The position numbers were made by a program, and so were the translations under genes. The notes under the pieces were generated by a model. That model worked only from the letters and a program-made list of their open reading frames with translations. It ran no database searches and had not been told where the DNA came from. This document shows, one piece after another, positions 1 to 64,000 of a stretch of 64,000 nt of DNA (the first letter of the stretch is position 1; every line of letters starts with the position of its first letter). This stretch comes from Odoribacter splanchnicus DSM 20712 (GTDB taxonomy: Bacteria > Bacteroidota > Bacteroidia > Bacteroidales > Marinifilaceae). The stretch lies in NCBI RefSeq assembly GCF_000190535.1, contig NC_015160.1:434001-498000 (forward strand). The letters run 5' to 3'.

Positions 1-2
1 AA

Positions 3-68
3 ACGATCAAGCATACCAAAAACCTGAATCCTGAATTATTGAATCTGGTGCGGATTCTGTCTATTTAA
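3..68 (+). CDS. 3' end of an unidentified gene (cut by window edge)
   Basis: An open frame enters from the left edge and stops at TAA 66-68, leaving a 21-residue C-terminus that ends LNPELLNLVRILSI. The fragment is too short to assign to a family. The main support that it is a real gene end is the terminator hairpin that begins 22 bp after the stop codon. Confidence 0.4.
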   Translation, partial: TIKHTKNLNPELLNLVRILSI

Positions 69-90
69 TAGAATCTGGTCTTGGTAATGA

Positions 91-131
91 AATAACGGTA
101 GGAGCATCCCGCTTTCTTACCGTTATTTTTG
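91..131 (+). terminator. Rho-independent terminator before priA
   Basis: The arms AATAACGGTA (91-100) and TACCGTTATT (118-127) form a perfect 10-bp stem with a 17-nt loop, followed by a T-rich stretch. It sits between the partial upstream gene and priA, so priA probably has its own promoter in 131-198. No clear TAnnTTTG box is seen there. Confidence 0.7.
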
Positions 132-198
132 TTATTATTGCATGATGAATGAGTTCTCATTCGGGTATTTTGTGAATAAATGGTATTAAAATATTTTT

Positions 199-2631
199 AT
201 GCGATATGCTGATGTCATCGTGCCCCTGGCGGTAGAAGGAATGTATACCTATACGGTGCCTGTGTCTCTGGAAAGCGAGGTTCGCGAGGGTACATTGGTA
301 TTGGTGTCGTTTGCCGGTAACAAGCGGTATACCGCTTTGGTCGGTCGTATACATGACCAGGCGCCTGTCGGATATCAGGTAAAGCCTATCGAGGATGTCA
401 TCGAGAAACAGGTTTCGTTTTCGGCTCTGCACCTGAGGTTTTTATTGTGGCTCGGCGGGTACTATATGGCCACTCCCGGCGAAGTGATGAAGGCGGCTTT
501 ACCGGTGGCTTTCCGTTTGGAGAGTTTTACCAGCATTACCCGTACCACGGAGGAAGTGGATTATGCGGGGTTGACTACGAACGAAAAAATCTTACTCCGA
601 TTTTTACAGCCTGGCGAATATGTTTCGCTGAAAGAAGCGGAGAAATATCTGAAAATTAAAAACGGGCTTCCGTTGGTGAGAAATCTGTTGGCCCGGAATT
701 ACATCCAGATTAAAGAAACAGTGGACGACTTGTTCCGGGAAAAAAAGGAGCGTATCGTCACTTGGGCAAAAGAGTATACAGAGGAAGAATTGGGGGCGTT
801 GTTGGATCGCTTGAAAAGAGCACCGGCCCAATATGCTATGCTTTGCAGATGGATTGAATGGGGTAAAACTGAAATCGAAAAAGGGGAGTGGTTGCGTTTG
901 ACCGGACAATCGGCCGCTACACTCAAAGGATTGTGTGACAGAGCGATTTTGAAGGTCGAAGAAAGAAAGATAAGTCGGTTGGGAGGAGACGGAGACGCCG
1001 GAGGAAGTTCTTGGCAGCTCAATGCAGAACAACAGGGCGCTTTAGGGCGCATCCGGGATTTTTTCCTTGAAAAAGATTGTGTTTTGTTGCAAGGGGTGAC
1101 CTCTTCCGGGAAAACGGAGGTATATATTCGTCTGATACAGGAATATCTGAATCGGGGACAGCAGGTGTTGTATATGCTGCCCGAGATCGCTTTAACCGTA
1201 CAGATCGTAAGACGGTTGCAACGGGTTTTCGGTGACCGTATCGGAATTTATCATTCCGGTATGTCGGATAATATGCGCGCTGAATTGTGGCGGAAGCAAT
1301 GTAGCGACGAACCTTTTCAATTGATACTCGGAGTCCGTTCGTCGATCTTTCTGCCTTTTCGGAATCTGGGATTGATTATTGTGGATGAGGAACATGACGC
1401 TTCTTACAAACAAAAAGAACCTGCACCCCGTTATAATGGCCGGGATGCTGCGGTTATGCTGGGGAAATTGTCGGAAGCCAGAGTCCTGTTAGGGTCGGCG
1501 ACGCCTTCTTTCGAGTCTTTTCAACATGCGCTTACCGGAAAATATGGGTATGTACAGATGAACAGCCGTTATGGTGGAATTCAGATGCCCGAAATTCGTT
1601 TGGCCGATGTGGGAGAATACCGGCGTAAAAAGCTGATGAAAGGTAGTTTCTCTCCCTTATTGCTGGAAGAGATGGAGAAAGTGCTGAGCGAACACAAACA
1701 GGTTATTTTATTTCAGAATCGCAGAGGTTATTCTTCCTATGTACAATGTGACCGTTGCGGGGAAATCCCGAAATGCCGTTATTGCGATGTGAGTCTGACC
1801 TATTATAAGCAGCGCCATGTACTCGTTTGCCGTTATTGCGGGGCTATCGTGTCGATGAGCGACCGTTGTTCGGTTTGCGGGGAGGGGCATTACCGGGAAA
1901 GAACACCCGGAACGGAGCGGATAGAGGAAGAAGTATTACGGCTTTTCCCGCAGGCCCGGGTAGCCCGGATGGACCTGGACGTGATGAGTAGTAAGTCTCG
2001 TTTCAGGAGTGTCATCGAAGATTTTGAACAGGGGAAGACCGATATCCTGATCGGGACTCAAATGGTCACTAAAGGCCTGGATTTTGCAAATGTCAAGCTG
2101 GTCGGAGTGATAGATGCCGATAGTATGGTCAATTTCCCGGATTTCAGGGCGGAGGAACGGGTTTATTGTATGTTGATGCAGGTTAGCGGGCGTAGTGGAC
2201 GGAAAGGTGACCGGGGGAAAGTGGTTATTCAGGCGGCGGATGTTAAAAACAGAGTGTATACCATGCTGACCGATGGGAATTACCGGACGTTTTTCGAGCA
2301 ATTGGCTGCAGAACGGGAGTTGTTTGTATATCCTCCCTTCGGCCGGATGATTCAGGTGGAACTAAGACATAAAGAGGTGGTACCTTTACGGAATGCCGCT
2401 AACCGGCTGGCTGTCCGTTTGCGCGGGCAGCTGGGCAAACGGGTGTGTGGGCCTGCTGTTCCGGAGATTAGTAAAATCGGTGGGTATCATCGGCTGATTT
2501 TGTTATTGAAGCTGGAAAACGGAATCTCTTGTTCGGGGGTGAAAAACAGGCTTCTTGAAGAAATCAGAATATTGAAACAAGAAAAACAGTGGGGAGCACT
2601 TCGGGTCATTTGTGATGTGGATCCTCAATAA
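199..2631 (+). CDS. priA: Primosomal protein N' (replication restart helicase PriA)
   Basis: The 810-residue product is a superfamily 2 helicase that reloads the replisome at stalled forks. It has an N-terminal 3'-DNA-binding domain (MRYADVIVPLAVEG, about residues 1-100), Walker A GVTSSGKTEVY near 298, a DEEH box near 396, and the helicase C-terminal motifs. A zinc-binding insertion at about 515-560 contains the cysteine pairs CDRCG, CRYC, CRYCG and CSVCG. Length and domain order are normal for PriA. The ATG at 199 is chosen because the conserved N-terminus begins right there. The gene stands alone between a terminator and a decayed region. Confidence 0.97.
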   Translation: MRYADVIVPLAVEGMYTYTVPVSLESEVREGTLVLVSFAGNKRYTALVGRIHDQAPVGYQVKPIEDVIEKQVSFSALHLRFLLWLGGYYMATPGEVMKAALPVAFRLESFTSITRTTEEVDYAGLTTNEKILLRFLQPGEYVSLKEAEKYLKIKNGLPLVRNLLARNYIQIKETVDDLFREKKERIVTWAKEYTEEELGALLDRLKRAPAQYAMLCRWIEWGKTEIEKGEWLRLTGQSAATLKGLCDRAILKVEERKISRLGGDGDAGGSSWQLNAEQQGALGRIRDFFLEKDCVLLQGVTSSGKTEVYIRLIQEYLNRGQQVLYMLPEIALTVQIVRRLQRVFGDRIGIYHSGMSDNMRAELWRKQCSDEPFQLILGVRSSIFLPFRNLGLIIVDEEHDASYKQKEPAPRYNGRDAAVMLGKLSEARVLLGSATPSFESFQHALTGKYGYVQMNSRYGGIQMPEIRLADVGEYRRKKLMKGSFSPLLLEEMEKVLSEHKQVILFQNRRGYSSYVQCDRCGEIPKCRYCDVSLTYYKQRHVLVCRYCGAIVSMSDRCSVCGEGHYRERTPGTERIEEEVLRLFPQARVARMDLDVMSSKSRFRSVIEDFEQGKTDILIGTQMVTKGLDFANVKLVGVIDADSMVNFPDFRAEERVYCMLMQVSGRSGRKGDRGKVVIQAADVKNRVYTMLTDGNYRTFFEQLAAERELFVYPPFGRMIQVELRHKEVVPLRNAANRLAVRLRGQLGKRVCGPAVPEISKIGGYHRLILLLKLENGISCSGVKNRLLEEIRILKQEKQWGALRVICDVDPQ

Positions 2632-2643
2632 AAGAGTGAAGTT

Positions 2644-2718
2644 ATGAATACAAAAGGGTGTAAATTTGTTTTAGGAATTATTTTGTCGCATCTGTTGCGA
2701 ATCTCTGCTTCTGCTTAG
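2644..2718 (+). pseudogene. Orphan signal-peptide-like 24-codon ORF
   Basis: A short frame reads MNTKGCKFVLGIILSHLLRI and then SASA before a stop. It has a positive n-region, a hydrophobic core and a small-residue end, like a signal peptide with no protein attached. It lies directly upstream of a fragment resembling a glycoside hydrolase, so the two may be pieces of one decayed secreted enzyme. It may also be chance coding. Confidence 0.25.
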
Positions 2719-2770
2719 TTTTTTTCGGATTCCTGCAGATAAACGGTAAGAAAAGGTTTTTCTTTATTTT

Positions 2771-2866
2771 GAAGGGATTTATAACCGGAGTGAGATCTAT
2801 GTGAACGGTCATTTACTGGGAAAGAGGCCGGGTGGGTATTGGAACATCCCGGGCTTTATCGGTTGA
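2771..2866 (+). pseudogene. Glycoside hydrolase family 2-like remnant
   Basis: One frame reads EGIYNRSEIYVNGHLLGKRP and then GGYWNIPGFIG before TGA. The phrase NRSEIYVNGHLLGKRPGGY strongly resembles the sugar-binding jelly-roll domain of family 2 beta-galactosidases, where N-x-x-x-v-y-v-N-G-x-x-l-G-x-r-p-x-G-Y is typical. No start codon or flanking domains remain in frame. Another frame just downstream (LKTTGLRLFTFDPGKIY) is unassigned. The whole 2632-3005 interval otherwise holds no gene. Confidence 0.4.
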
Positions 2867-3005
2867 AGACTACTGGTTTGCGTTTATTTACTTTCGATCC
2901 GGGTAAAATTTACTTTTCCACTGTTGAAATCCGCGGAAAAACGATCATGGGGATTGTTTATGTAAATTATTTTAACCAATATTGCAGTTCAGTAACGTCT
3001 GTGCT

Positions 3006-3584
3006 ATGAGTGGTGACGGTGATGAAGTTTTATATGCAGAATTGGCAGGAGATTTAAGGCGACGGTCTCATCGGGCTTTTGAGCGGATTTTCAAGGAAAT
3101 GGGACCCCGGTTATATCGTTTTGCCTTCTCTTATCTTATGAATGCGGAGATGGCGGAGGATGTGGTGCAGGATACGTTTATGCATTTTTGGTCTGTTCTG
3201 GGAACGCTGCCGGAGGATACACGGGTGAGTACTTATCTTTATGCTTCGGTGAAAAATTCCTGCCTGAATTATTACAAGCATCTCCGTGTGGAAGATACCA
3301 ACCGGACAAAACTTACCGAAGCCTTGATTTATATGGGGTCCCTGCAATACGAAGAGGGAGAGGACCTGTTCGGAAAGGTGCAGGACTGCTTGCGTAAACT
3401 TCCGGAGCAACAGCGCAAGGTGCTTGAAATGAAGATTTTCAGGGATATGAGCTATAAGGAGATTGCCAGAGAACTGAACCTTTCGGAAGTCACTGTGCAT
3501 ACCCATGTCAAGAGGGCCTACAAAGCTATACGGGAGGCATTGCCTGTGGTGTATTTCTTATGGTCTGTCTTGGGTAAAATTTAA
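3006..3584 (+). CDS. ECF sigma factor (FecI-like)
   Basis: The 192-residue product is a sigma-70 family factor of the extracytoplasmic-function type. Region 2 (AFERIFKEMGPRLYRFAFSY, with AEDVVQDTFMHFWS) lies in the first half. Region 4 (KVLEMKIFRDMSYKEIAREL, with SEVTVHTHVKRAYKAIREA) lies in the second half. A TTG at 2982 could extend it by eight residues, but ATG 3006 is preferred. It is followed by fecR and a susC with an STN domain, the usual set for cell-surface signalling in Bacteroidota, so it should activate that operon when the outer-membrane receptor is loaded. Confidence 0.92.
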   Translation: MSGDGDEVLYAELAGDLRRRSHRAFERIFKEMGPRLYRFAFSYLMNAEMAEDVVQDTFMHFWSVLGTLPEDTRVSTYLYASVKNSCLNYYKHLRVEDTNRTKLTEALIYMGSLQYEEGEDLFGKVQDCLRKLPEQQRKVLEMKIFRDMSYKEIARELNLSEVTVHTHVKRAYKAIREALPVVYFLWSVLGKI

Positions 3585-3803
3585 AGGATTCCATTTCCGG
3601 ATCAGTGTTATTCAGCTATTTCGTATTATTCTTCAAAATGTTGACCGGAGGTATTATTGTGTGTGGTTGGTGGAATCTTATTTCTTTCTGAATGGTTCGG
3701 GCTATCGGACATATTTTTACTAAAATTAAAAAAAATATGCTTTTTCTTGTCCCCTGTTTTTGTGTAAGGTTGTTTTACTTATAAAGACGGTTAATGACGA
3801 GGT

Positions 3804-4955
3804 ATGGAAATAGATAAAATCAAAAAAGTAATGATGGGAAAAGCTTCCCGGGAGGAAAGGGAGGAAGTGGAATCCTGGGCAGGCGGGTCGGCTGAACGGA
3901 AGCGATTTGTGGAAGATGCCCGGGGGTTCTATGCCGGGGAGGAAATCCCCGATGGGGAAATAGAACAGCGGATGCGGCGGATTTGGCAGACGATGCCTGT
4001 GTCTATATGGCGTCGCAGGATGATTTTCCGTTGGGCTGCTGCTGCGGCTTGTGTTTTTTTGGCGGTAGGGATCGCTTGGAGCGTATGGTTGCCGGGTACG
4101 CGTGAAGGCAGGGTGGTGCCGGATGGGCAGGAACAGGGGGTACAGGCGGTGCAGTTGCTGTTGTCCGATGGTAGCAGGCATGAACTCGGGCCCTGTAGGT
4201 TGTCCGGTTCGATTCCCGGATTCCGTGTGGATACGGGGGGAGTGATCCGGCAGGAAGCGGTGGAAAGCAGAACGGGAGGAGATACCGTTCGTTATGGCGA
4301 AATCATGGTGCCGCGGGGCGGGGAGTATAGGATGGTGCTGGCCGACGGGACACGGGTGATGTTGAATGCAGAGACGCGGCTGCGGTTTCCGGAGGCTTTC
4401 GGAGACGGCGAACGCAGGGTCTTTCTGGAAGGCGAGGCTTATTTCGAGGTGGCGAAGGAAAGAGAACGCCCGTTTTGGGTGGATTTCCGCGAGGGGACGG
4501 TGCGGGTATTGGGTACACAGTTTAACGTGAAAGCGTATGGGGGAGAGGAAGCTGTGGCTACCTTGGTTCATGGGAAGGTGGAAGTGGCCAGGGGCCAGGA
4601 GGCTGTTGTGTTACAACCCGGCGAGCAATGCCGGATCGCAGCCGGTGAAGCGCATGCGCTGATCGTGGGTAAGGCCGACCTGGTGTCCACATTGGCTTGG
4701 AAAAATGGGGAGTTCGTATTCAAGGACGCTTCGTTGGACCAGGTGATCGACGAATTGGCACGTTGGTATAATGTGGAAATGGTGTACGACCACAGCTTGT
4801 TCCGGGAATCGCGGGTACACATTTATATGAACCGTTCTCAGACGCTCGACGAGGCGCTGGATATGCTTTCCAAGGCATGGAACATCCGTTATGAACGGCA
4901 AGGAACAAAGGTCTGGCTTGGGGAGTGGCATACCGGTGGGACTGATAGCGATTGA
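3804..4955 (+). CDS. FecR-family anti-sigma factor
   Basis: The 383-residue inner-membrane protein has a cytoplasmic N-terminal part that should hold the sigma factor, and one membrane segment around residues 76-95 (FRWAAAAACVFLAVGIAWSV). A periplasmic FecR domain follows, with YGEIMVPRGGEYRMVLADGT, EGEAYFEVAKE and VLGTQFNVKAYG. A C-terminal DUF4974 domain (LDQVIDELARWYNVEMVYD) resembles an STN fold. It should pass a signal from the STN domain of the downstream SusC to the upstream sigma factor. The gene is noticeably G-rich compared with the later part of susC. Confidence 0.93.
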   Translation: MEIDKIKKVMMGKASREEREEVESWAGGSAERKRFVEDARGFYAGEEIPDGEIEQRMRRIWQTMPVSIWRRRMIFRWAAAAACVFLAVGIAWSVWLPGTREGRVVPDGQEQGVQAVQLLLSDGSRHELGPCRLSGSIPGFRVDTGGVIRQEAVESRTGGDTVRYGEIMVPRGGEYRMVLADGTRVMLNAETRLRFPEAFGDGERRVFLEGEAYFEVAKERERPFWVDFREGTVRVLGTQFNVKAYGGEEAVATLVHGKVEVARGQEAVVLQPGEQCRIAAGEAHALIVGKADLVSTLAWKNGEFVFKDASLDQVIDELARWYNVEMVYDHSLFRESRVHIYMNRSQTLDEALDMLSKAWNIRYERQGTKVWLGEWHTGGTDSD

Positions 4956-5008
4956 AATAGTTTAATTTAAGGTTACGCAAAAGGCGATACCTTCCGATAG
5001 ATTAAGAA

Positions 5009-5039
5009 ACACGGGCGATGCTGACTCCATCTCCCGTGT
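5009..5039 (+). other. Stem-loop in the susC leader
   Basis: ACACGGG (5009-5015) pairs with CCCGTGT (5033-5039), with a smaller inner GATG/CATC pairing. It lies 47 nt before the susC start codon and is not followed by a T run. It is more likely a leader structure or operator than a terminator. No function can be assigned. Confidence 0.35.
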
Positions 5040-5085
5040 ACAGGATTGCCGATTGCTCAACAATCACTTTTAATTTTACAAACAT

Positions 5086-7773
5086 ATGAAAAAAAATTAT
5101 CTAAGGCAAATTTCCTGCTTGGGAAGGATGGTCCTGAAATGGTGGCTCTGCCTGTTGCTGGGAGGAATGTTGAATCTTCCGGCTACCGCCCAGCAGAAAA
5201 CGGCACCCCGGGTCAACCTGAAGGTTGAAAAAACATCTTTGATCCGTGCGATCGAAGCATTGCGCAGTCAGACGCGTTATAATTTTCTGTTCAATTCTAA
5301 GGACTTGCAGCCCTATACGGATATTTCCGTGCATTTACAGTCGGTGACGCTGCAACAGGCGCTCGATAGTCTGCTTATCGGGCGGAAGACGGGACTGGAG
5401 TATACCATTGAGGGAGAAACAGTGGTGATCCGGAAAAAACAGACGCAGGAGCAACAGTGTACAGTGAACGGCCGGGTGACCGATAACCGGGGACAGGCGT
5501 TACCGGGAGTGACGGTGTTGGTGAAAGGAACTACTATGGGCACGGTTACCGATGTTGATGGCAACTATAAAATTTCTTTACCTAAGATAGGTTTGACTTT
5601 ACGGTTTTCATTTTTAGGGATGGGAACTCAGGAAATTGTGGTTACCGGTCCGGAGTGTAATGTAATTTTGGAAGAAGAACAGAATAGTCTGGAAGAAGCA
5701 GTGGTGGTTGGATATGGTGTTGTAAAGAAAAAAGATTTGACCGGTTCTGTTTCCAGTGTAGATACTCGTTTGATTGAAGAGTCTGCTGCCGCAGACATTG
5801 GTACTATTATTCAGGGACAGGTGTCGGGGCTCCATATTCTGACCGGTAGTGGTGCTCCCGGTGAAGAAGTACAGATACAAATCAGGGGATGTGCTTCCTT
5901 ATCCGGGAATACTTCACCTCTGATTGTTGTCGATGAGGTACCTATGCCTTCCGATTTCTCTATCAATCAGCTGAACCCTTCTGATATTAAAAGTATTGAT
6001 GTATTGAAGGGTGGATCTTCATCGGCAATCTATGGTTCCCGGGCATCTGCCGGAGTGATTTTAATCACGATGAAAAAGGGAAGCCGGAATGAGAAACCGT
6101 TGATCAGTTACGATTATACCTTTGGAACACGTCAGTTGGTGTCAGATATTAATGTTCTGAATACAGAAGAATTTAAACTTTTGCTATTGGAAGCCACCCG
6201 TAATTCTGCCCAGGAGCAGGGGTATACGAATTTGAGTGATTATCGTTATTATAAAGACTATACCACTCCGGGATATTTTGGGGAGGTGAATACTCCCTGG
6301 ATGAAACTATTGATGCAGCCTGCCAGGGTACATAAACATAATATCAGCGTAAGGGGAGGGGGACACTCTTCCAATTATTCTGTTTCCTATGGCTTAATAG
6401 ATGAAGAGGGGATGCTGGTGAATACTTCCAACCGTCGTCATAACCTGAATTTGAACCTCGATACCGATCTCAATAAATGGTTGAAAATGGGAGTGACTTT
6501 CAGAGGGGATCTTAGTAAACGCGGACAGACGGAAAATTTTAACGTTGCTGCAGAAGCCCGGCCCGATTTACCCTGTTACAACGAAGATGGAAGTTATTAT
6601 GTTCATAAATATATGTATCAGGGAGAAGAACGGTTTGAATCTAATCCAATGATTGAAGCCAAGGAAAGAGATAATGTGAACCAGGATCTGGGGGCTAATA
6701 TTACCTCTTATTTAGTGTCCAGACCGTTCGGAGGACTGAGTCTTAGATTACAATATTCCTATAACTATAAACAAAGTAAAGGGCGGGATTTTTATCCGAG
6801 TATGACTTTATATGGGAGTGGTGGATACAAAGGACAGAAAGGTCAGTTGACGAATACAGAACGTCTGTCTGAAAATCAGGAATTGATGGGACAGATTATG
6901 TATGGGAAACGTATAAAGAAACACAATTTTGATATTACAATGGTGGGAACTTTGACAGATTCCAAAAATTCTTATGCCTCTATGACCTTTGCTGATTTTC
7001 CTGATGATAAAACTCAGACTTCAATTTGGCAGGGAGTTACTTATAAAGATCAGATGGGATATGACAAGGGTGCTCTCTTGTTACCTTACGTTGCCCGTGC
7101 TAATTATAGTTTTAATGATCGTTATTTATTGACGGTATCCTGGCGTGCAGACGGTTCGTCTCGTTTCTCTCCTGACAATCGTTGGAGTTATTTTCCTTCA
7201 TTGGCTGTAGCTTATAATTTGACAGAAGAAAAATTTCTCCGGCATAATAAAGTGATTAACTTTTTAAAATTGCGTGCCAGCGTTGGAAAGGTAGGAATGG
7301 GATATGTGGATGAATATGGCTGGAGAACATTGTATGATGCTACGGAATACCTGGATCAGCCTGCTATTGTCCCAGGATCGATGGGTAATAATAACCTGAA
7401 ATGGGAAGGAACTGTTTCTTATGAATTGGGTTTGGATTATGGATTTTTTAAGAATAACCGTATTTCAGGGACATTAGAATTCTATAAGAAAAAGACAAAA
7501 GATCTGCTCTATCGGTATACCTTGTCTCCGGGGATCGGCCTGCCTTCTGCAAATGTAAATTTTGCAGCTATAGAGAATCGGGGGATAGATTTTGACATCA
7601 ATGCTAAAATTATTCAAAGGTTATGCACCGCTCTATCAGCTTTCTGCCATCATCGCCCTGTCCTTTCTGTTGGACAGCATGGAAGCGCATTTATTCAGAG
7701 GGTATGTCTGTCAGAGATTGAAGCAACCAGCATCCATGATAACGCCGATATTTCTGCTCGGCAACACGAATAA
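5086..7773 (+). pseudogene. SusC/RagA-family TonB-dependent receptor, 3'-truncated by insertion
   Basis: About 842 codons of a SusC-type outer-membrane transporter are intact. They comprise a signal peptide, an STN domain (LKVEKTSLIRAIEALRSQTR onward, about 45-115), a carboxypeptidase-regulatory-like domain (VNGRVTDNRGQALPGVTVL), a plug with VVVGYGVVKKKDLTGSVSSV and DVLKGGSSSAIYGSRASAGV, and part of the barrel ending near NRGIDFDINAKI at about 7612. Beyond that the frame continues into unrelated DNA to a stop at 7773. About 200 residues of barrel, including the C-terminal strands needed for assembly, are missing. The STN domain fits regulation by the upstream sigma/FecR pair. Base use changes near 5570, from G-rich to A/T-richer. 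Confidence 0.92.
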
Positions 7774-7777
7774 CTAA
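7592..7777 (+). pseudogene. C-terminal remnant of an unknown hydrophobic protein at the left end of the insert
   Basis: In a different frame from susC, starting at about the junction, the DNA encodes LFKGYAPLYQLSAIIALSF, then LLDSMEAHLFRGYVCQRLK and QPASMITPIFLLGNTNN before TAA. It looks like the tail of a membrane or membrane-associated protein brought in with the insert. The first residues belong to susC sequence read out of frame. I do not recognise the family. Confidence 0.35.
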
Positions 7778-7778
7778 T

Positions 7779-7821
7779 GATTATATCTTATCTTTCCTTT
7801 TTCTTTCACTGATTATATCTT
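7779..7821 (+). repeat. 13-bp direct repeat pair
   Basis: TGATTATATCTTA occurs at 7779-7791 and again at 7809-7821, separated by a pyrimidine-rich 17-bp stretch. It lies just inside the left end of the insert. Possible roles are a recombinase arm site or a promoter duplication; nothing in the sequence decides. Confidence 0.4.
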
Positions 7822-7950
7822 ACTACATAACTACAATAAAGGATAAAGCGTTGAAAGAAAAAGGATTAACGTGTAGTAAAGTACTCGAAACAATGGTACT
7901 ACGCAGTAACTACATTTGCCTTTCTTCTTTCACCGCTTTATTACGGTTAA
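7815..7950 (+). pseudogene. Possible helix-turn-helix fragment
   Basis: An open frame with no proper start reads TTIKDKALKEKGLTCSKVLE and then TMVLRSNY. The phrase KDKALKEKGLTCSKV resembles the first helices of XRE-type DNA-binding domains, but the second helix is not recognisable. The frame then runs antisense across the hlyD-like gene. It is probably a truncated regulator left at an internal junction of the element. Weak evidence. Confidence 0.2.
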
Positions 7951-7958
7951 AAAGGAAA

Positions 7959-8438
7959 TTATATGATATTTGTTATTCTTTGGACAATCCTTTGAAGTAC
8001 GCTTTCATTGCTTACAAGTACAGATGCTGTGCCTGTCATTCCGCTGACGAGTTTATACTTGCAAGACGTTATCCTTACCTGTGCCGTGAATACGCTGCCT
8101 TCTGCCGTTTGTCGGGGTGTATGCGATGTGGCTGTTATTACACCATTTGCAACTCCGTATGTTTCTGCATCGTAACCCTCAACTTCAATGTTCGCTGTCA
8201 TTCCTCTTGCTATCGTATTCACGTATTTATAAGGAAAGTCTATTGTGCCTTGATGGGCATTTGTTATCTGCACCTTTGCACTGATGGTCTCGGGATAAGG
8301 TATAAAATATGCGCCCACCAGCAGTCCTAATATCACAAAGGTGATGATTGTGATACCATAACGGACAATCCTTGACGGTATCTCGCCAATGATATGCCTT
8401 ACCTTTTCGCTGCGAAGTTCAATCTTGCTGTCTGCCAT
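7959..8438 (-). CDS. Short HlyD-like secretion accessory protein
   Basis: The 159-residue protein has a short cytoplasmic N-terminus (IELRSEKVRHIIGEIPSRI), one membrane segment (IITFVILGLLVGAYFIPYP) and a periplasmic beta domain ending in VSGMTGTASVLVSNESVLQR, which matches the C-terminal beta-barrel part of membrane-fusion proteins. Ordinary HlyD proteins exceed 400 residues; here the lipoyl and helical-hairpin section that docks to an outer-membrane channel is absent. It may be a naturally short type found with Bacteroidota peptide exporters, or the result of an in-frame deletion after PETISAKVQITN. It lies 15 bp after the exporter gene, last in the operon. Confidence 0.75.
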   Translation of the reverse strand: MADSKIELRSEKVRHIIGEIPSRIVRYGITIITFVILGLLVGAYFIPYPETISAKVQITNAHQGTIDFPYKYVNTIARGMTANIEVEGYDAETYGVANGVITATSHTPRQTAEGSVFTAQVRITSCKYKLVSGMTGTASVLVSNESVLQRIVQRITNII

Positions 8439-8453
8439 AGTGTTTCTCTATTA

Positions 8454-10649
8454 TTAGTTGCCCAGTTCCAATTGATTCTTTACGAGGTTATAGTATGCAC
8501 CCCGCTTTGCCGTGAGTGCTTCGTGGTTGCCTGTTTCCACTACTTTGCCTTTATCCAATACCACTATCTGGTCGGCATTCTTCACCGTGCTTAATCGGTG
8601 TGCCACGATAACCACCGTCTTGCCTTTGTAGAACTCATCCAGATGTTCTACTATCATACGCTCGTTATTGGCATCGAGCGAGTTGGTAGCTTCGTCAAGG
8701 AAAATATAATCAGGGTTCTTATATACGGCTCTTGCTATTAGGATACGCTGTTTCTGTCCCTGACTCAAACCCACGCCATCACGACCAATCTTTGTGTTGT
8801 ATTTTAAGGGCAATCCCATTACATAATTGTGAATACAAGCAATCTCTGCAGCCGTCTGCAATCGCTGTTTGTCTATCTCCTTATCGTCTACGGCTATATT
8901 GCGAGCTATCGATTCAGAGAATATCACGCCGTCCTGCATCACCACGCCACATTGTCTGCGCCACCACTTTTTATTAAGTGTGTTTACATCTGTTCCACCA
9001 ATAGTTATTTGACCTCCCAATACGGGATAATAGCCCAGCATAAGTTTGATGAGGGTGGTTTTTCCGCTACCCGACGCTCCGACAATGGCTGTTACTTTGC
9101 CTTTGGGGATAGTGAGGCTAACATCATCTATAATAGTTTTCAGTGCATGTGGGTCGTATTTAAAGTTTATGTTTTCCATGTCTATACCCTTATCCTCTTC
9201 TTTCACAGAGGTCTCCAATCCTTGCTTTCCGTTCTCATCGTCCATACGGTGGATTTCGTTGATACGTTCAAGGCTTATCTTTACATCTTGTACGGAGTAG
9301 AAGAAACTCATCAGCTGTTCCACGGGCGAGTTAAGCTGCCCTATGATGTACTGCACGGCAAGCATCATACCCAGCGTGAGTTGTCCGTGAATAACAGCAG
9401 TTGCTGCCACCACGGTGATAACAATGTTCTTTAGTTCGTTGATGAAGATGCTGCCTGCCTCCTGCGTTTGTTGGAGCTTTAGCGATTTCATCTGTACGTT
9501 GAATAAATCAGCCTGCACGTCCTCCCATTCCCAGCGTCTGCGCTGCTCACAGTCTTGCAGTTTTATCTCCTGCATGGAGGTAATAAATTCGTAAGTCTTA
9601 TTATTGTTGATGGCTTGCTGCTCAAAGAGTTCGTAGTCGAGTACCTTTCTGCGCCTAAGAAATAGTGCAAGCCAACCGCCATAAAGCAGACTGCCAAGCA
9701 TGAAGATGGCAAAGACAAGCCAATTATAGGACAGCAGCACGATACTGAATACTACAAAGGTGAAAAGCGAGAACACAATACTGAGCGTTTGTTGTGTCAG
9801 AAACGAGTTTACACGGTTGTGGTCGCCCATACGCTGCATAAGGTCGCCCATCAGCTTGGTGTCGAAGAACGACATTGGCAGCTTTAAGAGCTTGATGAAA
9901 AAGTCGCTTACCAATGAAATGTTGATACGCAAAGAGATATGTAGTAAGAGCCAACGGCGGATAAAATCTATGGCAGTTCGACTAATGGTAAGCATCAGCT
10001 GTCCCAAGAGTATCAGCCAAATAAAGCCGATGTTCTGGTTTTTAATGCCCACATCTACGATTGATTGTGTGAGGAAAGGCAGAATGAGTTGCAGCAAGCT
10101 GCCAACGAGCAAGCCTAAAACAATCTGCCCGAAATACTTACGATATTGCTTAATGTAACCAAAGAGGAACTTAAACGAGCGTTCCTCTGTTGGCTGTTCG
10201 TCTGTCTGCTTTTCATAAAATGCAGGAGTAGGTTCTAAGAACATAGCGATACCCTTTTCCTCACCGCCCGAGTGGGTGCTAATCCAGTGCTTCTTAAATT
10301 CCTCGAGATTGTATTTAACAAGTCCCTTTGCGGGGTCAGCAATGTAGAAGGTCTTGCCTTTCTTAACCTTATACAGAACTACAAAATGATTTTGATTCCA
10401 ATGAAGAATACAAGGGTAATGAGCCTCCCAAAGTTTATTAATACTGATTCTTCCGCTGATAGTTCGTAATCCAAGTTGTAAAGCTGTTTCATTAATACCA
10501 AGTAATGAGACTCCTTCTGTGGTTGCAAAGCAAATTCTAGAAAGATATTCTATTGAATATTCGATTCTAAAAAAATTACATACCATCGCAAGGCATGCAA
10601 CTCCACACTCCATCGCATCATGTTGCTTAATAAAAGGGAAGTGATTCAT
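8454..10649 (-). CDS. C39 peptidase-containing ABC exporter (bacteriocin/RiPP type)
   Basis: The 731-residue protein cleaves double-glycine leader peptides and exports the product across the inner membrane. The N-terminal C39 domain shows Cys15 in KQHDAMECG, His88 in HWNQNHFVVLY and Asp105 in IADPAKG, so the catalytic set is complete. A six-helix ABC membrane domain follows (about 165-450). The ATPase has Walker A GASGSGKTT near 523, signature LSQGQKQR near 626 and Walker B YIFLDEAT near 646. It looks full-length and active. Its start codon overlaps the stop of the upstream beta-barrel gene (TTACAT at 10647-10652 on the plus strand), so the two are co-transcribed. Confidence 0.95.
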   Translation of the reverse strand: MNHFPFIKQHDAMECGVACLAMVCNFFRIEYSIEYLSRICFATTEGVSLLGINETALQLGLRTISGRISINKLWEAHYPCILHWNQNHFVVLYKVKKGKTFYIADPAKGLVKYNLEEFKKHWISTHSGGEEKGIAMFLEPTPAFYEKQTDEQPTEERSFKFLFGYIKQYRKYFGQIVLGLLVGSLLQLILPFLTQSIVDVGIKNQNIGFIWLILLGQLMLTISRTAIDFIRRWLLLHISLRINISLVSDFFIKLLKLPMSFFDTKLMGDLMQRMGDHNRVNSFLTQQTLSIVFSLFTFVVFSIVLLSYNWLVFAIFMLGSLLYGGWLALFLRRRKVLDYELFEQQAINNNKTYEFITSMQEIKLQDCEQRRRWEWEDVQADLFNVQMKSLKLQQTQEAGSIFINELKNIVITVVAATAVIHGQLTLGMMLAVQYIIGQLNSPVEQLMSFFYSVQDVKISLERINEIHRMDDENGKQGLETSVKEEDKGIDMENINFKYDPHALKTIIDDVSLTIPKGKVTAIVGASGSGKTTLIKLMLGYYPVLGGQITIGGTDVNTLNKKWWRRQCGVVMQDGVIFSESIARNIAVDDKEIDKQRLQTAAEIACIHNYVMGLPLKYNTKIGRDGVGLSQGQKQRILIARAVYKNPDYIFLDEATNSLDANNERMIVEHLDEFYKGKTVVIVAHRLSTVKNADQIVVLDKGKVVETGNHEALTAKRGAYYNLVKNQLELGN

Positions 10650-12808
10650 TACATTCTTTCTTTTTCTTCTTCATTAGAGTGTATCTTATCATGCTGGATT
10701 GCATGTTTTGACCCGGCAGAAAAACTAAATGTTACGCTGACAAAGAATTTTCGGGAAATGAAATCAAAGTCTGTACGGTGCTCAAAGTCACCGTTCTTGA
10801 ATATTTGTTGATTCTTTCCTCTGCTATTCAGCAAGTCTTTTACACCAAAATTGATATTCAGCTTGTCTTTCAAACAACTATAATCCCCCTCTATATCTAC
10901 TCCAAAGTAATCTGATTTCTGAATAAGATAAAGTTGTTTATAATGCCTGATATAGCGTAAATTAGCCATTGCAGTAAGTTGCTTGGACAACCTGAAACGA
11001 TTAAAACTTGACAGGACAAGCCCAAAGTCATTAACACGTTTGGTACTGTTCCGATAAAAGTTCTCACTTAGTTCGACATTACTTCTGCTATTCCATATAC
11101 CACACGTGAAAGGAAATTCCATGTATAAAGCTAATTTCTTTAAATTGCCATCATTTCTTAATGTGTAGCGCGTTTGTTGTTCGTTCATCTGTTCGTATAC
11201 CTCATTGATTTTCCTATCAATAAAAAATGCAGATAACGAGAAAACATATCTTGACTTCAAAACGAATTGTAATCCTGCATTGTACAGCAATTCGCCTTTC
11301 AGATTAGGATTACCTTCCTTATAAGATGTTTCGGACAGATGAAAAACAAATGGATTTACCATCTGATACGACGGACGGTTTATCGATTGCGTATAACTAA
11401 GCGACAGGGCATTCCCTTGTCCCATGTTTTTTCTCACAAAGAAAGACGGGAAGAAATTATTGCCTTTTTGGTTGTTATGTAATTGGGTTCTAACTCTTTG
11501 TTGGGTATTCCATTCTGTATATTCGTCACGTAGTCCCACTTGAAAATCCCAAGGTCGTGAGGAGTACCTGTACATTCCATATATCGCATATCGTTGCTCA
11601 TCATAACTGAAATTATCCCGTTGGTCAACATCTTCCGATAACACTCCTCCTAATGTCGTGTTTCCGAGATATAGCTTATTATCATAATTGATACCGGCAT
11701 TGACATACTTGACACCAAGCGTAAACTGATGGCGGTTGAAGAACTTTGTAAAATCTACCTGTGCACTATATATGTTGATGTGTTCGAATGAGGGTTGCGA
11801 TTTAGATATAATACTATCCCCACCTATACCTAAGGTGTATTTATTCTCATACTCGTACAAATCATGTTCTCTTTCTCCTACATAATCAGCAAGAAGGTTC
11901 AGCTTACTGCCCAGTGTATCTGTTTTCCATTCATAATTTAAAGTAACATTATTGGTATTAGGTCTTAAAGAGTATGGAGCATAACTTAGAATATTTGTTT
12001 GATTAGGACTATTATCGGTAACGGTAGAATGAACCCAACAGGCATTGGCATAATCCTTTGCATAGTTGCCCGACCATTCTACACCTAAATAATGCTTCGG
12101 AGATATATAAAAGTCGATGCCCAACTTAGGCATATAATAAAGACTTTTATCTGTAGTTTCAGATATACTGTTGATTGTAATGTTTTGTCCATAGTCGCTT
12201 TCGGATATCTTACTATGACTTGCCGACTGCCCTAACGCCATATTAGCATAAAGAGCAACGTTCCCCCACGAATAGGTTACCCCTGCAAATTCCGAAAATA
12301 GATTCTTGCTTTTCCGTTCGTATTCACTGCCCACATAACCTGATAGTCCGTACTCATGTTTCTTCTGACGGTTAATAACAAGAACACCCGTGCCTCCTTC
12401 TGCATCATACCCGGCTGTTGCCTGAGGCAGCAACTCCAAATTCTTTATATCATTACCGCGCAAGGATGATAAATATCTTTTGAGCTGCGCCCCACTTAAC
12501 CTTACCAATTTTCCATTTTCATATATTTTGATACCATTGCCCATAATGGTAATACCACCTTCTCCATCATAATTTACACCCGGAATCAAATTCAAAATAT
12601 TAGAAAGAGAACGTGCCTTTAACAATTTACTATGTTCTACACTAACTATCATTCTGTCAGCTTTATATTGAACAAATGGTCTTTCTGCTAATACAGTTAC
12701 TTCAGAAAGATTTATTGTGTCTGACATTGAGGTAGGTTTGTTCTGTGCAAAGCCCGTTAGTACACATTGCAAAAAACAAAAAGAAAGAATGTATAAATAC
12801 TTTTTCAT
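10649..12808 (-). CDS. Outer-membrane beta-barrel protein of the RiPP locus (TonB-receptor-like)
   Basis: The 719-residue protein starts with a signal peptide (MKKYLYILSFCFLQCVLTGF). It then has a plug-like region (LSEVTVLAERPFVQYKADRM, SLSNILNLIPGVNYDGEGGI, IKIYENGKLVRLSGAQLKRY) and a long beta-barrel ending in SRKFFVSVTFSF. It lacks the carboxypeptidase-like domain seen in many relatives. Such proteins sit beside Bacteroidota peptide exporters and may pass the product through the outer membrane; that role is inferred from context. The ATG at 12808 overlaps the stop of the radical SAM remnant (ATGA), which favours it over a TTG 15 bp upstream. Confidence 0.88.
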   Translation of the reverse strand: MKKYLYILSFCFLQCVLTGFAQNKPTSMSDTINLSEVTVLAERPFVQYKADRMIVSVEHSKLLKARSLSNILNLIPGVNYDGEGGITIMGNGIKIYENGKLVRLSGAQLKRYLSSLRGNDIKNLELLPQATAGYDAEGGTGVLVINRQKKHEYGLSGYVGSEYERKSKNLFSEFAGVTYSWGNVALYANMALGQSASHSKISESDYGQNITINSISETTDKSLYYMPKLGIDFYISPKHYLGVEWSGNYAKDYANACWVHSTVTDNSPNQTNILSYAPYSLRPNTNNVTLNYEWKTDTLGSKLNLLADYVGEREHDLYEYENKYTLGIGGDSIISKSQPSFEHINIYSAQVDFTKFFNRHQFTLGVKYVNAGINYDNKLYLGNTTLGGVLSEDVDQRDNFSYDEQRYAIYGMYRYSSRPWDFQVGLRDEYTEWNTQQRVRTQLHNNQKGNNFFPSFFVRKNMGQGNALSLSYTQSINRPSYQMVNPFVFHLSETSYKEGNPNLKGELLYNAGLQFVLKSRYVFSLSAFFIDRKINEVYEQMNEQQTRYTLRNDGNLKKLALYMEFPFTCGIWNSRSNVELSENFYRNSTKRVNDFGLVLSSFNRFRLSKQLTAMANLRYIRHYKQLYLIQKSDYFGVDIEGDYSCLKDKLNINFGVKDLLNSRGKNQQIFKNGDFEHRTDFDFISRKFFVSVTFSFSAGSKHAIQHDKIHSNEEEKERM

Positions 12809-13560
12809 AGGGACTTTGGACAATTTACGTCAGGATAATCCCAATGTTTTGTGCCATATTTTCTTACAATATCTCTATAACATACTTGTTTAGGAATTCT
12901 ACAAGCTTCATAGTCTTTACAGGTCTTACATGGACTTTCATCTGATATATTAGATTGTTTGAGATAATAAAGATTCAAAGCTGCTTCTGAATTCCAAATA
13001 TCATTAAGTGATTGTTCTAAAATATTACCCACAATAAATTTAGGATGCCAGTATAATTCTTCACAAATAGTAACATTTCCATCTGGCAGAACAAATAATT
13101 GGAGATAATTACCAGAGCAAACACTTCTTTCATTAAACTTAGCCCAAGTCTTAGTGGAAGAGTTTGTATCTTCTTTATCAAGACCTGAAGATAAGATTGG
13201 AAAGTTAGCCTTATTCTGTAATTTTTTACACAATGCAGATATAGATGCTTGAGCCTCCTTTGTGGGAGCAATTGTCCCTTGAATGGCGGAATTTACATAT
13301 ATAGATTCTCCGCCTATATCAGGCTTCCAATAAAGAATGTTGGACAGACTTTTTATAAAGTGAAATATTGATATAAAGTCCTCTTTTGTAGAATTCCTTT
13401 GTGTTAAAATTGAATGTATTGCAACTCTTATATCATATTTGTCTAAAAGTTGTAGAGTCTGTTTTACATTTTCAATATATTTGTTATTTATTCCTAACAT
13501 TCGATTTAATGTTTCTGGAATTAGAGAATCAAGTGAAAATTGCAGTTGGGTGCATTTATT
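12805..13560 (-). pseudogene. Radical SAM/SPASM peptide maturase, 5' half missing
   Basis: The surviving frame encodes the second half of a radical SAM barrel (ENKCTQLQFSLDSLIPETL, KQTLQLLDKYDIRVAIHSIL) and a complete-looking SPASM domain with cysteines in RSVCSGN, GNVTICEE, CKTCKDYEAC and PKQVCYRD. The N-terminal part with the CxxxCxxC motif that binds the catalytic cluster is absent, because upstream the frame meets a stop near 13606. An internal ATG at 13500 would give 231 residues without that motif. The protein cannot do standard radical SAM chemistry. The upstream sequence becomes the precursor peptide gene in another frame, as if a deletion joined the two genes. Confidence 0.85.
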
Positions 13561-13691
13561 TTCAGAAAGAAAACTACAGGATGATCTGCAGTTTTGTCGG
13601 ATAAGTTATCGCCACCTGTCAATGTTACCATTTCTGATTTTAAGAGAACTTCAGACTCCTCTAAAAAACTCTTTTTAATTAAATCTTTCAT
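13521..13691 (-). CDS. Double-glycine leader precursor peptide (possible fusion at its 3' end)
   Basis: The 56-residue peptide begins MKDLIKKSFLEESEVLLKSE and continues MVTLTGG, with Gly26-Gly27 at the place where C39 peptidases cut. The leader is acidic/hydrophobic, as in Bacteroidales double-glycine natural-product precursors. The following segment, DNLSDKTADHPVVFFLKINA, has no obvious modification pattern. The last nine residues overlap, in another frame, DNA that encodes the radical SAM remnant, so the native core peptide has probably been lost or altered. It is the first gene of the operon. Confidence 0.6.
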   Translation of the reverse strand: MKDLIKKSFLEESEVLLKSEMVTLTGGDNLSDKTADHPVVFFLKINAPNCNFHLIL

Positions 13692-13789
13692 AAGGACTAT
13701 ATAAATATGCCTACTCGTTACTATTAGCTTTTCGGCTACCACTCCTGTTTACCAGTATGGTCTGGATATAATATTGTCAACTTGGCTAT

Positions 13790-13830
13790 CCAATATAAAC
13801 TCACCCTTGTAGGGATAGTTTCTCTATTGG
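13790..13830 (-). other. Structured leader hairpin upstream of the precursor gene
   Basis: On the minus transcript the arms CCAATA, AAACT and (A)CCCT pair with AGGG, AGTTT and TATTGG, giving a long interrupted stem (13790-13807 with 13811-13830 and a 3-nt loop). It lies about 100 nt before the precursor start inside a predicted 280-nt leader. There is no T run after it, so it is more likely a regulatory or stabilising structure than a terminator. Confidence 0.4.
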
Positions 13831-13974
13831 AATCAAAAAGCATAGTTTGAAGCATGGATTTTTAGGCTTCGCTTTACCCTCCGTTACATACTCGAACTCT
13901 ATTCAATATGTTGGAGGTGATATATGGGGTAAGAACAGTACTACTTTCATAAGCATATTTTATTGTTGTTTTTG

Positions 13975-14004
13975 CAAAAATAGTCTTTTTTCTTTAGATT
14001 GCAA
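13975..14004 (-). promoter_or_regulatory. Bacteroides-type promoter for the RiPP operon
   Basis: Read on the minus strand there is TTG (14004-14002), a 19-nt spacer, and TATTTTTG (13982-13975), which matches the -33 and TAnnTTTG -7 elements of Bacteroides vegetative promoters. Transcription would start near 13968, leaving a leader of about 280 nt before the precursor peptide start at 13691. A 17-codon frame (MLMKVVLFLPHISPPTY) lies in that leader. Confidence 0.6.
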
Positions 14005-14045
14005 GAAATTTGCCCGGAATTTCAATGAAAGTCGAAAATTTAATA

Positions 14046-14230
14046 ATTAAACTGCCGTAAAATGCACACTAATTGACCTTTGGGCATATTCATGGCTGTT
14101 CGTTTTGACATGTATGTGTCCGTATGTCCCATCTATGGAATTTTTCTCACGATTTCTTGGAAGGTTGGTGTTTATCTGCAAATTTTCGTATAGTTTTCTA
14201 CGTTTCATACATAGCAAAAATATGAAAGCA
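14046..14230. other. Non-coding spacer between RiPP operon promoter and helix-turn-helix genes
   Basis: I see no convincing gene in this A/T-rich stretch. Apart from the promoter on its right flank and the hairpin at 14235-14274, no repeat or conserved motif stands out. Confidence 0.4.
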
Positions 14231-14234
14231 AAAG

Positions 14235-14274
14235 GCCTCTACCATGTATTTTGTATAAAATATATGGTGGAGGC
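14235..14274 (-). terminator. Hairpin after the helix-turn-helix gene pair
   Basis: GCCTCTACCAT (14235-14245) pairs with ATGGTGGAGGC (14264-14274) with one mismatch, and an inner ATTTT/AAAAT pairing. It lies 34 bp past the stop of the minus-strand gene ending at 14308, and is flanked by A/T-rich sequence. It probably ends that transcript. Confidence 0.5.
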
Positions 14275-14307
14275 AATTCCAATAAGATAAAGAGAGTATT
14301 CTCCTGC

Positions 14308-14598
14308 CTATACTTTATATTTCTCTTCCAACAACCATTCTAAGTCCGAAGCCTTATAAAGTATTTTCCCTGCAAACTGTGTGTAGGGAATAATCCTCTT
14401 GTCCCGATAGTCCTGCAAGGTGCGTGGGCTGATATACAGCTTCTCGCATACTTCCTTACCTGTAAGAAAATGCTCACCGCCAAATAGCGGCTTGTGTGTC
14501 TGTGCCACTTCCTTAATTCTCTTGCTTACTCCGCTGATAGCTGACAGCACCACCTGCATATCGTCAGCCTCTATATTCAAATCTCTTACCTGTTCCAT
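14308..14598 (-). CDS. Helix-turn-helix (MerR/excisionase-like) protein
   Basis: The 96-residue protein has a DNA-binding helix-turn-helix in its second half: FLTGKEVCEKLYISPRTLQD, then YRDKRIIPYTQFAGKILYKA and SDLEWLLEEKYKV. Such proteins occur in pairs in Bacteroides conjugative and mobilizable elements and may act as excisionases or regulators. It follows a related gene on the same strand after 11 bp, and a hairpin follows it. Confidence 0.85.
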   Translation of the reverse strand: MEQVRDLNIEADDMQVVLSAISGVSKRIKEVAQTHKPLFGGEHFLTGKEVCEKLYISPRTLQDYRDKRIIPYTQFAGKILYKASDLEWLLEEKYKV

Positions 14599-14609
14599 AA
14601 TCTTCGTGT

Positions 14610-14912
14610 CTATTTGTTGATTTTAGTTTTTCCCGTTTCAGCTTTCTCCGTTTTTGTTTGGAGCAACTGTTCCACGTCCTCACGCTTGTAGTAGCACTTA
14701 TGCCCGATTTGGGCAAAGGGCAACACACCCGTATCACGGTAGTGCTGCAAGGTGCGCTTGCTGATATTAAGCAGCCTGCACACATCACCGTTGTGCAGCC
14801 AATCGGTGTGCCTGCTTCGTTCCCCGAATGCCTTGTGGCAGGTCTCGGCAAGGTTGAGTATTTCGTTCCTCAGCTTTGCCCAATTTGAATCCGTAATGAT
14901 AAAATATCCCAT
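14610..14912 (-). CDS. Helix-turn-helix protein of a mobilizable element
   Basis: The 100-residue protein starts at MGYFIITDSNWAKLRNEILN and carries NGDVCRLLNISKRTLQHYRD, then TGVLPFAQIGHKCYYKREDV. The fold and motif are the same as in the next gene, so the two are probably paralogues. The ATG at 14912 is preferred over codons up to 14999 because a promoter lies at 14977-15007 and GGAA precedes this ATG. It is likely a regulator or excisionase of the element. Confidence 0.85.
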   Translation of the reverse strand: MGYFIITDSNWAKLRNEILNLAETCHKAFGERSRHTDWLHNGDVCRLLNISKRTLQHYRDTGVLPFAQIGHKCYYKREDVEQLLQTKTEKAETGKTKINK

Positions 14913-14976
14913 TTCCTTATTATTGTTTTGTTTGTAATTTCTTTTTGTTTTGCGCTTCATCGCACATTTCTGCCTG

Positions 14977-15007
14977 CAAAAGTAGGATGTGTTTTCCATA
15001 CCTCAAA
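14977..15007 (-). promoter_or_regulatory. Promoter of the helix-turn-helix gene pair
   Basis: On the minus strand TTTG (15007-15004), a 19-nt spacer and TACTTTTG (14984-14977) form a textbook Bacteroides promoter. Three 10-bp-spaced repeats lie directly upstream of the -33 box. Confidence 0.7.
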
Positions 15008-15011
15008 GCAA

Positions 15012-15038
15012 CAGGGAAGAGCAGGGAAATACAGGGAA
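15012..15038. repeat. Three CAGGGAA iterons with a 10-bp period
   Basis: CAGGGAA appears at 15012-15018, 15022-15028 and 15032-15038. One helical turn separates the copies, which puts all three on the same face of the DNA. They abut the -33 element of the helix-turn-helix promoter and look like a regulator-binding array. Confidence 0.6.
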
Positions 15039-15224
15039 CTTGAAGGAAAAGGCAACGCATTTCATCGACTGGCATTTACACTTTTTGCCATATTTTCTTC
15101 TTTCACCATTCGTTTAGTGTAAAGATACGTCGTGCCGATACAATTCTATCGATGTTGTTCAAGTGGCAGCTTGTGGCACTTTCAATGTAGCCAAACGCTA
15201 CCACATCTCTGCACAGATTCTATC

Positions 15225-15255
15225 GTTTGCAATATCGGTGCAGAATATTGCAAAC
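15225..15255. repeat. 11-bp perfect inverted repeat upstream of the mobilization remnant
   Basis: GTTTGCAATAT (15225-15235) and ATATTGCAAAC (15245-15255) are perfect inverse copies with a 9-bp spacer. It lies in the otherwise gene-free interval 15039-15464. Possible roles are an operator or part of a transfer origin. Confidence 0.5.
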
Positions 15256-15464
15256 ATGCGCAAGGGGTACACTATTGTTTTTGCCTTTTCTTGTCGTTTT
15301 ATCCTCTGTTTTGGCTTAAATCATCTTTTTTCTTTTCCCACCTCCATAAAAAACATGTGAACTTTATAGCAGACGGGCGCAACATTATGCAAGCACTCCC
15401 TGAATGCTTGGAACTTTCCTGTTCTCTTCATAACTTCACTCTTGGAAACCAAACCAAGCATATA

Positions 15465-15872
15465 ATGAAAAAGAATGCAGATAAAGGTAAATCGGAGGGA
15501 GGAAACAATATGCCCAAGCAAAGGAAGACTTCCTCCAAAAACGGTGAGATAGAAACTTATCTCTCCTCTCGCTATGAGTTCAGATACAACACGGTATTGG
15601 GAAGAACCGAAAGGAAAGAACAACCTGATACTGGTTATCAACTCGTACCTCCAAGCCGTTCCTCAATTTCACGAGACAATGACACTCCACGAGCGCAGAA
15701 TCCCATTGGTGCGGTGGCAGACACCATTGTTAGTGCAGCCGATGAAGTTGTGGAAGGGTTAGGCGATTTGATTACACCATCCACACAAGGCAATGACTAT
15801 GCTGAAACAGCATGGCAGCGCAAACTTAGAAACCAAGCCAACAGAAAGAAGAAGCGAAGACGTGGATTATAG
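15465..15872 (+). pseudogene. Fusion of VapE-like N-terminus and relaxase C-terminus
   Basis: The 135-codon frame starts MKKNADKGKSEGGNNMPKQR and passes through IETYLSSRYEFRYNTVLGRT, which matches the start of the VirE/VapE-like primase proteins of Bacteroides elements. After about residue 60 it becomes NPIGAVADTIVSAADEVVEG, then AWQRKLRNQANRKKKRRRGL, which matches the basic C-terminus of Bacteroides mobilization relaxases. The middle of both genes, and anything between them, appears deleted in frame. It may still be translated but can do neither job. Confidence 0.65.
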
Positions 15873-15924
15873 TCCAATCACAAATCGCATTATAAAAGTG
15901 CAGAAAGAAGAATATCTCATTAAA

Positions 15925-15979
15925 AACGCTTGTTATTCGCAAGCAAAGTATTATCTTTGCAAACAGAATAACAAGCGTT
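15925..15979 (+). repeat. Nested palindrome with an embedded promoter
   Basis: The outer arms AACGCTTGTTATTC (15925-15938) and GAATAACAAGCGTT (15966-15979) are perfect 14-bp inverse copies. Inside, GCAAAG and CTTTGC form a second palindrome around TATTAT. The same bases supply TTG (15930-15932), a 19-nt spacer and TATCTTTG (15952-15959), a perfect Bacteroides promoter facing right. No gene follows before the susD remnant. Confidence 0.65.
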
Positions 15980-16031
15980 CTTTGTTAGGCAGAAAACAGC
16001 GGAGCCAAGTAGTTCGCTCGTTTCCAAATCG

Positions 16032-16062
16032 TTACCTATTTAGTTTTACCAACAAGGTAACT
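16032..16062. repeat. Short inverted repeat near the right end of the insert
   Basis: GTTACCT and AGGTAAC, about 30 bp apart end to end, lie some 40 bp inside the right boundary. They could be part of an integrase-binding site. The stretch 15873-16095 holds no gene. Confidence 0.3.
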
Positions 16063-16099
16063 TCTTTATTTTCAATAAGTTGTATTTTAAGAATTATCT

Positions 16100-17068
16100 T
16101 GCCGTGCATTTTTCTGGGACTTGGATAGTAAATACGGGCCATTGATGCGTCGTGTGCCTGGGACGCTGAGCAATAATAATATGGAACGTTCCGGAGTCCG
16201 GGAGGCCTATAATCTGATTCTGGAGGATCTGGATTATGCTATTGATTACGGGCCTGTGTATAAAGATGTTTTTTCTGCTTCCAGAGGATTGGCAAAGGGG
16301 TTCAAAGTGGAAGTTTTATTACTGAGGGGAACAGATGAAGATTACGCGAAAGTGCCGGAATTGGCAAATGAAGTACTTTCTAATTATGAATTTAAGTTGG
16401 AAGAGAGCTTTGAGGATGTTTTTAAAAACGGTTATAAATCTACTGAAATCATGTTTTCCCGTTTCCTTTCTGCTAAAAAGTTGGCCGACGTGGATATGAA
16501 TGTCGCCAGTATAAAGAAGTTAATGTGTGGAAAATACAAGCCCAACGACCAGTTTTTCGATATTTTCAACTCAACCAATGACATCCGTTATGCTTTGACT
16601 TTTGATTCGGTACTGTATGAACAGTTTAATTCGACAAATAAGACGTTGATTTTAAAGAAATTATGGCGTACGGACGGAAATTGTCCGATGTTTTATATGC
16701 GTTTGGCTCAGATGAAACTGTTTCAGGCTGAGGCGTTGGAACATAATGGGGCGTCGGTTGCAGATGTGTTGGCTCCTTTGAATGATTTGCGTCGGCGTTC
16801 GGGCAATGTGCTTTTAAAAGCGGAAGATTTTTCGGACAGGGATGATTTGGTCAGAACCATATTTTATGAAATCGTCCGGGAAATGGGACTGGAAAATGGG
16901 GCTGAATGGTTTGCTGCTGTCCGGATGCGTTTATCTTCAGGTAAAAGATTGATATCGGAACTGAATCCTGTTTATTCAGATGATAAACAGTTAGCCTGGC
17001 AGATTCCGGACGATGAGGTAAGTTACAATACCCTGATGGAGCCTAATCCGGTGTTTATACGGGAGTAA
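16100..17068 (+). pseudogene. SusD/RagB-family lipoprotein, 5'-truncated
   Basis: The frame is recognisable from CRAFFWDLDSKYGPL at about 16100. It continues through REAYNLILEDLDYAIDYGP, the TPR-like helices, and the SusD C-terminal domain (MRLAQMKLFQAEALEHNGAS, LNDLRRRSGNVLLKAEDF, EIVREMGLENGAEWFAAVRM), ending at TAA. The signal peptide, lipobox and about 150-180 residues are missing, replaced by the insert. It was the partner of the truncated SusC at 5086. Without a signal peptide it cannot reach the surface. Confidence 0.88.
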
Positions 17069-17071
17069 TGA

Positions 17072-18013
17072 ATGTTTAATGATTTTAGATTGCTTGTTAT
17101 GAGATTTAAATATATATTGATTCTATTATTAGGATGTTGTTGCTGGAGGTGTAACAGTATCGATGATCGTTTTGAAGAAAAAGATAATCTGCGTCTGATT
17201 ATGCTGGAAGCCATAGAAGAACCTTATGCAAATCCCAAGGATGTGTATGTATATAAATTGATGGCGCAGAGTATGAGTGGACTTGAACGGGTTGTTATTT
17301 CGAATGTTAGTCATGAACTGGATTCTGCTCCGGCTTTACCGACAATTGTATTAGTGGACTCTGTTACAGTGGATTCAAATGGATATTTAAGCCGTCCGGT
17401 GAAAACTGCAATTATAGAATATCCCATCGTTGTTCCTCCTCTGCCCGGAGAATCAATCAGCCTGGATTTTACGGTGACTGCTGTCAATGGGAAATTCCAG
17501 ACTATAACCTCTTCGATGCTGGTTGCTAATTATAAAGAAAGTAAGAAAGGGCTCTTTTTTGCCAATACCTATACTTCCAAGAATTATGCTTTTTACTCTT
17601 CGGAAAAAGATGCTCTTTATGGTGTAAATCCCAACTTAGCTACTTATTATAAGAGGAATATTCCTTATATTGATTTTTATTCTATTTCTGACGGCGCCAG
17701 GGAATATTTTATCTATTCACCCACAGATCCGGAGGTCGTTGAAAGACTGAAAGGGCAGGGAATTACGGATTATGTACTGACGGAGATGCGGAGAACCCGT
17801 ATGGTAAAACTGGAGGATATAAATTTTACAAAGGTGAAAGATAAAGAGATTCTAGCCATAGATTTTACAAATACAGTAACGAAAATTCAGGTAAAAAAAG
17901 GTGATAATATAGGTTTTATAACGGAAGACGGCCGGAAAGGTATTATGAATATTGCTGGAGCCTCCGGCAGATACATCGATTTTAAATGTAAGACCCAGAC
18001 CATTCCCCAATAA
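17072..18013 (+). CDS. SusD-linked lipoprotein of unknown family
   Basis: The 313-residue protein has an N-terminal hydrophobic stretch followed by Cys residues (KYILILLLGCCCWRCNS), fitting a lipoprotein signal. The start at 17072 has GGGAG just upstream; a second ATG at 17099 (MRFKYILILL) gives a more usual signal peptide. The rest looks like beta-rich repeats of the kind found in accessory surface proteins of SusC/SusD operons. I cannot name the domain. It follows the susD remnant by 3 bp and now probably depends on a promoter from the insert. Confidence 0.75.
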   Translation: MFNDFRLLVMRFKYILILLLGCCCWRCNSIDDRFEEKDNLRLIMLEAIEEPYANPKDVYVYKLMAQSMSGLERVVISNVSHELDSAPALPTIVLVDSVTVDSNGYLSRPVKTAIIEYPIVVPPLPGESISLDFTVTAVNGKFQTITSSMLVANYKESKKGLFFANTYTSKNYAFYSSEKDALYGVNPNLATYYKRNIPYIDFYSISDGAREYFIYSPTDPEVVERLKGQGITDYVLTEMRRTRMVKLEDINFTKVKDKEILAIDFTNTVTKIQVKKGDNIGFITEDGRKGIMNIAGASGRYIDFKCKTQTIPQ

Positions 18014-18067
18014 TCAGGGGAGGTTTTTGGGCATCCTACTATTGCCGGTATTTGGGCCGGAAAATGT

Positions 18068-18096
18068 AACCGGGCAGAAAAGCTGCCCGGTTATTA
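18068..18096 (+). terminator. Terminator of the first Sus operon
   Basis: AACCGGGCAG (18068-18077) and CTGCCCGGTT (18083-18092) form a perfect 10-bp G/C-rich stem with a 5-nt AAAAG loop, followed by ATTATATT. It closes the operon on the right. Confidence 0.8.
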
Positions 18097-18241
18097 TATT
18101 AGGTAGTTATATACATATTTGCACTCATAAGCGTACTTTTTAAATAGTAACGGCGGTTTTAACGGTTATAAAGGTTTTAAAAGTCAAGTCTGACTGTTGT
18201 AACTAAAAACGATACAGAAATACTGTTTCAGGTCTTTAGAA

Positions 18242-18928
18242 TCAATTGTGTGTCGGTGTTTCCGCTTCTTTCCGCTTTTTTTGGAAGTTGTCCACTACGA
18301 ATGCAGTAAAAATCGGAAAAAATACCATGCCAGAGGCGGCTAAGATAACAGCCAGCGATTGGCCTAATTTTGTGACGCCGAAGATGTTGGAACCGACGGT
18401 AGTGACGTTCATCAATGACCAGTTGAAGGCATCCCAGTAGTCTTTGACCATGGGGTTTGGGCCATGCTCGACGAAGTAGAACATGATGCTGCAAAAATAA
18501 ATGATAACAAAGACGATGGACAGATAGGTGACGAACAGATTGGTTACTTTACTGCGGGTCATCCAGCTGACGATGATCGATATACCGTAGATACCCCGGG
18601 CGATAGGAATTAAACGCAGTAAAACCCAGGTGGCATGGGAAAGATGGGCGGAAGAAATATATACGATATTCAGATAGGGGATAGAAATCAATAATAAAAA
18701 GATATGATGACCCAGAAAATGCCATCCTTCCTGACTAAAATACCAGCGGACAAAGAAATCTGCCAGGAAAATCGTACAGACCATTAAATGGGTATTCAGA
18801 ATAAAGCGTTCGGATAAAATCGTTGTTGCAGATAATAATTCGATAGAAATAATTACCAGAACCAGTATGCTACTGAGCAATACCATAATGTTCAGGAATT
18901 TTACGATAGGTTTATCGTTCTGTACCAT
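18242..18928 (-). CDS. Voltage-gated-type ion (potassium) channel protein
   Basis: The 228-residue protein has six predicted membrane helices. Helices S1-S4 end in an arginine-bearing segment (LLRLIPIARGIYGISII), and a pore loop DAFNWSLMNVTTVGSN follows with its filter at about 176-181. The filter reads TTVGSN rather than the usual TVGYG, so ion selectivity is uncertain. Relatives are found beside glutamate decarboxylase system genes in Bacteroides and may balance charge during acid stress; that is inference. It is last in the gadC-glsA set, 140 bp behind glsA. Confidence 0.85.
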   Translation of the reverse strand: MVQNDKPIVKFLNIMVLLSSILVLVIISIELLSATTILSERFILNTHLMVCTIFLADFFVRWYFSQEGWHFLGHHIFLLLISIPYLNIVYISSAHLSHATWVLLRLIPIARGIYGISIIVSWMTRSKVTNLFVTYLSIVFVIIYFCSIMFYFVEHGPNPMVKDYWDAFNWSLMNVTTVGSNIFGVTKLGQSLAVILAASGMVFFPIFTAFVVDNFQKKRKEAETPTHN

Positions 18929-18970
18929 GGTCTATGGGTTTATAAAATTTGTAAAGTTCATAAAGTTTGT

Positions 18971-19063
18971 AAAGTCGGTGTCCCCTGCGGGTACTTAATT
19001 TACGGGACTTTCGGTGGGACGCATCGGGGACGTAAACGAAGCGCTCGCAGGGGAAACGACTTT
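18971..19063. repeat. Long imperfect palindrome between glsA and the channel gene
   Basis: AAAGTCG...TCCCCTGCG (18971-18989) pairs with CGCAGGGGA...CGACTTT (19046-19063), enclosing about 56 bp. It lies between two genes of one operon. It could be an mRNA processing or attenuation structure, or a small palindromic repeat element. Confidence 0.5.
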
Positions 19064-19068
19064 ATGAG

Positions 19069-20034
19069 TTATTTTATAATTTCTACAGTGTCGCCACTGA
19101 AGACATTGACTCCGAGTTCCCGGGCGATGTATTTGATGGCAGCTTGTGCTTTCACCGAGTTTCCGGCATCGTCTAATGGAGGTGCAAAGGCTGCAATACC
19201 GAATACGCCGGGCAGACAACCCATCACGCCGCCACCGACTCCGGTTTTGGCAGGGATACCGCTGGTGTAGATCCAGTCGCCGGTGTGTTCGTAGAAACCG
19301 ACAGCAGTGATCAGGGAAATGATATGGGGCATCAGGGATTCATCGAATACCTGTTTACCGGTTACCGGATTTTTACCTTTGTTAGCTATCGTACAACCTG
19401 CTATCGCTAACTGTTTGGTCGTTACTCCCATAGAGCAATGTCGGGTATAGAGATCCAGCGACATGTCCGGATCGTCGTAAATCCGGTTGTAATTTTTCAA
19501 TAACCAGGCGATAGAACGATTGTTGAAATTTGTGGCGGATTCCGATTTGTAAAGTTCGTCTTGTAATATTAATTCGCTACCGCATAGATCGGCCATATTG
19601 TCGGCAATAGCAGCCCATTTCGAATTGGGATCACCGATGGGCTTAACCATACTATCGGCACTGATAGCGCCGGCATTGACCAAGGGGGTACTCGGATGAT
19701 CCTTTTCCAGTAAGATTGCCATGATGGAGTTGAAAGGAAGCCCGGTTGCATCGGCGCCTATCTTTTTCAATACGGCTTCGGCTCCATATTGTTTGAGTAT
19801 CAATACAGCTGTATGGACTTTAGAAATAGATTCGATACCGAAAACATAGGTTGTATCTCCGGCTTCGATGACTTCTCCCGTGGGTAGACAGACAGCGATA
19901 CCGAAAAGGTTAGGATCGATTTTAGCCAGGAAAGGGATATAGTCGGCATTCTTTCCGCCTTTCAGATTTTTTACTTTCTCATGAGCTTGTTTGACAATGG
20001 CTTCGAGGTCGGTTATTTTTATGGTCTTTTTCAT
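19069..20034 (-). CDS. glsA: Glutaminase A
   Basis: The 321-residue enzyme hydrolyses glutamine to glutamate and ammonia. It has the serine-beta-lactamase-like SxxK motif at Ser69-Lys72 (VFGIESISKVHTAVL), NAGAISADSMVK, SESATNFNNRSIAWLLKN, and the C-terminal AKTGVGGGVMGCLPGVFGIA. Length and motifs are normal. It follows gadC by 63 bp on the same strand. Here it probably supplies ammonia and glutamate for acid resistance rather than general nitrogen metabolism. Confidence 0.96.
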   Translation of the reverse strand: MKKTIKITDLEAIVKQAHEKVKNLKGGKNADYIPFLAKIDPNLFGIAVCLPTGEVIEAGDTTYVFGIESISKVHTAVLILKQYGAEAVLKKIGADATGLPFNSIMAILLEKDHPSTPLVNAGAISADSMVKPIGDPNSKWAAIADNMADLCGSELILQDELYKSESATNFNNRSIAWLLKNYNRIYDDPDMSLDLYTRHCSMGVTTKQLAIAGCTIANKGKNPVTGKQVFDESLMPHIISLITAVGFYEHTGDWIYTSGIPAKTGVGGGVMGCLPGVFGIAAFAPPLDDAGNSVKAQAAIKYIARELGVNVFSGDTVEIIK

Positions 20035-20097
20035 GATTCAAAATTTAATTTTTTCTGTTCCGGATTTATTGAAAATAAGCCGGAACAGAAAAAGGGA

Positions 20098-21714
20098 TTA
20101 TTTTTGTGAAGTCGGGTTCTCTTTTGCTCCCAGCGTTGGGGGAATTGTTGTTTGCCCGGTCGATGTATTAGTCTGAGGAGTGCCGGCCGGGGTTGTTACC
20201 GGAGTGGGGGTTACTGTGGCTGGGTTTGTTGTAGTAGCAGTAACCGGAGCAACTTCCCAATGAAAAGGTTGGATTTCCGTATTCGGATCTTTCCAGGACG
20301 GCTTACGCAAAGAATAAATAATCAGTGGTATGGCTACAAAGATAATGCACCCCAGGATCAGTACGGTAAACCATACGGTATTACTTCCGGTTGCAATCTG
20401 AGAAGGTGGGATAAAGCTTAATACGAATGCCAGCAGGGCACCCAGGAAACCGATGCCTGCCACTATCCAGATCAGGCCGTTTCCTTTCCGTCCGATAGCG
20501 AAAGGACGATCGGCTTTGGACATTTTATACCGTAAAGTGATGGCTGCTGTAAACATCAGCATGTACATAATCAGGTATAGCAATACGGTCAACTGTGAAA
20601 GCATCTGATAGAAAGATTGGACAGAAGGCATGACAACAAATAATAAGGCCAATAAAGTAACGATGCACCCCTGAATGATCAGGATGTTTTTCTGTACTCC
20701 GATTTTATTCGTTTTTTGGAAAAAAGGAGGCAGATAACCGGCTTTACCGACGGCAAAAATACCTTTTGACGGACCGGCAACCCAGGTTAGAACTCCGGCT
20801 AATACACCGAACATCAAGGCGATGGCGATGATTGGCGAAGCCCAATGAATATGAAGATAAGCCAAATAATTGTCAAAACCGACCAATAAACTTTGGGTTA
20901 AGTTGATTTCTTTAGCCGGAATAATCAATCCCAGGGCAAAAGTACCTAGAATAAAAATGACTACGATAATGATGGCACCGATAAAGATGGCTTTAGGATA
21001 GTTCTTACTGGCGGGTTCTTTTACATCCATAACGTGAATACCGGACATTTCCATACCGGCATAAAACAGGAATATACTGGAAGCTAATACCAGGTTATTG
21101 AAATTAGACAGGTCCGGGAAGAATCCCTGACTCATATCCATGTTGTTATGCCCTCCGGTTGCTAAATAGATAATACCGAAAAGAATCAGTAAACCGGCCG
21201 GAATAATAGTTCCTACCGTTGCGCCGATTTTTGAGATTTTACTTACCCAGCCCAATCCTTTCAGTGAAATAAAAGTGGCTAACCAGTAGATGACCAATAC
21301 AGTGACCAAGGTAAAGACTTTGTTGGAAGCCAGTGCTGCATCATGTACATTATTCATGCCAATATAGGCAATGGATACAGCACCGAAGGTCAATACGGTC
21401 GGATACCAGATGGTACTTTCGATCCATTGCAGGAAAATAGCCAGGAAGCCGTATCTTTTTCCGTAAGCTTCACCGACCCAACGAAATACCCCACCTTCTT
21501 TGTTGGAGAACATGGCCGCTAGTTCGGCCGCTACCAACGAAGTCGGGATTAAAAATACGATTGCAGCGAACAGATAATAGAAAGCCGAACTCAGGCCATA
21601 TTCGGCTTCTGCCGGCAGACCACGAAGACTCACTACTGCTGCAACGTTCATGATAGCCAGGGTCATTACGCCGATTTTTGCCGCCGTTCCTGTTTTTTTG
21701 GAATTTGTTGCCAT
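20098..21714 (-). CDS. gadC: Glutamate:gamma-aminobutyrate antiporter
   Basis: The 538-residue inner-membrane protein has twelve membrane segments of the amino acid-polyamine transporter family. It opens with KIGVMTLAIMNVAAVVSLRG and has FSNKEGGVFRWVGEAYGKRY and FYAGMEMSGIHVMDVKEPAS, typical of GadC. The C-terminus carries a Thr/Pro-rich tail of about 45 residues (from VAPVTATTTNPATV) where GadC has its pH-sensing plug. It exchanges external glutamate for internal GABA. No glutamate decarboxylase gene is in the window. It is first in the operon with glsA and the channel gene. Confidence 0.92.
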   Translation of the reverse strand: MATNSKKTGTAAKIGVMTLAIMNVAAVVSLRGLPAEAEYGLSSAFYYLFAAIVFLIPTSLVAAELAAMFSNKEGGVFRWVGEAYGKRYGFLAIFLQWIESTIWYPTVLTFGAVSIAYIGMNNVHDAALASNKVFTLVTVLVIYWLATFISLKGLGWVSKISKIGATVGTIIPAGLLILFGIIYLATGGHNNMDMSQGFFPDLSNFNNLVLASSIFLFYAGMEMSGIHVMDVKEPASKNYPKAIFIGAIIIVVIFILGTFALGLIIPAKEINLTQSLLVGFDNYLAYLHIHWASPIIAIALMFGVLAGVLTWVAGPSKGIFAVGKAGYLPPFFQKTNKIGVQKNILIIQGCIVTLLALLFVVMPSVQSFYQMLSQLTVLLYLIMYMLMFTAAITLRYKMSKADRPFAIGRKGNGLIWIVAGIGFLGALLAFVLSFIPPSQIATGSNTVWFTVLILGCIIFVAIPLIIYSLRKPSWKDPNTEIQPFHWEVAPVTATTTNPATVTPTPVTTPAGTPQTNTSTGQTTIPPTLGAKENPTSQK

Positions 21715-21927
21715 AGTTTGAATAAATTTAATTAATAAATATAAGCTTGAAATTAAGTGTTTTATATTTTTTGAATTTGTTATCGCTTTTGCTGTCCTAG
21801 GTACGAGTTTGATAAAATGAATGTTTAAATCCTTACATTATTTAACTTTGACGGAGGAAATCCTTTTTCCTTGAAGTGGGATAAGAAGAAAACAAATTAA
21901 ACCGATATTTAATTGTATAATTTTGGA

Positions 21928-21935
21928 TACTTTTG
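21928..21935 (+). promoter_or_regulatory. -7 box upstream of menF
   Basis: TACTTTTG matches TAnnTTTG and lies 27 bp before the menF start codon. No clear -33 TTTG is seen at the usual distance. The 21715-21962 interval also carries the divergent gadC promoter, which I cannot locate. Confidence 0.45.
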
Positions 21936-21962
21936 CAGGATATCTACTAAACAGTGATAAAA

Positions 21963-23054
21963 ATGACAGTTGCAGAAGCACAAACGCTTTGTTTGAAGCA
22001 GGGAACCCCTTTTTATTCCTATCGTTTACCGGGAGAACGAGAATCTGTTTTCGGCGCTCAGCTGGACGGTGAAGTTGCCCCTTTCCGTCAGGTTGGAGAA
22101 CAGGGAAAGGGATTTATTCTGGTTCCTTTTGCCGAATCTGAAGAAGTACCTGCCTGGTTTATCCGGGGAGATATAACCTTTAGGGAGGTAACGACGGATA
22201 TTGAAATCCGGACCGGCTTAAGCGGGACTATGGGGCTAACCGATATTAAACCCGGGCAGGAACCGGATATTTCCTGGGAAGAATATGAAAGTCAGGTGGC
22301 GGCGATGGTAGCGGCCTTAAAACAAGGTCAGGTACGCAAGATGGTTTTGTCCAGAACAATTACTTTACAGGAACGGGCTTATGAAAAAGCGGCTGTCTGG
22401 TATACTGCTTTGGCTGATCGTTATCCGGAAGCTTTTGTGTTTTTGGTTTTTGTTCCTGGTAAAACCTGTTGGTTGGGAGCGACACCGGAGATTTTCTTGA
22501 GGCAGTCGGCGGCTGGAACCGAGACTATGGCTCTGGCGGGTACCCGAAGGGTAGGAACATCAGGAGCTTGGGGGCAGAAGGAGATCGAGGAACAGGCTAT
22601 CGTAACGGAATATATGGCAGAGCTGTTAGAGACGGTATGTGGAGAAAAATGGCGACAGGAGGGCCCCTTTTCAAAACAAGCCGGACAGGTTGAACATTTG
22701 TGTACCGTTTTTCGGCATGTGGGAAAACTGACTCCCGGGCTGACCGACCGGGTACGTCGTGCTTTGCATCCGACTCCTGCGGTGGGAGGGGTACCTGCTG
22801 GATCGGCTCTTCCGATGATCAGGCGGATAGAAGGACGTAACCGGCGGTATTATGCCGGGTATGTGGGGCCGGTATCGGGTGACGGATGTTGGGATTGGTT
22901 TGTGAATTTACGTAGTATGGAGTTGTGGCCCGATAGAATCAGATTACATATCGGAGGGGGGATTACGGCCTTGTCCGATCCCCGGAAAGAATGGGAAGAA
23001 ACTGAATTGAAATCGAGGACCTTGTTGGATATCGTACAGTATAGCGATAAATAA
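21963..23054 (+). CDS. menF: Isochorismate synthase
   Basis: The 363-residue enzyme converts chorismate to isochorismate, the first committed step of menaquinone synthesis. It has the chorismate-binding fold with VRKMVLSRTI, LGATPEIFLRQ, ALAGTRRVG, KEIEEQAIVTEYMAELLE and HPTPAVGGVPAGSALPMI. A GTG 9 bp upstream is an alternative start, but ATG 21963 is preferred. It heads menF-menD-menB-menC-menE. Confidence 0.94.
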   Translation: MTVAEAQTLCLKQGTPFYSYRLPGERESVFGAQLDGEVAPFRQVGEQGKGFILVPFAESEEVPAWFIRGDITFREVTTDIEIRTGLSGTMGLTDIKPGQEPDISWEEYESQVAAMVAALKQGQVRKMVLSRTITLQERAYEKAAVWYTALADRYPEAFVFLVFVPGKTCWLGATPEIFLRQSAAGTETMALAGTRRVGTSGAWGQKEIEEQAIVTEYMAELLETVCGEKWRQEGPFSKQAGQVEHLCTVFRHVGKLTPGLTDRVRRALHPTPAVGGVPAGSALPMIRRIEGRNRRYYAGYVGPVSGDGCWDWFVNLRSMELWPDRIRLHIGGGITALSDPRKEWEETELKSRTLLDIVQYSDK

Positions 23055-23070
23055 ATTTTGTCGTCGGAAT

Positions 23071-24765
23071 ATGGAATACTTAACTACAGATAAAGAAGGA
23101 ATAAAGATATTGATAGAGGTTCTGAAAGAAAAAGGAATCCGTCAGGTGGTATTATCGCCGGGCTCCAGAAATGCTCCTTTGTTGGTTGCATTTGCCCGTG
23201 AGAAACAAATCAGGCACTTTGTCGTGCTCGACGAACGGAGTGCCGCTTTTATGGCTCTGGGTATGGCGCAACAATCGGGTGTTCCGGTGGCTTTGGTATG
23301 CACGTCGGGGACTGCTCCTTTGAATTATGCACCGGCGATAGCGGAAGCATATTACCAACGTTTACCCTTGATCGTGATCACGGCCGACCGTCCGGTGGAA
23401 TGGATCGATCAGGACGATAGCCAGACAATCCGGCAGCAAGCGGTTTTCCGGAATATTGTAAAGGCTTCTTATCAGTTACCGGCCGAACTGTTCCATGCAG
23501 ACGAACACTGGTATGCCAATCGTCTGGTCAACGATGCTTTGAATACCGCTTTGAAAGGCCGGCAGGGACCTGTACATCTGAATATACCCTTGCGGGAATC
23601 GCTCTATGGGCTGAGGGATTACCCGGAGCGGGAAGTAAGGACGATCGAATGTATCGATCCGGCCCCGAGTCTGTCGGCCGGGGTGATGCAACGTCTGGTG
23701 GATATCTTCGATCATTGTCCGAAGGTGATGATTCTGGCCGGATTTCATCGGCCTGATTTCCGGTTGAGAGAAGCGCTTCATCGGTTGGCGGGTTATCCGA
23801 ATGTAGTGGTATTGACAGAAACGCTGGCCAATGTGACTTCTGAGCGGCATATCGGAACGATCGACCGGGTATTGGCAACGGTAAAAGAGGCAGAGCGGGA
23901 GGAATATCGTCCGGAGTTGTTGATTACTTTCGGGGGACCGTTGATTTCCAGGCATGTGAAAGCTTATCTGCGGAAATTCCGGCCTCGTTGGCATTGGAGT
24001 ATCGATCGTACCGAGCATCCGGCCGATACCATGCAGGTACTGACGACTCAGATCCAATTGGAAGCAGAATGTTTTTTTCCGCAATTGGTAGCGGTGGCCA
24101 AAGGTAGGGCATCTGATTATGCTTTGCGTTGGAAAGAAAAGAAAGAATCGGCGGCAGTACGTCATGAGGAATTTGCCGGTCGGGTAGAGTGGTCGGATTG
24201 GAAGGCTTTTTCGCTTATTTTGCCGGCATTGCCGGAAGGATCTGCCTTGCAGCTGGCTAACAGTACTCCTGTGCGTTACGGACAACTGTTCGACTATTTT
24301 CAGGTGAAGCGGGTAGACGGAAACCGGGGGACAAGTGGGATAGACGGCTCGACTTCGACAGCAGTGGGGGCTGCCTTGATGAGGGAAGGAATAACAACGC
24401 TGATCACCGGGGATATGAGTTTTCTGTACGATTCCAACGCATTGTGGAATAAATATATATCCTCTCGTTTGAAGATTATTGTGATGAAAAATGGCGGGGG
24501 TGGTATTTTCAGATTCATATCCGGTCCTTCGGAACTGGAAGAGTTGGAAGAATGTTTCGAAACCGGGACGGAGGTAGATGTCTGCGGATTTGCACAACTT
24601 CATCATTTCCGTTATTTCAAAGCAAGCGATGAGGTTGAACTGGCCGGTGTTTTACCTGAGTTCTTCAATGAAACCGAATGGCCCGTGATCCTGGAGGTCG
24701 AAACCCCACGTTTGAAGAATGCAGAGGTGTTGAAAAGTTACTTCCGGAGTTTACAAGGAGAATGA
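23071..24765 (+). CDS. menD: SEPHCHC synthase (2-succinyl-5-enolpyruvyl-6-hydroxy-3-cyclohexene-1-carboxylate synthase)
   Basis: The 564-residue thiamine-diphosphate enzyme joins 2-oxoglutarate and isochorismate. It shows LSPGSRNAPLLVAFA, the conserved Glu in LDERSAAFMALGMAQQSG, CTSGTAPLNYAPAIAEAYYQ, and the cofactor motif GDMSFLYDSNALWN. Length is normal. It follows menF by 16 bp. Confidence 0.97.
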   Translation: MEYLTTDKEGIKILIEVLKEKGIRQVVLSPGSRNAPLLVAFAREKQIRHFVVLDERSAAFMALGMAQQSGVPVALVCTSGTAPLNYAPAIAEAYYQRLPLIVITADRPVEWIDQDDSQTIRQQAVFRNIVKASYQLPAELFHADEHWYANRLVNDALNTALKGRQGPVHLNIPLRESLYGLRDYPEREVRTIECIDPAPSLSAGVMQRLVDIFDHCPKVMILAGFHRPDFRLREALHRLAGYPNVVVLTETLANVTSERHIGTIDRVLATVKEAEREEYRPELLITFGGPLISRHVKAYLRKFRPRWHWSIDRTEHPADTMQVLTTQIQLEAECFFPQLVAVAKGRASDYALRWKEKKESAAVRHEEFAGRVEWSDWKAFSLILPALPEGSALQLANSTPVRYGQLFDYFQVKRVDGNRGTSGIDGSTSTAVGAALMREGITTLITGDMSFLYDSNALWNKYISSRLKIIVMKNGGGGIFRFISGPSELEELEECFETGTEVDVCGFAQLHHFRYFKASDEVELAGVLPEFFNETEWPVILEVETPRLKNAEVLKSYFRSLQGE

Positions 24766-24788
24766 TAATATATTAAATAAAACAGTTT

Positions 24789-25604
24789 ATGAGAAAGTGG
24801 CAAACCATAAAAGAATACGAAGATATCAAATTCGATTTCTTCGAAGGAATTGCAAAGATTACGATCAACCGTCCCCGGGTGTATAATGCTTTTCGTCCTC
24901 AAACGAATAAAGAGATGCTGGATGCGATGACGATTTGCCGGGAACGCAACGATATCGGGGTTGTCGTGTTGACAGGTGCCGGAGATAAAGCTTTTTGTTC
25001 CGGGGGAGATCAGCATGTGAAGGGTGTAGGAGGATATATAGATGAGAACGGGGTGCCCCGTCTGAATGTACTCGATTTGCACAAGGCAATCCGTTCACTT
25101 CCCAAACCTGTGATCGCTATGGTCAACGGTTATGCTATCGGAGGCGGGCATGTGTTGCATGTAATCTGTGATCTGACTATCGCTTCCGAGAATGCCCGTT
25201 TCGGACAAACCGGACCGAAAGTAGGGAGTTTCGACGGAGGATTTGGTTCTTCGTATCTGGCTCGTTGTGTCGGACAGAAAAAAGCACGTGAAATCTGGTT
25301 TCTTTGTCGGCAATATACAGCCAAAGAAGCCGAAGAAATGGGAATGGTCAATAAAGTGGTTCCCTTCGAACAATTGGAAGACGAGACGGTGGATTGGTGT
25401 AAAACCATTATGAAACGTAGTCCTATGGCTATCCGAATGATAAAACGGGCTTTGAATGCCGAATTGGATGGGCAACACGGACTGATGGAATTTGCCGGAG
25501 ACGCGACTTTGATGTATTATTTGATGGCTGAAGCCCAGGAAGGGAAGAATGCCTTTTTAGAGAAACGGGATCCGGATTTCGATCAATTTCCCAAATTTCC
25601 TTGA
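24789..25604 (+). CDS. menB: 1,4-dihydroxy-2-naphthoyl-CoA synthase
   Basis: The 271-residue crotonase-fold enzyme closes the second ring of the naphthoquinone head group. Motifs include [20 protein letters not shown], the oxyanion-hole segment [12 protein letters not shown], and [20 protein letters not shown]. It ends with [16 protein letters not shown], typical of MenB. It lies 23 bp after menD. Confidence 0.97.
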
Positions 25605-25633
25605 ATTCTTTATTCGATCAGGTTATCGGTATC

Positions 25634-26677
25634 ATGTTGAAAGCATCTTTTCAGAAATATCGGCTTCATTTCAAAGAACCTTCCGGGACGTCCCGGGGGA
25701 TTCTGTTGGATAAGGATACTTATTTTATCCGGATTTGGGAGGAAGGCGCGGAGACCTGCTTCGGGCTTGGCGAGTGTGCTCTCTTCCGGGGATTAAGTGC
25801 TGAAGACCGGCCGGATTATGAAGAAAAGCTGAGAGAGGTTTGTAATCGTATCGCTGAAATAGAGATAGCCTCTCTTCAGGAATGGAGTTCGATCCGTTTT
25901 GGTGTGGAGATGGCATTCGCCGATTTGCGGCAAGGAGGAAAGCGGATTTATTTTCCTTCTGCTTTTTCTGCCGGCGAAGCAGGGATCGAAATCAACGGAC
26001 TCATCTGGATGGGAGACCGGGAAACGATGTTGCAACGAATCCGGGCTAAATTAGATGCCGGATTTCATTGTATAAAAGTGAAAATCGGAGCCATTGATTT
26101 TCAGTCGGAGCTCGACTTATTGAAATTTATCCGTCGCCGTTTCGGTAGGGAAGACGTGGAACTGAGGGTGGATGCGAACGGCGCTTTCGCTCCTGAGACA
26201 GCTCTGGAACGCTTGGATGCTTTGGCAAAATACGATTTGCATTCTATCGAACAACCTATCCGTCAGGGGCAATGGCGGGAGATGGCCCGGCTTTGTGCCC
26301 GGACACCGGTGCCTATAGCGCTCGATGAAGAATTGATCGGAGTAAACGATGCCGGGCAGAAACGTGAATTGCTGGAAGCGATCCGGCCCCGGTACATTAT
26401 TTTGAAACCGGCTTTGGCCGGTGGTTTTAGCGGAACGGAAGAGTGGATCCGGCTGGCTGAAGTAAGAGGTATCGGATGGTGGGTGACTTCTGCCCTGGAG
26501 TCGAATATCGGATTGAGTGCATTGGCACAATGGACGTATGGATTACAGAATCCGATGCCTCAGGGATTAGGAACAGGGCTGCTCTATACCAACAATATCC
26601 CTTCACCTTTGCAGCTGACCGGGGAAAGATTATATTATCGTCCACAGAGAATGTGGGATTTGTCGTCTATTAGCTGA
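25634..26677 (+). CDS. menC: o-Succinylbenzoate synthase
   Basis: The 347-residue enolase-superfamily enzyme dehydrates SHCHC to o-succinylbenzoate. It has CIKVKIG, the metal ligand in RVDANGAF, SIEQPI, ALDEELIG and LKPALAGG. A TTG at 25601 overlapping the menB stop could extend it, but MLKASFQKYRLHFKEPSG at 25634 fits the family start. It is co-transcribed with menB and menE. Confidence 0.94.
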   Translation: MLKASFQKYRLHFKEPSGTSRGILLDKDTYFIRIWEEGAETCFGLGECALFRGLSAEDRPDYEEKLREVCNRIAEIEIASLQEWSSIRFGVEMAFADLRQGGKRIYFPSAFSAGEAGIEINGLIWMGDRETMLQRIRAKLDAGFHCIKVKIGAIDFQSELDLLKFIRRRFGREDVELRVDANGAFAPETALERLDALAKYDLHSIEQPIRQGQWREMARLCARTPVPIALDEELIGVNDAGQKRELLEAIRPRYIILKPALAGGFSGTEEWIRLAEVRGIGWWVTSALESNIGLSALAQWTYGLQNPMPQGLGTGLLYTNNIPSPLQLTGERLYYRPQRMWDLSSIS

Positions 26678-26681
26678 GTAT

Positions 26682-27764
26682 ATGATGGAAGTACGGTTAA
26701 ATGGAAGGGTGTATACTTGCCTGGAACAACTTCGTGAACAGGCAGATGAAGAATTGTTCCTTTTTTTAGAAGAGTGGTTCGACGATCGTTCTTATGTACC
26801 GGGGCATACTTCCGGTTCGACAGGTGCTCCTAAAGAGATACAGTTGTCCAAAGCGGATATGCGGGCTTCTGCCCGTATGACAAATGCTTTTTTTGCTATC
26901 GACCGGGAATCGGTTTTATTGCTGTGTCTTTCGGTTTCGTATATTGCGGGAAAGATGATGGTCGTCAGGGCTCTGGAAGCAGGTGCCGAGTTGTTGACTG
27001 TGAAAGTTTCCTCTCATCCTTTACGAATAACGGGACAGGAGGAATATGTGGACAGGAGGATCGACCTGGCTGCTATGGTGCCGATGCAGGTGGAGGAATC
27101 TATGAAATCGGAATCGGAAAAGCAACGTTTCGGGTATATTCGTCATCTGATTATCGGAGGGGCTCCGGTATCCGTGGCATTGGAAGAACGGTTGAAAAAA
27201 ATTCCGACACAATGTTACGCTACATATGGAATGACCGAGACGGTGTCTCATATCGCCTTGAAAAAGTTGAATAGTGATCCGGCTTATTTTGCTTTGGGGG
27301 AGGTCGGGTTCGAACAGGATGAGCGGGGATGTCTGATCATCGATGCCCCCCATTTACAAGCCCGCCGTTTTGTGACGAACGATATGGTCAGATTGCATGG
27401 AAACAAACGGTTCGAGTGGCTGGGAAGGTTCGACTATGTGATTAATTCAGGAGGGATCAAATTGTTTCCTGAATTAATCGAACAAAAATTGGTCCGTAGT
27501 ATCCCGGGACGTTTTTTTATTACTTCCCGGCCGGATGAAGTGTTGGGCGAAAGTGTCCTGCTGGCCTTGGAAGGGGCACACTGGGACTTCGTGTCTTTGC
27601 AACTATTGCTGCAAAAAATCCGGCCTTTGCTGGGACGTTTCGAGTTGCCCAAAGCGTTTGTAGTCAGTCCTTTTTTCCGGGAGACGACCTCTGGGAAAGT
27701 TGTACGTACCTTGCCTGAAAATGCGGTCTTTTATCCTGTCCATCAATTGAGGGTCTCCGAATGA
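26682..27764 (+). CDS. menE: o-Succinylbenzoate-CoA ligase
   Basis: The 360-residue adenylate-forming enzyme activates o-succinylbenzoate with CoA. It has the nucleotide-binding loop TSGSTGAPKEIQLSK, CYATYGMTETVSHIALKKL and the hinge-region GRFDYVINSGGIKLFPELIE. It is shorter than the roughly 450-500 residues of other MenE proteins, as is usual in Bacteroidota. The 3' end overlaps the convergent MFS gene by 22 bp. Confidence 0.93.
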   Translation: MMEVRLNGRVYTCLEQLREQADEELFLFLEEWFDDRSYVPGHTSGSTGAPKEIQLSKADMRASARMTNAFFAIDRESVLLLCLSVSYIAGKMMVVRALEAGAELLTVKVSSHPLRITGQEEYVDRRIDLAAMVPMQVEESMKSESEKQRFGYIRHLIIGGAPVSVALEERLKKIPTQCYATYGMTETVSHIALKKLNSDPAYFALGEVGFEQDERGCLIIDAPHLQARRFVTNDMVRLHGNKRFEWLGRFDYVINSGGIKLFPELIEQKLVRSIPGRFFITSRPDEVLGESVLLALEGAHWDFVSLQLLLQKIRPLLGRFELPKAFVVSPFFRETTSGKVVRTLPENAVFYPVHQLRVSE

Positions 27765-28942
27765 TGACGGAAAAAGGCAAAAATACTGAAACAACAGGCG
27801 ATGATCGTGCTGAGGATAAAAGGGAAATAGGCCGAATCCGTTGAAAACAGACTTTCGATTCCCTGTAGGATAAACGGATAAGTGATGATTGCGATATAAT
27901 TCATCACCATCACCAGGGACAGGACGAAAGTGGCTTCCGAAGGTTTTACGTGGGAAGCTGTTTTATCGTAAATGATCGGTTGCATGATTCCATAGCCAAA
28001 GCCGGTCAGAATGACTCCGAGGGTCAGTAAGAACATACCTGCTTTGAAGACAAAGAAGATTAATCCTACGGTCAGTAAAACGATGGCTATAAAATTGGTA
28101 TAGGCTTTCAGTAGAGCGATGATGCGGTTGATCAGCAAACCCGGTAAAGTCATAGACAAAAAGAATACGGATATCAACGTGCCGGAAATGTCGTAATTCC
28201 CCAATTTCAGATTATGCATATAAAGGGAGAGATTGAGCGGTATGGTCAGTGCCAGAAAAGTAGCCACATAGTAGAAAAGCATGAGTTTGATCAACCAGTT
28301 GTATTTTTTATGATGATGTGTCGCCGGCTGTTGAACCGGAGTTGCCTCTTGGGCCGAAGCGGAATAGAAAGGTGGTTTTTCGTCCAGATAGAATGCGAAA
28401 AACAGGGAAATACCTGAGATACAATATACGACAAAGGATAAATGCCAGCTGATACCGGCCAGAAAACCGGCCAGTAAAGTGGCGATAACCAGCGTGAGGT
28501 TAGTGATCGCAGACACATAGCCCAATTGTTTTGTCCGGTAAGAACCCGAAAAATAATCGGCGACCAGGCCTGTTGAAAAAGGAATTACCAGTCCGGCTCC
28601 TATGCCGAGCAGGCCACTGATCAGCAGCAATGCCCACATCCGATCGGCGAAAGGATAGGCGATACTACAGGCGGAAAATATCGCCAGACCGGTAATCAAT
28701 AATTTTTTTGTATTGAAATAAAGGGACATACGTCCTGCCAGGAGGATGAAAGGAACGATGATAAACGAGGGTAGCGATTCCAGCATTTGCAGTTGTAATT
28801 CACTTGTCGAACTGAATATCGACTCCAATTTACCCAGAATAGGTGAGATAGCGAGGCCTGGTAAAGAGGTTACCATGGATATAGAATAAATAGCTATCAA
28901 TTTTTGCAATGTCATATTTCCCTGGCCTGTTTTGATCTTCAT
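27743..28942 (-). CDS. Major facilitator superfamily transporter
   Basis: The 399-residue protein has twelve predicted membrane segments (for example LIAIYSISMVTSLPGLAISP near the N-terminus) and MFS spacing, with a central loop of about 20 residues holding a His cluster (ATHHHKKYN). It resembles drug or sugar exporters; the substrate cannot be told. It is convergent with menE and has no partner gene. Confidence 0.85.
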   Translation of the reverse strand: MKIKTGQGNMTLQKLIAIYSISMVTSLPGLAISPILGKLESIFSSTSELQLQMLESLPSFIIVPFILLAGRMSLYFNTKKLLITGLAIFSACSIAYPFADRMWALLLISGLLGIGAGLVIPFSTGLVADYFSGSYRTKQLGYVSAITNLTLVIATLLAGFLAGISWHLSFVVYCISGISLFFAFYLDEKPPFYSASAQEATPVQQPATHHHKKYNWLIKLMLFYYVATFLALTIPLNLSLYMHNLKLGNYDISGTLISVFFLSMTLPGLLINRIIALLKAYTNFIAIVLLTVGLIFFVFKAGMFLLTLGVILTGFGYGIMQPIIYDKTASHVKPSEATFVLSLVMVMNYIAIITYPFILQGIESLFSTDSAYFPFILSTIIACCFSIFAFFRHHSETLN

Positions 28943-29117
28943 GGTTTTATGGCTTAATTAGAAAGTAATTTTGCATGGTCTGTTTATGGAATTGTAACGC
29001 AGGCGGACCTAAAAAGTTAAATCATTTCGGAAAAATGTATCGAAACTAAAAGGAGGCATGCCGAAACTTATTCGATGGTTTGTCGTTATTAAGGGAAATA
29101 AACTAAACAGACTCACG

Positions 29118-30593
29118 ATGAGAACATTTAAAAATCAGATGCAGGCTTTTGCCATAAAACAGCTATTGAAGTATGTAGAAAGAGATCCTGAGGTAAATGC
29201 GGCTAAAGCTTTAAAGATAATCCGGAAAATAGACCTTGACGGGACTTACGGATCCTCCTGGGATGAATTAGAGAAATGTTTACAGGATCCCGGGAACAAT
29301 TGGACGCGTCTGGTAAAAAAGGCTTATACGGAATGGGATCCGCATGTCAGGAAAAAACTATTCGAATCCCTGATATGTAATGCAGCGATCATCGGTAATA
29401 GTGCTGTAAAAGAGACCAGTAAAAAATATGGGGTGCATGTACCCTGGACGATTTTGATGGATCCGACCTCTGCCTGTAACCTGAAGTGTACGGGGTGTTG
29501 GGCGGCCGAATACGGGCATCAGATGTCAATGGACCTGGAAACCCTGGACCGTATTATTACCGAAGCCAAAGCTTTGGGGATTTATATGTTTATTTTTTCG
29601 GGTGGGGAACCTTTAGTCCGGAAAAAAGATATCATCAAACTTTGTGAAAAACATACCGATTGTTATTTTCTGGCGTTTACCAACGGAACCCTGATCGATG
29701 AGGCTTTTGCCGACGATATGCTGAGGGTTGGAAATTTTGCACCGGCTATCAGTGTCGAAGGATATGGAGAAGAAACGGATATGCGGCGTGGAAAAGGTAC
29801 TTTCAAGGCAGTGATGAAAGCAATGGAGATATTGAAACGCAAACGCTTGTTATTCGGTATGTCGACTTGTTATCATCGTAAAAACGTCGATGTCGTCGGG
29901 TCGTCTGAATATCTTGATTTTATGATCGACCAAGGGGCTGCTTTTGTTTGGTATTTCACTTATATGCCGGTCGGTAACGATGCTGTACCCGAATTGATGG
30001 TGACTTCCGAACAGCGGAAATTCATGTACGAGCAAGTACGTATGTTCCGTAAGACAAAGCCGATCTTTGCTATGGATTTCTGGAATGACGGGGAGTATGT
30101 CAGGGGATGTATCGCCGGAGGACGTTATTATTTCCATATCAATGCCAATGGGGATGTCGAACCTTGTGCTTTCATTCATTATTCGACAGTCAATATAAAG
30201 CAGGTTTCTTTGCTGGAAGCACTTCGTTCTCCCTTGTTTAAGGCTTATCAACAACGCCAGCCTTTTAATAAAAATCATTTGCGTCCCTGTCCGTTGCTGG
30301 ATAATCCCCATAGTCTGAAAGAAGTTGTGCGTGTTTCGGAAGCTTATTCTACGGATATGCTGAAACCTGAAGATGTGGATGTATTGACAGGTAAATGTGT
30401 CGGAACTGCAGAAAAATGGGGGAAAGTAGCCGATCACATCTGGTATGGTAAAAACGGTACAGAAGGGCAGAAAGAAGAAAAACAACTGGAAACAGAAAAA
30501 TCTGCCGAAAAACGGAAAGGAAATGAGGTGAAAGATAAGGAACGGGAAACTTCGGAACAAAAGCAGGAAAAGGAAAAAGCTTTAAGTGTTTAA
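29118..30593 (+). CDS. Radical SAM protein with SPASM-like C-terminus
   Basis: The 491-residue protein has an N-terminal helical section, then PTSACNLKCTGCWAAEYGH with the cluster motif CNLKCTGC near residue 120, FIFSGGEPLVRKKDIIKLCE, and a C-terminal part with further cysteines (YVRGCIAGGRYYF, GDVEPCAF, LRPCPLLDNP). The last 45 residues are a Lys/Glu-rich low-complexity tail. An ATG at 29058 has AGGAGG only one base upstream, too close for a normal site, so ATG 29118 (MRTFKNQMQAFAIKQLLKYV) is chosen. Substrate unknown. No precursor peptide gene is adjacent. Confidence 0.85.
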   Translation: MRTFKNQMQAFAIKQLLKYVERDPEVNAAKALKIIRKIDLDGTYGSSWDELEKCLQDPGNNWTRLVKKAYTEWDPHVRKKLFESLICNAAIIGNSAVKETSKKYGVHVPWTILMDPTSACNLKCTGCWAAEYGHQMSMDLETLDRIITEAKALGIYMFIFSGGEPLVRKKDIIKLCEKHTDCYFLAFTNGTLIDEAFADDMLRVGNFAPAISVEGYGEETDMRRGKGTFKAVMKAMEILKRKRLLFGMSTCYHRKNVDVVGSSEYLDFMIDQGAAFVWYFTYMPVGNDAVPELMVTSEQRKFMYEQVRMFRKTKPIFAMDFWNDGEYVRGCIAGGRYYFHINANGDVEPCAFIHYSTVNIKQVSLLEALRSPLFKAYQQRQPFNKNHLRPCPLLDNPHSLKEVVRVSEAYSTDMLKPEDVDVLTGKCVGTAEKWGKVADHIWYGKNGTEGQKEEKQLETEKSAEKRKGNEVKDKERETSEQKQEKEKALSV

Positions 30594-31777
30594 TGGGTTT
30601 TATGTGTCCGGATCAGTACTCGCTGACCTGAATAGAGGGTGGTGGCGAATAAATAAATGTCACCCCCTTCTTTTATGTTACTGCGTTTGCGGAGTTCGGC
30701 CACTGTCAGGGGAAAATTACGGGTGGTCAGATTGGCTTTGGGAATTTGGCGGTAAAGCTGTTTCAATAACTTACCGGAAAATTCATAGGTCTCTTCGATA
30801 GTGAAGATACGGCCTGGAAAATCCTGACATAAAGATTCGGAGGTGTATAAATGACTGTGCCGGTGTAATTTGAATAAATTCAAACGGGTAGCGATTAATT
30901 TGAATGCTCCGCTTTTTAAGAGGGCAGCATGGGGTTCGTAAAGATAGTTTTGCAAGGTTTGACACACTTGCAACGGAGCTTCTTTCTCTTCGTCGGGAGT
31001 AAAGATAAAAGGTGGCTCGGCGGTCGTACCACCTAGATTTACTGCATATATTTTTACCGGTTGTACAGAGGGGGTAGTGCCTTCAAGGATGAATAACAGT
31101 TCTTTGCATTCATTCCTTACCGCCAGAATATGGATTTCACGGGTTTCCGGTAAGAGCCGCAGGGTCTCTTCGGGATCGGCCATCGGGGATATTTTGACGA
31201 TTACCCGTCGGGCCCGTTCTAAAAGCAAGGGTTTGAGCTGGAGAATGTCGGGTTCACAATCGGTCAGAGCGAACAGTCGCTTATTACCATTGCCCCGGCG
31301 TGCAGGATCCAGATAGAAAGTATCGGCTTGCAGGGTTTGAATAATATCACATGCATCCGAATGGATAATATGAATATTGGAGGTATTCAACACCTTGAAA
31401 TTATGCTGTGCTGCGGTACAATATTCCGGAAAACGTTCGACGTAAATAACGTTCCCGGCTTTTTGGGCGAAGTAAAAAGTATCGATCCCGAGTCCTCCGG
31501 TCAGGTCGCAAACCGTATTTCCTCTAAGAAGTTGCTGTTTATACAGGGCGGTTTGTTCCGATGAACACTGTTCGGTGGACAAGCGGGAAGGATAGATCAA
31601 TTCATCCTGCTCATACCAGAAAGGAAGCTTATGTTGAATCTGACGCCGGGCGATAATTTGATCGATGGCAAAACGGATATCGATACCGGGAAAGCGGGAA
31701 GCGGCCAACAGTAGTTTGTCGGTATTGTCAGTCAGATGTGCGCGTATGAATTGTTTTAGCCCGGCGGTTAGCTGCAT
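30590..31777 (-). CDS. THUMP-like class I SAM-dependent methyltransferase
   Basis: The 395-residue protein has the SAM-binding motif CDLTGGLGIDTFYFA and the catalytic-region motif FYLDPARRGNGNKRL. A C-terminal THUMP-like segment ends RKRSNIKEGGDIYLFATTLY. Such proteins are annotated as putative RNA or small-molecule methyltransferases; the substrate is unknown. A TTG at 31798 could extend it, but ATG 31777 is preferred. It overlaps the 3' end of nhaD by 10 bp, so the two are co-transcribed, and it ends 4 bp into the convergent radical SAM gene. Confidence 0.85.
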   Translation of the reverse strand: MQLTAGLKQFIRAHLTDNTDKLLLAASRFPGIDIRFAIDQIIARRQIQHKLPFWYEQDELIYPSRLSTEQCSSEQTALYKQQLLRGNTVCDLTGGLGIDTFYFAQKAGNVIYVERFPEYCTAAQHNFKVLNTSNIHIIHSDACDIIQTLQADTFYLDPARRGNGNKRLFALTDCEPDILQLKPLLLERARRVIVKISPMADPEETLRLLPETREIHILAVRNECKELLFILEGTTPSVQPVKIYAVNLGGTTAEPPFIFTPDEEKEAPLQVCQTLQNYLYEPHAALLKSGAFKLIATRLNLFKLHRHSHLYTSESLCQDFPGRIFTIEETYEFSGKLLKQLYRQIPKANLTTRNFPLTVAELRKRSNIKEGGDIYLFATTLYSGQRVLIRTHKTH

Positions 31778-33222
31778 GATCTTATCATTTGCCGGCAAAG
31801 ATACGAATTAATCAGGTTTTGTAAATAATAGATGCCTATTCCGGCCAGAAATCCGGTTATGGCAATCCAGCTGATATGCCGCATATACCAGGTGAAACTG
31901 ATTTTCTCGAGTCCCATCACTACTACTCCGGCGGCAGAGCCGATGATCAGAATACTTCCACCTGTTCCGGCACAATAAGCTAAAAGTTTCCAGAAATTCC
32001 CGTCACTGACAAAATTCAACAAATAGGCAGTTTCGGAAATACCTCCCGCTGTGGCCGGCGCTGTGAGCGGATACATGCCCATGGCAGCCGCTACTAAAGG
32101 TACATTGTCGATGACAGAAGAAAGAAATCCGATAATACCTGTAATGATATAGACATTATGAATACCCGAATTCAGTAAATCGGACAACTGGTGTAATAGG
32201 CCTATAGCTTCCAGGGCTGCGACCGCCATCAGGATACCGAAGAAAAATAAAATAGTAGAGAAATCTACTTTGGTCAGGACATCGGGAATCCGGTATTTCA
32301 GACCGGTCAAATCTGTTTTCTTCCGGTTATACAGGCAATCGGTGTAAAACCACAAAAAACCTAAGGTAAACAGTATGCCGGCAAAAGGGGGCAGGTCGGT
32401 CAGTGATTTAAAGATGGGAACCGCTAACAGACAAAGGATACCGATGATCAGGATACTTGTTTGCTCCTGTTTACCGAGGTAAAGGGAAGAAACGCCGGAA
32501 GTTGGGGAGGGGGTGGTTATGCTGTTGCTTTTCAATGAGTAAGAGACCAGCCATACCGGAATTGCCAGCGAGATAACACTGGGGAGAAACAGGCCTTTCA
32601 TGATGTTACCTGAAGTAATGTTATCGTTGATCCAGAGCATGATTGTGGTGACATCCCCGATCGGGGTCCAGGCTCCCCCGGCATTGGCTGCAATAATGAT
32701 GATACTGCCGAAAATCCAGCGTTCGCGTTGTTCCGACAATAGCTTTTGAATCAGCATCATCATGACGATAGCCGAGGTCATGTTATCCAGTACGGACGAC
32801 ATAAAAAAGGTGATAAAAGCTACGAGCCATAACAGCTTCTTTTTGTTTTTTGTTTTTACAGACCGGGTGATTCCGTCGAAACCCTGGTGAACATCGATCG
32901 TCTCTACAATAGTTAAAGCGCCGATCAGATAGAATAGGATTTCGGAGATATTGCCTAAATGATCGATAATTTCCCAATTAAGAATATATTCACGTACCTG
33001 GGCAAGCGGGGAGAGATGCTCATAGGCCGGATGCTGGTGTATGAAATTTTGAAAAGCGGCCGGATCCGCCCCTACGATGATTTGCGGACCGGAAAAGATA
33101 TACATGACCCATAAGAGGATCCCCAACAGAAGAGCTATTGCCGTTTTATTAATACCGGTCTGATGTTCGAGCGCGATGAAAATATATCCGATGACGAACA
33201 TCACGATCATTGCTGTTAACAT
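31768..33222 (-). CDS. nhaD: Sodium/proton antiporter, NhaD type
   Basis: The 484-residue inner-membrane protein has about twelve membrane helices of the ion transporter superfamily. It includes YLIGALTIVETIDVHQGFDG, FFMSSVLDNMTSAIVMMMLI, IIIAANAGGAWTPIGDVTTI and FLSSVIDNVPLVAAAMGMYP, all typical of NhaD. It swaps cytoplasmic Na+ for external H+. The frame extends upstream to 33345, but the family start MLTAMIVMFVIGYIFIALEH at 33222 is chosen. Confidence 0.92.
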   Translation of the reverse strand: MLTAMIVMFVIGYIFIALEHQTGINKTAIALLLGILLWVMYIFSGPQIIVGADPAAFQNFIHQHPAYEHLSPLAQVREYILNWEIIDHLGNISEILFYLIGALTIVETIDVHQGFDGITRSVKTKNKKKLLWLVAFITFFMSSVLDNMTSAIVMMMLIQKLLSEQRERWIFGSIIIIAANAGGAWTPIGDVTTIMLWINDNITSGNIMKGLFLPSVISLAIPVWLVSYSLKSNSITTPSPTSGVSSLYLGKQEQTSILIIGILCLLAVPIFKSLTDLPPFAGILFTLGFLWFYTDCLYNRKKTDLTGLKYRIPDVLTKVDFSTILFFFGILMAVAALEAIGLLHQLSDLLNSGIHNVYIITGIIGFLSSVIDNVPLVAAAMGMYPLTAPATAGGISETAYLLNFVSDGNFWKLLAYCAGTGGSILIIGSAAGVVVMGLEKISFTWYMRHISWIAITGFLAGIGIYYLQNLINSYLCRQMIRSCS

Positions 33223-33332
33223 GTTGAAAATTTTAGCGTTTACCCTTGCTTGTACGTTTATTGTTCCGGAAGTGTTTATCCATTTTTTTTGTAATTTTTG
33301 TCTCAGGGCAATCATCCTGTTGAAGAAATGCG

Positions 33333-33340
33333 TATATTTG
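33333..33340 (+). promoter_or_regulatory. -7 box upstream of the small secreted protein gene
   Basis: TATATTTG matches the TAnnTTTG box and lies 16 bp before the start at 33357. No good -33 element is present. Such a short leader leaves little room for a ribosome-binding site. Confidence 0.4.
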
Positions 33341-33356
33341 CACAAAATTCGGGTTG

Positions 33357-33758
33357 ATGAAACGGTTTGTTATATGTCTATTGTTTTTGTTTACAGTTGT
33401 GTGGAGTTGGAACACAATGGTGAATTATTTTGGCCCGGAGAATTTGGTTGCAGAAAAGATGACTGGCTCTGATGACAAGGTGGTTCAAAAGTTAGACGAG
33501 GTGATCAGTGCCTTGATGGAAGCGAATCATTTTACGAACCTTTCGGTACAGCCTACCCTTAGCTTTACTTCTAATATTGCCAGACGGTATCGGCCGGGTG
33601 GTTTTACTTTCGACAAATTTATGGAGTATCAGCTTGAAGAGCGGGAAATGTTGCTGAAAAATCATTTAAAAACAACTTTCTTTTTCTCGCAGGAATATGC
33701 GGCCAGGCAAAAATATGCCGGCTATTATATCTTTTCCCTGCGTAAAATCATTATTTAA
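33357..33758 (+). CDS. Small exported protein of unknown function
   Basis: The 133-residue protein has a clear signal peptide or membrane anchor (MKRFVICLLFLFTVVWSW). A charged helical part follows (KVVQKLDEVISALMEAN, FDKFMEYQLEEREMLLKN). I do not recognise a family. It stands alone between nhaD (divergent) and the next membrane protein gene. Confidence 0.7.
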   Translation: MKRFVICLLFLFTVVWSWNTMVNYFGPENLVAEKMTGSDDKVVQKLDEVISALMEANHFTNLSVQPTLSFTSNIARRYRPGGFTFDKFMEYQLEEREMLLKNHLKTTFFFSQEYAARQKYAGYYIFSLRKIII

Positions 33759-33896
33759 TTGCTTTGTTTATATACTGTCGGTTCACTGATCATTTAATCG
33801 TTGGTTCGTTTGATTGACCAGAGGATCGGTATTGTTGTGTGCGTGGATCGACAGGAAACGGACCGATGAATAAAACAATTTAAAAATGAGAAAATT

Positions 33897-34424
33897 ATGG
33901 GAAAGTTCAAAAAACTTCAGGAAGATATAGAAAATGTTACTAATAAAGAAGTAGTAAAACAAACCCGGATTTCCGGTGTAGCGACTATTGTGTTAATTAT
34001 TTCGGTGGCATGTGCCATCGGTGGTATGAGTTTTGAAGATCCGAATTCTTCTATGCCGACATTTCTGTTTACCGCTTCGGCTTTGTTGTTTCTAAGTGGA
34101 GTCATTAAATTGTTGGTCGATCGTAGTTGCTATATGTTCAAACCGACCAAAAGTAAACTGAAAACGATGACCATGTATTTCGATGTGCATGAAAGTGACA
34201 ATCTACAGGATTGTATGGAAATGAAGCGGTTTGAAGATCTGAAAAAAATGAAACGGGAAAAAGATACCGGTGTGAAAGTGGAGGCAATGATTGCTGACGA
34301 TCAAAAATTTGCCGCAGTACAGATTTCAGAGTATATCCCTTATTCCTATGAGGCGGTGACTCCTGTTATGTGTTATTATGGCGAAGAAGCGCGGCTGCTG
34401 GCTTCCTATCTGAAAGTATCTTAA
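33897..34424 (+). CDS. Two-helix membrane protein of unknown function
   Basis: The 175-residue protein has an acidic/basic N-terminus, two membrane helices (ISGVATIVLIISVACAIGGM and FLFTASALLFLSGVIKLLV) and a cytoplasmic or periplasmic C-terminal domain of about 95 residues (TMTMYFDVHESDNLQDCMEM). No catalytic motif is seen. A strong terminator follows. Confidence 0.7.
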   Translation: MGKFKKLQEDIENVTNKEVVKQTRISGVATIVLIISVACAIGGMSFEDPNSSMPTFLFTASALLFLSGVIKLLVDRSCYMFKPTKSKLKTMTMYFDVHESDNLQDCMEMKRFEDLKKMKREKDTGVKVEAMIADDQKFAAVQISEYIPYSYEAVTPVMCYYGEEARLLASYLKVS

Positions 34425-34431
34425 TGATAGA

Positions 34432-34476
34432 CACCCCTCTGAAGAGAATTTCTTACTCGCCAGAGGGGTGAAGTTT
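34432..34476 (+). terminator. Terminator after the two-helix membrane protein
   Basis: CACCCCTCTG (34432-34441) and CAGAGGGGTG (34461-34470) form a perfect 10-bp stem with a 19-nt loop, followed by a T-rich stretch. It may serve both converging genes. Confidence 0.75.
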
Positions 34477-34491
34477 ATCTATGTCTTTGTA

Positions 34492-34911
34492 TTATTTTTT
34501 CAGTTTGGGGAGTAGTGCGGAAAGGGTAGTCAGTAATTCTTGTTGCATTCTGAATAGTTTTTCCAAATCTTTGTGAAGGTTCATATACTGGTCGTCTCTG
34601 GTTTGGAACATCAGCCGGATTTCCTCTACAGCTGCTTCCACACTGTTTGGGGCCGGAGTCTTTTTAGGGGAAGTTTCATCATGGGGTGTGCTGACCATAT
34701 TTTGTCCTGTCCGTATCCATTCTTCGGAAATTCCCAAATAGTTACGAAATAATTCCCACTTGATTCCATCGGGTTTCGTCTTGCCTGTCAGATAATTGGA
34801 TATAGTCGAGGCGGAGAGGTTCAGATCGTGTGCGATCCGGTATTTAGAAATCTTTCTGGTTTCTAAATATTCCTGCAACCTTTCTTGTTGTTCCGGCGAA
34901 AGTTTTTCCAT
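34492..34911 (-). CDS. XRE-family transcriptional regulator with coiled-coil tail
   Basis: The 139-residue protein has an N-terminal helix-turn-helix (LETRKISKYRIAHDLNLSAS, then TISNYLTGKTKPDGIKWELF), a Pro-rich linker, and a C-terminal heptad-like segment (DDQYMNLHKDLEKLFRMQQE) likely used for oligomerisation. The target is unknown. It is divergent from trxB across 448 bp. Confidence 0.85.
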   Translation of the reverse strand: MEKLSPEQQERLQEYLETRKISKYRIAHDLNLSASTISNYLTGKTKPDGIKWELFRNYLGISEEWIRTGQNMVSTPHDETSPKKTPAPNSVEAAVEEIRLMFQTRDDQYMNLHKDLEKLFRMQQELLTTLSALLPKLKK

Positions 34912-34955
34912 ACGAATCTTTTTTTGATATATATTGAAAATAATTCAAGATTTGC

Positions 34956-35010
34956 TTGTTTTTATTGCAGAATTGTACTATTTTTGCAAAATTGAATATA
35001 CACAAATATA
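34956..35010. promoter_or_regulatory. Divergent promoter elements between the XRE gene and trxB
   Basis: Rightward: TTG (34956-34958), a 20-nt spacer and TATTTTTG (34979-34986). Leftward: CAAATATA at 35003-35010 reads TATATTTG, a -7 box for the XRE gene about 90 bp upstream of its start. The rightward transcript would run about 370 nt before trxB and holds no evident gene. Confidence 0.45.
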
Positions 35011-35203
35011 AGAAAATATTACCGGATTTTTATCTGTTTTGATAATTGTTTGGTAAAAGTAGTTTATTGTTTAGTTTTCAATAAATTGTGGGAGTGTTTG
35101 CTGGAAGCAGAAAGAGCGGGGGCGTTGGAAAATAGGTCCGATTATAGGGTTTTGCTATCTGTTTGGAGGCTAAAAGAGGAGAGTTACTGAAATAGGGTGT
35201 GTT

Positions 35204-35221
35204 ACAATATTGGAATATTGT
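35204..35221. promoter_or_regulatory. Palindromic operator candidate
   Basis: ACAATATT GG AATATTGT has perfect 8-bp arms. It lies about 100 bp upstream of the trxB promoter, in the long spacer downstream of a divergent regulator gene, so it could bind that XRE protein or a redox regulator. The rest of 35011-35283 shows no gene. Confidence 0.4.
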
Positions 35222-35283
35222 TCTGCTTTATAATGTAAAATAGTGTTTAACTTTTTTTTAACCGCTTGCCAGACAGGAAAATA

Positions 35284-35314
35284 TTGTAATCCATATTTTA
35301 AATTAATAGTTTTG
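35284..35314 (+). promoter_or_regulatory. trxB promoter
   Basis: TTG (35284-35286), a 20-nt spacer and TAGTTTTG (35307-35314) match the Bacteroides promoter consensus. The start codon lies 45 bp downstream. Confidence 0.6.
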
Positions 35315-35359
35315 TAACGCTTAGTTTGAATCTAAATAATAATGTAAATCATAAAGATT

Positions 35360-36322
35360 ATGGCAGAAGAAAATGCAATTGAAAGAATAAGATGTGTGAT
35401 CATCGGTTCAGGCCCTGCCGGCTATACTGCAGCTATTTATGCAGCCCGTGCGAATTTGAAACCGGTATTATATACAGGCTTACAGATGGGTGGACAGTTG
35501 ACGACAACTACCGAAGTCGAGAATTTTCCCGGTTATCCGGAAGGAGTGACGGGTCCTGTTATGATGGAAGATATGCGTAAACAGGCAGAACGTTTCGGGA
35601 CGGATATCCGTTTCGGTATCGTTACTGCCGTCGATTTTTCCGGGCATCCTCATAAACTGACGATCGACGATTGCAAGCAAATCGAAGCTGATGCAGTGAT
35701 CATCGCTACGGGTGCTTCGGCTAAATACCTGGGGCTTCCTACCGAAGAGAAATTCAGAGGTCTGGGAGTGAGTGCCTGTGCTACTTGCGACGGATTCTTT
35801 TACCGGGGTAAAGATGTGGCTGTCGTCGGTGGTGGTGATACTGCTTGCGAGGAGGCAACTTATCTGGCAGGTCTGTGCCGGAAAGTATATCTGATTGTCC
35901 GCAAAAACTATCTGAGAGCTTCTAAAGCTATGCAGCAACGGGTATTCAATACTGAAAACATCGAAGTGCTTTTCGAACACAATACGCTGGAACTTTACGG
36001 GTCGGATATGGGACTCGAAGGTGCACGTCTGTTGTACCGGAAAGGAGAACCGGAAGAATGTGAAAAGGACATTAAGATCGACGGATTCTTCCTGGCTATC
36101 GGTCATCATCCGAATTCCGAAGTATTCAGTAAGTATGTAAAGGTAGATGAACAAGGTTATATTATTACCGAAGGAGCTTCGACCCGTACCAATGTGCCGG
36201 GTGTGTTCGCTGCCGGAGATATCATGGATCCGGTTTATCGTCAGGGGATTGCCGCTGCAGGTTCTGGTTGCCGCGCTGCTATCGATGCCGAACGGTATAT
36301 CGGTGAGTTGGAAAGTAAATAA
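35360..36322 (+). CDS. trxB: Thioredoxin reductase
   Basis: The 320-residue flavoenzyme passes electrons from NADPH to thioredoxin. It has the FAD-binding GSGPAGYTAAIYAARA, the redox-active CATC in SACATCDGFFYRG, the NADPH-binding GGGDTACEEATYLAG, and the C-terminal FAD motif GDIMDPVYRQGIAAAGSG. It is complete and of normal length, single-gene, ended by a bidirectional terminator. Confidence 0.97.
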   Translation: MAEENAIERIRCVIIGSGPAGYTAAIYAARANLKPVLYTGLQMGGQLTTTTEVENFPGYPEGVTGPVMMEDMRKQAERFGTDIRFGIVTAVDFSGHPHKLTIDDCKQIEADAVIIATGASAKYLGLPTEEKFRGLGVSACATCDGFFYRGKDVAVVGGGDTACEEATYLAGLCRKVYLIVRKNYLRASKAMQQRVFNTENIEVLFEHNTLELYGSDMGLEGARLLYRKGEPEECEKDIKIDGFFLAIGHHPNSEVFSKYVKVDEQGYIITEGASTRTNVPGVFAAGDIMDPVYRQGIAAAGSGCRAAIDAERYIGELESK

Positions 36323-36326
36323 AAAT

Positions 36327-36360
36327 AAAACAGCCGTCGTGAGACGGCTGTTTTATTTTA
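36327..36360. terminator. Bidirectional terminator between trxB and the Smr gene
   Basis: AAAACAGCCGTC (36327-36338) and GACGGCTGTTTT (36343-36354) form a 12-bp stem with a GTGA loop, and it has A and T runs on either side. Its right arm overlaps the stop codon of the minus-strand gene. Confidence 0.85.
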
Positions 36361-37357
36361 TCGTAACCATTGTCGCTCCGTATCCATATTGTTTGAAAGA
36401 AGCATCCTGATGATGGTGGCGTTTGTATTTTGTCTGGAGTTCCCATAAAATGCGCTGCCGTAAGATACCGTCTCCTTTTCCATGAATAAAGATTATTTTT
36501 TGGCCTTTCCGTAGTTTGTATTCTTCCATGGTTTTCCGGAAAATTTCCAATTGATATTCCAGGATGTCTTTATTATTCATTCCGGCCGTTGTTTCGAGTA
36601 ATTCATGGCAATGTAAATCTATCTCGACGATGTTACCGACAATCTGTTTTTGTGGCCGGGGAGTCGGGGCCGGTGTTGTGTCCTTTTTCTCGCGTATGGC
36701 CTGAGTGAGTTGTTTCTCATCGATTTCTTCGGTGGCAGGCAGATGTTCTTTATCCAAAGCACGGATGATGCAAATCGAATCAAACCAGCGGGTATGTTTA
36801 TAAATACCGGATTTACAAAGATTGACGGTATTGATTTTTACTTCTGCTTCGATCGGAGTTCTGGGTGTCGTGGAACCTTTCTTGAAAAAGATAGCCTGGA
36901 TATGAACGGCTTTTATACCGGCATCGATATCTTTTAACGAGTATGTTCCTATCGGACAAGTGCTGTCCGGATTACAATTACCGGCACTGATACCGCTATA
37001 TTTTTCCCCATGGCGAAAAGCGATCGAATAGAGACAAGTTTGCTGTGTATCGTTAACCAAAAATAGTTCATAGCGGGAATCCGGTAAATTGTTGAAATTA
37101 TCGGGGACAATAGCGAAATACAACGTATCGCCCGATTCCATCGTTACCCCTTTTTGTACCTGAGTTACGGAACTACTATCCGGTTTAGAAGGAGTGAAAT
37201 CAGAGTGGATGACGACCAGGTCACTTGTTGAAGCCGGTATTTCGAACCCATAGTCGTCGACAAAGATATTGACGGTTGTATTGTCTATGATGCCGGTTAC
37301 TTTACCTTCCATTTTTTCTGAAATGAAACGTACGATATCACCTATCCTTATATTCAT
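36353..37357 (-). CDS. DUF2027 protein with C-terminal Smr domain
   Basis: The 334-residue protein starts with a small domain (MNIRIGDIVRFISEKMEGKV, then VTGIIDNTTVNIFVDDYGFE). A DUF2027-type central region follows, and the C-terminus is a Smr domain: EIDLHCHELLETTAGMNN, the catalytic-type loop FIHGKGDGILRQRILWEL, and YGYGATMVTIK. Smr domains of MutS2 and related proteins are nucleases acting on DNA or RNA. The whole protein's role is unknown. Confidence 0.85.
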   Translation of the reverse strand: MNIRIGDIVRFISEKMEGKVTGIIDNTTVNIFVDDYGFEIPASTSDLVVIHSDFTPSKPDSSSVTQVQKGVTMESGDTLYFAIVPDNFNNLPDSRYELFLVNDTQQTCLYSIAFRHGEKYSGISAGNCNPDSTCPIGTYSLKDIDAGIKAVHIQAIFFKKGSTTPRTPIEAEVKINTVNLCKSGIYKHTRWFDSICIIRALDKEHLPATEEIDEKQLTQAIREKKDTTPAPTPRPQKQIVGNIVEIDLHCHELLETTAGMNNKDILEYQLEIFRKTMEEYKLRKGQKIIFIHGKGDGILRQRILWELQTKYKRHHHQDASFKQYGYGATMVTIK

Positions 37358-37393
37358 AGCTGTGTTATAAAATTAAAATGGGAAATAGCGGCA

Positions 37394-37786
37394 TTATTTC
37401 AACACTTTGAAAGTCAACGGGCCAGAATCGTGATGGTCCGGACAATCGTGGTGTTGACAGGCTTCTCCGGAATCGGTGAGTGCGCCTTGTAACCAGGCAT
37501 TGACTACTGCTTCGACACTGCCCGAACATCCCCGTATCACCCGGATATGGTGGTCTTCGAGCGTATGTTTGGCTCCTTCGCCCATATTGCCCGCGAGCAT
37601 CAATTCAACACCTTTTTCTTCTAATACCGAGGCTATATTGGATTTGCATCCACATCCTTCCGGAGAAGCCTGAATTTCTGTACAGACAATCAGTTTGTCT
37701 TCACTGATTGTAAAAATCGTATAATACTCACAATGTCCGAAATGATCGTCGACGACATTATTTCTTGTCGGAATAGCTACTTTCAT
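37394..37786 (-). CDS. NifB/NifX-type dinitrogenase iron-molybdenum cofactor-like protein
   Basis: The 130-residue protein has the typical fold start MKVAIPTRNNVVDDHFGHCE, the ASPEGCGCKSNIASVLEEKG region, and GVELMLAGNMGEGAKHTLED. The C-terminus holds a Cys/His cluster (EACQHHDCPDHHD). The family binds iron-sulfur or heterometal clusters; outside nitrogen fixation its role is unclear. The frame continues upstream to 37828, but ATG 37786 fits the family. Confidence 0.88.
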   Translation of the reverse strand: MKVAIPTRNNVVDDHFGHCEYYTIFTISEDKLIVCTEIQASPEGCGCKSNIASVLEEKGVELMLAGNMGEGAKHTLEDHHIRVIRGCSGSVEAVVNAWLQGALTDSGEACQHHDCPDHHDSGPLTFKVLK

Positions 37787-37835
37787 AAGATTCGATTTAT
37801 AGGGACAAAGGTAGCTATTAATCCTCACCTTTCCC

Positions 37836-38522
37836 TTATTTTTCGGGGAGTTTTTTCAGACAGAAAAACCAATCGTAGCATCGGGTACCACTGGCAGGTT
37901 TGTCCATTCGTTCGTTTGCCGCATTGAACGAGCCCGGGGTAGGAGCGATCACTTCGTCTCCAGGACACCAGTCGGCCGGTAGGGCTACTCCATATTTATC
38001 GATGGTTTGCAAGCCGATAAGTACCCGTTTCAGTTCGTCGAAATTTCGTCCCAGAGCCAGCGGATAATAGATAATGGCCCGGATGATTCCTTGCGGATCG
38101 ATGTAAAATACGGCACGGACAGCGTTGGTCGAGCTTTCCCGGGGTTGGATCATGCCGTATAAATGGGCTACTTCCATGGTCACATCGGCAATTAACGGAA
38201 ATTGAACCTCAACATTTTTCTTTCCTTTGTACTCGATCTTTTCCCGGATGGTCCGCAACCAGGCAATATGACTGTATAAACCGTCGACAGAAAGTCCTAT
38301 CAGTTGACAATTCAGCGCTTTGAATTCTTCCGTCATAGCTCCGAAAGTAACGAATTCGGAGGTACATACCGGAGTGAAATCGGAAGGATGACTGAAAAGA
38401 ATAATCCATTTGCCGTTAAAGTCCAGAGGAAAATGAATTTTTCCTTGAGTAGTGACTGCATCGAATACCGGAGCCTGATCGCCGATCCGGGGCATCGGAA
38501 TAGTTTCGTCTGTAAAATCCAT
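37836..38522 (-). CDS. Peroxiredoxin (Prx6/AhpC-TSA family)
   Basis: The 228-residue enzyme reduces peroxides. The peroxidatic Cys is in FSHPSDFTPVCTSEFVTFG, the PxxxTxxC motif. The length and the C-terminal domain (YGVALPADWCPGDEVIAPTP) match the Prx6 group. Two more cysteines near the end (RCYDWFFCLKK) could resolve the disulfide. It is convergent with nothing, and lies 49 bp upstream of the NifX-like gene on the same strand. Confidence 0.93.
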   Translation of the reverse strand: MDFTDETIPMPRIGDQAPVFDAVTTQGKIHFPLDFNGKWIILFSHPSDFTPVCTSEFVTFGAMTEEFKALNCQLIGLSVDGLYSHIAWLRTIREKIEYKGKKNVEVQFPLIADVTMEVAHLYGMIQPRESSTNAVRAVFYIDPQGIIRAIIYYPLALGRNFDELKRVLIGLQTIDKYGVALPADWCPGDEVIAPTPGSFNAANERMDKPASGTRCYDWFFCLKKLPEK

Positions 38523-38646
38523 GATGATACTGTTTTAAGTTGTTTGTAATACCTGAAATACGTTTTTTTCTGCCGAAAGGTTGGAAATAGTCGGATAACC
38601 TTTCTTTTGTGGTTGGCGTAAAATCTTGATAACGAAATGGTTTTTA

Positions 38647-39501
38647 ATGAGAAGAAGCATGACTTTTAAAATTGTTGTTTTGAGTTTGATGTTAGGTATT
38701 TGGGGCTTGGATGCCTGGTCACAAAATGAAGAGCCGGACTTTTCGGGACAATCGGAAGATAGTCTGATGCAGGCTTTAGGAAATATACCGGCTTTCACTA
38801 TATATAAAGATAATTATGTGGTGACCGGAACGAGTTTCACCGGTGGAAAAATTTCGAAATACAATTCGGATGCTAAATTTCAGATTAGCTTACGCCACCG
38901 GCTTTACCGTAAGTTATTGCCTTATCGGATTTATTTATTCCTGACGTATAGCCAGAAGTCTTTTTGGGATATTTACCGGAAATCGGCCCCTTTTGCGGAC
39001 AATAATTATAACCCTTCTTTAGGGTTCGGACGTAATTTTATCGGGGAGGGAAGGATTAAAGGTATCGGGATGGTGCAGTTCGAGCATGAATCGAACGGGC
39101 GCGACAGTATTTGGTCGAGGAGTTGGAACCGGTTGACTTTTACCGGTATTTATCTGATGAATAAAAATTATACTTTTCAGGCCAAGGTTTGGATAGCTAT
39201 GCAGGTAGCTAAAGAAAACAGACACCTGACCAGATATGCCGGAATCGGACATTTGGCAGCGACTTATGCCAGTGATAACGGACGTTTGTCCTGTTCGGCC
39301 TTAATGATAAAACGGGGTGGGTGGAATTGGAATGCGAATTGGCGTTTGGAGGTTGCCTATCGATTGTTCAGAGAAGATAACCAGTATTTATTTATGCAAT
39401 TTTGTAATGGATATGGCGAAAGTATGATCGCCTACAATCAGTTCAGGCGTTACTTACGGTTTGGATTTGTGATCAAACCCCGCTCGGTGACTATATTTTA
39501 A
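38647..39501 (+). CDS. pldA: Outer-membrane phospholipase A (PldA-like)
   Basis: The 284-residue protein has a signal peptide (MTFKIVVLSLMLGIWGLDAW) and a short beta-barrel with the family signature GMVQFEHESNGRDSIWSRSW, holding the catalytic His and Ser. Upstream NPSLGFGRNF fits the substrate-binding strand. It hydrolyses acyl chains of phospholipids at the cell surface. A start at 38626 (TTG) or 38659 (ATG) is possible. Confidence 0.85.
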   Translation: MRRSMTFKIVVLSLMLGIWGLDAWSQNEEPDFSGQSEDSLMQALGNIPAFTIYKDNYVVTGTSFTGGKISKYNSDAKFQISLRHRLYRKLLPYRIYLFLTYSQKSFWDIYRKSAPFADNNYNPSLGFGRNFIGEGRIKGIGMVQFEHESNGRDSIWSRSWNRLTFTGIYLMNKNYTFQAKVWIAMQVAKENRHLTRYAGIGHLAATYASDNGRLSCSALMIKRGGWNWNANWRLEVAYRLFREDNQYLFMQFCNGYGESMIAYNQFRRYLRFGFVIKPRSVTIF

Positions 39502-39526
39502 AGGAAAGGTGTGTGATTAATTGTGA

Positions 39527-39534
39527 TATTTTTG
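39527..39534 (+). promoter_or_regulatory. -7 box upstream of hutU
   Basis: TATTTTTG matches TAnnTTTG and lies 66 bp before the hutU start. No clear -33 box. Confidence 0.35.
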
Positions 39535-39600
39535 GGCGTAATCGTTTGAAATTATTAAATTAGCGGGTCGAAAAGTAATAAATATTAAATATATAATGAG

Positions 39601-41610
39601 ATGACATTACAAGAATTCCAACAATCTATCCGGGAAGGTATTCCCGCGGAATTGCCTGCACCGAAACCTTATGATCCGGAGGTAAACCATGCACCGAAAC
39701 GGAAGGATATCCTGACGAAAGAGGAAAAAAAACTCGCTATCCGGAACGCCTTACGCTATTTCGAACCGCGGCATCATGCTGTTTTGGCCCGTGAATTTGC
39801 AGAAGAATTAGAAAAATATGGCCGGATTTATATGTATCGGTTTCGGCCGGATTATGAAATGTACGCTCATAATATATACGATTATCCTCATAAATGTTTG
39901 CAAGCGGCTGCTATTATGCTGATGATCAACAATAATCTGGATAAGGCTGTTGCACAACATCCCCATGAGTTGATTACTTACGGAGGAAACGGTGCGGTAT
40001 TCCAAAACTGGGCACAATATCGTCTGGCTATGAAATATTTGTCAGAAATGACCGACGAACAAACTCTGGTGATGTATTCCGGTCATCCGCTGGGATTGTT
40101 TCCTTCGCATAAAGATGCTCCCCGGGTTGTGGTCACCAATGGTATGGTCATTCCGAATTATTCGAAACAGGACGATTGGGAAAGGTTTAATGCTCTTGGT
40201 GTATCCCAATACGGACAAATGACTGCCGGATCGTATATGTATATCGGGCCGCAAGGAATCGTTCATGGTACTACCATTACGGTTTTAAATGCCGGTCGTA
40301 AGATTTCCAAACATGGTGAAGGTCTGGCGGGGAAGTTGTTCGTTACCGCAGGTTTGGGAGGTATGTCGGGAGCTCAGCCTAAAGCAGGAAATATTGCCGG
40401 TTGTGTAAGTATCACTGCCGAAATCAATCCGAAAGCTACCCATACCCGTTATTCACAGGGATGGGTAGATGAGGTGATCGATGATCTGGATGTGCTGATG
40501 AAACGGGTGCGGCAGGCGAAAGCTGAGAAACAGGTCGTTTCCATTGCTTACCAAGGGAATGTCGTCGATTTGTGGGAACGGCTGGCTGAGGAAGATATCG
40601 TGGTGGAGCTGGGATCCGACCAGACTTCTTTGCATAATCCCTGGGCAGGAGGATATTATCCTGTCGGTCTTTCTTTCGAAGAGAGCAAACAAATGATGGC
40701 CGAACAACCGGAATTATTTAAAGAGAAAGTACAGGAGTCCTTGCGTCGCCATGTGGCTGCTATCAATAAATGTGTCGAACGGTTCGGAACTTATTTCTTC
40801 GATTACGGGAATGCATTTTTATTGGAGTCTTCCCGTGCCGGTGCCGATATCCTGAAGCCGAACGGCGATTTCAAGTATCCTTCTTATGTGCAGGATATTA
40901 TGGGACCGATGTGTTTCGATTACGGTTTCGGTCCTTTCCGTTGGGTATGTACCAGCGGTGATCCGAAGGATTTGGCGAAGACCGATGAGTTGGCTGCTAA
41001 AGTACTGGAAGAGCTGGCTGCTCAGTCTCCGAAAGAAATTCAGCAACAGATGCATGACAATATACGCTGGATCAAAGCTGCTGCCGAAAACCATTTGGTG
41101 GTAGGTTCACAGGCTCGCATCCTTTACGCAGATGCTGAAGGAAGAATAAAGATTGCAGAAGCTTTTAACAAGGCGATCGAATGGGGAGAGATCTCTGCTC
41201 CTGTTGTGCTGGGACGTGATCACCACGATGTGTCCGGAACAGATTCACCTTACCGGGAGACTTCGAATATTTACGACGGATCGAAGTTTACGGCGGATAT
41301 GGCCGTACAGAATGTGATCGGTGATTCTTTCAGAGGGGCTACCTGGGTGTCTTTGCATAATGGTGGTGGTGTCGGCTGGGGAGAAGTGATCAACGGAGGT
41401 TTCGGTATGTTGCTGGATGGCTCTGCCGATGCTGACAGACGCTTGAAAAATATGCTGTTCTGGGATGTGAATAACGGTATTTCCCGCCGGAGCTGGGCTC
41501 GGAACGAAGGTGCCGTATTTGCGATCAAACGGGCTATGGAGGCGAATCCGAATCTGAAAGTGACTTTACCGAATTACGCAGACGATCAGTTGGTGGAAAG
41601 TTTATTCTGA
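39601..41610 (+). CDS. hutU: Urocanate hydratase
   Basis: The 669-residue enzyme converts urocanate to imidazolone propionate, the second step of histidine breakdown, with tightly bound NAD+. Recognisable segments are TYGGNGAVFQNWAQYRLAMK, VTAGLGGMSGAQPKAGNIAG, YCGFGP-like FDYGFGPFRWVCTSGDP, GRDHHDVSGTDSPYRET and VSLHNGGGVGWGEVINGGFG. It is longer than the 550-residue proteobacterial form, as is common in Bacteroidota. No other hut gene is adjacent. Confidence 0.96.
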   Translation: MTLQEFQQSIREGIPAELPAPKPYDPEVNHAPKRKDILTKEEKKLAIRNALRYFEPRHHAVLAREFAEELEKYGRIYMYRFRPDYEMYAHNIYDYPHKCLQAAAIMLMINNNLDKAVAQHPHELITYGGNGAVFQNWAQYRLAMKYLSEMTDEQTLVMYSGHPLGLFPSHKDAPRVVVTNGMVIPNYSKQDDWERFNALGVSQYGQMTAGSYMYIGPQGIVHGTTITVLNAGRKISKHGEGLAGKLFVTAGLGGMSGAQPKAGNIAGCVSITAEINPKATHTRYSQGWVDEVIDDLDVLMKRVRQAKAEKQVVSIAYQGNVVDLWERLAEEDIVVELGSDQTSLHNPWAGGYYPVGLSFEESKQMMAEQPELFKEKVQESLRRHVAAINKCVERFGTYFFDYGNAFLLESSRAGADILKPNGDFKYPSYVQDIMGPMCFDYGFGPFRWVCTSGDPKDLAKTDELAAKVLEELAAQSPKEIQQQMHDNIRWIKAAAENHLVVGSQARILYADAEGRIKIAEAFNKAIEWGEISAPVVLGRDHHDVSGTDSPYRETSNIYDGSKFTADMAVQNVIGDSFRGATWVSLHNGGGVGWGEVINGGFGMLLDGSADADRRLKNMLFWDVNNGISRRSWARNEGAVFAIKRAMEANPNLKVTLPNYADDQLVESLF

Positions 41611-41652
41611 TCCGATAGAATAGTCCGATAAGTAAAGAATTCTTTTATAGTT

Positions 41653-41700
41653 GGACGGTGCATATACAGTTTTTAACTGTTGGCACCGTTCATTTTTTAT
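41653..41700 (+). terminator. hutU terminator
   Basis: ACGGTGC (41655-41661) pairs with GCACCGT (41683-41689) and an inner ACAGT pairs with ACTGT, followed by CATTTTTTAT. It lies 43 bp after hutU and faces the convergent gene. Confidence 0.75.
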
Positions 41701-41735
41701 TCTTGATTTTCTTTGAAGGCCTTTCGGACCGGCTA

Positions 41736-42509
41736 TCAATTGTCGAACCCGGGGCGTACGAATGTCCTGGCTTTAGGAAAATACTCGTCGGCATCGCTGC
41801 GTAATTGTTCCAATACTACCAATAGATGGGATATTTCTTTTTGATAAGCCGGACACAAAGGTTGTATTATTTTCCAGTTTTCAATCGAACGTTCCACCCC
41901 GATAAGAGCCACTTTGGCCGATCCATTATAGTCTTCTGTCGTTTTTGACTTATTGGCCGTATGGTAGTGATAACCGTATAATGCCCTTCGGATTTTGGCT
42001 TGAATCAAATCCGGATACCAGCCGACGACTTCTAAAGCCTCTTCCAGAAGTTCGTTTTTTTCTTTATCATTTATTATTTCGTAAAGCTGCTCCAGACATT
42101 TATCGGCCCAATATTCGTAAATACTGCAAATTCGGAGGAGATCCGAAGATTCGAGTTTTTGGTAAACTTGCTCTCTTGGAGTCCCTTCGTAATCCTCACC
42201 CCAAAACTCCCGGTCGATATTTTCCGAAGCATAAATGTCCTCGACATTTAATCCGCGTTCTTCAGCCAATTCATGTAATACTTCATAAGTAGATTCGAAG
42301 ACTTCTTTCAGGCGTGCCCAAATACTTTCATCTTCCCGATGGCCTTCCCGTTCAAAATTGAAACCGCCTTTCTCCTCGATCTTTTTTCCCATTACAAAGC
42401 TCATACACCGCAACTGTTGTTCGCATTTTTCACACCAACGATCGCAATAATTATAAATACCAGGGATGAATCCGACATCCACAACTTTTTTAATTTTCTT
42501 TTTGGACAC
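41736..42509 (-). CDS. Unknown protein with N-terminal cysteine cluster
   Basis: The 257-residue protein starts with a basic stretch (MSKKKIKKVVDVGFIPGIYN) and then four cysteines in NYCDRWCEKCEQQLRCMSF, spaced like a metal or iron-sulfur site. The rest is strongly acidic and helical (ENIDREFWGEDYEGTPREQV, NDKEKNELLEEALEVVGWYP). I do not recognise the family. It stands alone with a -7 box about 90 bp upstream. Confidence 0.7.
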   Translation of the reverse strand: MSKKKIKKVVDVGFIPGIYNYCDRWCEKCEQQLRCMSFVMGKKIEEKGGFNFEREGHREDESIWARLKEVFESTYEVLHELAEERGLNVEDIYASENIDREFWGEDYEGTPREQVYQKLESSDLLRICSIYEYWADKCLEQLYEIINDKEKNELLEEALEVVGWYPDLIQAKIRRALYGYHYHTANKSKTTEDYNGSAKVALIGVERSIENWKIIQPLCPAYQKEISHLLVVLEQLRSDADEYFPKARTFVRPGFDN

Positions 42510-42599
42510 AATTATCTAAGATTGAGTTTTACAGACTTTTTTAGTCAAACTACCCTAATTCTTCAAAGATTCCGGACTATTTTACCAGAATACAGGGTA

Positions 42600-42607
42600 C
42601 AAAGATA
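42600..42607 (-). promoter_or_regulatory. -7 box for the Cys-cluster protein gene
   Basis: CAAAGATA reads TATCTTTG on the minus strand, a match to TAnnTTTG, about 90 bp upstream of the start codon at 42509. The remaining intergenic stretch 42608-43011 shows only short frames and no convincing gene. Confidence 0.45.
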
Positions 42608-43011
42608 GTCTATATCAATAAAATAAAAAAAAATTTTGAAAACTTCATCAAATAATATGGTTAACCAGGCGATATCCCTCTGTATTATTCATTAAAAACT
42701 ATTATTTTATAACCGTCGGAATGCTATTGATTACTATATCGCTTCTCTGATTCGGAGAATACATCCGATTGGAAGATTTGTATTTAAGGGGATTTTACTT
42801 TATTTTCGCGCCGGATTTCTGGTAAACATCCTGTTTATATATAAATGACGCTGGAGTAGGGTTTCGGTATCGCATGGGCAGGGCGGAAATGATTGTGCGT
42901 CGATTCGGGCAGGCGGTAAATCGCTTTCTTTTTTTCCGGAGAATGGACTGTCGGAGGGAAGCATATCCGACTTTGTAAAATTGAATAGTCGACAAGTTTA
43001 TATTCGATACT

Positions 43012-43911
43012 ATGTGGTTGTTACTGGCTTTTGTTTCTGCTACTTTGTTGGGATTGTACGATGTGGTGAAAAAAATTTCTTTAGAGAGGAATGCAGTTAT
43101 ACCGGTTCTCTTTTTGAATATTTTTTTCTGTTGTCTTCTTTTTTTACCGGTGGTCCTTTTATCTGCCTTGGCTCCTGACATGATGCGGAATACGTTGTTA
43201 TTCTTACCGGCTATCGGAAGTGAAGGGCATTTTTTGTTATTTTTGAAAGCTGTGATCGTTTTGGCTTCCTGGATTTTCGCTTATTTTTCTTTGAAACATT
43301 TGCCTATTACGATTGCTTCACCGATCAAGGCTACCCAGCCTATTCTGACTTTACTGGGAGCTTTACTTGTTTTTGGAGAACGGTTGAACATTTGGCAATG
43401 GGCCGGAGTTTTAACTGCAGTAATTTCTTTGTTTTTGCTTTCCCGTTCAGGTAAGAAAGAGGGAATCCGGTTTGCGCATAATAAGTGGATTTATTTTATG
43501 ATTCTTGCAGTCGTAACCGGTTCTGTGAGTGGGTTATACGATAAATATCTGATGACTTGTCTCGACCGGATGAATGTGCAGGTATGGTATAATTTTTACC
43601 AATTGGCTATAATGGGGGTTATTTTATTTACACTTTGGTATCCCGGAAGAAAAAAATCTACTCCTTTTCAATGGCGTAATACTATTCCTTTTATTTCTAT
43701 TTTGTTGGTGCTGGCTGATTTTGTTTATTTCTATGCTTTAAGCTACGAAGACTCGATGATTTCTATTATTTCTTTAGTGCGCAGGAGTGGGGTGGTGGTT
43801 TCATTTATTGCCGGAGCGATCTGGTTTAAAGAGAGGAATTTGAAAGCTAAGTTTATAGACCTGCTTTTGGTTTTAGCCGGTATGTATCTGATTTATTTAG
43901 GAACTCGTTGA
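43012..43911 (+). CDS. EamA/DMT-family transporter
   Basis: The 299-residue protein has ten predicted membrane helices in two repeated halves. The first ends in SLKHLPITIASPIKATQPIL and LTLLGALLVFGERLNIWQWA. The second has SYEDSMISIISLVRRSGVVV and FKERNLKAKFIDLLLVLAGM. This is the drug/metabolite transporter fold; the substrate is unknown. It ends 239 bp before the convergent folC. Confidence 0.88.
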   Translation: MWLLLAFVSATLLGLYDVVKKISLERNAVIPVLFLNIFFCCLLFLPVVLLSALAPDMMRNTLLFLPAIGSEGHFLLFLKAVIVLASWIFAYFSLKHLPITIASPIKATQPILTLLGALLVFGERLNIWQWAGVLTAVISLFLLSRSGKKEGIRFAHNKWIYFMILAVVTGSVSGLYDKYLMTCLDRMNVQVWYNFYQLAIMGVILFTLWYPGRKKSTPFQWRNTIPFISILLVLADFVYFYALSYEDSMISIISLVRRSGVVVSFIAGAIWFKERNLKAKFIDLLLVLAGMYLIYLGTR

Positions 43912-44073
43912 TGGGCGGGAAAGTCAGTCTTTTCTAAGGAAGGAGAAATATTAAGGTAGACGGGCGGTAACTCCTGATACTGATTTTGGAATCTAGCCCG
44001 AAGGCTCCGGTCAGCATACAGAAAAAACGGCTAATCCGGATTGAAAAGCTGCCGGTCTGTTCAAAAAATTTTT

Positions 44074-44115
44074 GGAGCGACATCAGCGGTTTTACAAGCC
44101 CGGAGAAGTCGCTCC
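44074..44115. repeat. Inverted repeat in the DMT-folC gap
   Basis: GGAGCGAC (44074-44081) and GTCGCTCC (44108-44115) can form an 8-bp stem with a 26-nt loop between two convergent genes. It lacks a T run. The rest of 43912-44150 shows nothing else. Confidence 0.35.
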
Positions 44116-44150
44116 GAAGTACTTTGAAGATCGGCTCTTTATCGAAGAGG

Positions 44151-45425
44151 TTAGATAACTTCGGCAACGACAAATGTACTGCCACCGATGTAAATCATAT
44201 CTTCGGAGGAGGCAGCTTGCCGGGCTGCTTCATAAGCTGCTGCGACAGTGGGATAATATTCGCCTTGCAGGCCTGCTTGTCTTGCTTTTTGAGCAAGCTG
44301 TTGCTCCGGCATAGCCCGGGGAATGGAAGCTTTGCAGAAATAATACACCGCATCCTGAGGAAGGATATGTAATACGCTGTCGATGTCTTTGTCACTAACC
44401 ATACCGATGACAAAATGAAGCTTTCGATACCGGCACTGTTTTAATTGTTGGGTGATCTCTGTCAGGCCATCGATATTGTGACCCGTGTCGCAAATGGTCA
44501 ATGGCTGGTTGGAAAGGGTTTGCCAGCGTCCGAATAAACCGGTATTCGTCACTACCCGTTCGATACCTTGCCGGACTTGCTGGTCGCTGATCTTTAAGCC
44601 TGCTTGTTGTAAAACGGGTATAGTCTCCAGTACCGTAGGAATATTTTTTCGTTGATAGAGTCCTTTCAATTCACTGGTTAAATGATCGAAATGCCAACCG
44701 TTTTTCCGTGTCAGCTGGAAACTTCCGTCGATGTTAATCGTTGTCGTCCAGTTGTCACTTGCAAATTCGATCGGAGTTTCACAGGTTTGAGCTTTTTGCT
44801 CGAAAACAAAATCGTAGGTTTTGTCGCGCGTACCGATGACAACCGGAATACCGGGTTTTATGATTCCTGCTTTTTCGCTTGCAATTTTTTCGAGGGTGTT
44901 CCCCAGGAGTGCCATATGATCGAAGGAAATATTTGTAATAACAGAGGCTAAAGGAGTGATAATGTTCGTGGAATCGAGGCGTCCACCCAGTCCGACTTCG
45001 ATCACTGCAATATCCACCTGGCTATCGGCGAAATACTTGAAAGCCATAGCTACCGTCATTTCGAAGAAAGACGGTTTTACCCGGGAGAATAAATCGGCGT
45101 GATGCCGGACAAAATCGATGACATATTGTTCACTGACCATTTCTCCGTTGATTTTAATCCTTTCCCGGAAATCTTTTAAATGAGGGGAAGTATACAGGCC
45201 GGTTTTATATCCGGCTTGCTGTAATATAGAAGCCAGCATGTGGGATACCGATCCTTTGCCGTTCGTACCTGCCACATGAATCGTTTTGAAGTTTTTATGG
45301 GGATGTCTGAAATATTCATCCAATTGTAAAGTGTTGTCCAGGTTTGCTTTGTACGCAGCCTGACCTTCCCTTTGGTACATCGGGAGCTGGGCAAACAACC
45401 AATTTAAAGTTTCCTGATAATTCAT
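44151..45425 (-). CDS. folC: Bifunctional folylpolyglutamate synthase / dihydrofolate synthase
   Basis: The 424-residue ATP-dependent ligase adds glutamate to dihydropteroate and folates. It has the P-loop HVAGTNGKGSVSHMLAS, YTSPHLKDFRERIKING, VEVGLGGRLDSTNI and CDTGHNIDGLTEI. The conserved start MNYQETLNWLFAQLPMYQRE at 45425 is preferred over codons up to 45494. It is divergent from rex. Confidence 0.95.
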   Translation of the reverse strand: MNYQETLNWLFAQLPMYQREGQAAYKANLDNTLQLDEYFRHPHKNFKTIHVAGTNGKGSVSHMLASILQQAGYKTGLYTSPHLKDFRERIKINGEMVSEQYVIDFVRHHADLFSRVKPSFFEMTVAMAFKYFADSQVDIAVIEVGLGGRLDSTNIITPLASVITNISFDHMALLGNTLEKIASEKAGIIKPGIPVVIGTRDKTYDFVFEQKAQTCETPIEFASDNWTTTINIDGSFQLTRKNGWHFDHLTSELKGLYQRKNIPTVLETIPVLQQAGLKISDQQVRQGIERVVTNTGLFGRWQTLSNQPLTICDTGHNIDGLTEITQQLKQCRYRKLHFVIGMVSDKDIDSVLHILPQDAVYYFCKASIPRAMPEQQLAQKARQAGLQGEYYPTVAAAYEAARQAASSEDMIYIGGSTFVVAEVI

Positions 45426-45569
45426 GATTTGTTTTTTCAAAATTTCAAATGTTATTCCCGGACTTTTCATTTTTAGGTGAAGGTCTGAGAACAAGATGCA
45501 AAAGTACTAAACAAATGAAATTGCTTGTTGAAAATCCGGGATTTATTCTCTTTGCTGTGAAAAAAAAAT

Positions 45570-45577
45570 TAATTTTG
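45570..45577 (+). promoter_or_regulatory. -7 box upstream of rex
   Basis: TAATTTTG matches TAnnTTTG and lies 21 bp before the rex start. A TTTG is present at 45551-45554 but at a shorter than usual spacing of 15 nt. Confidence 0.45.
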
Positions 45578-45598
45578 CAGGTTATAAATAGATTATTT

Positions 45599-46243
45599 AT
45601 GAAAGCTGATATAAATGTACCTATACCTGTCTTGAGACGTATGCCTTCTTATCTTTCTTTTGTAAAGACTTTACAAAAGCAGGGAGAGAAGTACGTGTCT
45701 TCTACCCGGATAGCTGAATATATGGAAATCGATTCGACTCAGGTGACGAAGGATCTTTCCCATACCGGTATTTCGGGTAAAACACGGGTTGGATACGAGG
45801 TGGACAGTTTTGTGCGGATTCTGGAAGATTTTTTGGGTTTTAGCCGGGTGGACGGAGCATTTTTGGTCGGAGCCGGTTCGTTGGGGAGTGCTTTGCTGCA
45901 AGATAAAGGATTGTCTGCTTTCGGGTTACAGATAGAGGCTGCCTTCGATACGGATAAAACGAAGATCGGTACAAAAGTCAATGATATCGAAATATTTCAT
46001 ATCGATCAATTCCGTGCTATGGCTGCCGAACGGAAAGTGGTGATCGGTATTATTACCGTCCCCGCCGAACATGCACAGAATGTAGCCGACTTGATGGTCG
46101 CCTGGGGAATTAAAGCCATCTGGAATTTTACTCCTGCCCGCATAAAGGTCCCTACGCATATTGTCGTGCAAAATACCACCATCTATATGAACCTCGCTAT
46201 CTTGTTCAATAAATTGTACAACGATAAGGGGGAAAAAAAGTAA
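45599..46243 (+). CDS. rex: Redox-sensing transcriptional repressor Rex
   Basis: The 214-residue protein has an N-terminal winged helix (VSSTRIAEYMEIDSTQVTKD, then LSHTGISGKTRVGYEV) and a C-terminal Rossmann domain with the NADH-binding GAGSLGSALL near residue 90 and IITVPAEHAQNVADLMV. It represses fermentation and redox genes until NADH rises. The domain-swap C-terminus (TTIYMNLAILFNKLY) is present. The start MKADINVPIPVLRRMPSYLS is chosen; the frame itself runs further upstream. Confidence 0.94.
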   Translation: MKADINVPIPVLRRMPSYLSFVKTLQKQGEKYVSSTRIAEYMEIDSTQVTKDLSHTGISGKTRVGYEVDSFVRILEDFLGFSRVDGAFLVGAGSLGSALLQDKGLSAFGLQIEAAFDTDKTKIGTKVNDIEIFHIDQFRAMAAERKVVIGIITVPAEHAQNVADLMVAWGIKAIWNFTPARIKVPTHIVVQNTTIYMNLAILFNKLYNDKGEKK

Positions 46244-46290
46244 AAGGTTAAAAGCTAAAGCCTATCGTCTTTAACTTTTTACTTTTACCT
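46240..46290 (+). terminator. A/T-rich hairpin after rex
   Basis: GTAAAAGGTTAAAAG directly after rex can pair imperfectly with the CTTTAACTTTTTACTTTTAC tract downstream. It is weak and A/T-only, and runs into a pyrimidine-rich stretch that precedes the thrS promoter. Confidence 0.4.
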
Positions 46291-46312
46291 TTTTACCTTT
46301 TACTTTTTTTCT

Positions 46313-46320
46313 TATCTTTG
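46313..46320 (+). promoter_or_regulatory. -7 box upstream of thrS
   Basis: TATCTTTG followed by CACC is a very good Bacteroides -7 box, 52 bp before the thrS start. The -33 position lies in a pyrimidine run with no TTTG. Confidence 0.55.
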
Positions 46321-46372
46321 CACCTTATTAAAAATAAGCTGCGTACGTAGCGTAGTAATAAAATAAACGACT

Positions 46373-48325
46373 ATGATAAAAATTAAATTTCCGGATGGAA
46401 ATGTAAAAGAATTTGAGTCAGGTGTGACCGGCTTGGATATTGCCCGGGGAATTAGTTCCAAACTGGCTAAGGAAGTGTTGTCCATATCTGTGAATGGGGA
46501 AATTTGGGATTTGACACGTCCTATTACAGCAGATGCTGAAATTAAATTATTTACCTGGGATGATCAGGAAGGAAAACATGCTTTCTGGCATTCTTCGGCC
46601 CACTTGATGGCAGAAGCCCTGCAACAATTATACCCGAATACCAAATTCGGTATCGGACCGGCTATCGAAAACGGATTTTACTATGATATCGATCCGGGAG
46701 AAGGGGTCGTTTTGACCGACAAAGATCTGGAAACCATCGAGAAGAAAATGCTTGAATTGGCGCGCCAGAAAGAAGAGTATTGCCGTATCAATGTGAGCAA
46801 GCAAGAAGCACTGGAGCATTTCAACAGTATCAACGAAACTTATAAAGTGGAGTTAATCAACGATTTGGAAGACGGTAAGATTACTTATTATCGTCAGGGC
46901 TCCTTTACCGATCTTTGCCGTGGTCCGCACTTACCGGATACTTCTTATATTAAGGCTATAAAACTGACCGGTTTAGCCGGTGCTTACTGGAGAGGGAACG
47001 AGCATAATAAAATGTTGACCCGTATCTACGGTATCACTTTCCCGAAACAGAAAATGCTGGACGAATGGCTGGTATTGATGGAAGAGGCGAAGCAACGGGA
47101 TCACCGGAAGATCGGTAAAGAAATGGAATTGTTTACTTTTTCCCAAGCTGTGGGTGCCGGTTTACCGATGTGGTTGCCGAAAGGAGCTATGTTGCGCGAC
47201 CGTTTGGAGGGATTTTTGCGGAAAGTACAGAAGAAATACGGTTACCAGCAAGTCATTACCCCACATATCGGGAATGTGAATCTGTATAAGACTTCCGGAC
47301 ATTACCAGAAATACGGAAAAGATAGTTTTCAGGTGATTACGACTCCTCAGGAAGGTGAAGAGTTTATGTTGAAACCGATGAACTGTCCTCACCATTGCGA
47401 GATTTATAAATTCAAGCCCCGTTCTTATAAAGATCTGCCACTGCGTTTTGCTGAATTCGGTACGGTGTATCGTTACGAGCAGAGCGGAGAGTTGCATGGT
47501 TTGACCCGGGTACGTGGATTTACGCAGGACGATGCTCACTTATTCTGTACGCCCGATCAGTTGAAAGAAGAGTTTAAAAAAGTAATCGATATTATTTTTA
47601 CTATCTTTAAGGCGCTGGATTTCAAAGATTTTACTGCTCAGGTATCTTTACGTGATCCGAAGAATACAGAGAAGTATATCGGTACGGATGAGAACTGGGA
47701 AAAAGCGGAACGTGCCATCATCGAAGCGGCTGAAGAAAAAGGCCTGAAGACGACTGTCGAATTGGGCGAAGCTGCTTTCTACGGACCGAAGCTCGACTTT
47801 ATGGTGAAAGATGCGATTGGACGGAAATGGCAATTGGGTACCATTCAGGTCGATTATAATCTGCCGGAACGTTTTGATCTGGAATATACCGGAGCTGATA
47901 ACCTGAAACACCGGCCGGTGATGATCCATCGGGCACCTTTCGGAAGTATGGAGCGCTTTGTGGCTGTATTGATCGAGCATACCGGAGGAAAATTCCCCTT
48001 GTGGTTAGCGCCGGATCAGGTAGTTGTGATGCCGATCAGCGAAAAATTCAATGATTATGCCCAAAAACTTTCGGATTTGTTAAATAATTCCGATATTCGC
48101 ACCGTTTTAGATGACCGGAATGAAAAAATAGGACGTAAAATCCGGGATAACGAATTGAAAAAAATTCCGTATCTATTGATTGTCGGAGAAAATGAGATGA
48201 ACAACAACACCGTTTCTGTTCGTCGGCAGGGACAAGGGGATATGGGAACGATGTCTGTCGAAGACTTTATTTCGAAGATAAATGAAGAAGTAAATAGTCA
48301 GTTACAGACCATTTATAGTTATTGA
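46373..48325 (+). CDS. thrS: Threonyl-tRNA synthetase
   Basis: The 650-residue class II synthetase charges tRNA-Thr. It has an N-terminal TGS domain ([20 protein letters not shown]), the editing domain with [16 protein letters not shown] and [17 protein letters not shown], the catalytic core ([36 protein letters not shown]) and an anticodon-binding domain ([20 protein letters not shown]). It leads the thrS-infC-rpmI-rplT cluster, a common arrangement. Confidence 0.98.
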
Positions 48326-48336
48326 TAAACTAACTT

Positions 48337-48353
48337 AAGGAGGATTTAATATA
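48337..48353 (+). promoter_or_regulatory. Strong ribosome-binding site placed for an ATA start of infC
   Basis: AAGGAGG (48337-48343) is followed by seven bases and then ATA (48351-48353). The first ATG in frame is twelve bases further on, which would put it 19 nt from the site, too far for normal initiation. Confidence 0.6.
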
Positions 48354-48902
48354 GCAACAAGAATGGAATTCAGAGGCTCAAGAAATCAGGTTAATAAAGA
48401 ACCTCAGCACAGAATTAATGAGTCAATCCGGGCTGCTCAAGTAAGAGTCGTCGGGGAAAATATCGAACCGGGCGTATACCCTTTACGTGAAGCTTTGGCG
48501 ATGGCAGAAGCTGCCGGTATGGATTTGGTGGAGATCTCTCCGAACGCCGAGCCACCGGTGTGCCGGATTATTGATTACAGTAAATTCCTGTACCAACTGA
48601 AGAAAAAACAGAAGGAAATCAAAGCGAAAAGCGTGAAGGTCGTCGTTAAGGAGATTCGTTTCGGACCCCAGACCGATGATCATGATTTCAATTTTAAATT
48701 GAAACATGCGAAGGAATTTTTGCAGGAAGGTGCGAAGGTGAGGGCCTATGTATTCTTTAAGGGACGTTCGATTTTGTTTAAAGACCAGGGGGCCGATTTG
48801 TTGTCACGTTTCATCGCTGAACTGGAAGAATACGGAAAAGTGGAAGCTGCTCCGAAACTGGAAGGAAAGAAGATGATCGTGGTGTTGGCTCCGAAGAAAT
48901 AA
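48351..48902 (+). CDS. infC: Translation initiation factor IF-3, with a rare ATA start
   Basis: The 183-residue factor prevents early joining of ribosomal subunits and checks the start codon. The N-domain begins at [20 protein letters not shown], the linker contains [20 protein letters not shown], and the C-domain has [20 protein letters not shown]. The start is set at ATA 48351 because of the ribosome-binding site; a shorter form from ATG 48363 ([10 protein letters not shown]) is the alternative. IF-3 genes in many bacteria use rare starts so that IF-3 represses its own translation. It lies 25 bp after thrS. Confidence 0.93.
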
Positions 48903-48967
48903 TGCTCAGGATAGCGGTGAAAGCCGGATAGTTATATTTTTCTGAAACACAATTAAATTACGAGAAG

Positions 48968-49162
48968 ATGCCAAAGATGAAGACAGTGAGTAGCGCGAAG
49001 AAGAGATTTACTCTTACCGCTACGGGGAAGATTAAAAGAAAACATGCTTTCAAAAGTCATATTTTGACGAAGAAAACAACAAAACAGAAACGTAATCTTA
49101 CGCATGTTACTACAGTTGACGGACATAACCTGAAAGCTGTACGGAAGATGCTTGTTATGTAA
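48968..49162 (+). CDS. rpmI: 50S ribosomal protein L35
   Basis: The 64-residue basic protein starts [20 protein letters not shown] and has the family core [20 protein letters not shown]. Normal length. It lies between infC and rplT in the conserved order. Confidence 0.98.
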
Positions 49163-49251
49163 GAATTACTAAGAAATTATTTTATTAACCGGAATGTTAT
49201 GCCGTAAGTTTCTCCATAGAGTGAACGCTGACATTCGAAAAAAAGAAAATT

Positions 49252-49608
49252 ATGCCAAGAGCTAAAAATGCCGTTGCTGCAAGAGCACGTAGAAAAAAGG
49301 TTTTAAAACAAACCAAAGGAAACTTTGGTGCCAGAAAAAATGTTTGGACGGTTGCCAAAAACACATATGAAAAAGGTTTGACATATGCGTTCCGTGACAG
49401 ACGTAAAAAGAAATCAGAATTTAGAGCATTGTGGATTCAGAGAATTAATGCAGCTGTCCGTCTGGAAGGCCTGTCTTATTCTAAATTTATGGGTCTGATT
49501 CATAAAGCTGATGTAGACATGAACCGTAAAGTTCTGGCCGACCTGGCTATGAATCATCCGGAAGCTTTCAAAGCTGTAGTTGCAAAAGCAAAAGAATTTG
49601 CGAAGTAA
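49252..49608 (+). CDS. rplT: 50S ribosomal protein L20
   Basis: The 118-residue protein starts [20 protein letters not shown] and has [20 protein letters not shown], typical of L20, which binds 23S rRNA early in assembly and represses this cluster in other bacteria. A terminator follows directly. Confidence 0.98.
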
Positions 49609-49632
49609 TGATAAACGAATATCCTGAGGGAA

Positions 49633-49657
49633 GGCTGCTGTGAAGCAGCCTTTTTCT
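49633..49657 (+). terminator. Terminator of thrS-infC-rpmI-rplT
   Basis: GGCTGCT (49633-49639) and AGCAGCC (49644-49650) form a 7-bp G/C-rich stem with a GTGA loop, followed by TTTTT. Confidence 0.85.
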
Positions 49658-49705
49658 GTTTATAGATTTTATAAGACAACTGTAACTTACTTGAAAAATA
49701 AATGT

Positions 49706-49713
49706 TAACTTTG
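49706..49713 (+). promoter_or_regulatory. -7 box upstream of dapB
   Basis: TAACTTTG matches TAnnTTTG and lies 56 bp before the dapB start. No good -33 partner. Confidence 0.4.
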
Positions 49714-49769
49714 ACCCTATAAAGTCTTTTTGCTTTATCATGGGGTTTATAAATTTTAGAAACAAATAT

Positions 49770-50492
49770 ATGCGTATAGCTTTGTTGGGATATGGTAAGA
49801 TGGGAAAAATGATCGAACGGATTGCCATAGAACGCGGACATGAGATTGTATTGATAGTAGACGAGAATAACCGGGCGGCTTGTACGGATGAACAACTGAA
49901 GCAGGCTGACGTCGCTATTGAATTTACGATGCCTGCTGTTGCCGTTGAAAATTATAAATGGTGTTTCGATAACGGCGTTCCGGTGGTTTCCGGGACAACC
50001 GGTTGGCTGGAAAGATGGGATGAGGTGGTGGCTTGTTGCCGGGAACAACAAGGTGGATTTTTCTATGCCTCGAATTTCAGTATCGGGGTGAATATTTTCT
50101 TTCAGCTCAATAAATACCTGGCTAAGATGATGAACGGATTTAACGACTATAAGGTATTTATCGAAGAAACGCATCATATACATAAACTGGATGCCCCTAG
50201 CGGTACAGCGATTACAATCGCCGAAGGAATTTTAGGTAACCACGACGGTTATCGTTCCTGGCAATTGAACGAAGGGAGACAAATGCCGGCAGATGTATTG
50301 CCTGTAACGGCCAGGCGTATCGGTGAAGTGCCCGGGATTCATGCTGTAACTTATAAATCGGAGGTCGACGAAATAGAAATCCGGCATTCGGCTGTATCAC
50401 GTGAAGGTTTTGCCCGGGGAGCTGTGCTGGCTGCTGAATTTCTGAAAGGGAAAAACGGTGTGTTGGGAATGGAAGATATGTTGAAATTTTAA
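49770..50492 (+). CDS. dapB: 4-hydroxy-tetrahydrodipicolinate reductase
   Basis: The 240-residue enzyme reduces HTPA in the lysine/diaminopimelate pathway. It starts MRIALLGYGKMGKMIERIAI (Rossmann motif) and has FTMPAVAVENYKWCFDNGVP, SGTTGWLERWDEV and the substrate-binding EETHHIHKLDAPSGTAITIA. The frame begins at 49740, but ATG 49770 fits the family. It is followed by lepB after 19 bp. Confidence 0.95.
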   Translation: MRIALLGYGKMGKMIERIAIERGHEIVLIVDENNRAACTDEQLKQADVAIEFTMPAVAVENYKWCFDNGVPVVSGTTGWLERWDEVVACCREQQGGFFYASNFSIGVNIFFQLNKYLAKMMNGFNDYKVFIEETHHIHKLDAPSGTAITIAEGILGNHDGYRSWQLNEGRQMPADVLPVTARRIGEVPGIHAVTYKSEVDEIEIRHSAVSREGFARGAVLAAEFLKGKNGVLGMEDMLKF

Positions 50493-50511
50493 TGGGGAAA
50501 ATAATTATCAT

Positions 50512-51885
50512 ATGAAAAATATTTTGACGAATAAATGGTTTAAATTCAGCCTTGTCCTGATTATCTACCTGTTGTGGGCTTATTGGGTTGGGAGCTGGTG
50601 GTTGTTGATCCTGGTGCCGGTGATTTTCGATATCTACATCACAAAGAAAGTACATTGGGCGTTTTGGAAAAAGAAAGGCGTAGAGAAACAAACCAAAACG
50701 GTTGAATGGATCGATGCTTTGATTTTTGCGGTCGTGGCAGCTACCTTGATCCGTATGTTCTTTTTTGAAGCCTATACGATTCCGACTTCCTCTATGGAGA
50801 AGAGTATGTTGGTGGGTGATTACCTGTTTGTCAGCAAAGTAGCCTACGGACCTAAGTTGCCTAATACCCCTTTAGCCGTTCCTTTCACACACCATACGCT
50901 GCCTTTTACCCAAAAGACAAAAGCTTATTCGGAAGCCATTCAATGGCCCTACAAACGGATTGCGGGGACGACTGAAATCAAACGAAACGATATTATCGTA
51001 TTTAATTTTCCGGCCGGAGATACCTTGATCGTAGGATCTGAAAATCCCGATTATTATAGCCAGATTCGTACGAATGCCCGGATTTTTCAGGCACAGGATC
51101 CCGGATTATCCCGGGAACAGGCCGAGAAGCTGGTGAGAGAAAAAATGTGGGAACGATTTGAGATCACTACCCGCCCTGTCGATAAGCGGGAGAATTATAT
51201 CAAACGGGGCGTCGGAATGCCCGGGGATATTCTGGAGTTGAAAGACGCTCAGTTGTATGTCAATGGAAAAATGTCCGATAATCCTGAAAACCTGCAGTAC
51301 AGGTATGAGGTGAGAACCAATGGTACCCCCTTGAATCGGATGAAACTTCAGGATATCGGATTGTCGCTGGAAGATATCGGTATTCCTTCTACAGTGAACT
51401 ATTTCCCGTTGACCTTGGAAATGGTGGAGAAATTGAAAAAATTCCCCAATGTGGTCGAAATTAACCGAACCAAAGAGGTGAGCCCTAATCCGGATATTTT
51501 TCCTTTCGATACCTTGAATTATCCTTGGAATGTAGATAATTTCGGACCTTTGTATGTGCCTAAAAAAGGAGATAAAGTGGAGTTGAATATGAAGACCTTG
51601 CCTTTGTATGCAAGGATCATCGGTACTTACGAAGAAAACGATTTACAGGTAAAAGATTCTGTTATTTATATCAACGGTGAGGTAGCGGATAGTTATACCT
51701 TTAAGATGAATTATTACTGGATGATGGGAGATAACCGGCATAGTTCGGCAGATTCCCGCTACTGGGGATTCGTGCCGGAAGATCACGTAGTCGGAAAAGC
51801 TTATTTCATTTGGTTATCCTTGGATAAAGATAAATCATTTTTCGACAAGATCCGGTGGAAGCGGATGTTCCGGTTTATTCATTGA
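50512..51885 (+). CDS. lepB: Signal peptidase I
   Basis: The 457-residue membrane protease removes signal peptides. It has N-terminal membrane helices (FKFSLVLIIYLLWAYWVGSW and IDALIFAVVAATLIRMFFFE), the catalytic Ser in YTIPTSSMEKSMLVGDYLFV near residue 92, the catalytic Lys in NYIKRGVGMPGD near 230, and the C-terminal MMGDNRHSSADSRYWGFVPE. The long insertion between boxes is usual for Bacteroidota SPase I. Confidence 0.96.
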   Translation: MKNILTNKWFKFSLVLIIYLLWAYWVGSWWLLILVPVIFDIYITKKVHWAFWKKKGVEKQTKTVEWIDALIFAVVAATLIRMFFFEAYTIPTSSMEKSMLVGDYLFVSKVAYGPKLPNTPLAVPFTHHTLPFTQKTKAYSEAIQWPYKRIAGTTEIKRNDIIVFNFPAGDTLIVGSENPDYYSQIRTNARIFQAQDPGLSREQAEKLVREKMWERFEITTRPVDKRENYIKRGVGMPGDILELKDAQLYVNGKMSDNPENLQYRYEVRTNGTPLNRMKLQDIGLSLEDIGIPSTVNYFPLTLEMVEKLKKFPNVVEINRTKEVSPNPDIFPFDTLNYPWNVDNFGPLYVPKKGDKVELNMKTLPLYARIIGTYEENDLQVKDSVIYINGEVADSYTFKMNYYWMMGDNRHSSADSRYWGFVPEDHVVGKAYFIWLSLDKDKSFFDKIRWKRMFRFIH

Positions 51886-51903
51886 CGGAAAGAAAATGAA
51901 TGA

Positions 51904-51973
51904 AACAGTAACAATCGATCAAACTTTTTTGCGCATATGAAATTAGAATTTATCGATTGTTACTGTTTTTTGT
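51904..51973 (+). terminator. lepB terminator with 16-bp stem
   Basis: AACAGTAACAATCGAT (51904-51919) and ATCGATTGTTACTGTT (51952-51967) are perfect inverse copies with a 32-nt loop, followed by TTTT. Nothing else is seen up to phoH at 52149. Confidence 0.8.
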
Positions 51974-52148
51974 TGTCACAGTTGCAATGGGAAAAATTGG
52001 TTCTTTTTCAAAAAGAAAATAGGCAGGAAAAAGAATATAAAGTTAATTAAGATGAATTCTGATAAAAGGAATCGTAAAAAATCAGATTGAAAGGATATTT
52101 ATGTATTTTTATTCGTATCTTACCATAAATTTCTAAATTCATACAACA

Positions 52149-53483
52149 ATGACTGCAAACGAAAAAAAGACATTTGTGTTGGATACGAACGTTATTCTGC
52201 ACGATTACCGTTCTATTTATAATTTTACCAATAATGATATCGTCATCCCCATAGTAGTTTTGGAAGAACTGGATAAATTCAAGAAAGGGAATGACCTGAT
52301 CAATTTTCATGCCCGTGAATTTGCCCGTGAGTTGGATAAAATTTCCGAAAAGGATTTTTTTGATAAAGGGGCAGCTTTAGGGAAAGGACGGGGAAGACTA
52401 TTTATTCAGCCGGGAGTGAAATTTTCTCAAAAAATGAAGGATTCCTTCAGTGATGATACTCCGGATCACCGTATACTCGCTGTAACAGAGTATATCAGTG
52501 AAAAAATGAAGGGACAAAAGGTGATTCTGGTGACTAAAGATATGAATCTGAGGATGAAAGCCCGTTCGTTGGGATTGCAGGCCGAAGATTATAAAACGGA
52601 TCAGGTGGAGGATCTGGATTTTGCAATCAACCGTAGTGTCCGGGAAATCGAAGGGATAGATACAGAAGTGATCAACAGGATTTATGAAAATGCAAATGGG
52701 GTAGAGGTGGAACAAGTGTTTCCGAAGCAAGAGCTCAAAGGCAATAATTATTACGTTTTGAAGAATGGGAATGCTTCGGTTCTGGCTTGTTATGATCCGG
52801 TAAGAAGAGTGATCCGGAAAGTGGAAAAACCGAATGTGTTCGGTATTTATCCCAAAAATGCAGAGCAGGCTTTTGCGGTAGATGCTTTATTGAATCCTAA
52901 CATACAATTGGTGGCGATCAGTGGAAAGGCAGGTACCGGAAAAACTTTATTGGCCCTGGCTTCGGCTTTACAGCAGAATAAACAGTATGAATTTATTTAT
53001 TTAGCCCGTCCGATCGTCGCTTTATCGAGTAAAGACCTGGGCTTTCTCCCCGGTGATGTCAACGAAAAGGTAGATCCGTATATGCAGCCTCTATATGATA
53101 ATCTGGGTTTTATCAAGCGGCGGTTTAATATCCATGGGGCTGAAAATCGCCTGATCGAAGAGATGCAGAAGGAACAGAAACTGATGATTTCTGCTTTGGC
53201 TTATATTCGGGGACGGAGTTTGTCGGATGTTTATTTTATTGTCGATGAGGCTCAGAATCTTACTCCCCATGAAGTAAAAACGATTATTACCCGGGCAGGC
53301 GAAGGCACGAAAATGGTATTTACCGGAGATATCGATCAGATCGATTCACCTTATCTGGATAAGAAGTCGAACGGACTGTCGCATTTGTTCGATAAAATGC
53401 AGGGACAGGATATTTTTGCCCATGTACATCTGGAAAAGGGAGAACGCAGTAAACTGGCTGATCTGGCGAGCGATCTTTTATAG
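52149..53483 (+). CDS. PhoH-family protein with N-terminal PIN domain
   Basis: The 444-residue protein combines a PIN nuclease domain (KTFVLDTNVILHDYRSIYNF, acidic residues in SDDTPDHRILAVTEY and VTKDMNLRMKARSLGLQAED) with a PhoH ATPase domain: Walker A AISGKAGTGKTLLALASAL near 257, and FIVDEAQNLTPHEVKTIITR with FTGDIDQIDSPYLDKKSNG. PIN-PhoH proteins are RNA-unwinding nucleases in other bacteria. The gene is single, with its own leader. Confidence 0.92.
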   Translation: MTANEKKTFVLDTNVILHDYRSIYNFTNNDIVIPIVVLEELDKFKKGNDLINFHAREFARELDKISEKDFFDKGAALGKGRGRLFIQPGVKFSQKMKDSFSDDTPDHRILAVTEYISEKMKGQKVILVTKDMNLRMKARSLGLQAEDYKTDQVEDLDFAINRSVREIEGIDTEVINRIYENANGVEVEQVFPKQELKGNNYYVLKNGNASVLACYDPVRRVIRKVEKPNVFGIYPKNAEQAFAVDALLNPNIQLVAISGKAGTGKTLLALASALQQNKQYEFIYLARPIVALSSKDLGFLPGDVNEKVDPYMQPLYDNLGFIKRRFNIHGAENRLIEEMQKEQKLMISALAYIRGRSLSDVYFIVDEAQNLTPHEVKTIITRAGEGTKMVFTGDIDQIDSPYLDKKSNGLSHLFDKMQGQDIFAHVHLEKGERSKLADLASDLL

Positions 53484-53588
53484 GAAATAGAGCGCAGGAG
53501 CTTGGCTTTACCGTTATCCCTGAAAGAGACGTTTAAATTTTGACATTGGAACTGCTTTTTCCCTATAGAAAAATTCGGTAAAAATCGC

Positions 53589-53596
53589 TATCTTTG
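53589..53596 (+). promoter_or_regulatory. -7 box upstream of the small basic gene
   Basis: TATCTTTG matches TAnnTTTG and lies 22 bp before the start at 53618, giving a very short leader. It indicates that the small gene is transcribed by itself. Confidence 0.5.
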
Positions 53597-53617
53597 TCTC
53601 CACTAACGAGAATAAAG

Positions 53618-53848
53618 ATGAGCAAGAAAGTGCAGTTCGACCGGGAAGATTATCTGAAAGCGAACCGAAAGCTATCCCGGGAAGAAGAGATCAAAACACA
53701 TGGACGTCCGGTTCGGATCGGAGGAGTCCACAAGTCGAAAAAGGTCTACGACCGCAAGCGGAGTAAGGCAGAGATGAAAAAGGCTCTGCCTTATTTTTTA
53801 CTTGTTATTCAACTGTCGATTTCTGCTTCAGGGATAGGAAGACGGTAA
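53618..53848 (+). CDS. Small basic protein with an intragenic terminator (possible ribosome-rescue type)
   Basis: The 76-residue protein is rich in Lys/Arg (MSKKVQFDREDYLKANRKLS, GVHKSKKVYDRKRSKAEMKK) and ends in a hydrophobic tail (LLVIQLSISASGIGRR). A G/C hairpin with T run lies inside the frame at codons 50-61, so most transcripts should end before the stop codon at 53846. That leaves a message for a form of about 60 residues with no stop. E. coli arfA has the same layout: a basic protein, a hairpin near its 3' end and a hydrophobic tail absent from the active form. The sequence itself is not ArfA. It has its own promoter box. Function inferred only. Confidence 0.75.
   Translation: MSKKVQFDREDYLKANRKLSREEEIKTHGRPVRIGGVHKSKKVYDRKRSKAEMKKALPYFLLVIQLSISASGIGRR
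53765..53800 (+). terminator. Terminator hairpin inside a reading frame
   Basis: AAGGCAGAG (53765-53773) and CTCTGCCTT (53784-53792) form a 9-bp stem with a 10-nt loop, followed by ATTTTTTA. It lies 46 bp before the stop codon of the small basic gene, not after it. Confidence 0.75.
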
Positions 53849-53960
53849 GGTTCCGGTACATTTATTTATACGTGTATGAGAAGGGGATAGGTTGAGATTG
53901 GCGGTAAGTAATTTTTTTGTAAATTTGAGAAACTTATTCGTATAATAAAATAATTAGCTT

Positions 53961-54512
53961 ATGAATGTATCCTATCTTTTTTTGGCTCCGGGTTTCGAGG
54001 AAATGGAAGCTATTGCTGTTGTCGATATACTCCGTAGAGGAGGACTAGATGTACGGACAGTATCTGTCGGTGGAGGTAATGAAGTGACCGGTGCCCATCA
54101 GATTACTATCCGTGCGGATTTGTCATTGGAACAAATTCGACCGGAAGAGGCTGAATGCCTGATTTTCCCCGGGGGAATGCCGGGAGCCCAGCACCTGAGT
54201 GAATGTGAAAAATTGATGACGATCCTGCAACATCATTACGATCAGGAACGAACGGTTGCAGCAATTTGTGCCGCACCTGCTTTAGTATTGAGTCATTTGA
54301 AAACAAACAGAAAACTCCGGGTGACCTGTTATCCTGGATTTGAAAAATATCTACCTGATTTCGAAGTCGTGACAGATGGAGTAGTCGTTGATGGAAAAAT
54401 GATTACCGGAAAGGGGCCCGGATTTGCTATCCCATTCGGATTAGCCGTTCTCGAACAGCTCCGTTCGGCTCAGGTTGCTGGTGACGTTGCTGACGGGATG
54501 TTGTTGTTATAA
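53961..54512 (+). CDS. DJ-1/PfpI-family protein
   Basis: The 183-residue protein has the DJ-1 fold: MNVSYLFLAPGFEEMEAIAV, a Glu in the first loop, GGMPGAQHLSECEKLM, and the conserved Cys in TVAAICAAPALVLSHLK near residue 104. Family members act as deglycase/glyoxalase-like or redox-protective proteins; the exact reaction is uncertain. Single gene. Confidence 0.93.
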   Translation: MNVSYLFLAPGFEEMEAIAVVDILRRGGLDVRTVSVGGGNEVTGAHQITIRADLSLEQIRPEEAECLIFPGGMPGAQHLSECEKLMTILQHHYDQERTVAAICAAPALVLSHLKTNRKLRVTCYPGFEKYLPDFEVVTDGVVVDGKMITGKGPGFAIPFGLAVLEQLRSAQVAGDVADGMLLL

Positions 54513-54646
54513 CGTGATTTATTACGTGGAACAACTCCTATTTATCTCCTATATATCCCTTATTTCCGACGTTATTATATAGGAATGAGGGGATAATTCC
54601 TAGCCTGAAGCTTTTTATACCGGTAGATCATCCACAAAAATAAGAA

Positions 54647-54698
54647 AGCCAACTAATTCGCAATACTTTAAGTATGAATTAGTTGGCTGATGTTTTAT
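54647..54698. terminator. Double-stem hairpin between converging genes
   Basis: AGCCAACTAATTC (54647-54659) pairs perfectly with GAATTAGTTGGCT (54676-54688), and inside it ATACTT pairs with AAGTAT. A T-rich stretch follows on the right. It lies between the DJ-1 gene and the convergent end of the second Sus operon and may stop both. Confidence 0.65.
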
Positions 54699-54762
54699 TA
54701 TTTACTGAATATCCCTTTTTAGGGTATACTAGTCCGGATTTTTAGCCGGTTTATAAATCTTT

Positions 54763-56304
54763 TTACCGTTTGTAACACATGCTGACGCAATTGCCGCATA
54801 CATTTTCATATAGGGTGGTACGTTCTTCCACTGTGCCGTTGTCTGCAAGTTTCAGTATATGAATACTTCCCTTTTTACCTGTAGCTCCGTTTTCTGATGA
54901 TACGACATACAAAGTGTTATTATAATCTTCGTTTGGAAAATAACTGGCATAACCATCGTAATGAGGAACATATTCCATGTAAATCCGTTCAATAGTGGTT
55001 TGTACTGTATTCCCGTTGATTTTGACCGTATCTGTATCGTAAATAGGGAAACAACGATTACTGTTCAGATCATATTGATAAATTTGGCTTCCTTTTGTAA
55101 AATACAGGAAAGGTCTTGCGACGGACATGGCATATCCGGCAGATTGTTCGATGCCTTCCGCTTCAGGAGTAAGGTTGACCCGGGAAAGCAGACGCATGGG
55201 AGAATTGCTATAGAAATCATTGAAGTTGCTTAAAGTGAATTCCAGTTTTTCCAATTGTCCGTTTGTATTTTTAAAAATACCGCATCCCCGTTTGGTGTTA
55301 TTTCCTGTCGGAGCTGCTTCGGCCATATAAACCAACTGCAAACCGAGGTTGGAAGGATCAAAGTTTTCCGAATCCGACTCAATAGAAGAAAAGGTATTGT
55401 TCAAACTCATCATATTTCCCTTGATATTCAGAAAACGTCCTTTTTGGTTGTCGTAGAAAAGATAGTTTCTTCCATTGACAATAGCATAGGGCGAGAGTTC
55501 ATAATCACCCGGGACAGCTGGATTGAATTGCAGGCCGTATCCCAACATGTCTGCAGCTCCCAGTAAACGCCCATGCAGTTTACCGTTATTGATGATAAAA
55601 TCGGCCATTGTTCCATAACTGGCAGGATATACTCCTTTGTAATAGGCTTGTGGATTAATAACTTGCGGTGTAATATAAAACAAATCTTCAAAAGTTGAGG
55701 AAACGGTCAAATCCGCATTATTCAGCGTCACCCCTCCTGAAGTTCCGTTGAGTATGAGCATATCTTTTAATTTCATGATTTGAGTTGTCGAGGCGTCGGC
55801 GACTATAACCGGATGGGTACCCAATTCATGTCCGTTGTCCGCTCCGTATACTTCCACTAAGTTGCCGGCTGTATTTAGGAATACCAGATTCGGAATTCCG
55901 TCGACTTCTCCCAGTACCATAAGCCCCTTATCGAATTTGCCTGTTACTGACAGAGTGAAATTAGATTTACTGCTCAGACCGGTTTCTTTATCCGTTACCT
56001 TTAGGTAGATGGTGTAATTTCCAACCGATAAATTGACGTTGTAAACCAATTTTTCTTCTAACGATAAAGTATCTACTTCCAGATCATTGTTCGTGTACCT
56101 GTACCAGCAATATTCCAAAGGAGTTTCTTTCCCGGAAAAGCTGATTTTAGGTTCGACTTCCAATTGATGGTAAATCTCGATCGTCCGGTTTTTCAAGGTA
56201 TCGATAGTGATTTCATGGAGTGGGTTATAATCATAAGTCCCTAAATCATCCATACAGGAAATGCCTAAAAAGGGAAATAGACAGAGATATAATAATTTTT
56301 TCAT
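54763..56304 (-). CDS. PKD-like surface lipoprotein
   Basis: The 513-residue protein has a lipoprotein signal peptide with lipobox (MKKLLYLCLFPFLGISCMDD), a PKD-like beta domain near 40-130 (VEPKISFSGKETPLEYCWYR, VGNYTIYLKVTDKETGLSS), and a long C-terminal part that looks like a beta-propeller. It is last in a SusC/SusD/DUF4843 operon and so is probably a surface ligand-binding accessory protein. The start at 56304 is chosen over 56328. Confidence 0.85.
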   Translation of the reverse strand: MKKLLYLCLFPFLGISCMDDLGTYDYNPLHEITIDTLKNRTIEIYHQLEVEPKISFSGKETPLEYCWYRYTNNDLEVDTLSLEEKLVYNVNLSVGNYTIYLKVTDKETGLSSKSNFTLSVTGKFDKGLMVLGEVDGIPNLVFLNTAGNLVEVYGADNGHELGTHPVIVADASTTQIMKLKDMLILNGTSGGVTLNNADLTVSSTFEDLFYITPQVINPQAYYKGVYPASYGTMADFIINNGKLHGRLLGAADMLGYGLQFNPAVPGDYELSPYAIVNGRNYLFYDNQKGRFLNIKGNMMSLNNTFSSIESDSENFDPSNLGLQLVYMAEAAPTGNNTKRGCGIFKNTNGQLEKLEFTLSNFNDFYSNSPMRLLSRVNLTPEAEGIEQSAGYAMSVARPFLYFTKGSQIYQYDLNSNRCFPIYDTDTVKINGNTVQTTIERIYMEYVPHYDGYASYFPNEDYNNTLYVVSSENGATGKKGSIHILKLADNGTVEERTTLYENVCGNCVSMCYKR

Positions 56305-56315
56305 AATCATTCTAT

Positions 56316-57026
56316 TTAATTCATCCAAGGTTCGATTCTTTGTCCGTGTTCGTCATAGATTTCATTTTCTGCAAAGAAATTATTCATTTGCATTCCATAG
56401 GCTGTTTTTTGAGTACGATTCAGATTACTCCATTCCATATAATCTTCAAATTTCACAAAGGTGTTCAATTTTAATTCAGAAAGGATATATCGGTGTTTCA
56501 CCCGGCTGTAGGGGCCGAAATAACTGCTGTAATACCCGTCCCAATACGGAATGGGGGGTAATCGGTTAGAGCTGACGATAGTTGCTTCTTGCCGGTAAGA
56601 AATCCCGGTGGACATATACGCTGCAGGTTCTAATTGTAATACCAATTTTACCGATAATGAATCGAGTTCGGGACTGTAATTCAGCGTTATGGGTACATTA
56701 AGCGAGTATTCGTCTTTTTTTATTTCATAGAATTCTTCTAAAGGCTGATAGTGTTTGTTGACAATAGCAGTGGTTTGACTGGAGTCTGCTTTTAAACGGA
56801 AACGATAATTTTGACCGGCATAACCGTTAAGTTCAACCGGAAGATTTACAGTGATGTAACTTTCCGAAGTATTCAGAAATGAACAGGCGATACTGTCCAA
56901 TTCGTTGTCAGATAAAGCAAAATGCATCGTAGTACTCCCGGAAAACAACTTCTGTTGGTCGTCGTTACAGCTACCTGCTATGTAGAGCAGAAACAATAAT
57001 ATGGTAAATATATACAGTGTTTTCAT
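56316..57026 (-). CDS. DUF4843-type lipoprotein
   Basis: The 236-residue lipoprotein has MKTLYIFTILLFLLYIAGSC at its N-terminus with the lipobox Cys at 20. The body matches the DUF4843 pattern (ITVNLPVELNGYAGQNYRFR, TTAIVNKHYQPLEEFYEIKK). These occur after susD in Bacteroidota operons; the ligand is unknown. Its stop lies 11 bp before the start of the PKD-like gene. Confidence 0.82.
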   Translation of the reverse strand: MKTLYIFTILLFLLYIAGSCNDDQQKLFSGSTTMHFALSDNELDSIACSFLNTSESYITVNLPVELNGYAGQNYRFRLKADSSQTTAIVNKHYQPLEEFYEIKKDEYSLNVPITLNYSPELDSLSVKLVLQLEPAAYMSTGISYRQEATIVSSNRLPPIPYWDGYYSSYFGPYSRVKHRYILSELKLNTFVKFEDYMEWSNLNRTQKTAYGMQMNNFFAENEIYDEHGQRIEPWMN

Positions 57027-57033
57027 GACTTTA

Positions 57034-58431
57034 TTATTTTGTAATCAGGTTGCCAAATTCTTTTTCATCATCAGGTAATGGGAAACAGAAGATTTTCCGG
57101 GGATTTTCGATATTCAATGCACCCGGAATATCGGTGTAGTCTTTCCGTTTCAGAAAGAAAAATAGTTGTCCTTCGGCCAGAAACGACTTCCGGTATTCTT
57201 TGAACAATTCCTCTTCAAATACACAATTCTCTTTCGTCAGGTCGAAAGCTGCCGGTATACCGTATTCATGCCGGACTGTATTCAGGTAATCCAAACCTTT
57301 TGCCGGCTCTGCCTGGCATTCTGCACAAATGTATTGTATCTCAGTCATTCGGAGTAAAGGTATGCCTTGATTCATCGGACCGTTTTGGTTGTATTTGCTG
57401 ACGAAATAGCGTCCGGTATTCGCATCGCTTTCGATAGTATTCGGATTCAATATGAGCCAGGAAGGGATACGGTTGTCGGATGATTCGTATTTTTCTGTTT
57501 CATAAAATTCTTTCCGTTGATTCTGAGACAGGGATAATTGTGAATTGTTTTCAGAATTTGCTGTAAAATAGTCATCCGACATTGTTGGTATCTTATCGGA
57601 GTATAGCCGGAACAATATCCGGTTTGTACCCAATAACGGATGGGCTATTAATTCATTGGCTATATTTCCGGCCTTTGGGGTTTGTCCGGCCCATAGATAT
57701 ACCCGGGCCATCAGGGCTTTTACCGCATAATAGTTCATTCTTTCCTCCCGGTTCCGGAGAAATTCGTCTTCCGGTTCCGTATTATCGGCTGCCGGTCCGA
57801 ATGGATCGCTGACTTCCAGTAAGCTCAGGGCTTCTTCACAGTCTTGCAGAATTTTTTCTGTAACGGCCATATTGGTCAGCTGGGGGAAAGGAGTGCGCGT
57901 AACCCGGTCTACATAGGGGATAGCCGCTGCATTTGCACCTACAGTAAAAGACGGTGCAAACATGCGTAGCAGATCGAAATGCAGATAGGCTCGCAGGCCT
58001 AAAGTTTCTCCCCGGATCAGTTCATAGTTATGTCCACTGAAAAGCTCCTGACGGCCCTCCATGTTTTCCAGCAGATTGTTGCAGTTCATAATGGTTTTGT
58101 ACATCGTTTTCCAAATGGCATCGAACTTAGATTTTACCGTAGAGGCTTCGTAATTATATATCGAAGCATTGTAAAAATTGTGGTAATTGTCGTTTATTGT
58201 ATAGTATTGGGCCAGGACATCCAGCAAACTCATTGTCAGCTCCTGGCCGTAAAGTGCCGGAGTGGCCATTGTGGTATATATACCGAATAGGGCTGTTTTG
58301 TATCCGTTTTCGTTTTCAAACAGGATATCGTTTTTCACCTGACTTTTGGGATTTACGTCGAACCAGTTTTCACAACTCATGAAAAATTGTGAACAACTGA
58401 TTAAGAGGCTGAGGATTAATATCTTTTTCAT
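57034..58431 (-). CDS. SusD/RagB-family lipoprotein
   Basis: The 465-residue lipoprotein has a signal peptide with lipobox (LLISCSQFFMSCENWFDVNP) and the SusD fold: an N-terminal domain with SQVKNDILFENENGYKTALF and RGETLGLRAYLHFDLLRMFA, TPR-like helices (RMNYYAVKALMARVYLWAGQ) and a C-terminal IPLLRMTEIQYICAEC. It is intact, unlike its partner SusC. It should bind nutrient at the cell surface. Confidence 0.95.
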   Translation of the reverse strand: MKKILILSLLISCSQFFMSCENWFDVNPKSQVKNDILFENENGYKTALFGIYTTMATPALYGQELTMSLLDVLAQYYTINDNYHNFYNASIYNYEASTVKSKFDAIWKTMYKTIMNCNNLLENMEGRQELFSGHNYELIRGETLGLRAYLHFDLLRMFAPSFTVGANAAAIPYVDRVTRTPFPQLTNMAVTEKILQDCEEALSLLEVSDPFGPAADNTEPEDEFLRNREERMNYYAVKALMARVYLWAGQTPKAGNIANELIAHPLLGTNRILFRLYSDKIPTMSDDYFTANSENNSQLSLSQNQRKEFYETEKYESSDNRIPSWLILNPNTIESDANTGRYFVSKYNQNGPMNQGIPLLRMTEIQYICAECQAEPAKGLDYLNTVRHEYGIPAAFDLTKENCVFEEELFKEYRKSFLAEGQLFFFLKRKDYTDIPGALNIENPRKIFCFPLPDDEKEFGNLITK

Positions 58432-58441
58432 GAGATTGATT

Positions 58442-61122
58442 TTAAAAGATTACACGTAAAGAAGTTCTGAAAGCTCTCGCAAACGGGTAGTCGATTCCTC
58501 GTTCGGCTTTGATGGAAGAAGCCCGGAATACATCGTTCATAGAAAACGAAATACGGATATTTTCCATCCGCCATTTGCGGGTGAGGGGTGTCGGAAAGTC
58601 ATACGATAGGTTTAATGCACTTAATTGCAAATAATTATAATCTTCTACGAACCGGGAAGCCGGTCTTGTCTGGCTTTCATCCTTAACATCCTTGAAGAAA
58701 GTGATGTCTCCGGGTTGCTGCCATCTTTGTTCCAAAACCCTTCGGTCCGTATTATAGCGTTTATCGGCATTCTCCACCCTGTCTACCAGGGTGTAATTGT
58801 AATTTTGGCCGCCGATTCGATAAGTGAAATAAAGATTCAGTTGCAAGCCTTTCCAGCCGGCATTGAGTCCCAGATTACCTTCCAGGTCGGGATCTGTACA
58901 ACCGATAACCCGTTGGTCCTTTGCCTGCCAACGATCTGTCAGACTTCCGTCGGCAGCCAGGTAGGTCTCTTTTCCGTTGGCCGGATTGATCCCCAGAGAA
59001 GGCACACCCCAGATGGAATTGATCGATTCGCCTTCAATATACCGTACTTTGGGTACATTAAGATTTTCATCACTTTTATCCCAGGCTTGATTCCAGGCTT
59101 CGAGGCTATTGGAGATTTTCTTCAGGATGTTGGTATTGTGTATGCCGGATGCTGTCAGATTGAGCCAAAGATCTTTTTTCTTCAGTATACCCAGGCGTAC
59201 TTCCAATTCATACCCTTTATTTTCGATTTCTCCTAAATTTTCCCGATAGGTACCGTATCCCAGAGAGGGAGGCAGGGTTACGTCCGTCAACAAGTCTTTC
59301 GATCTGTTTTGATAATAGTTGGCGGAGAGGGCTAACCGGTCACCGAGCACGGAAATGTCCGTGCCGATATTCAGCTGGTTGGTTTGTTGCCATTTCAAAT
59401 CCGGGTTACCCAATCTCATCATCATAGCTCCGATATTATACCGGTAACGGTTTTGGGTATAATATTCGTACATGATAATCGATTGATAGGGTTCAAAGGC
59501 TTGTGAACCGGTCATACCGTAAGAGGCCCGTATTTTTAACATATTGGCCCAGGTCCAGTTTTCGGCAAATTTTTCTTTGTGGATATTCCATCCCAGACCG
59601 ACAGACCAGAAGGTCGCCCATCGTCCGTCCGATCCGAACTTGGAAGAACCGTCGAATCGGATAGAGGCATCCAGCAGGTAACAATCGCGGTAAGTATAAC
59701 CGGCATTTCCGACGAATCCCATCAGACGGGAAATATAATCTTCGCCTGTCGGCAGGTATTCTTTTGCATTTTGGGCTGCAAAAGTGATAAAATCCAGTTT
59801 TTCATCCGGAAAACCTTCTGCTCTGACAGTATAGACTTCGCCTTCATTGCCTTGAATATTCCAGGCTATATTCGCATTCAGGGTATGATTCTGTATTTGC
59901 TTGAAGTAACTGAGCACGACGTTGCCGTCATAGAAAAATTCTTTTCCTGAGGTAGCCTGATAATATCCCCGTCTGTAATAGTTGTCATCGGAATAATTGA
60001 CGAAATCTGTATGATCCGCCGGTTTGAATACAGTACCGTCGTTTTTTTTTGTGACGGATGGCAAAATTACCCTTTAGCCTCAGATCGGCATTGATATACC
60101 AGTCGATCCCGAAATTATTGGCGAATTCACTGTAAGAAGTCTCGTCGATCACATTCAGGGTGGTATTGTACAGCGGATTAATCACGCTTTTCCGTCCCAG
60201 TATACCCGAGTTGGCTTCCAGTTCTTTGAGGTAGTTTCCATTTTCATCTTGGTAAGGGTAATAAGGATTCAGGGTGGCGTATTCTCTGAAACTACCGTAT
60301 GGGCTATTGGTCGATTTGACATTGTCGTAAGTCATGTTGTTACGGAAAGTCAGGTTTTTAAAACGGTATAGAAGCATGGTTCCCATTCCCATTCGTTGCC
60401 TGCCGGATTCTTTCATCACGCCGGGAACATTTTCATAGGTCAGATCTAAAGAATAGCGCATGGCTTTTTCGCCGCCTTCAACAGACAGGGTGTGTTTATG
60501 GCCGATAGCTACTTCCAGGGGTTTATCCAGCCAATAGGTGTTATATCCCTGTTGCACCAGCCCCAGTCGGTAGTTGTAATCTCTTTCCCGGGCTTCTGTC
60601 TGGTCTATTGTTCCGAATGGATCAAAATATCCGGCAGCTTTTCCCAATTGTAATTTTTCTGTTGCATTCAGTAAATCGTAATCAGTCAGATCCGGAATAT
60701 TGAATGAAACGTCGAGATTGTAAAGTAACCGGAGTTTACCGGCTTCCGGTTGTTTGGTATTGATAACGACCACACCGTTAGAAGCCCGGGAACCGTAGAT
60801 TGCAGTTGCTGCCGCATCCTTCAGTATGGTCATCGATTCTATGCGCATCGGATCGAGATCGAATACCTTTTCAGCTGTCACTTCAAATCCATCCATGATA
60901 AAAGTAGGCATATTCGGACTGCCGACGAAGGAACTTGTCAATTCGTTGGTCGAAGGCATACTGGCCGTTCCCCGGATTTGAAAATCAGGAATGACATTCG
61001 GGTTGGAACCGTCCAGGTTGTTTTCTATCATTTTGAACGAAGGGTCGAGGATGGAAAGGGCAGAGAGTAAATTTACCGGATTTACTTGTTTCAGTTCTTC
61101 GGCCGTATAACTTTTTTTTCAT
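58442..61122 (-). pseudogene. SusC/RagA-family receptor, 5'-deleted and frameshifted at two poly-A tracts
   Basis: The barrel and part of the plug are recognisable: SYTAEELKQVNPVNLLSALS, SMTILKDAAATAIYGSRASN, GVVVINTKQPEAGKLRLLYN and the C-terminus YPFARAFRTSLRVIF. Signal peptide, STN and carboxypeptidase-like domains are missing. An ATG at 61122 is followed by eight A's, and the SusC frame resumes only if there were seven. A second shift lies in a run of nine A's at 60042-60050 on this strand (RHKKK then NDGTVFKPADH), restored with eight. It lies in an operon with an intact FecR and SusD. Confidence 0.88.
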
Positions 61123-61203
61123 AATTTTGTAATACTTAAGTTTATAAAATGCTTGTTGTCGCAAGCTTTATTTAAAGTGGGAATGTTGTCGCATTCCCGC
61201 TTT

Positions 61204-62349
61204 TTAATAAGTCGATACGGTCACTGTTCTTCCTTTAATTGTAAAGCGTACTTTTTCCAGTATTTCCAGTTTACAGAGAAAATCCTGGATTCGGTCGTAC
61301 CGTTTGAGTTCGCCTGTAAAATGTATGTCTTTTAAATTTTCATTTGTATAAAAAATGTCGATGTTATACCAGCGGGCTAAGGTGTTCAGGATATTTTCCA
61401 ACGGTTGGTCCTGGAATATGAAAATTCCTTTGTGCCAGGCTGTAAATAAGGCTGTATTGACTTTTGCAACAGTCAGGTTGCCGTCTTTCAGGCAGGATTG
61501 TTCTCCTGGGTTTAGAATCACTTCTTGTCCCTTGGAATGTATATTGACTTTTCCGGTTTCGAGAGTAGTCAGAACGACAGATTCGTTTGCATAGGCCCGG
61601 ATAGCAAAAGAGGTTCCTAGTACTCTCAGGTTCTGTTGTTCTGTTTTCACGATAAACGGATGTAAAGAATCAGGAGCCACTTCGAAATAAGCTTCTCCCT
61701 TTAAGAAAACTTGTCGCTGTTTTTCTGTAAAAACAACCGGATATTCCAGTTCTGTTTCAGAATTGAGCCATACCCGGGTGCCATCGGCTAACCTCAGTAT
61801 ATATTCCCCTCCCCGGGGAATCGTGATTTTATGGTATACAGGAGCGGTTGTGGTATCGGTTTTAGGGTATACCAGAGTATTCCCTTCGAGTGTTGCTGTT
61901 GTAGCTTCAAGTTTGTTTTTTTCTGTAATTGGAGACAAGAAAATATCTTGACCATTCGACAGTGTCAGGACGGCCTGATATGTTCCGGGAATAATCTCCG
62001 TAGATTGAATGGAGGTATTTTTCTGCTCTGATTTGAGATACAGGCTGATGGAAAGGACGAAAGGAAGGAGTATGGCTGCTGCCGCATATCCTATTCGTCT
62101 CCATTTCCGAAGTTTCCTTTTTCTTATGTGGGAACGAAAAGCTTGATATTTCTGCCGGTAATTGTGTTCTGACGCTTGTTGGCAGAAGTGGTCGAATCCT
62201 TTTCCTGTGATGACTTTCTGGTAAAAGACTTGGTTACTTTCTTGGGAGGTGATCCATTCCCGAAGTGTCGTCTCTTCCTCAAGTGTCAGTTCTTTGCTCC
62301 ATTGTCGAATGATCAGGTCTGCGATCTTCCAGGGGATTGGTGTGTCCAT
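61204..62349 (-). CDS. FecR-family anti-sigma factor
   Basis: The 381-residue protein has a cytoplasmic N-terminal segment (IPWKIADLIIRQWSKELTLE), a membrane helix (IGYAAAAILLPFVLSISLYL), a FecR domain (HKITIPRGGEYILRLADGTR, KGEAYFEVAPDSLHPFIVK, LRVLGTSFAIRAYANES) and a DUF4974 C-terminus (LENILNTLARWYNIDIFYTN). It should hold the downstream-acting sigma factor. The STN domain it would normally read is missing from the SusC remnant. It lies 86 bp after the sigma gene. Confidence 0.93.
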   Translation of the reverse strand: MDTPIPWKIADLIIRQWSKELTLEEETTLREWITSQESNQVFYQKVITGKGFDHFCQQASEHNYRQKYQAFRSHIRKRKLRKWRRIGYAAAAILLPFVLSISLYLKSEQKNTSIQSTEIIPGTYQAVLTLSNGQDIFLSPITEKNKLEATTATLEGNTLVYPKTDTTTAPVYHKITIPRGGEYILRLADGTRVWLNSETELEYPVVFTEKQRQVFLKGEAYFEVAPDSLHPFIVKTEQQNLRVLGTSFAIRAYANESVVLTTLETGKVNIHSKGQEVILNPGEQSCLKDGNLTVAKVNTALFTAWHKGIFIFQDQPLENILNTLARWYNIDIFYTNENLKDIHFTGELKRYDRIQDFLCKLEILEKVRFTIKGRTVTVSTY

Positions 62350-62435
62350 AAATTATTTAGCCTTTTTTTTGTAATATGACACCGCCTGGAGTAAAAATGG
62401 GTATTTAAAAGGCAAAAAAATAATTTTGACAAAAA

Positions 62436-62990
62436 TCAAAAAAGGATGCCGAAGGTTTTGAAAAGTAAAGTGTAGCGTTCCCGCAGAATACGTTTGGCTT
62501 TTTTACGTTGAGTTTTTACAGTTTCGACGGATAATTTCAGATCAGCAGCGATTTTTTCAGAAGTATCTCCCGATAAGGTGCGTTGAAAGATATTCTTGCA
62601 CTGTTCAGGTAGTTCTTCCAGCAATAGTTTGAGTTGGCGATAGATTTCATTTTCCAGGGCTGAATTGTAGCCTTCTTCTTCCGCTTTTAAATTATTCAGG
62701 AATTGTGCTTCCCGGATTGAACGTCTTTTTTCATCCCGGAGGTAGTTAAAACTGCGGTTACGTACAGCTGTATAAAGATAGGATTTCAGAGTATTCAACC
62801 CCTCGAACAGCCGGTGTTCGTCGTACATTCGGCAGAATACTTCCTGTACAATGTCTTCAGCTTCTTCCGGTTTTAGAGAAAAACTACGGGCGAATATGCA
62901 TAAGGCGACAAAAAAATGTTCATATAGTTTGTGGAATACTTTTGTGTCGCCTTGGGCAAGTGCTTTTATTTCTGTTTCTGAAAATTCCAT
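62436..62990 (-). CDS. ECF sigma factor (FecI-like)
   Basis: The 184-residue protein has region 2 (VFHKLYEHFFVALCIFARSF, EEAEDIVQEVFCRMYDEHRL) and region 4 (KNIFQRTLSGDTSEKIAADL, LSVETVKTQRKKAKRILRE). It leads the second sigma/FecR/SusCD operon. The start MEFSETEIKALAQGDTKVFH fits the family. Confidence 0.93.
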   Translation of the reverse strand: MEFSETEIKALAQGDTKVFHKLYEHFFVALCIFARSFSLKPEEAEDIVQEVFCRMYDEHRLFEGLNTLKSYLYTAVRNRSFNYLRDEKRRSIREAQFLNNLKAEEEGYNSALENEIYRQLKLLLEELPEQCKNIFQRTLSGDTSEKIAADLKLSVETVKTQRKKAKRILRERYTLLFKTFGILF

Positions 62991-63089
62991 CGTAATCTTT
63001 TCCTGAACAAATATATAATAAATATATGAAATTTTTCCGGATAACAGGTTGAGGTTACAATTACACCATCGGCTGGCACCTCCTGAAAA

Positions 63090-63593
63090 TTATAGAATAA
63101 TGAAATTTCCCTTCGGGAATTTTCCGACCCACGAGCAAGCCCAATGTCCGGTTTGGTTGATTTCGAGAATACGCGAGAAAAACCCTTTTTCTCCAAGAAG
63201 CCTTTCGATACAAGCCCAGGCGGTATCACGTTTGATGAAATCTAAAATTTCTTCCTCGATTCCGGATTGATCTTCACCGGTTTCTTGTCCGATTTTATCC
63301 TCCAGGTCGCATAAAGCTTCGTAGACTTCATTGCCAATAGCCAGACTGACTGCCTCGAATATGGCGTCTATCTGTTCGTCTTTCAGCTGTCGCAGTGCTT
63401 TTTGTTCGATGAGCTCACTATTTTGTCCCCAAACTTCGAGCATTTGATGGCCATAAGTATCACAAGCTTCCCAAATCGTGTCGATAACCCAATATTTTTC
63501 AGAAGGTTCTCCGACCTGTTTAAACCATCCGATGGTTTTTATTTCTTGTATAAATTGATCGATTACAGTCTGTTGTGATGAAGTCCAAAGCAT
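63090..63593 (-). CDS. Unknown acidic protein
   Basis: The 167-residue protein (MLWTSSQQTVIDQFIQEIKT) is acidic and helical, with ALRQLKDEQIDAIFEAVSLA, SGIEEEILDFIKRDTAWACI and a basic/aromatic end (HWACSWVGKFPKGNFIIL). No family is recognised; it resembles small cytoplasmic proteins of Bacteroidota with no assigned function. No partner is evident. Confidence 0.65.
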   Translation of the reverse strand: MLWTSSQQTVIDQFIQEIKTIGWFKQVGEPSEKYWVIDTIWEACDTYGHQMLEVWGQNSELIEQKALRQLKDEQIDAIFEAVSLAIGNEVYEALCDLEDKIGQETGEDQSGIEEEILDFIKRDTAWACIERLLGEKGFFSRILEINQTGHWACSWVGKFPKGNFIIL

Positions 63594-63692
63594 ATTTCTT
63601 TATTCTAATACCCCGATAAAGATATAAAATATAAGTTTAAGGGGCTAACGGATCAGGTAAAAAGTATAAAGTAAAACATAAAATATATAAAA

Positions 63693-64000
63693 TCACCGGC
63701 AGTTTTCTGCAACCACTTCAGCGATGTCTTTGATAGGAACTGCCGTGTCGGTTTTCATAAAAGTTTTTTTACATAGAGGACAGGCTGTTACTAAAAGATC
63801 CGGTTGATAAGACAGATAGGCTTTTACCGCATCGCTACTGATTCGGGTACGTTGTCCGGGATCGATATGTATGTTGGCCAGGGATCCGCCACAGCACAAT
63901 GAATTTTTACCGTCATAGACGGTTGCTAATTTATGACTGACGGTTTGCAGTACCTGATCGGGAGCAGCATATACATCACATCCGCGGCCCAGTTCACAGG
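63693..64000 (-). CDS. CCG-domain iron-sulfur protein, C-terminal part (cut by window edge)
   Basis: The last 100-odd residues of a heterodisulfide-reductase subunit B-like protein are present: CELGRGCDVYAAPDQVL, then CCGGSLANIHIDPGQRTRIS and LLVTACPLCKKTFMKTD. The C-x(n)-CCG and C-x-x-C cysteines typical of this domain, which carries an iron-sulfur cluster in electron-transfer complexes, are visible. The start lies beyond position 64000. Confidence 0.85.
   Translation of the reverse strand, partial: CELGRGCDVYAAPDQVLQTVSHKLATVYDGKNSLCCGGSLANIHIDPGQRTRISSDAVKAYLSYQPDLLVTACPLCKKTFMKTDTAVPIKDIAEVVAENCR

Follow-up and report, generated by a model that had tools for sequence, protein, structure and literature searches.

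A candidate stop-less ribosome-rescue factor in Odoribacter splanchnicus and related Bacteroidales

What might a cell gain from a gene whose transcript appears to end before its own stop codon? The 64,000-nt window of the Odoribacter splanchnicus DSM 20712 genome analysed here (the whole stretch of DNA studied, to which all positions refer) contains a 76-residue reading frame, with its ATG at 53618 and its stop codon TAA at 53846-53848, in which a hairpin is followed by a run of six Ts and 46 nt separate the last T (53799) from the stop codon. In arfA and brfA a terminator likewise precedes the stop codon and the gene is repressed through trans-translation, as parts of the published accounts describe (PMC6299226, PMC6881298, PMC8012679). 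According to Table 1 of a 2024 survey of the FCB group, arfA occurs in 0 of 1956 genomes and arfB in 1426 (PMC11633108), so that the backup of ArfB-less genomes remains a gap; part of a further account describes ArfB as sporadically absent in Bacteroidetes (PMC6514570). We ask here whether the Odoribacter gene makes a stop-less message, and whether its product is likely to be a backup ribosome-rescue factor of the same kind.

A terminator inside the frame

The features of the locus are collected in Table 1. The hairpin has a 10-bp stem, extendable through weaker pairs, and the RNA from 53750 to 53810 folds at -23 kcal/mol against a shuffle mean of -11.7 (z -4.1, 0 of 200 shuffles as good). Taken by itself, the window sequence offers modest evidence for a terminator. 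A simple terminator scan reported only an inner 5-bp version at the locus (53780-53792) and no enrichment of terminator-like sites in 50000-57500 (8 against a shuffle mean of 7.4), while the coding strand of the window's genes (53,496 nt, 47 ORFs) holds 57 hairpins followed by a T-rich stretch at dG <= -8.5, 11 at dG <= -12 and 4 at dG <= -15. Since the scan does no better than shuffles and similar hairpins lie in other window genes, conservation must carry the case for a terminator: one such in-frame hairpin alone is not rare, its recurrence at the same position in most homologues is.

Table 1. Features of the locus, by window position
Feature	Position	Strand	Remarks
Promoter box TATCTTTG (TAnnTTTG)	53589-53596	+	29 nt upstream of the ATG
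Protein core, residues 1-52	53618-53773	+	two alignments, structure prediction, purifying selection
Terminator hairpin inside the frame	53764-53793	+	stem 53764-53773 with 53784-53793, loop 53774-53783; fold and covariation
T6 tract	53794-53799	+	message 3' end would be expected about here
Annotated tail and stop codon	53800-53848	+	identity at random level; stop distance resembles that of other frames

Homologous loci were drawn from one search, of which the best 80 of 140 were kept, and from a search of order genomes, in which 46 matches gave 30 loci. The loci at that stage numbered 119, which fell to 118 for want of an anchor in L008, to 96 on removal of near-identical cores and to 95 when the misanchored L116 was dropped. 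In 70 of these 95 non-redundant loci, a script seeking a hairpin and then a T-rich tract close to the SKKVY codons, which are conserved, found the hairpin in frame and the stop past the opening bases of the T tract; in 3 the stop lay within the hairpin or T tract, and in 22 the hairpin was absent, weak or distant. Reading the remaining 25 by eye added five in-frame hairpins whose T tracts are weaker or displaced (L036, L037, L073, L089, L102), for a total of 75 loci with an in-frame hairpin and then a stop; in four others the stop falls within the loop or T tract (L069, L072, L087, L114), one is cut off at a contig end (L062), and 15 end at an ordinary stop with the hairpin absent at the site (L049, L056, L066, L068, L075, L076, L080, L083, L086, L088, L101, L105, L106, L113, L119). 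Several of the ordinary-stop loci come from ruminant gut metagenomes, judging by record titles. Besides these there are six divergent copies, three with ordinary stops (L161, L163, L165), two with no motif match (L162, L164) and one, L160, that is the same gene as L106.

The stem itself shows signs of being kept as a structure. Across 43 of the 70 script-positive loci, those in which the hairpin codes a K-A...L-P pattern, 93.3% of stem cells are paired and 36 carry a double change, against 14.0 +/- 3.0 in shuffled alignments (a count reached in 0 of 500 shuffles); the picture from two softer measures is less clear (38 of 500 for pairs with a double change, 99 of 500 for pair types). Control structures slid along the same alignment pair at most 52.6% of cells, a comparison weighted towards the proposed structure, which was itself read off that alignment. 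The stems of other lineages are quite different, yet stand at the same place.

A preliminary description of the locus had noted a strong hairpin and T run in frame, 46 bp before the stop, and had read them as a message cut short in the manner of arfA. Coordinates, fold and homologues bear out the first point, and the alignment that it called for keeps the hairpin inside the frame, with covariation. It had also named a contrary pattern, homologues ending before the hairpin with the terminator after their stop; this is confined to a minority, the 15 ordinary-stop loci, among which L105 has a terminator-like hairpin immediately after its stop. Such comparison comes near to demonstrating a conserved stop-less message, in which our confidence is high.

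Two further observations concern the hairpin. Five metagenomic sequences (P0013, P0015, P0026, P0029, P0030) join the core of the window species to hairpin ends and tails like those of other genera (Phocaeicola-like, Alistipes-like); they are probably assembly chimeras at the shared palindrome, possibly products of real recombination. A 51-residue version (P0031), identical to the window protein through KRSKA and then ending, occurs on 55 contigs and is a genuine allele with an early stop or else an artefact arising at the hairpin.

What selection sees, and what is transcribed

Beyond the T tract, similarity between loci collapses. Ungapped nucleotide identity there is 0.26-0.27 in every core-identity class, even for 37 pairs whose core protein identity is at least 0.9 (core nucleotide identity 0.87), and the in-frame stop follows the hairpin after a median of 7.5 codons (mean 17.8), a distance of the same order as in the other two frames (medians 10.5 and 16, means 19.6 and 18.7). 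Since identity is no better than random, neither the annotated tail nor its stop codon is under selection, and the stretch is probably hardly transcribed. The core, on the other hand, has a dN/dS-like ratio of 0.11 (36 codons; 106 pairs, 52 loci), the mark of purifying selection, so that the unit of selection is the core plus its terminator. These findings sustain the idea of a message cut short inside the frame, and they lend no support to the companion proposal that a hydrophobic tail marks the full form for removal, for such a tail is conserved neither in sequence nor in length; a functional read-through tail or a conserved tail degron was rejected on its random-level identity. In two Parabacteroides loci (L025, L033) the frame stays open for more than 230 codons past the T tract and runs in frame into the downstream gene, which looks to us like that of a secreted peptidyl-prolyl isomerase.

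The overlap of terminator and coding end could be mere economy, the stop codon being dispensable where tmRNA trims and tags the product, with no regulatory backup role. The ordinary stop used by 15 of the 95 homologues lends this some colour, as it indicates that the protein itself does not need the nonstop design. Against it, tagging would lead to degradation of the protein whenever tmRNA works, and long-term purifying selection with a kept in-frame hairpin then makes little sense unless the protein is used conditionally. We judge simple economy very unlikely.

An ORF with a terminator at its end also recalls an attenuator, in which a leader peptide governs the gene that follows. No common downstream gene was found within the 1.5-kb flanks of the 95 loci; the largest neighbour cluster comprises 9 loci and lies upstream, and clusters with downstream members reach at most 7. 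Moreover, it is the protein sequence itself that is under purifying selection. An attenuator was dismissed on the unshared downstream gene, and we give it hardly any credence. Upstream, 44 of 94 loci have a TAnnTTTG box, which we take to be the Bacteroidota -7 type promoter motif, no more than 90 nt ahead of the ATG and mostly at a distance of 28-35 nt, against 3.9% of mononucleotide shuffles; an upstream TTG, at the spacing tried, was present in only 6 loci. Together, the upstream box and the unshared downstream genes point to what is probably a short monocistronic message.

An unnamed family and its hosts

The protein belongs to an unnamed family whose occurrence here is in Bacteroidota, chiefly Bacteroidales. 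Its core consists of a predicted helix (residues 9-28) and then a basic tail with SKKVYDRKRSK, the motif of which reads SKKVY[DN]RK across the family; the consensus of a 68-row alignment is MxKKxxxTxxDYxKANRKASREEEIxxHGxPVxxxxVHKSKKVYDRKRxKAx, with R21, E24, S40, Y44 and R46 invariant. AlphaFold2 models one confident helix over the same residues and, after it, a basic tail that is largely extended (mean pLDDT 83.6, pTM 0.44), and with this predicted layout the core looks like a rescue factor. Among 5.8 billion proteins, a single-sequence search found 96 relatives and the 68-row core profile 1973 at E <= 1e-3; where product names are given among the relatives listed (for the profile, the best 120 of 1973), they read 'hypothetical protein'. 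Searches of Pfam, NCBIfam and PDB with the family gave only weak, unrelated matches, and an Rfam scan around the locus gave one sub-threshold PyrG_leader elsewhere.

All 80 named loci (the best 80 of 140 kept) bear Bacteroidota names. The factor is matched in 46 of 392 order genomes at E <= 0.01 and in 7 of 392 genomes of a phylum sample, 4 of these at E <= 1.4e-5 and all from the same order; the other 3, weak and partial, were taken for chance, and a spread beyond the order was rejected. A mobile origin was likewise set aside: among the viral-contig matches listed there was one locus, and no such protein was present in the one frame read.

Distribution is patchy, the factor not being found in seven genomes of the host's own genus, four of which (G004-G007) also have no third PF00472 protein. 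No copy was seen at the same place in the sister genomes G004, G005 and G007. G004 keeps phoH and pfpI with no factor copy between them (L145), the gene that does lie there looking, in our judgement, like ndk. The tail of one relative (P0037) resembles this phoH-pfpI stretch, so that the factor may once have stood there and then been lost.

The host genome, a single contig of 4,392,288 bases, has a tmRNA whose ORF encodes the tag GENNYALAA, an SmpB, and two PF00472 proteins whose open frames, at 353 and 368 aa, match RF1 and RF2 in length. ArfB was not found in it by the PF00472 search or by an ArfB profile, nor was there an NFACT_N/RqcH match, so that no known backup was found there. A second tmRNA-like match (L121; G000:C1:67759-68040, minus strand) scores 50.6 bits in Rfam against a gathering cut-off of 47 and lies some 13 kb away from the true tmRNA; it is absent from the ARAGORN calls.

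Across the order, the factor and ArfB are almost mutually exclusive. A profile of seven ArfB sequences, five of them drawn from the searched set itself (G041, G050, G052, G054, G344), was run at E <= 1e-20 against 392 order genomes, presumably the same set as that searched for the factor, given equal counts and handles, and it found ArfB in 116. Three weak factor matches (G101, G115, G184; E 0.003-0.008, G115 and G184 with internal stops) were dropped, which reduced the carriers from 46 to 43; ArfB occurs in 1 of these, where 12.7 would be expected, and in 115 of the 349 others (Fisher p 4e-6). With the weak matches kept the figure is 3 of 46 (p 1e-4), and counted per genus, the only level at which relatedness is corrected, ArfB is present in 2 of 26 against 65 of 179 (p 0.003). 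These counts supersede an earlier one from partial genome lists (1 of 48 carriers, 15 of 36 others). The sole carrier with ArfB, G344, has a divergent copy of the factor (E 8e-4) that terminates at an ordinary stop codon. Species of one genus (g65) differ, some carrying the factor and others ArfB. In G064 there is a third PF00472 protein, judged from its sequence to be PrfH-like rather than ArfB. Neither factor nor ArfB appears in 234 of the 392 genomes, so that some cells either manage with neither of the two or possess something that went unseen. From the near-exclusion, ArfB and the factor probably share a cellular role as backup.

A possible rescue factor of independent origin

How, then, does the factor compare with rescue factors already described? 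ArfA (YhdL) of Escherichia coli is, in the parts of the accounts that cover it, likewise a small basic protein with a terminator before its stop and a basic C-terminal part, which lies in the mRNA channel (PMC6299226, PMC5378476). By eye, the two have in common the pattern K-x-K-x-x-Y-x-R-K; the residues before the basic tail are unlike those of the factor, and ArfA belongs to another order of bacteria, in the beta- and gamma-proteobacteria. An hhalign comparison with E. coli ArfA returned a probability of 0.3% (E 0.21), and none of 23 family members matched the Pfam entry PF03889, which we take to be the ArfA protein family, at E <= 1. By the tests made, the factor thus appears to lie outside the ArfA family as a protein, in agreement with the preliminary description, which had called its sequence unlike ArfA.

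BrfA (YqkK) of Bacillus subtilis shares the in-frame rho-independent terminator before the stop; as far as parts of its accounts describe, it is repressed by trans-translation, has an active form of about 62 residues and is restricted to Bacillus relatives (PMC6881298, PMC8012679). As with ArfA, its basic C-terminal part is placed in the mRNA channel by the published accounts, a layout that the factor matches. Sources, seen in the relevant passages, differ on its ancestry, one calling it an ArfA homologue (PMC11633108) and another seeing no clear resemblance (PMC6881298). The factor profile gave one chance hit only against PDB, though the BrfA structure 6SZS should be in that set. ArfT of Francisella tularensis, which resembles the factor by description, is short, basic and RF-dependent, with a KGKGS-like basic stretch, but its message is not stop-less according to the portion of the account that treats it (PMC6299226). 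ArfB (YaeJ) carries its own GGQ release-factor domain, whereas the factor has no Pfam hit and lacks GGQ, and would have to rely on RF1 or RF2. As in ArfA and BrfA, a terminator that precedes the stop within the frame is found in the window and in 75 of 95 loci and is missing in 15 of 95; a basic C-terminal region is present as the conserved basic tail, its binding in the channel being putative.

We consider it probable that this candidate is an independently evolved, tmRNA-repressed backup ribosome-rescue factor that works like ArfA and BrfA, a reading drawn from sequence comparison and from analogy. A promoter close to the ATG would drive a message of about 200 nt ending at the in-frame terminator, as the conserved anatomy suggests, and a ribosome reaching its 3' end would stall. 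Reading the frame to that expected end gives a predicted product of about 59-61 residues. A working tmRNA-SmpB, to judge from the analogous ArfA and BrfA, would free the ribosome and tag this product of some 60 residues for degradation, so that little would accumulate; were trans-translation to fail or become saturated, untagged protein would build up. Its basic SKKVYDRKRSK tail might then enter the empty mRNA channel, and its N-terminal helix recruit or activate a release factor, RF2 or RF1, with release of the stalled chain.

The same stop-less message and tmRNA repression could also serve a product that acts otherwise under translation stress, in ribosome hibernation or assembly or in RNA binding, for the anatomy shows regulation only and there are other ways in which such a small basic protein might bind ribosomes. 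Near-exclusion with ArfB, itself a rescue factor, fits rescue better, as does the lack of other known backups among the matches in the host genome, and the layout of helix and basic tail matches that of ArfA as part of its account describes it (PMC5378476). Such another function seems to us unlikely. The independent, ArfA-like candidate of the preliminary description thus gains support, as a candidate, from the 75 in-frame hairpins, a host with tmRNA and SmpB and no ArfB or RqcH match, and the near-exclusion of ArfB. In a full-text search, titles and opening lines of abstracts brought up no paper on a Bacteroidota factor of this kind, with most subscription journals outside its scope.

On balance we lean towards the view that Bacteroidales evolved their own tmRNA-repressed rescue factor, independently of ArfA, BrfA, ArfT and ArfB, and that it repeatedly swaps with ArfB, replacing it or being replaced. 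If this is true, backup ribosome rescue would have a general, convergent circuit in the stop-less message, and many gut Bacteroidales without ArfB and RqcH would have this protein as their alternative rescue factor. A new nonstop-encoded family would partly fill the backup gap of the FCB group and show that the same feedback circuit arose again, with relevance to the response of gut bacteria when trans-translation is lost or inhibited.
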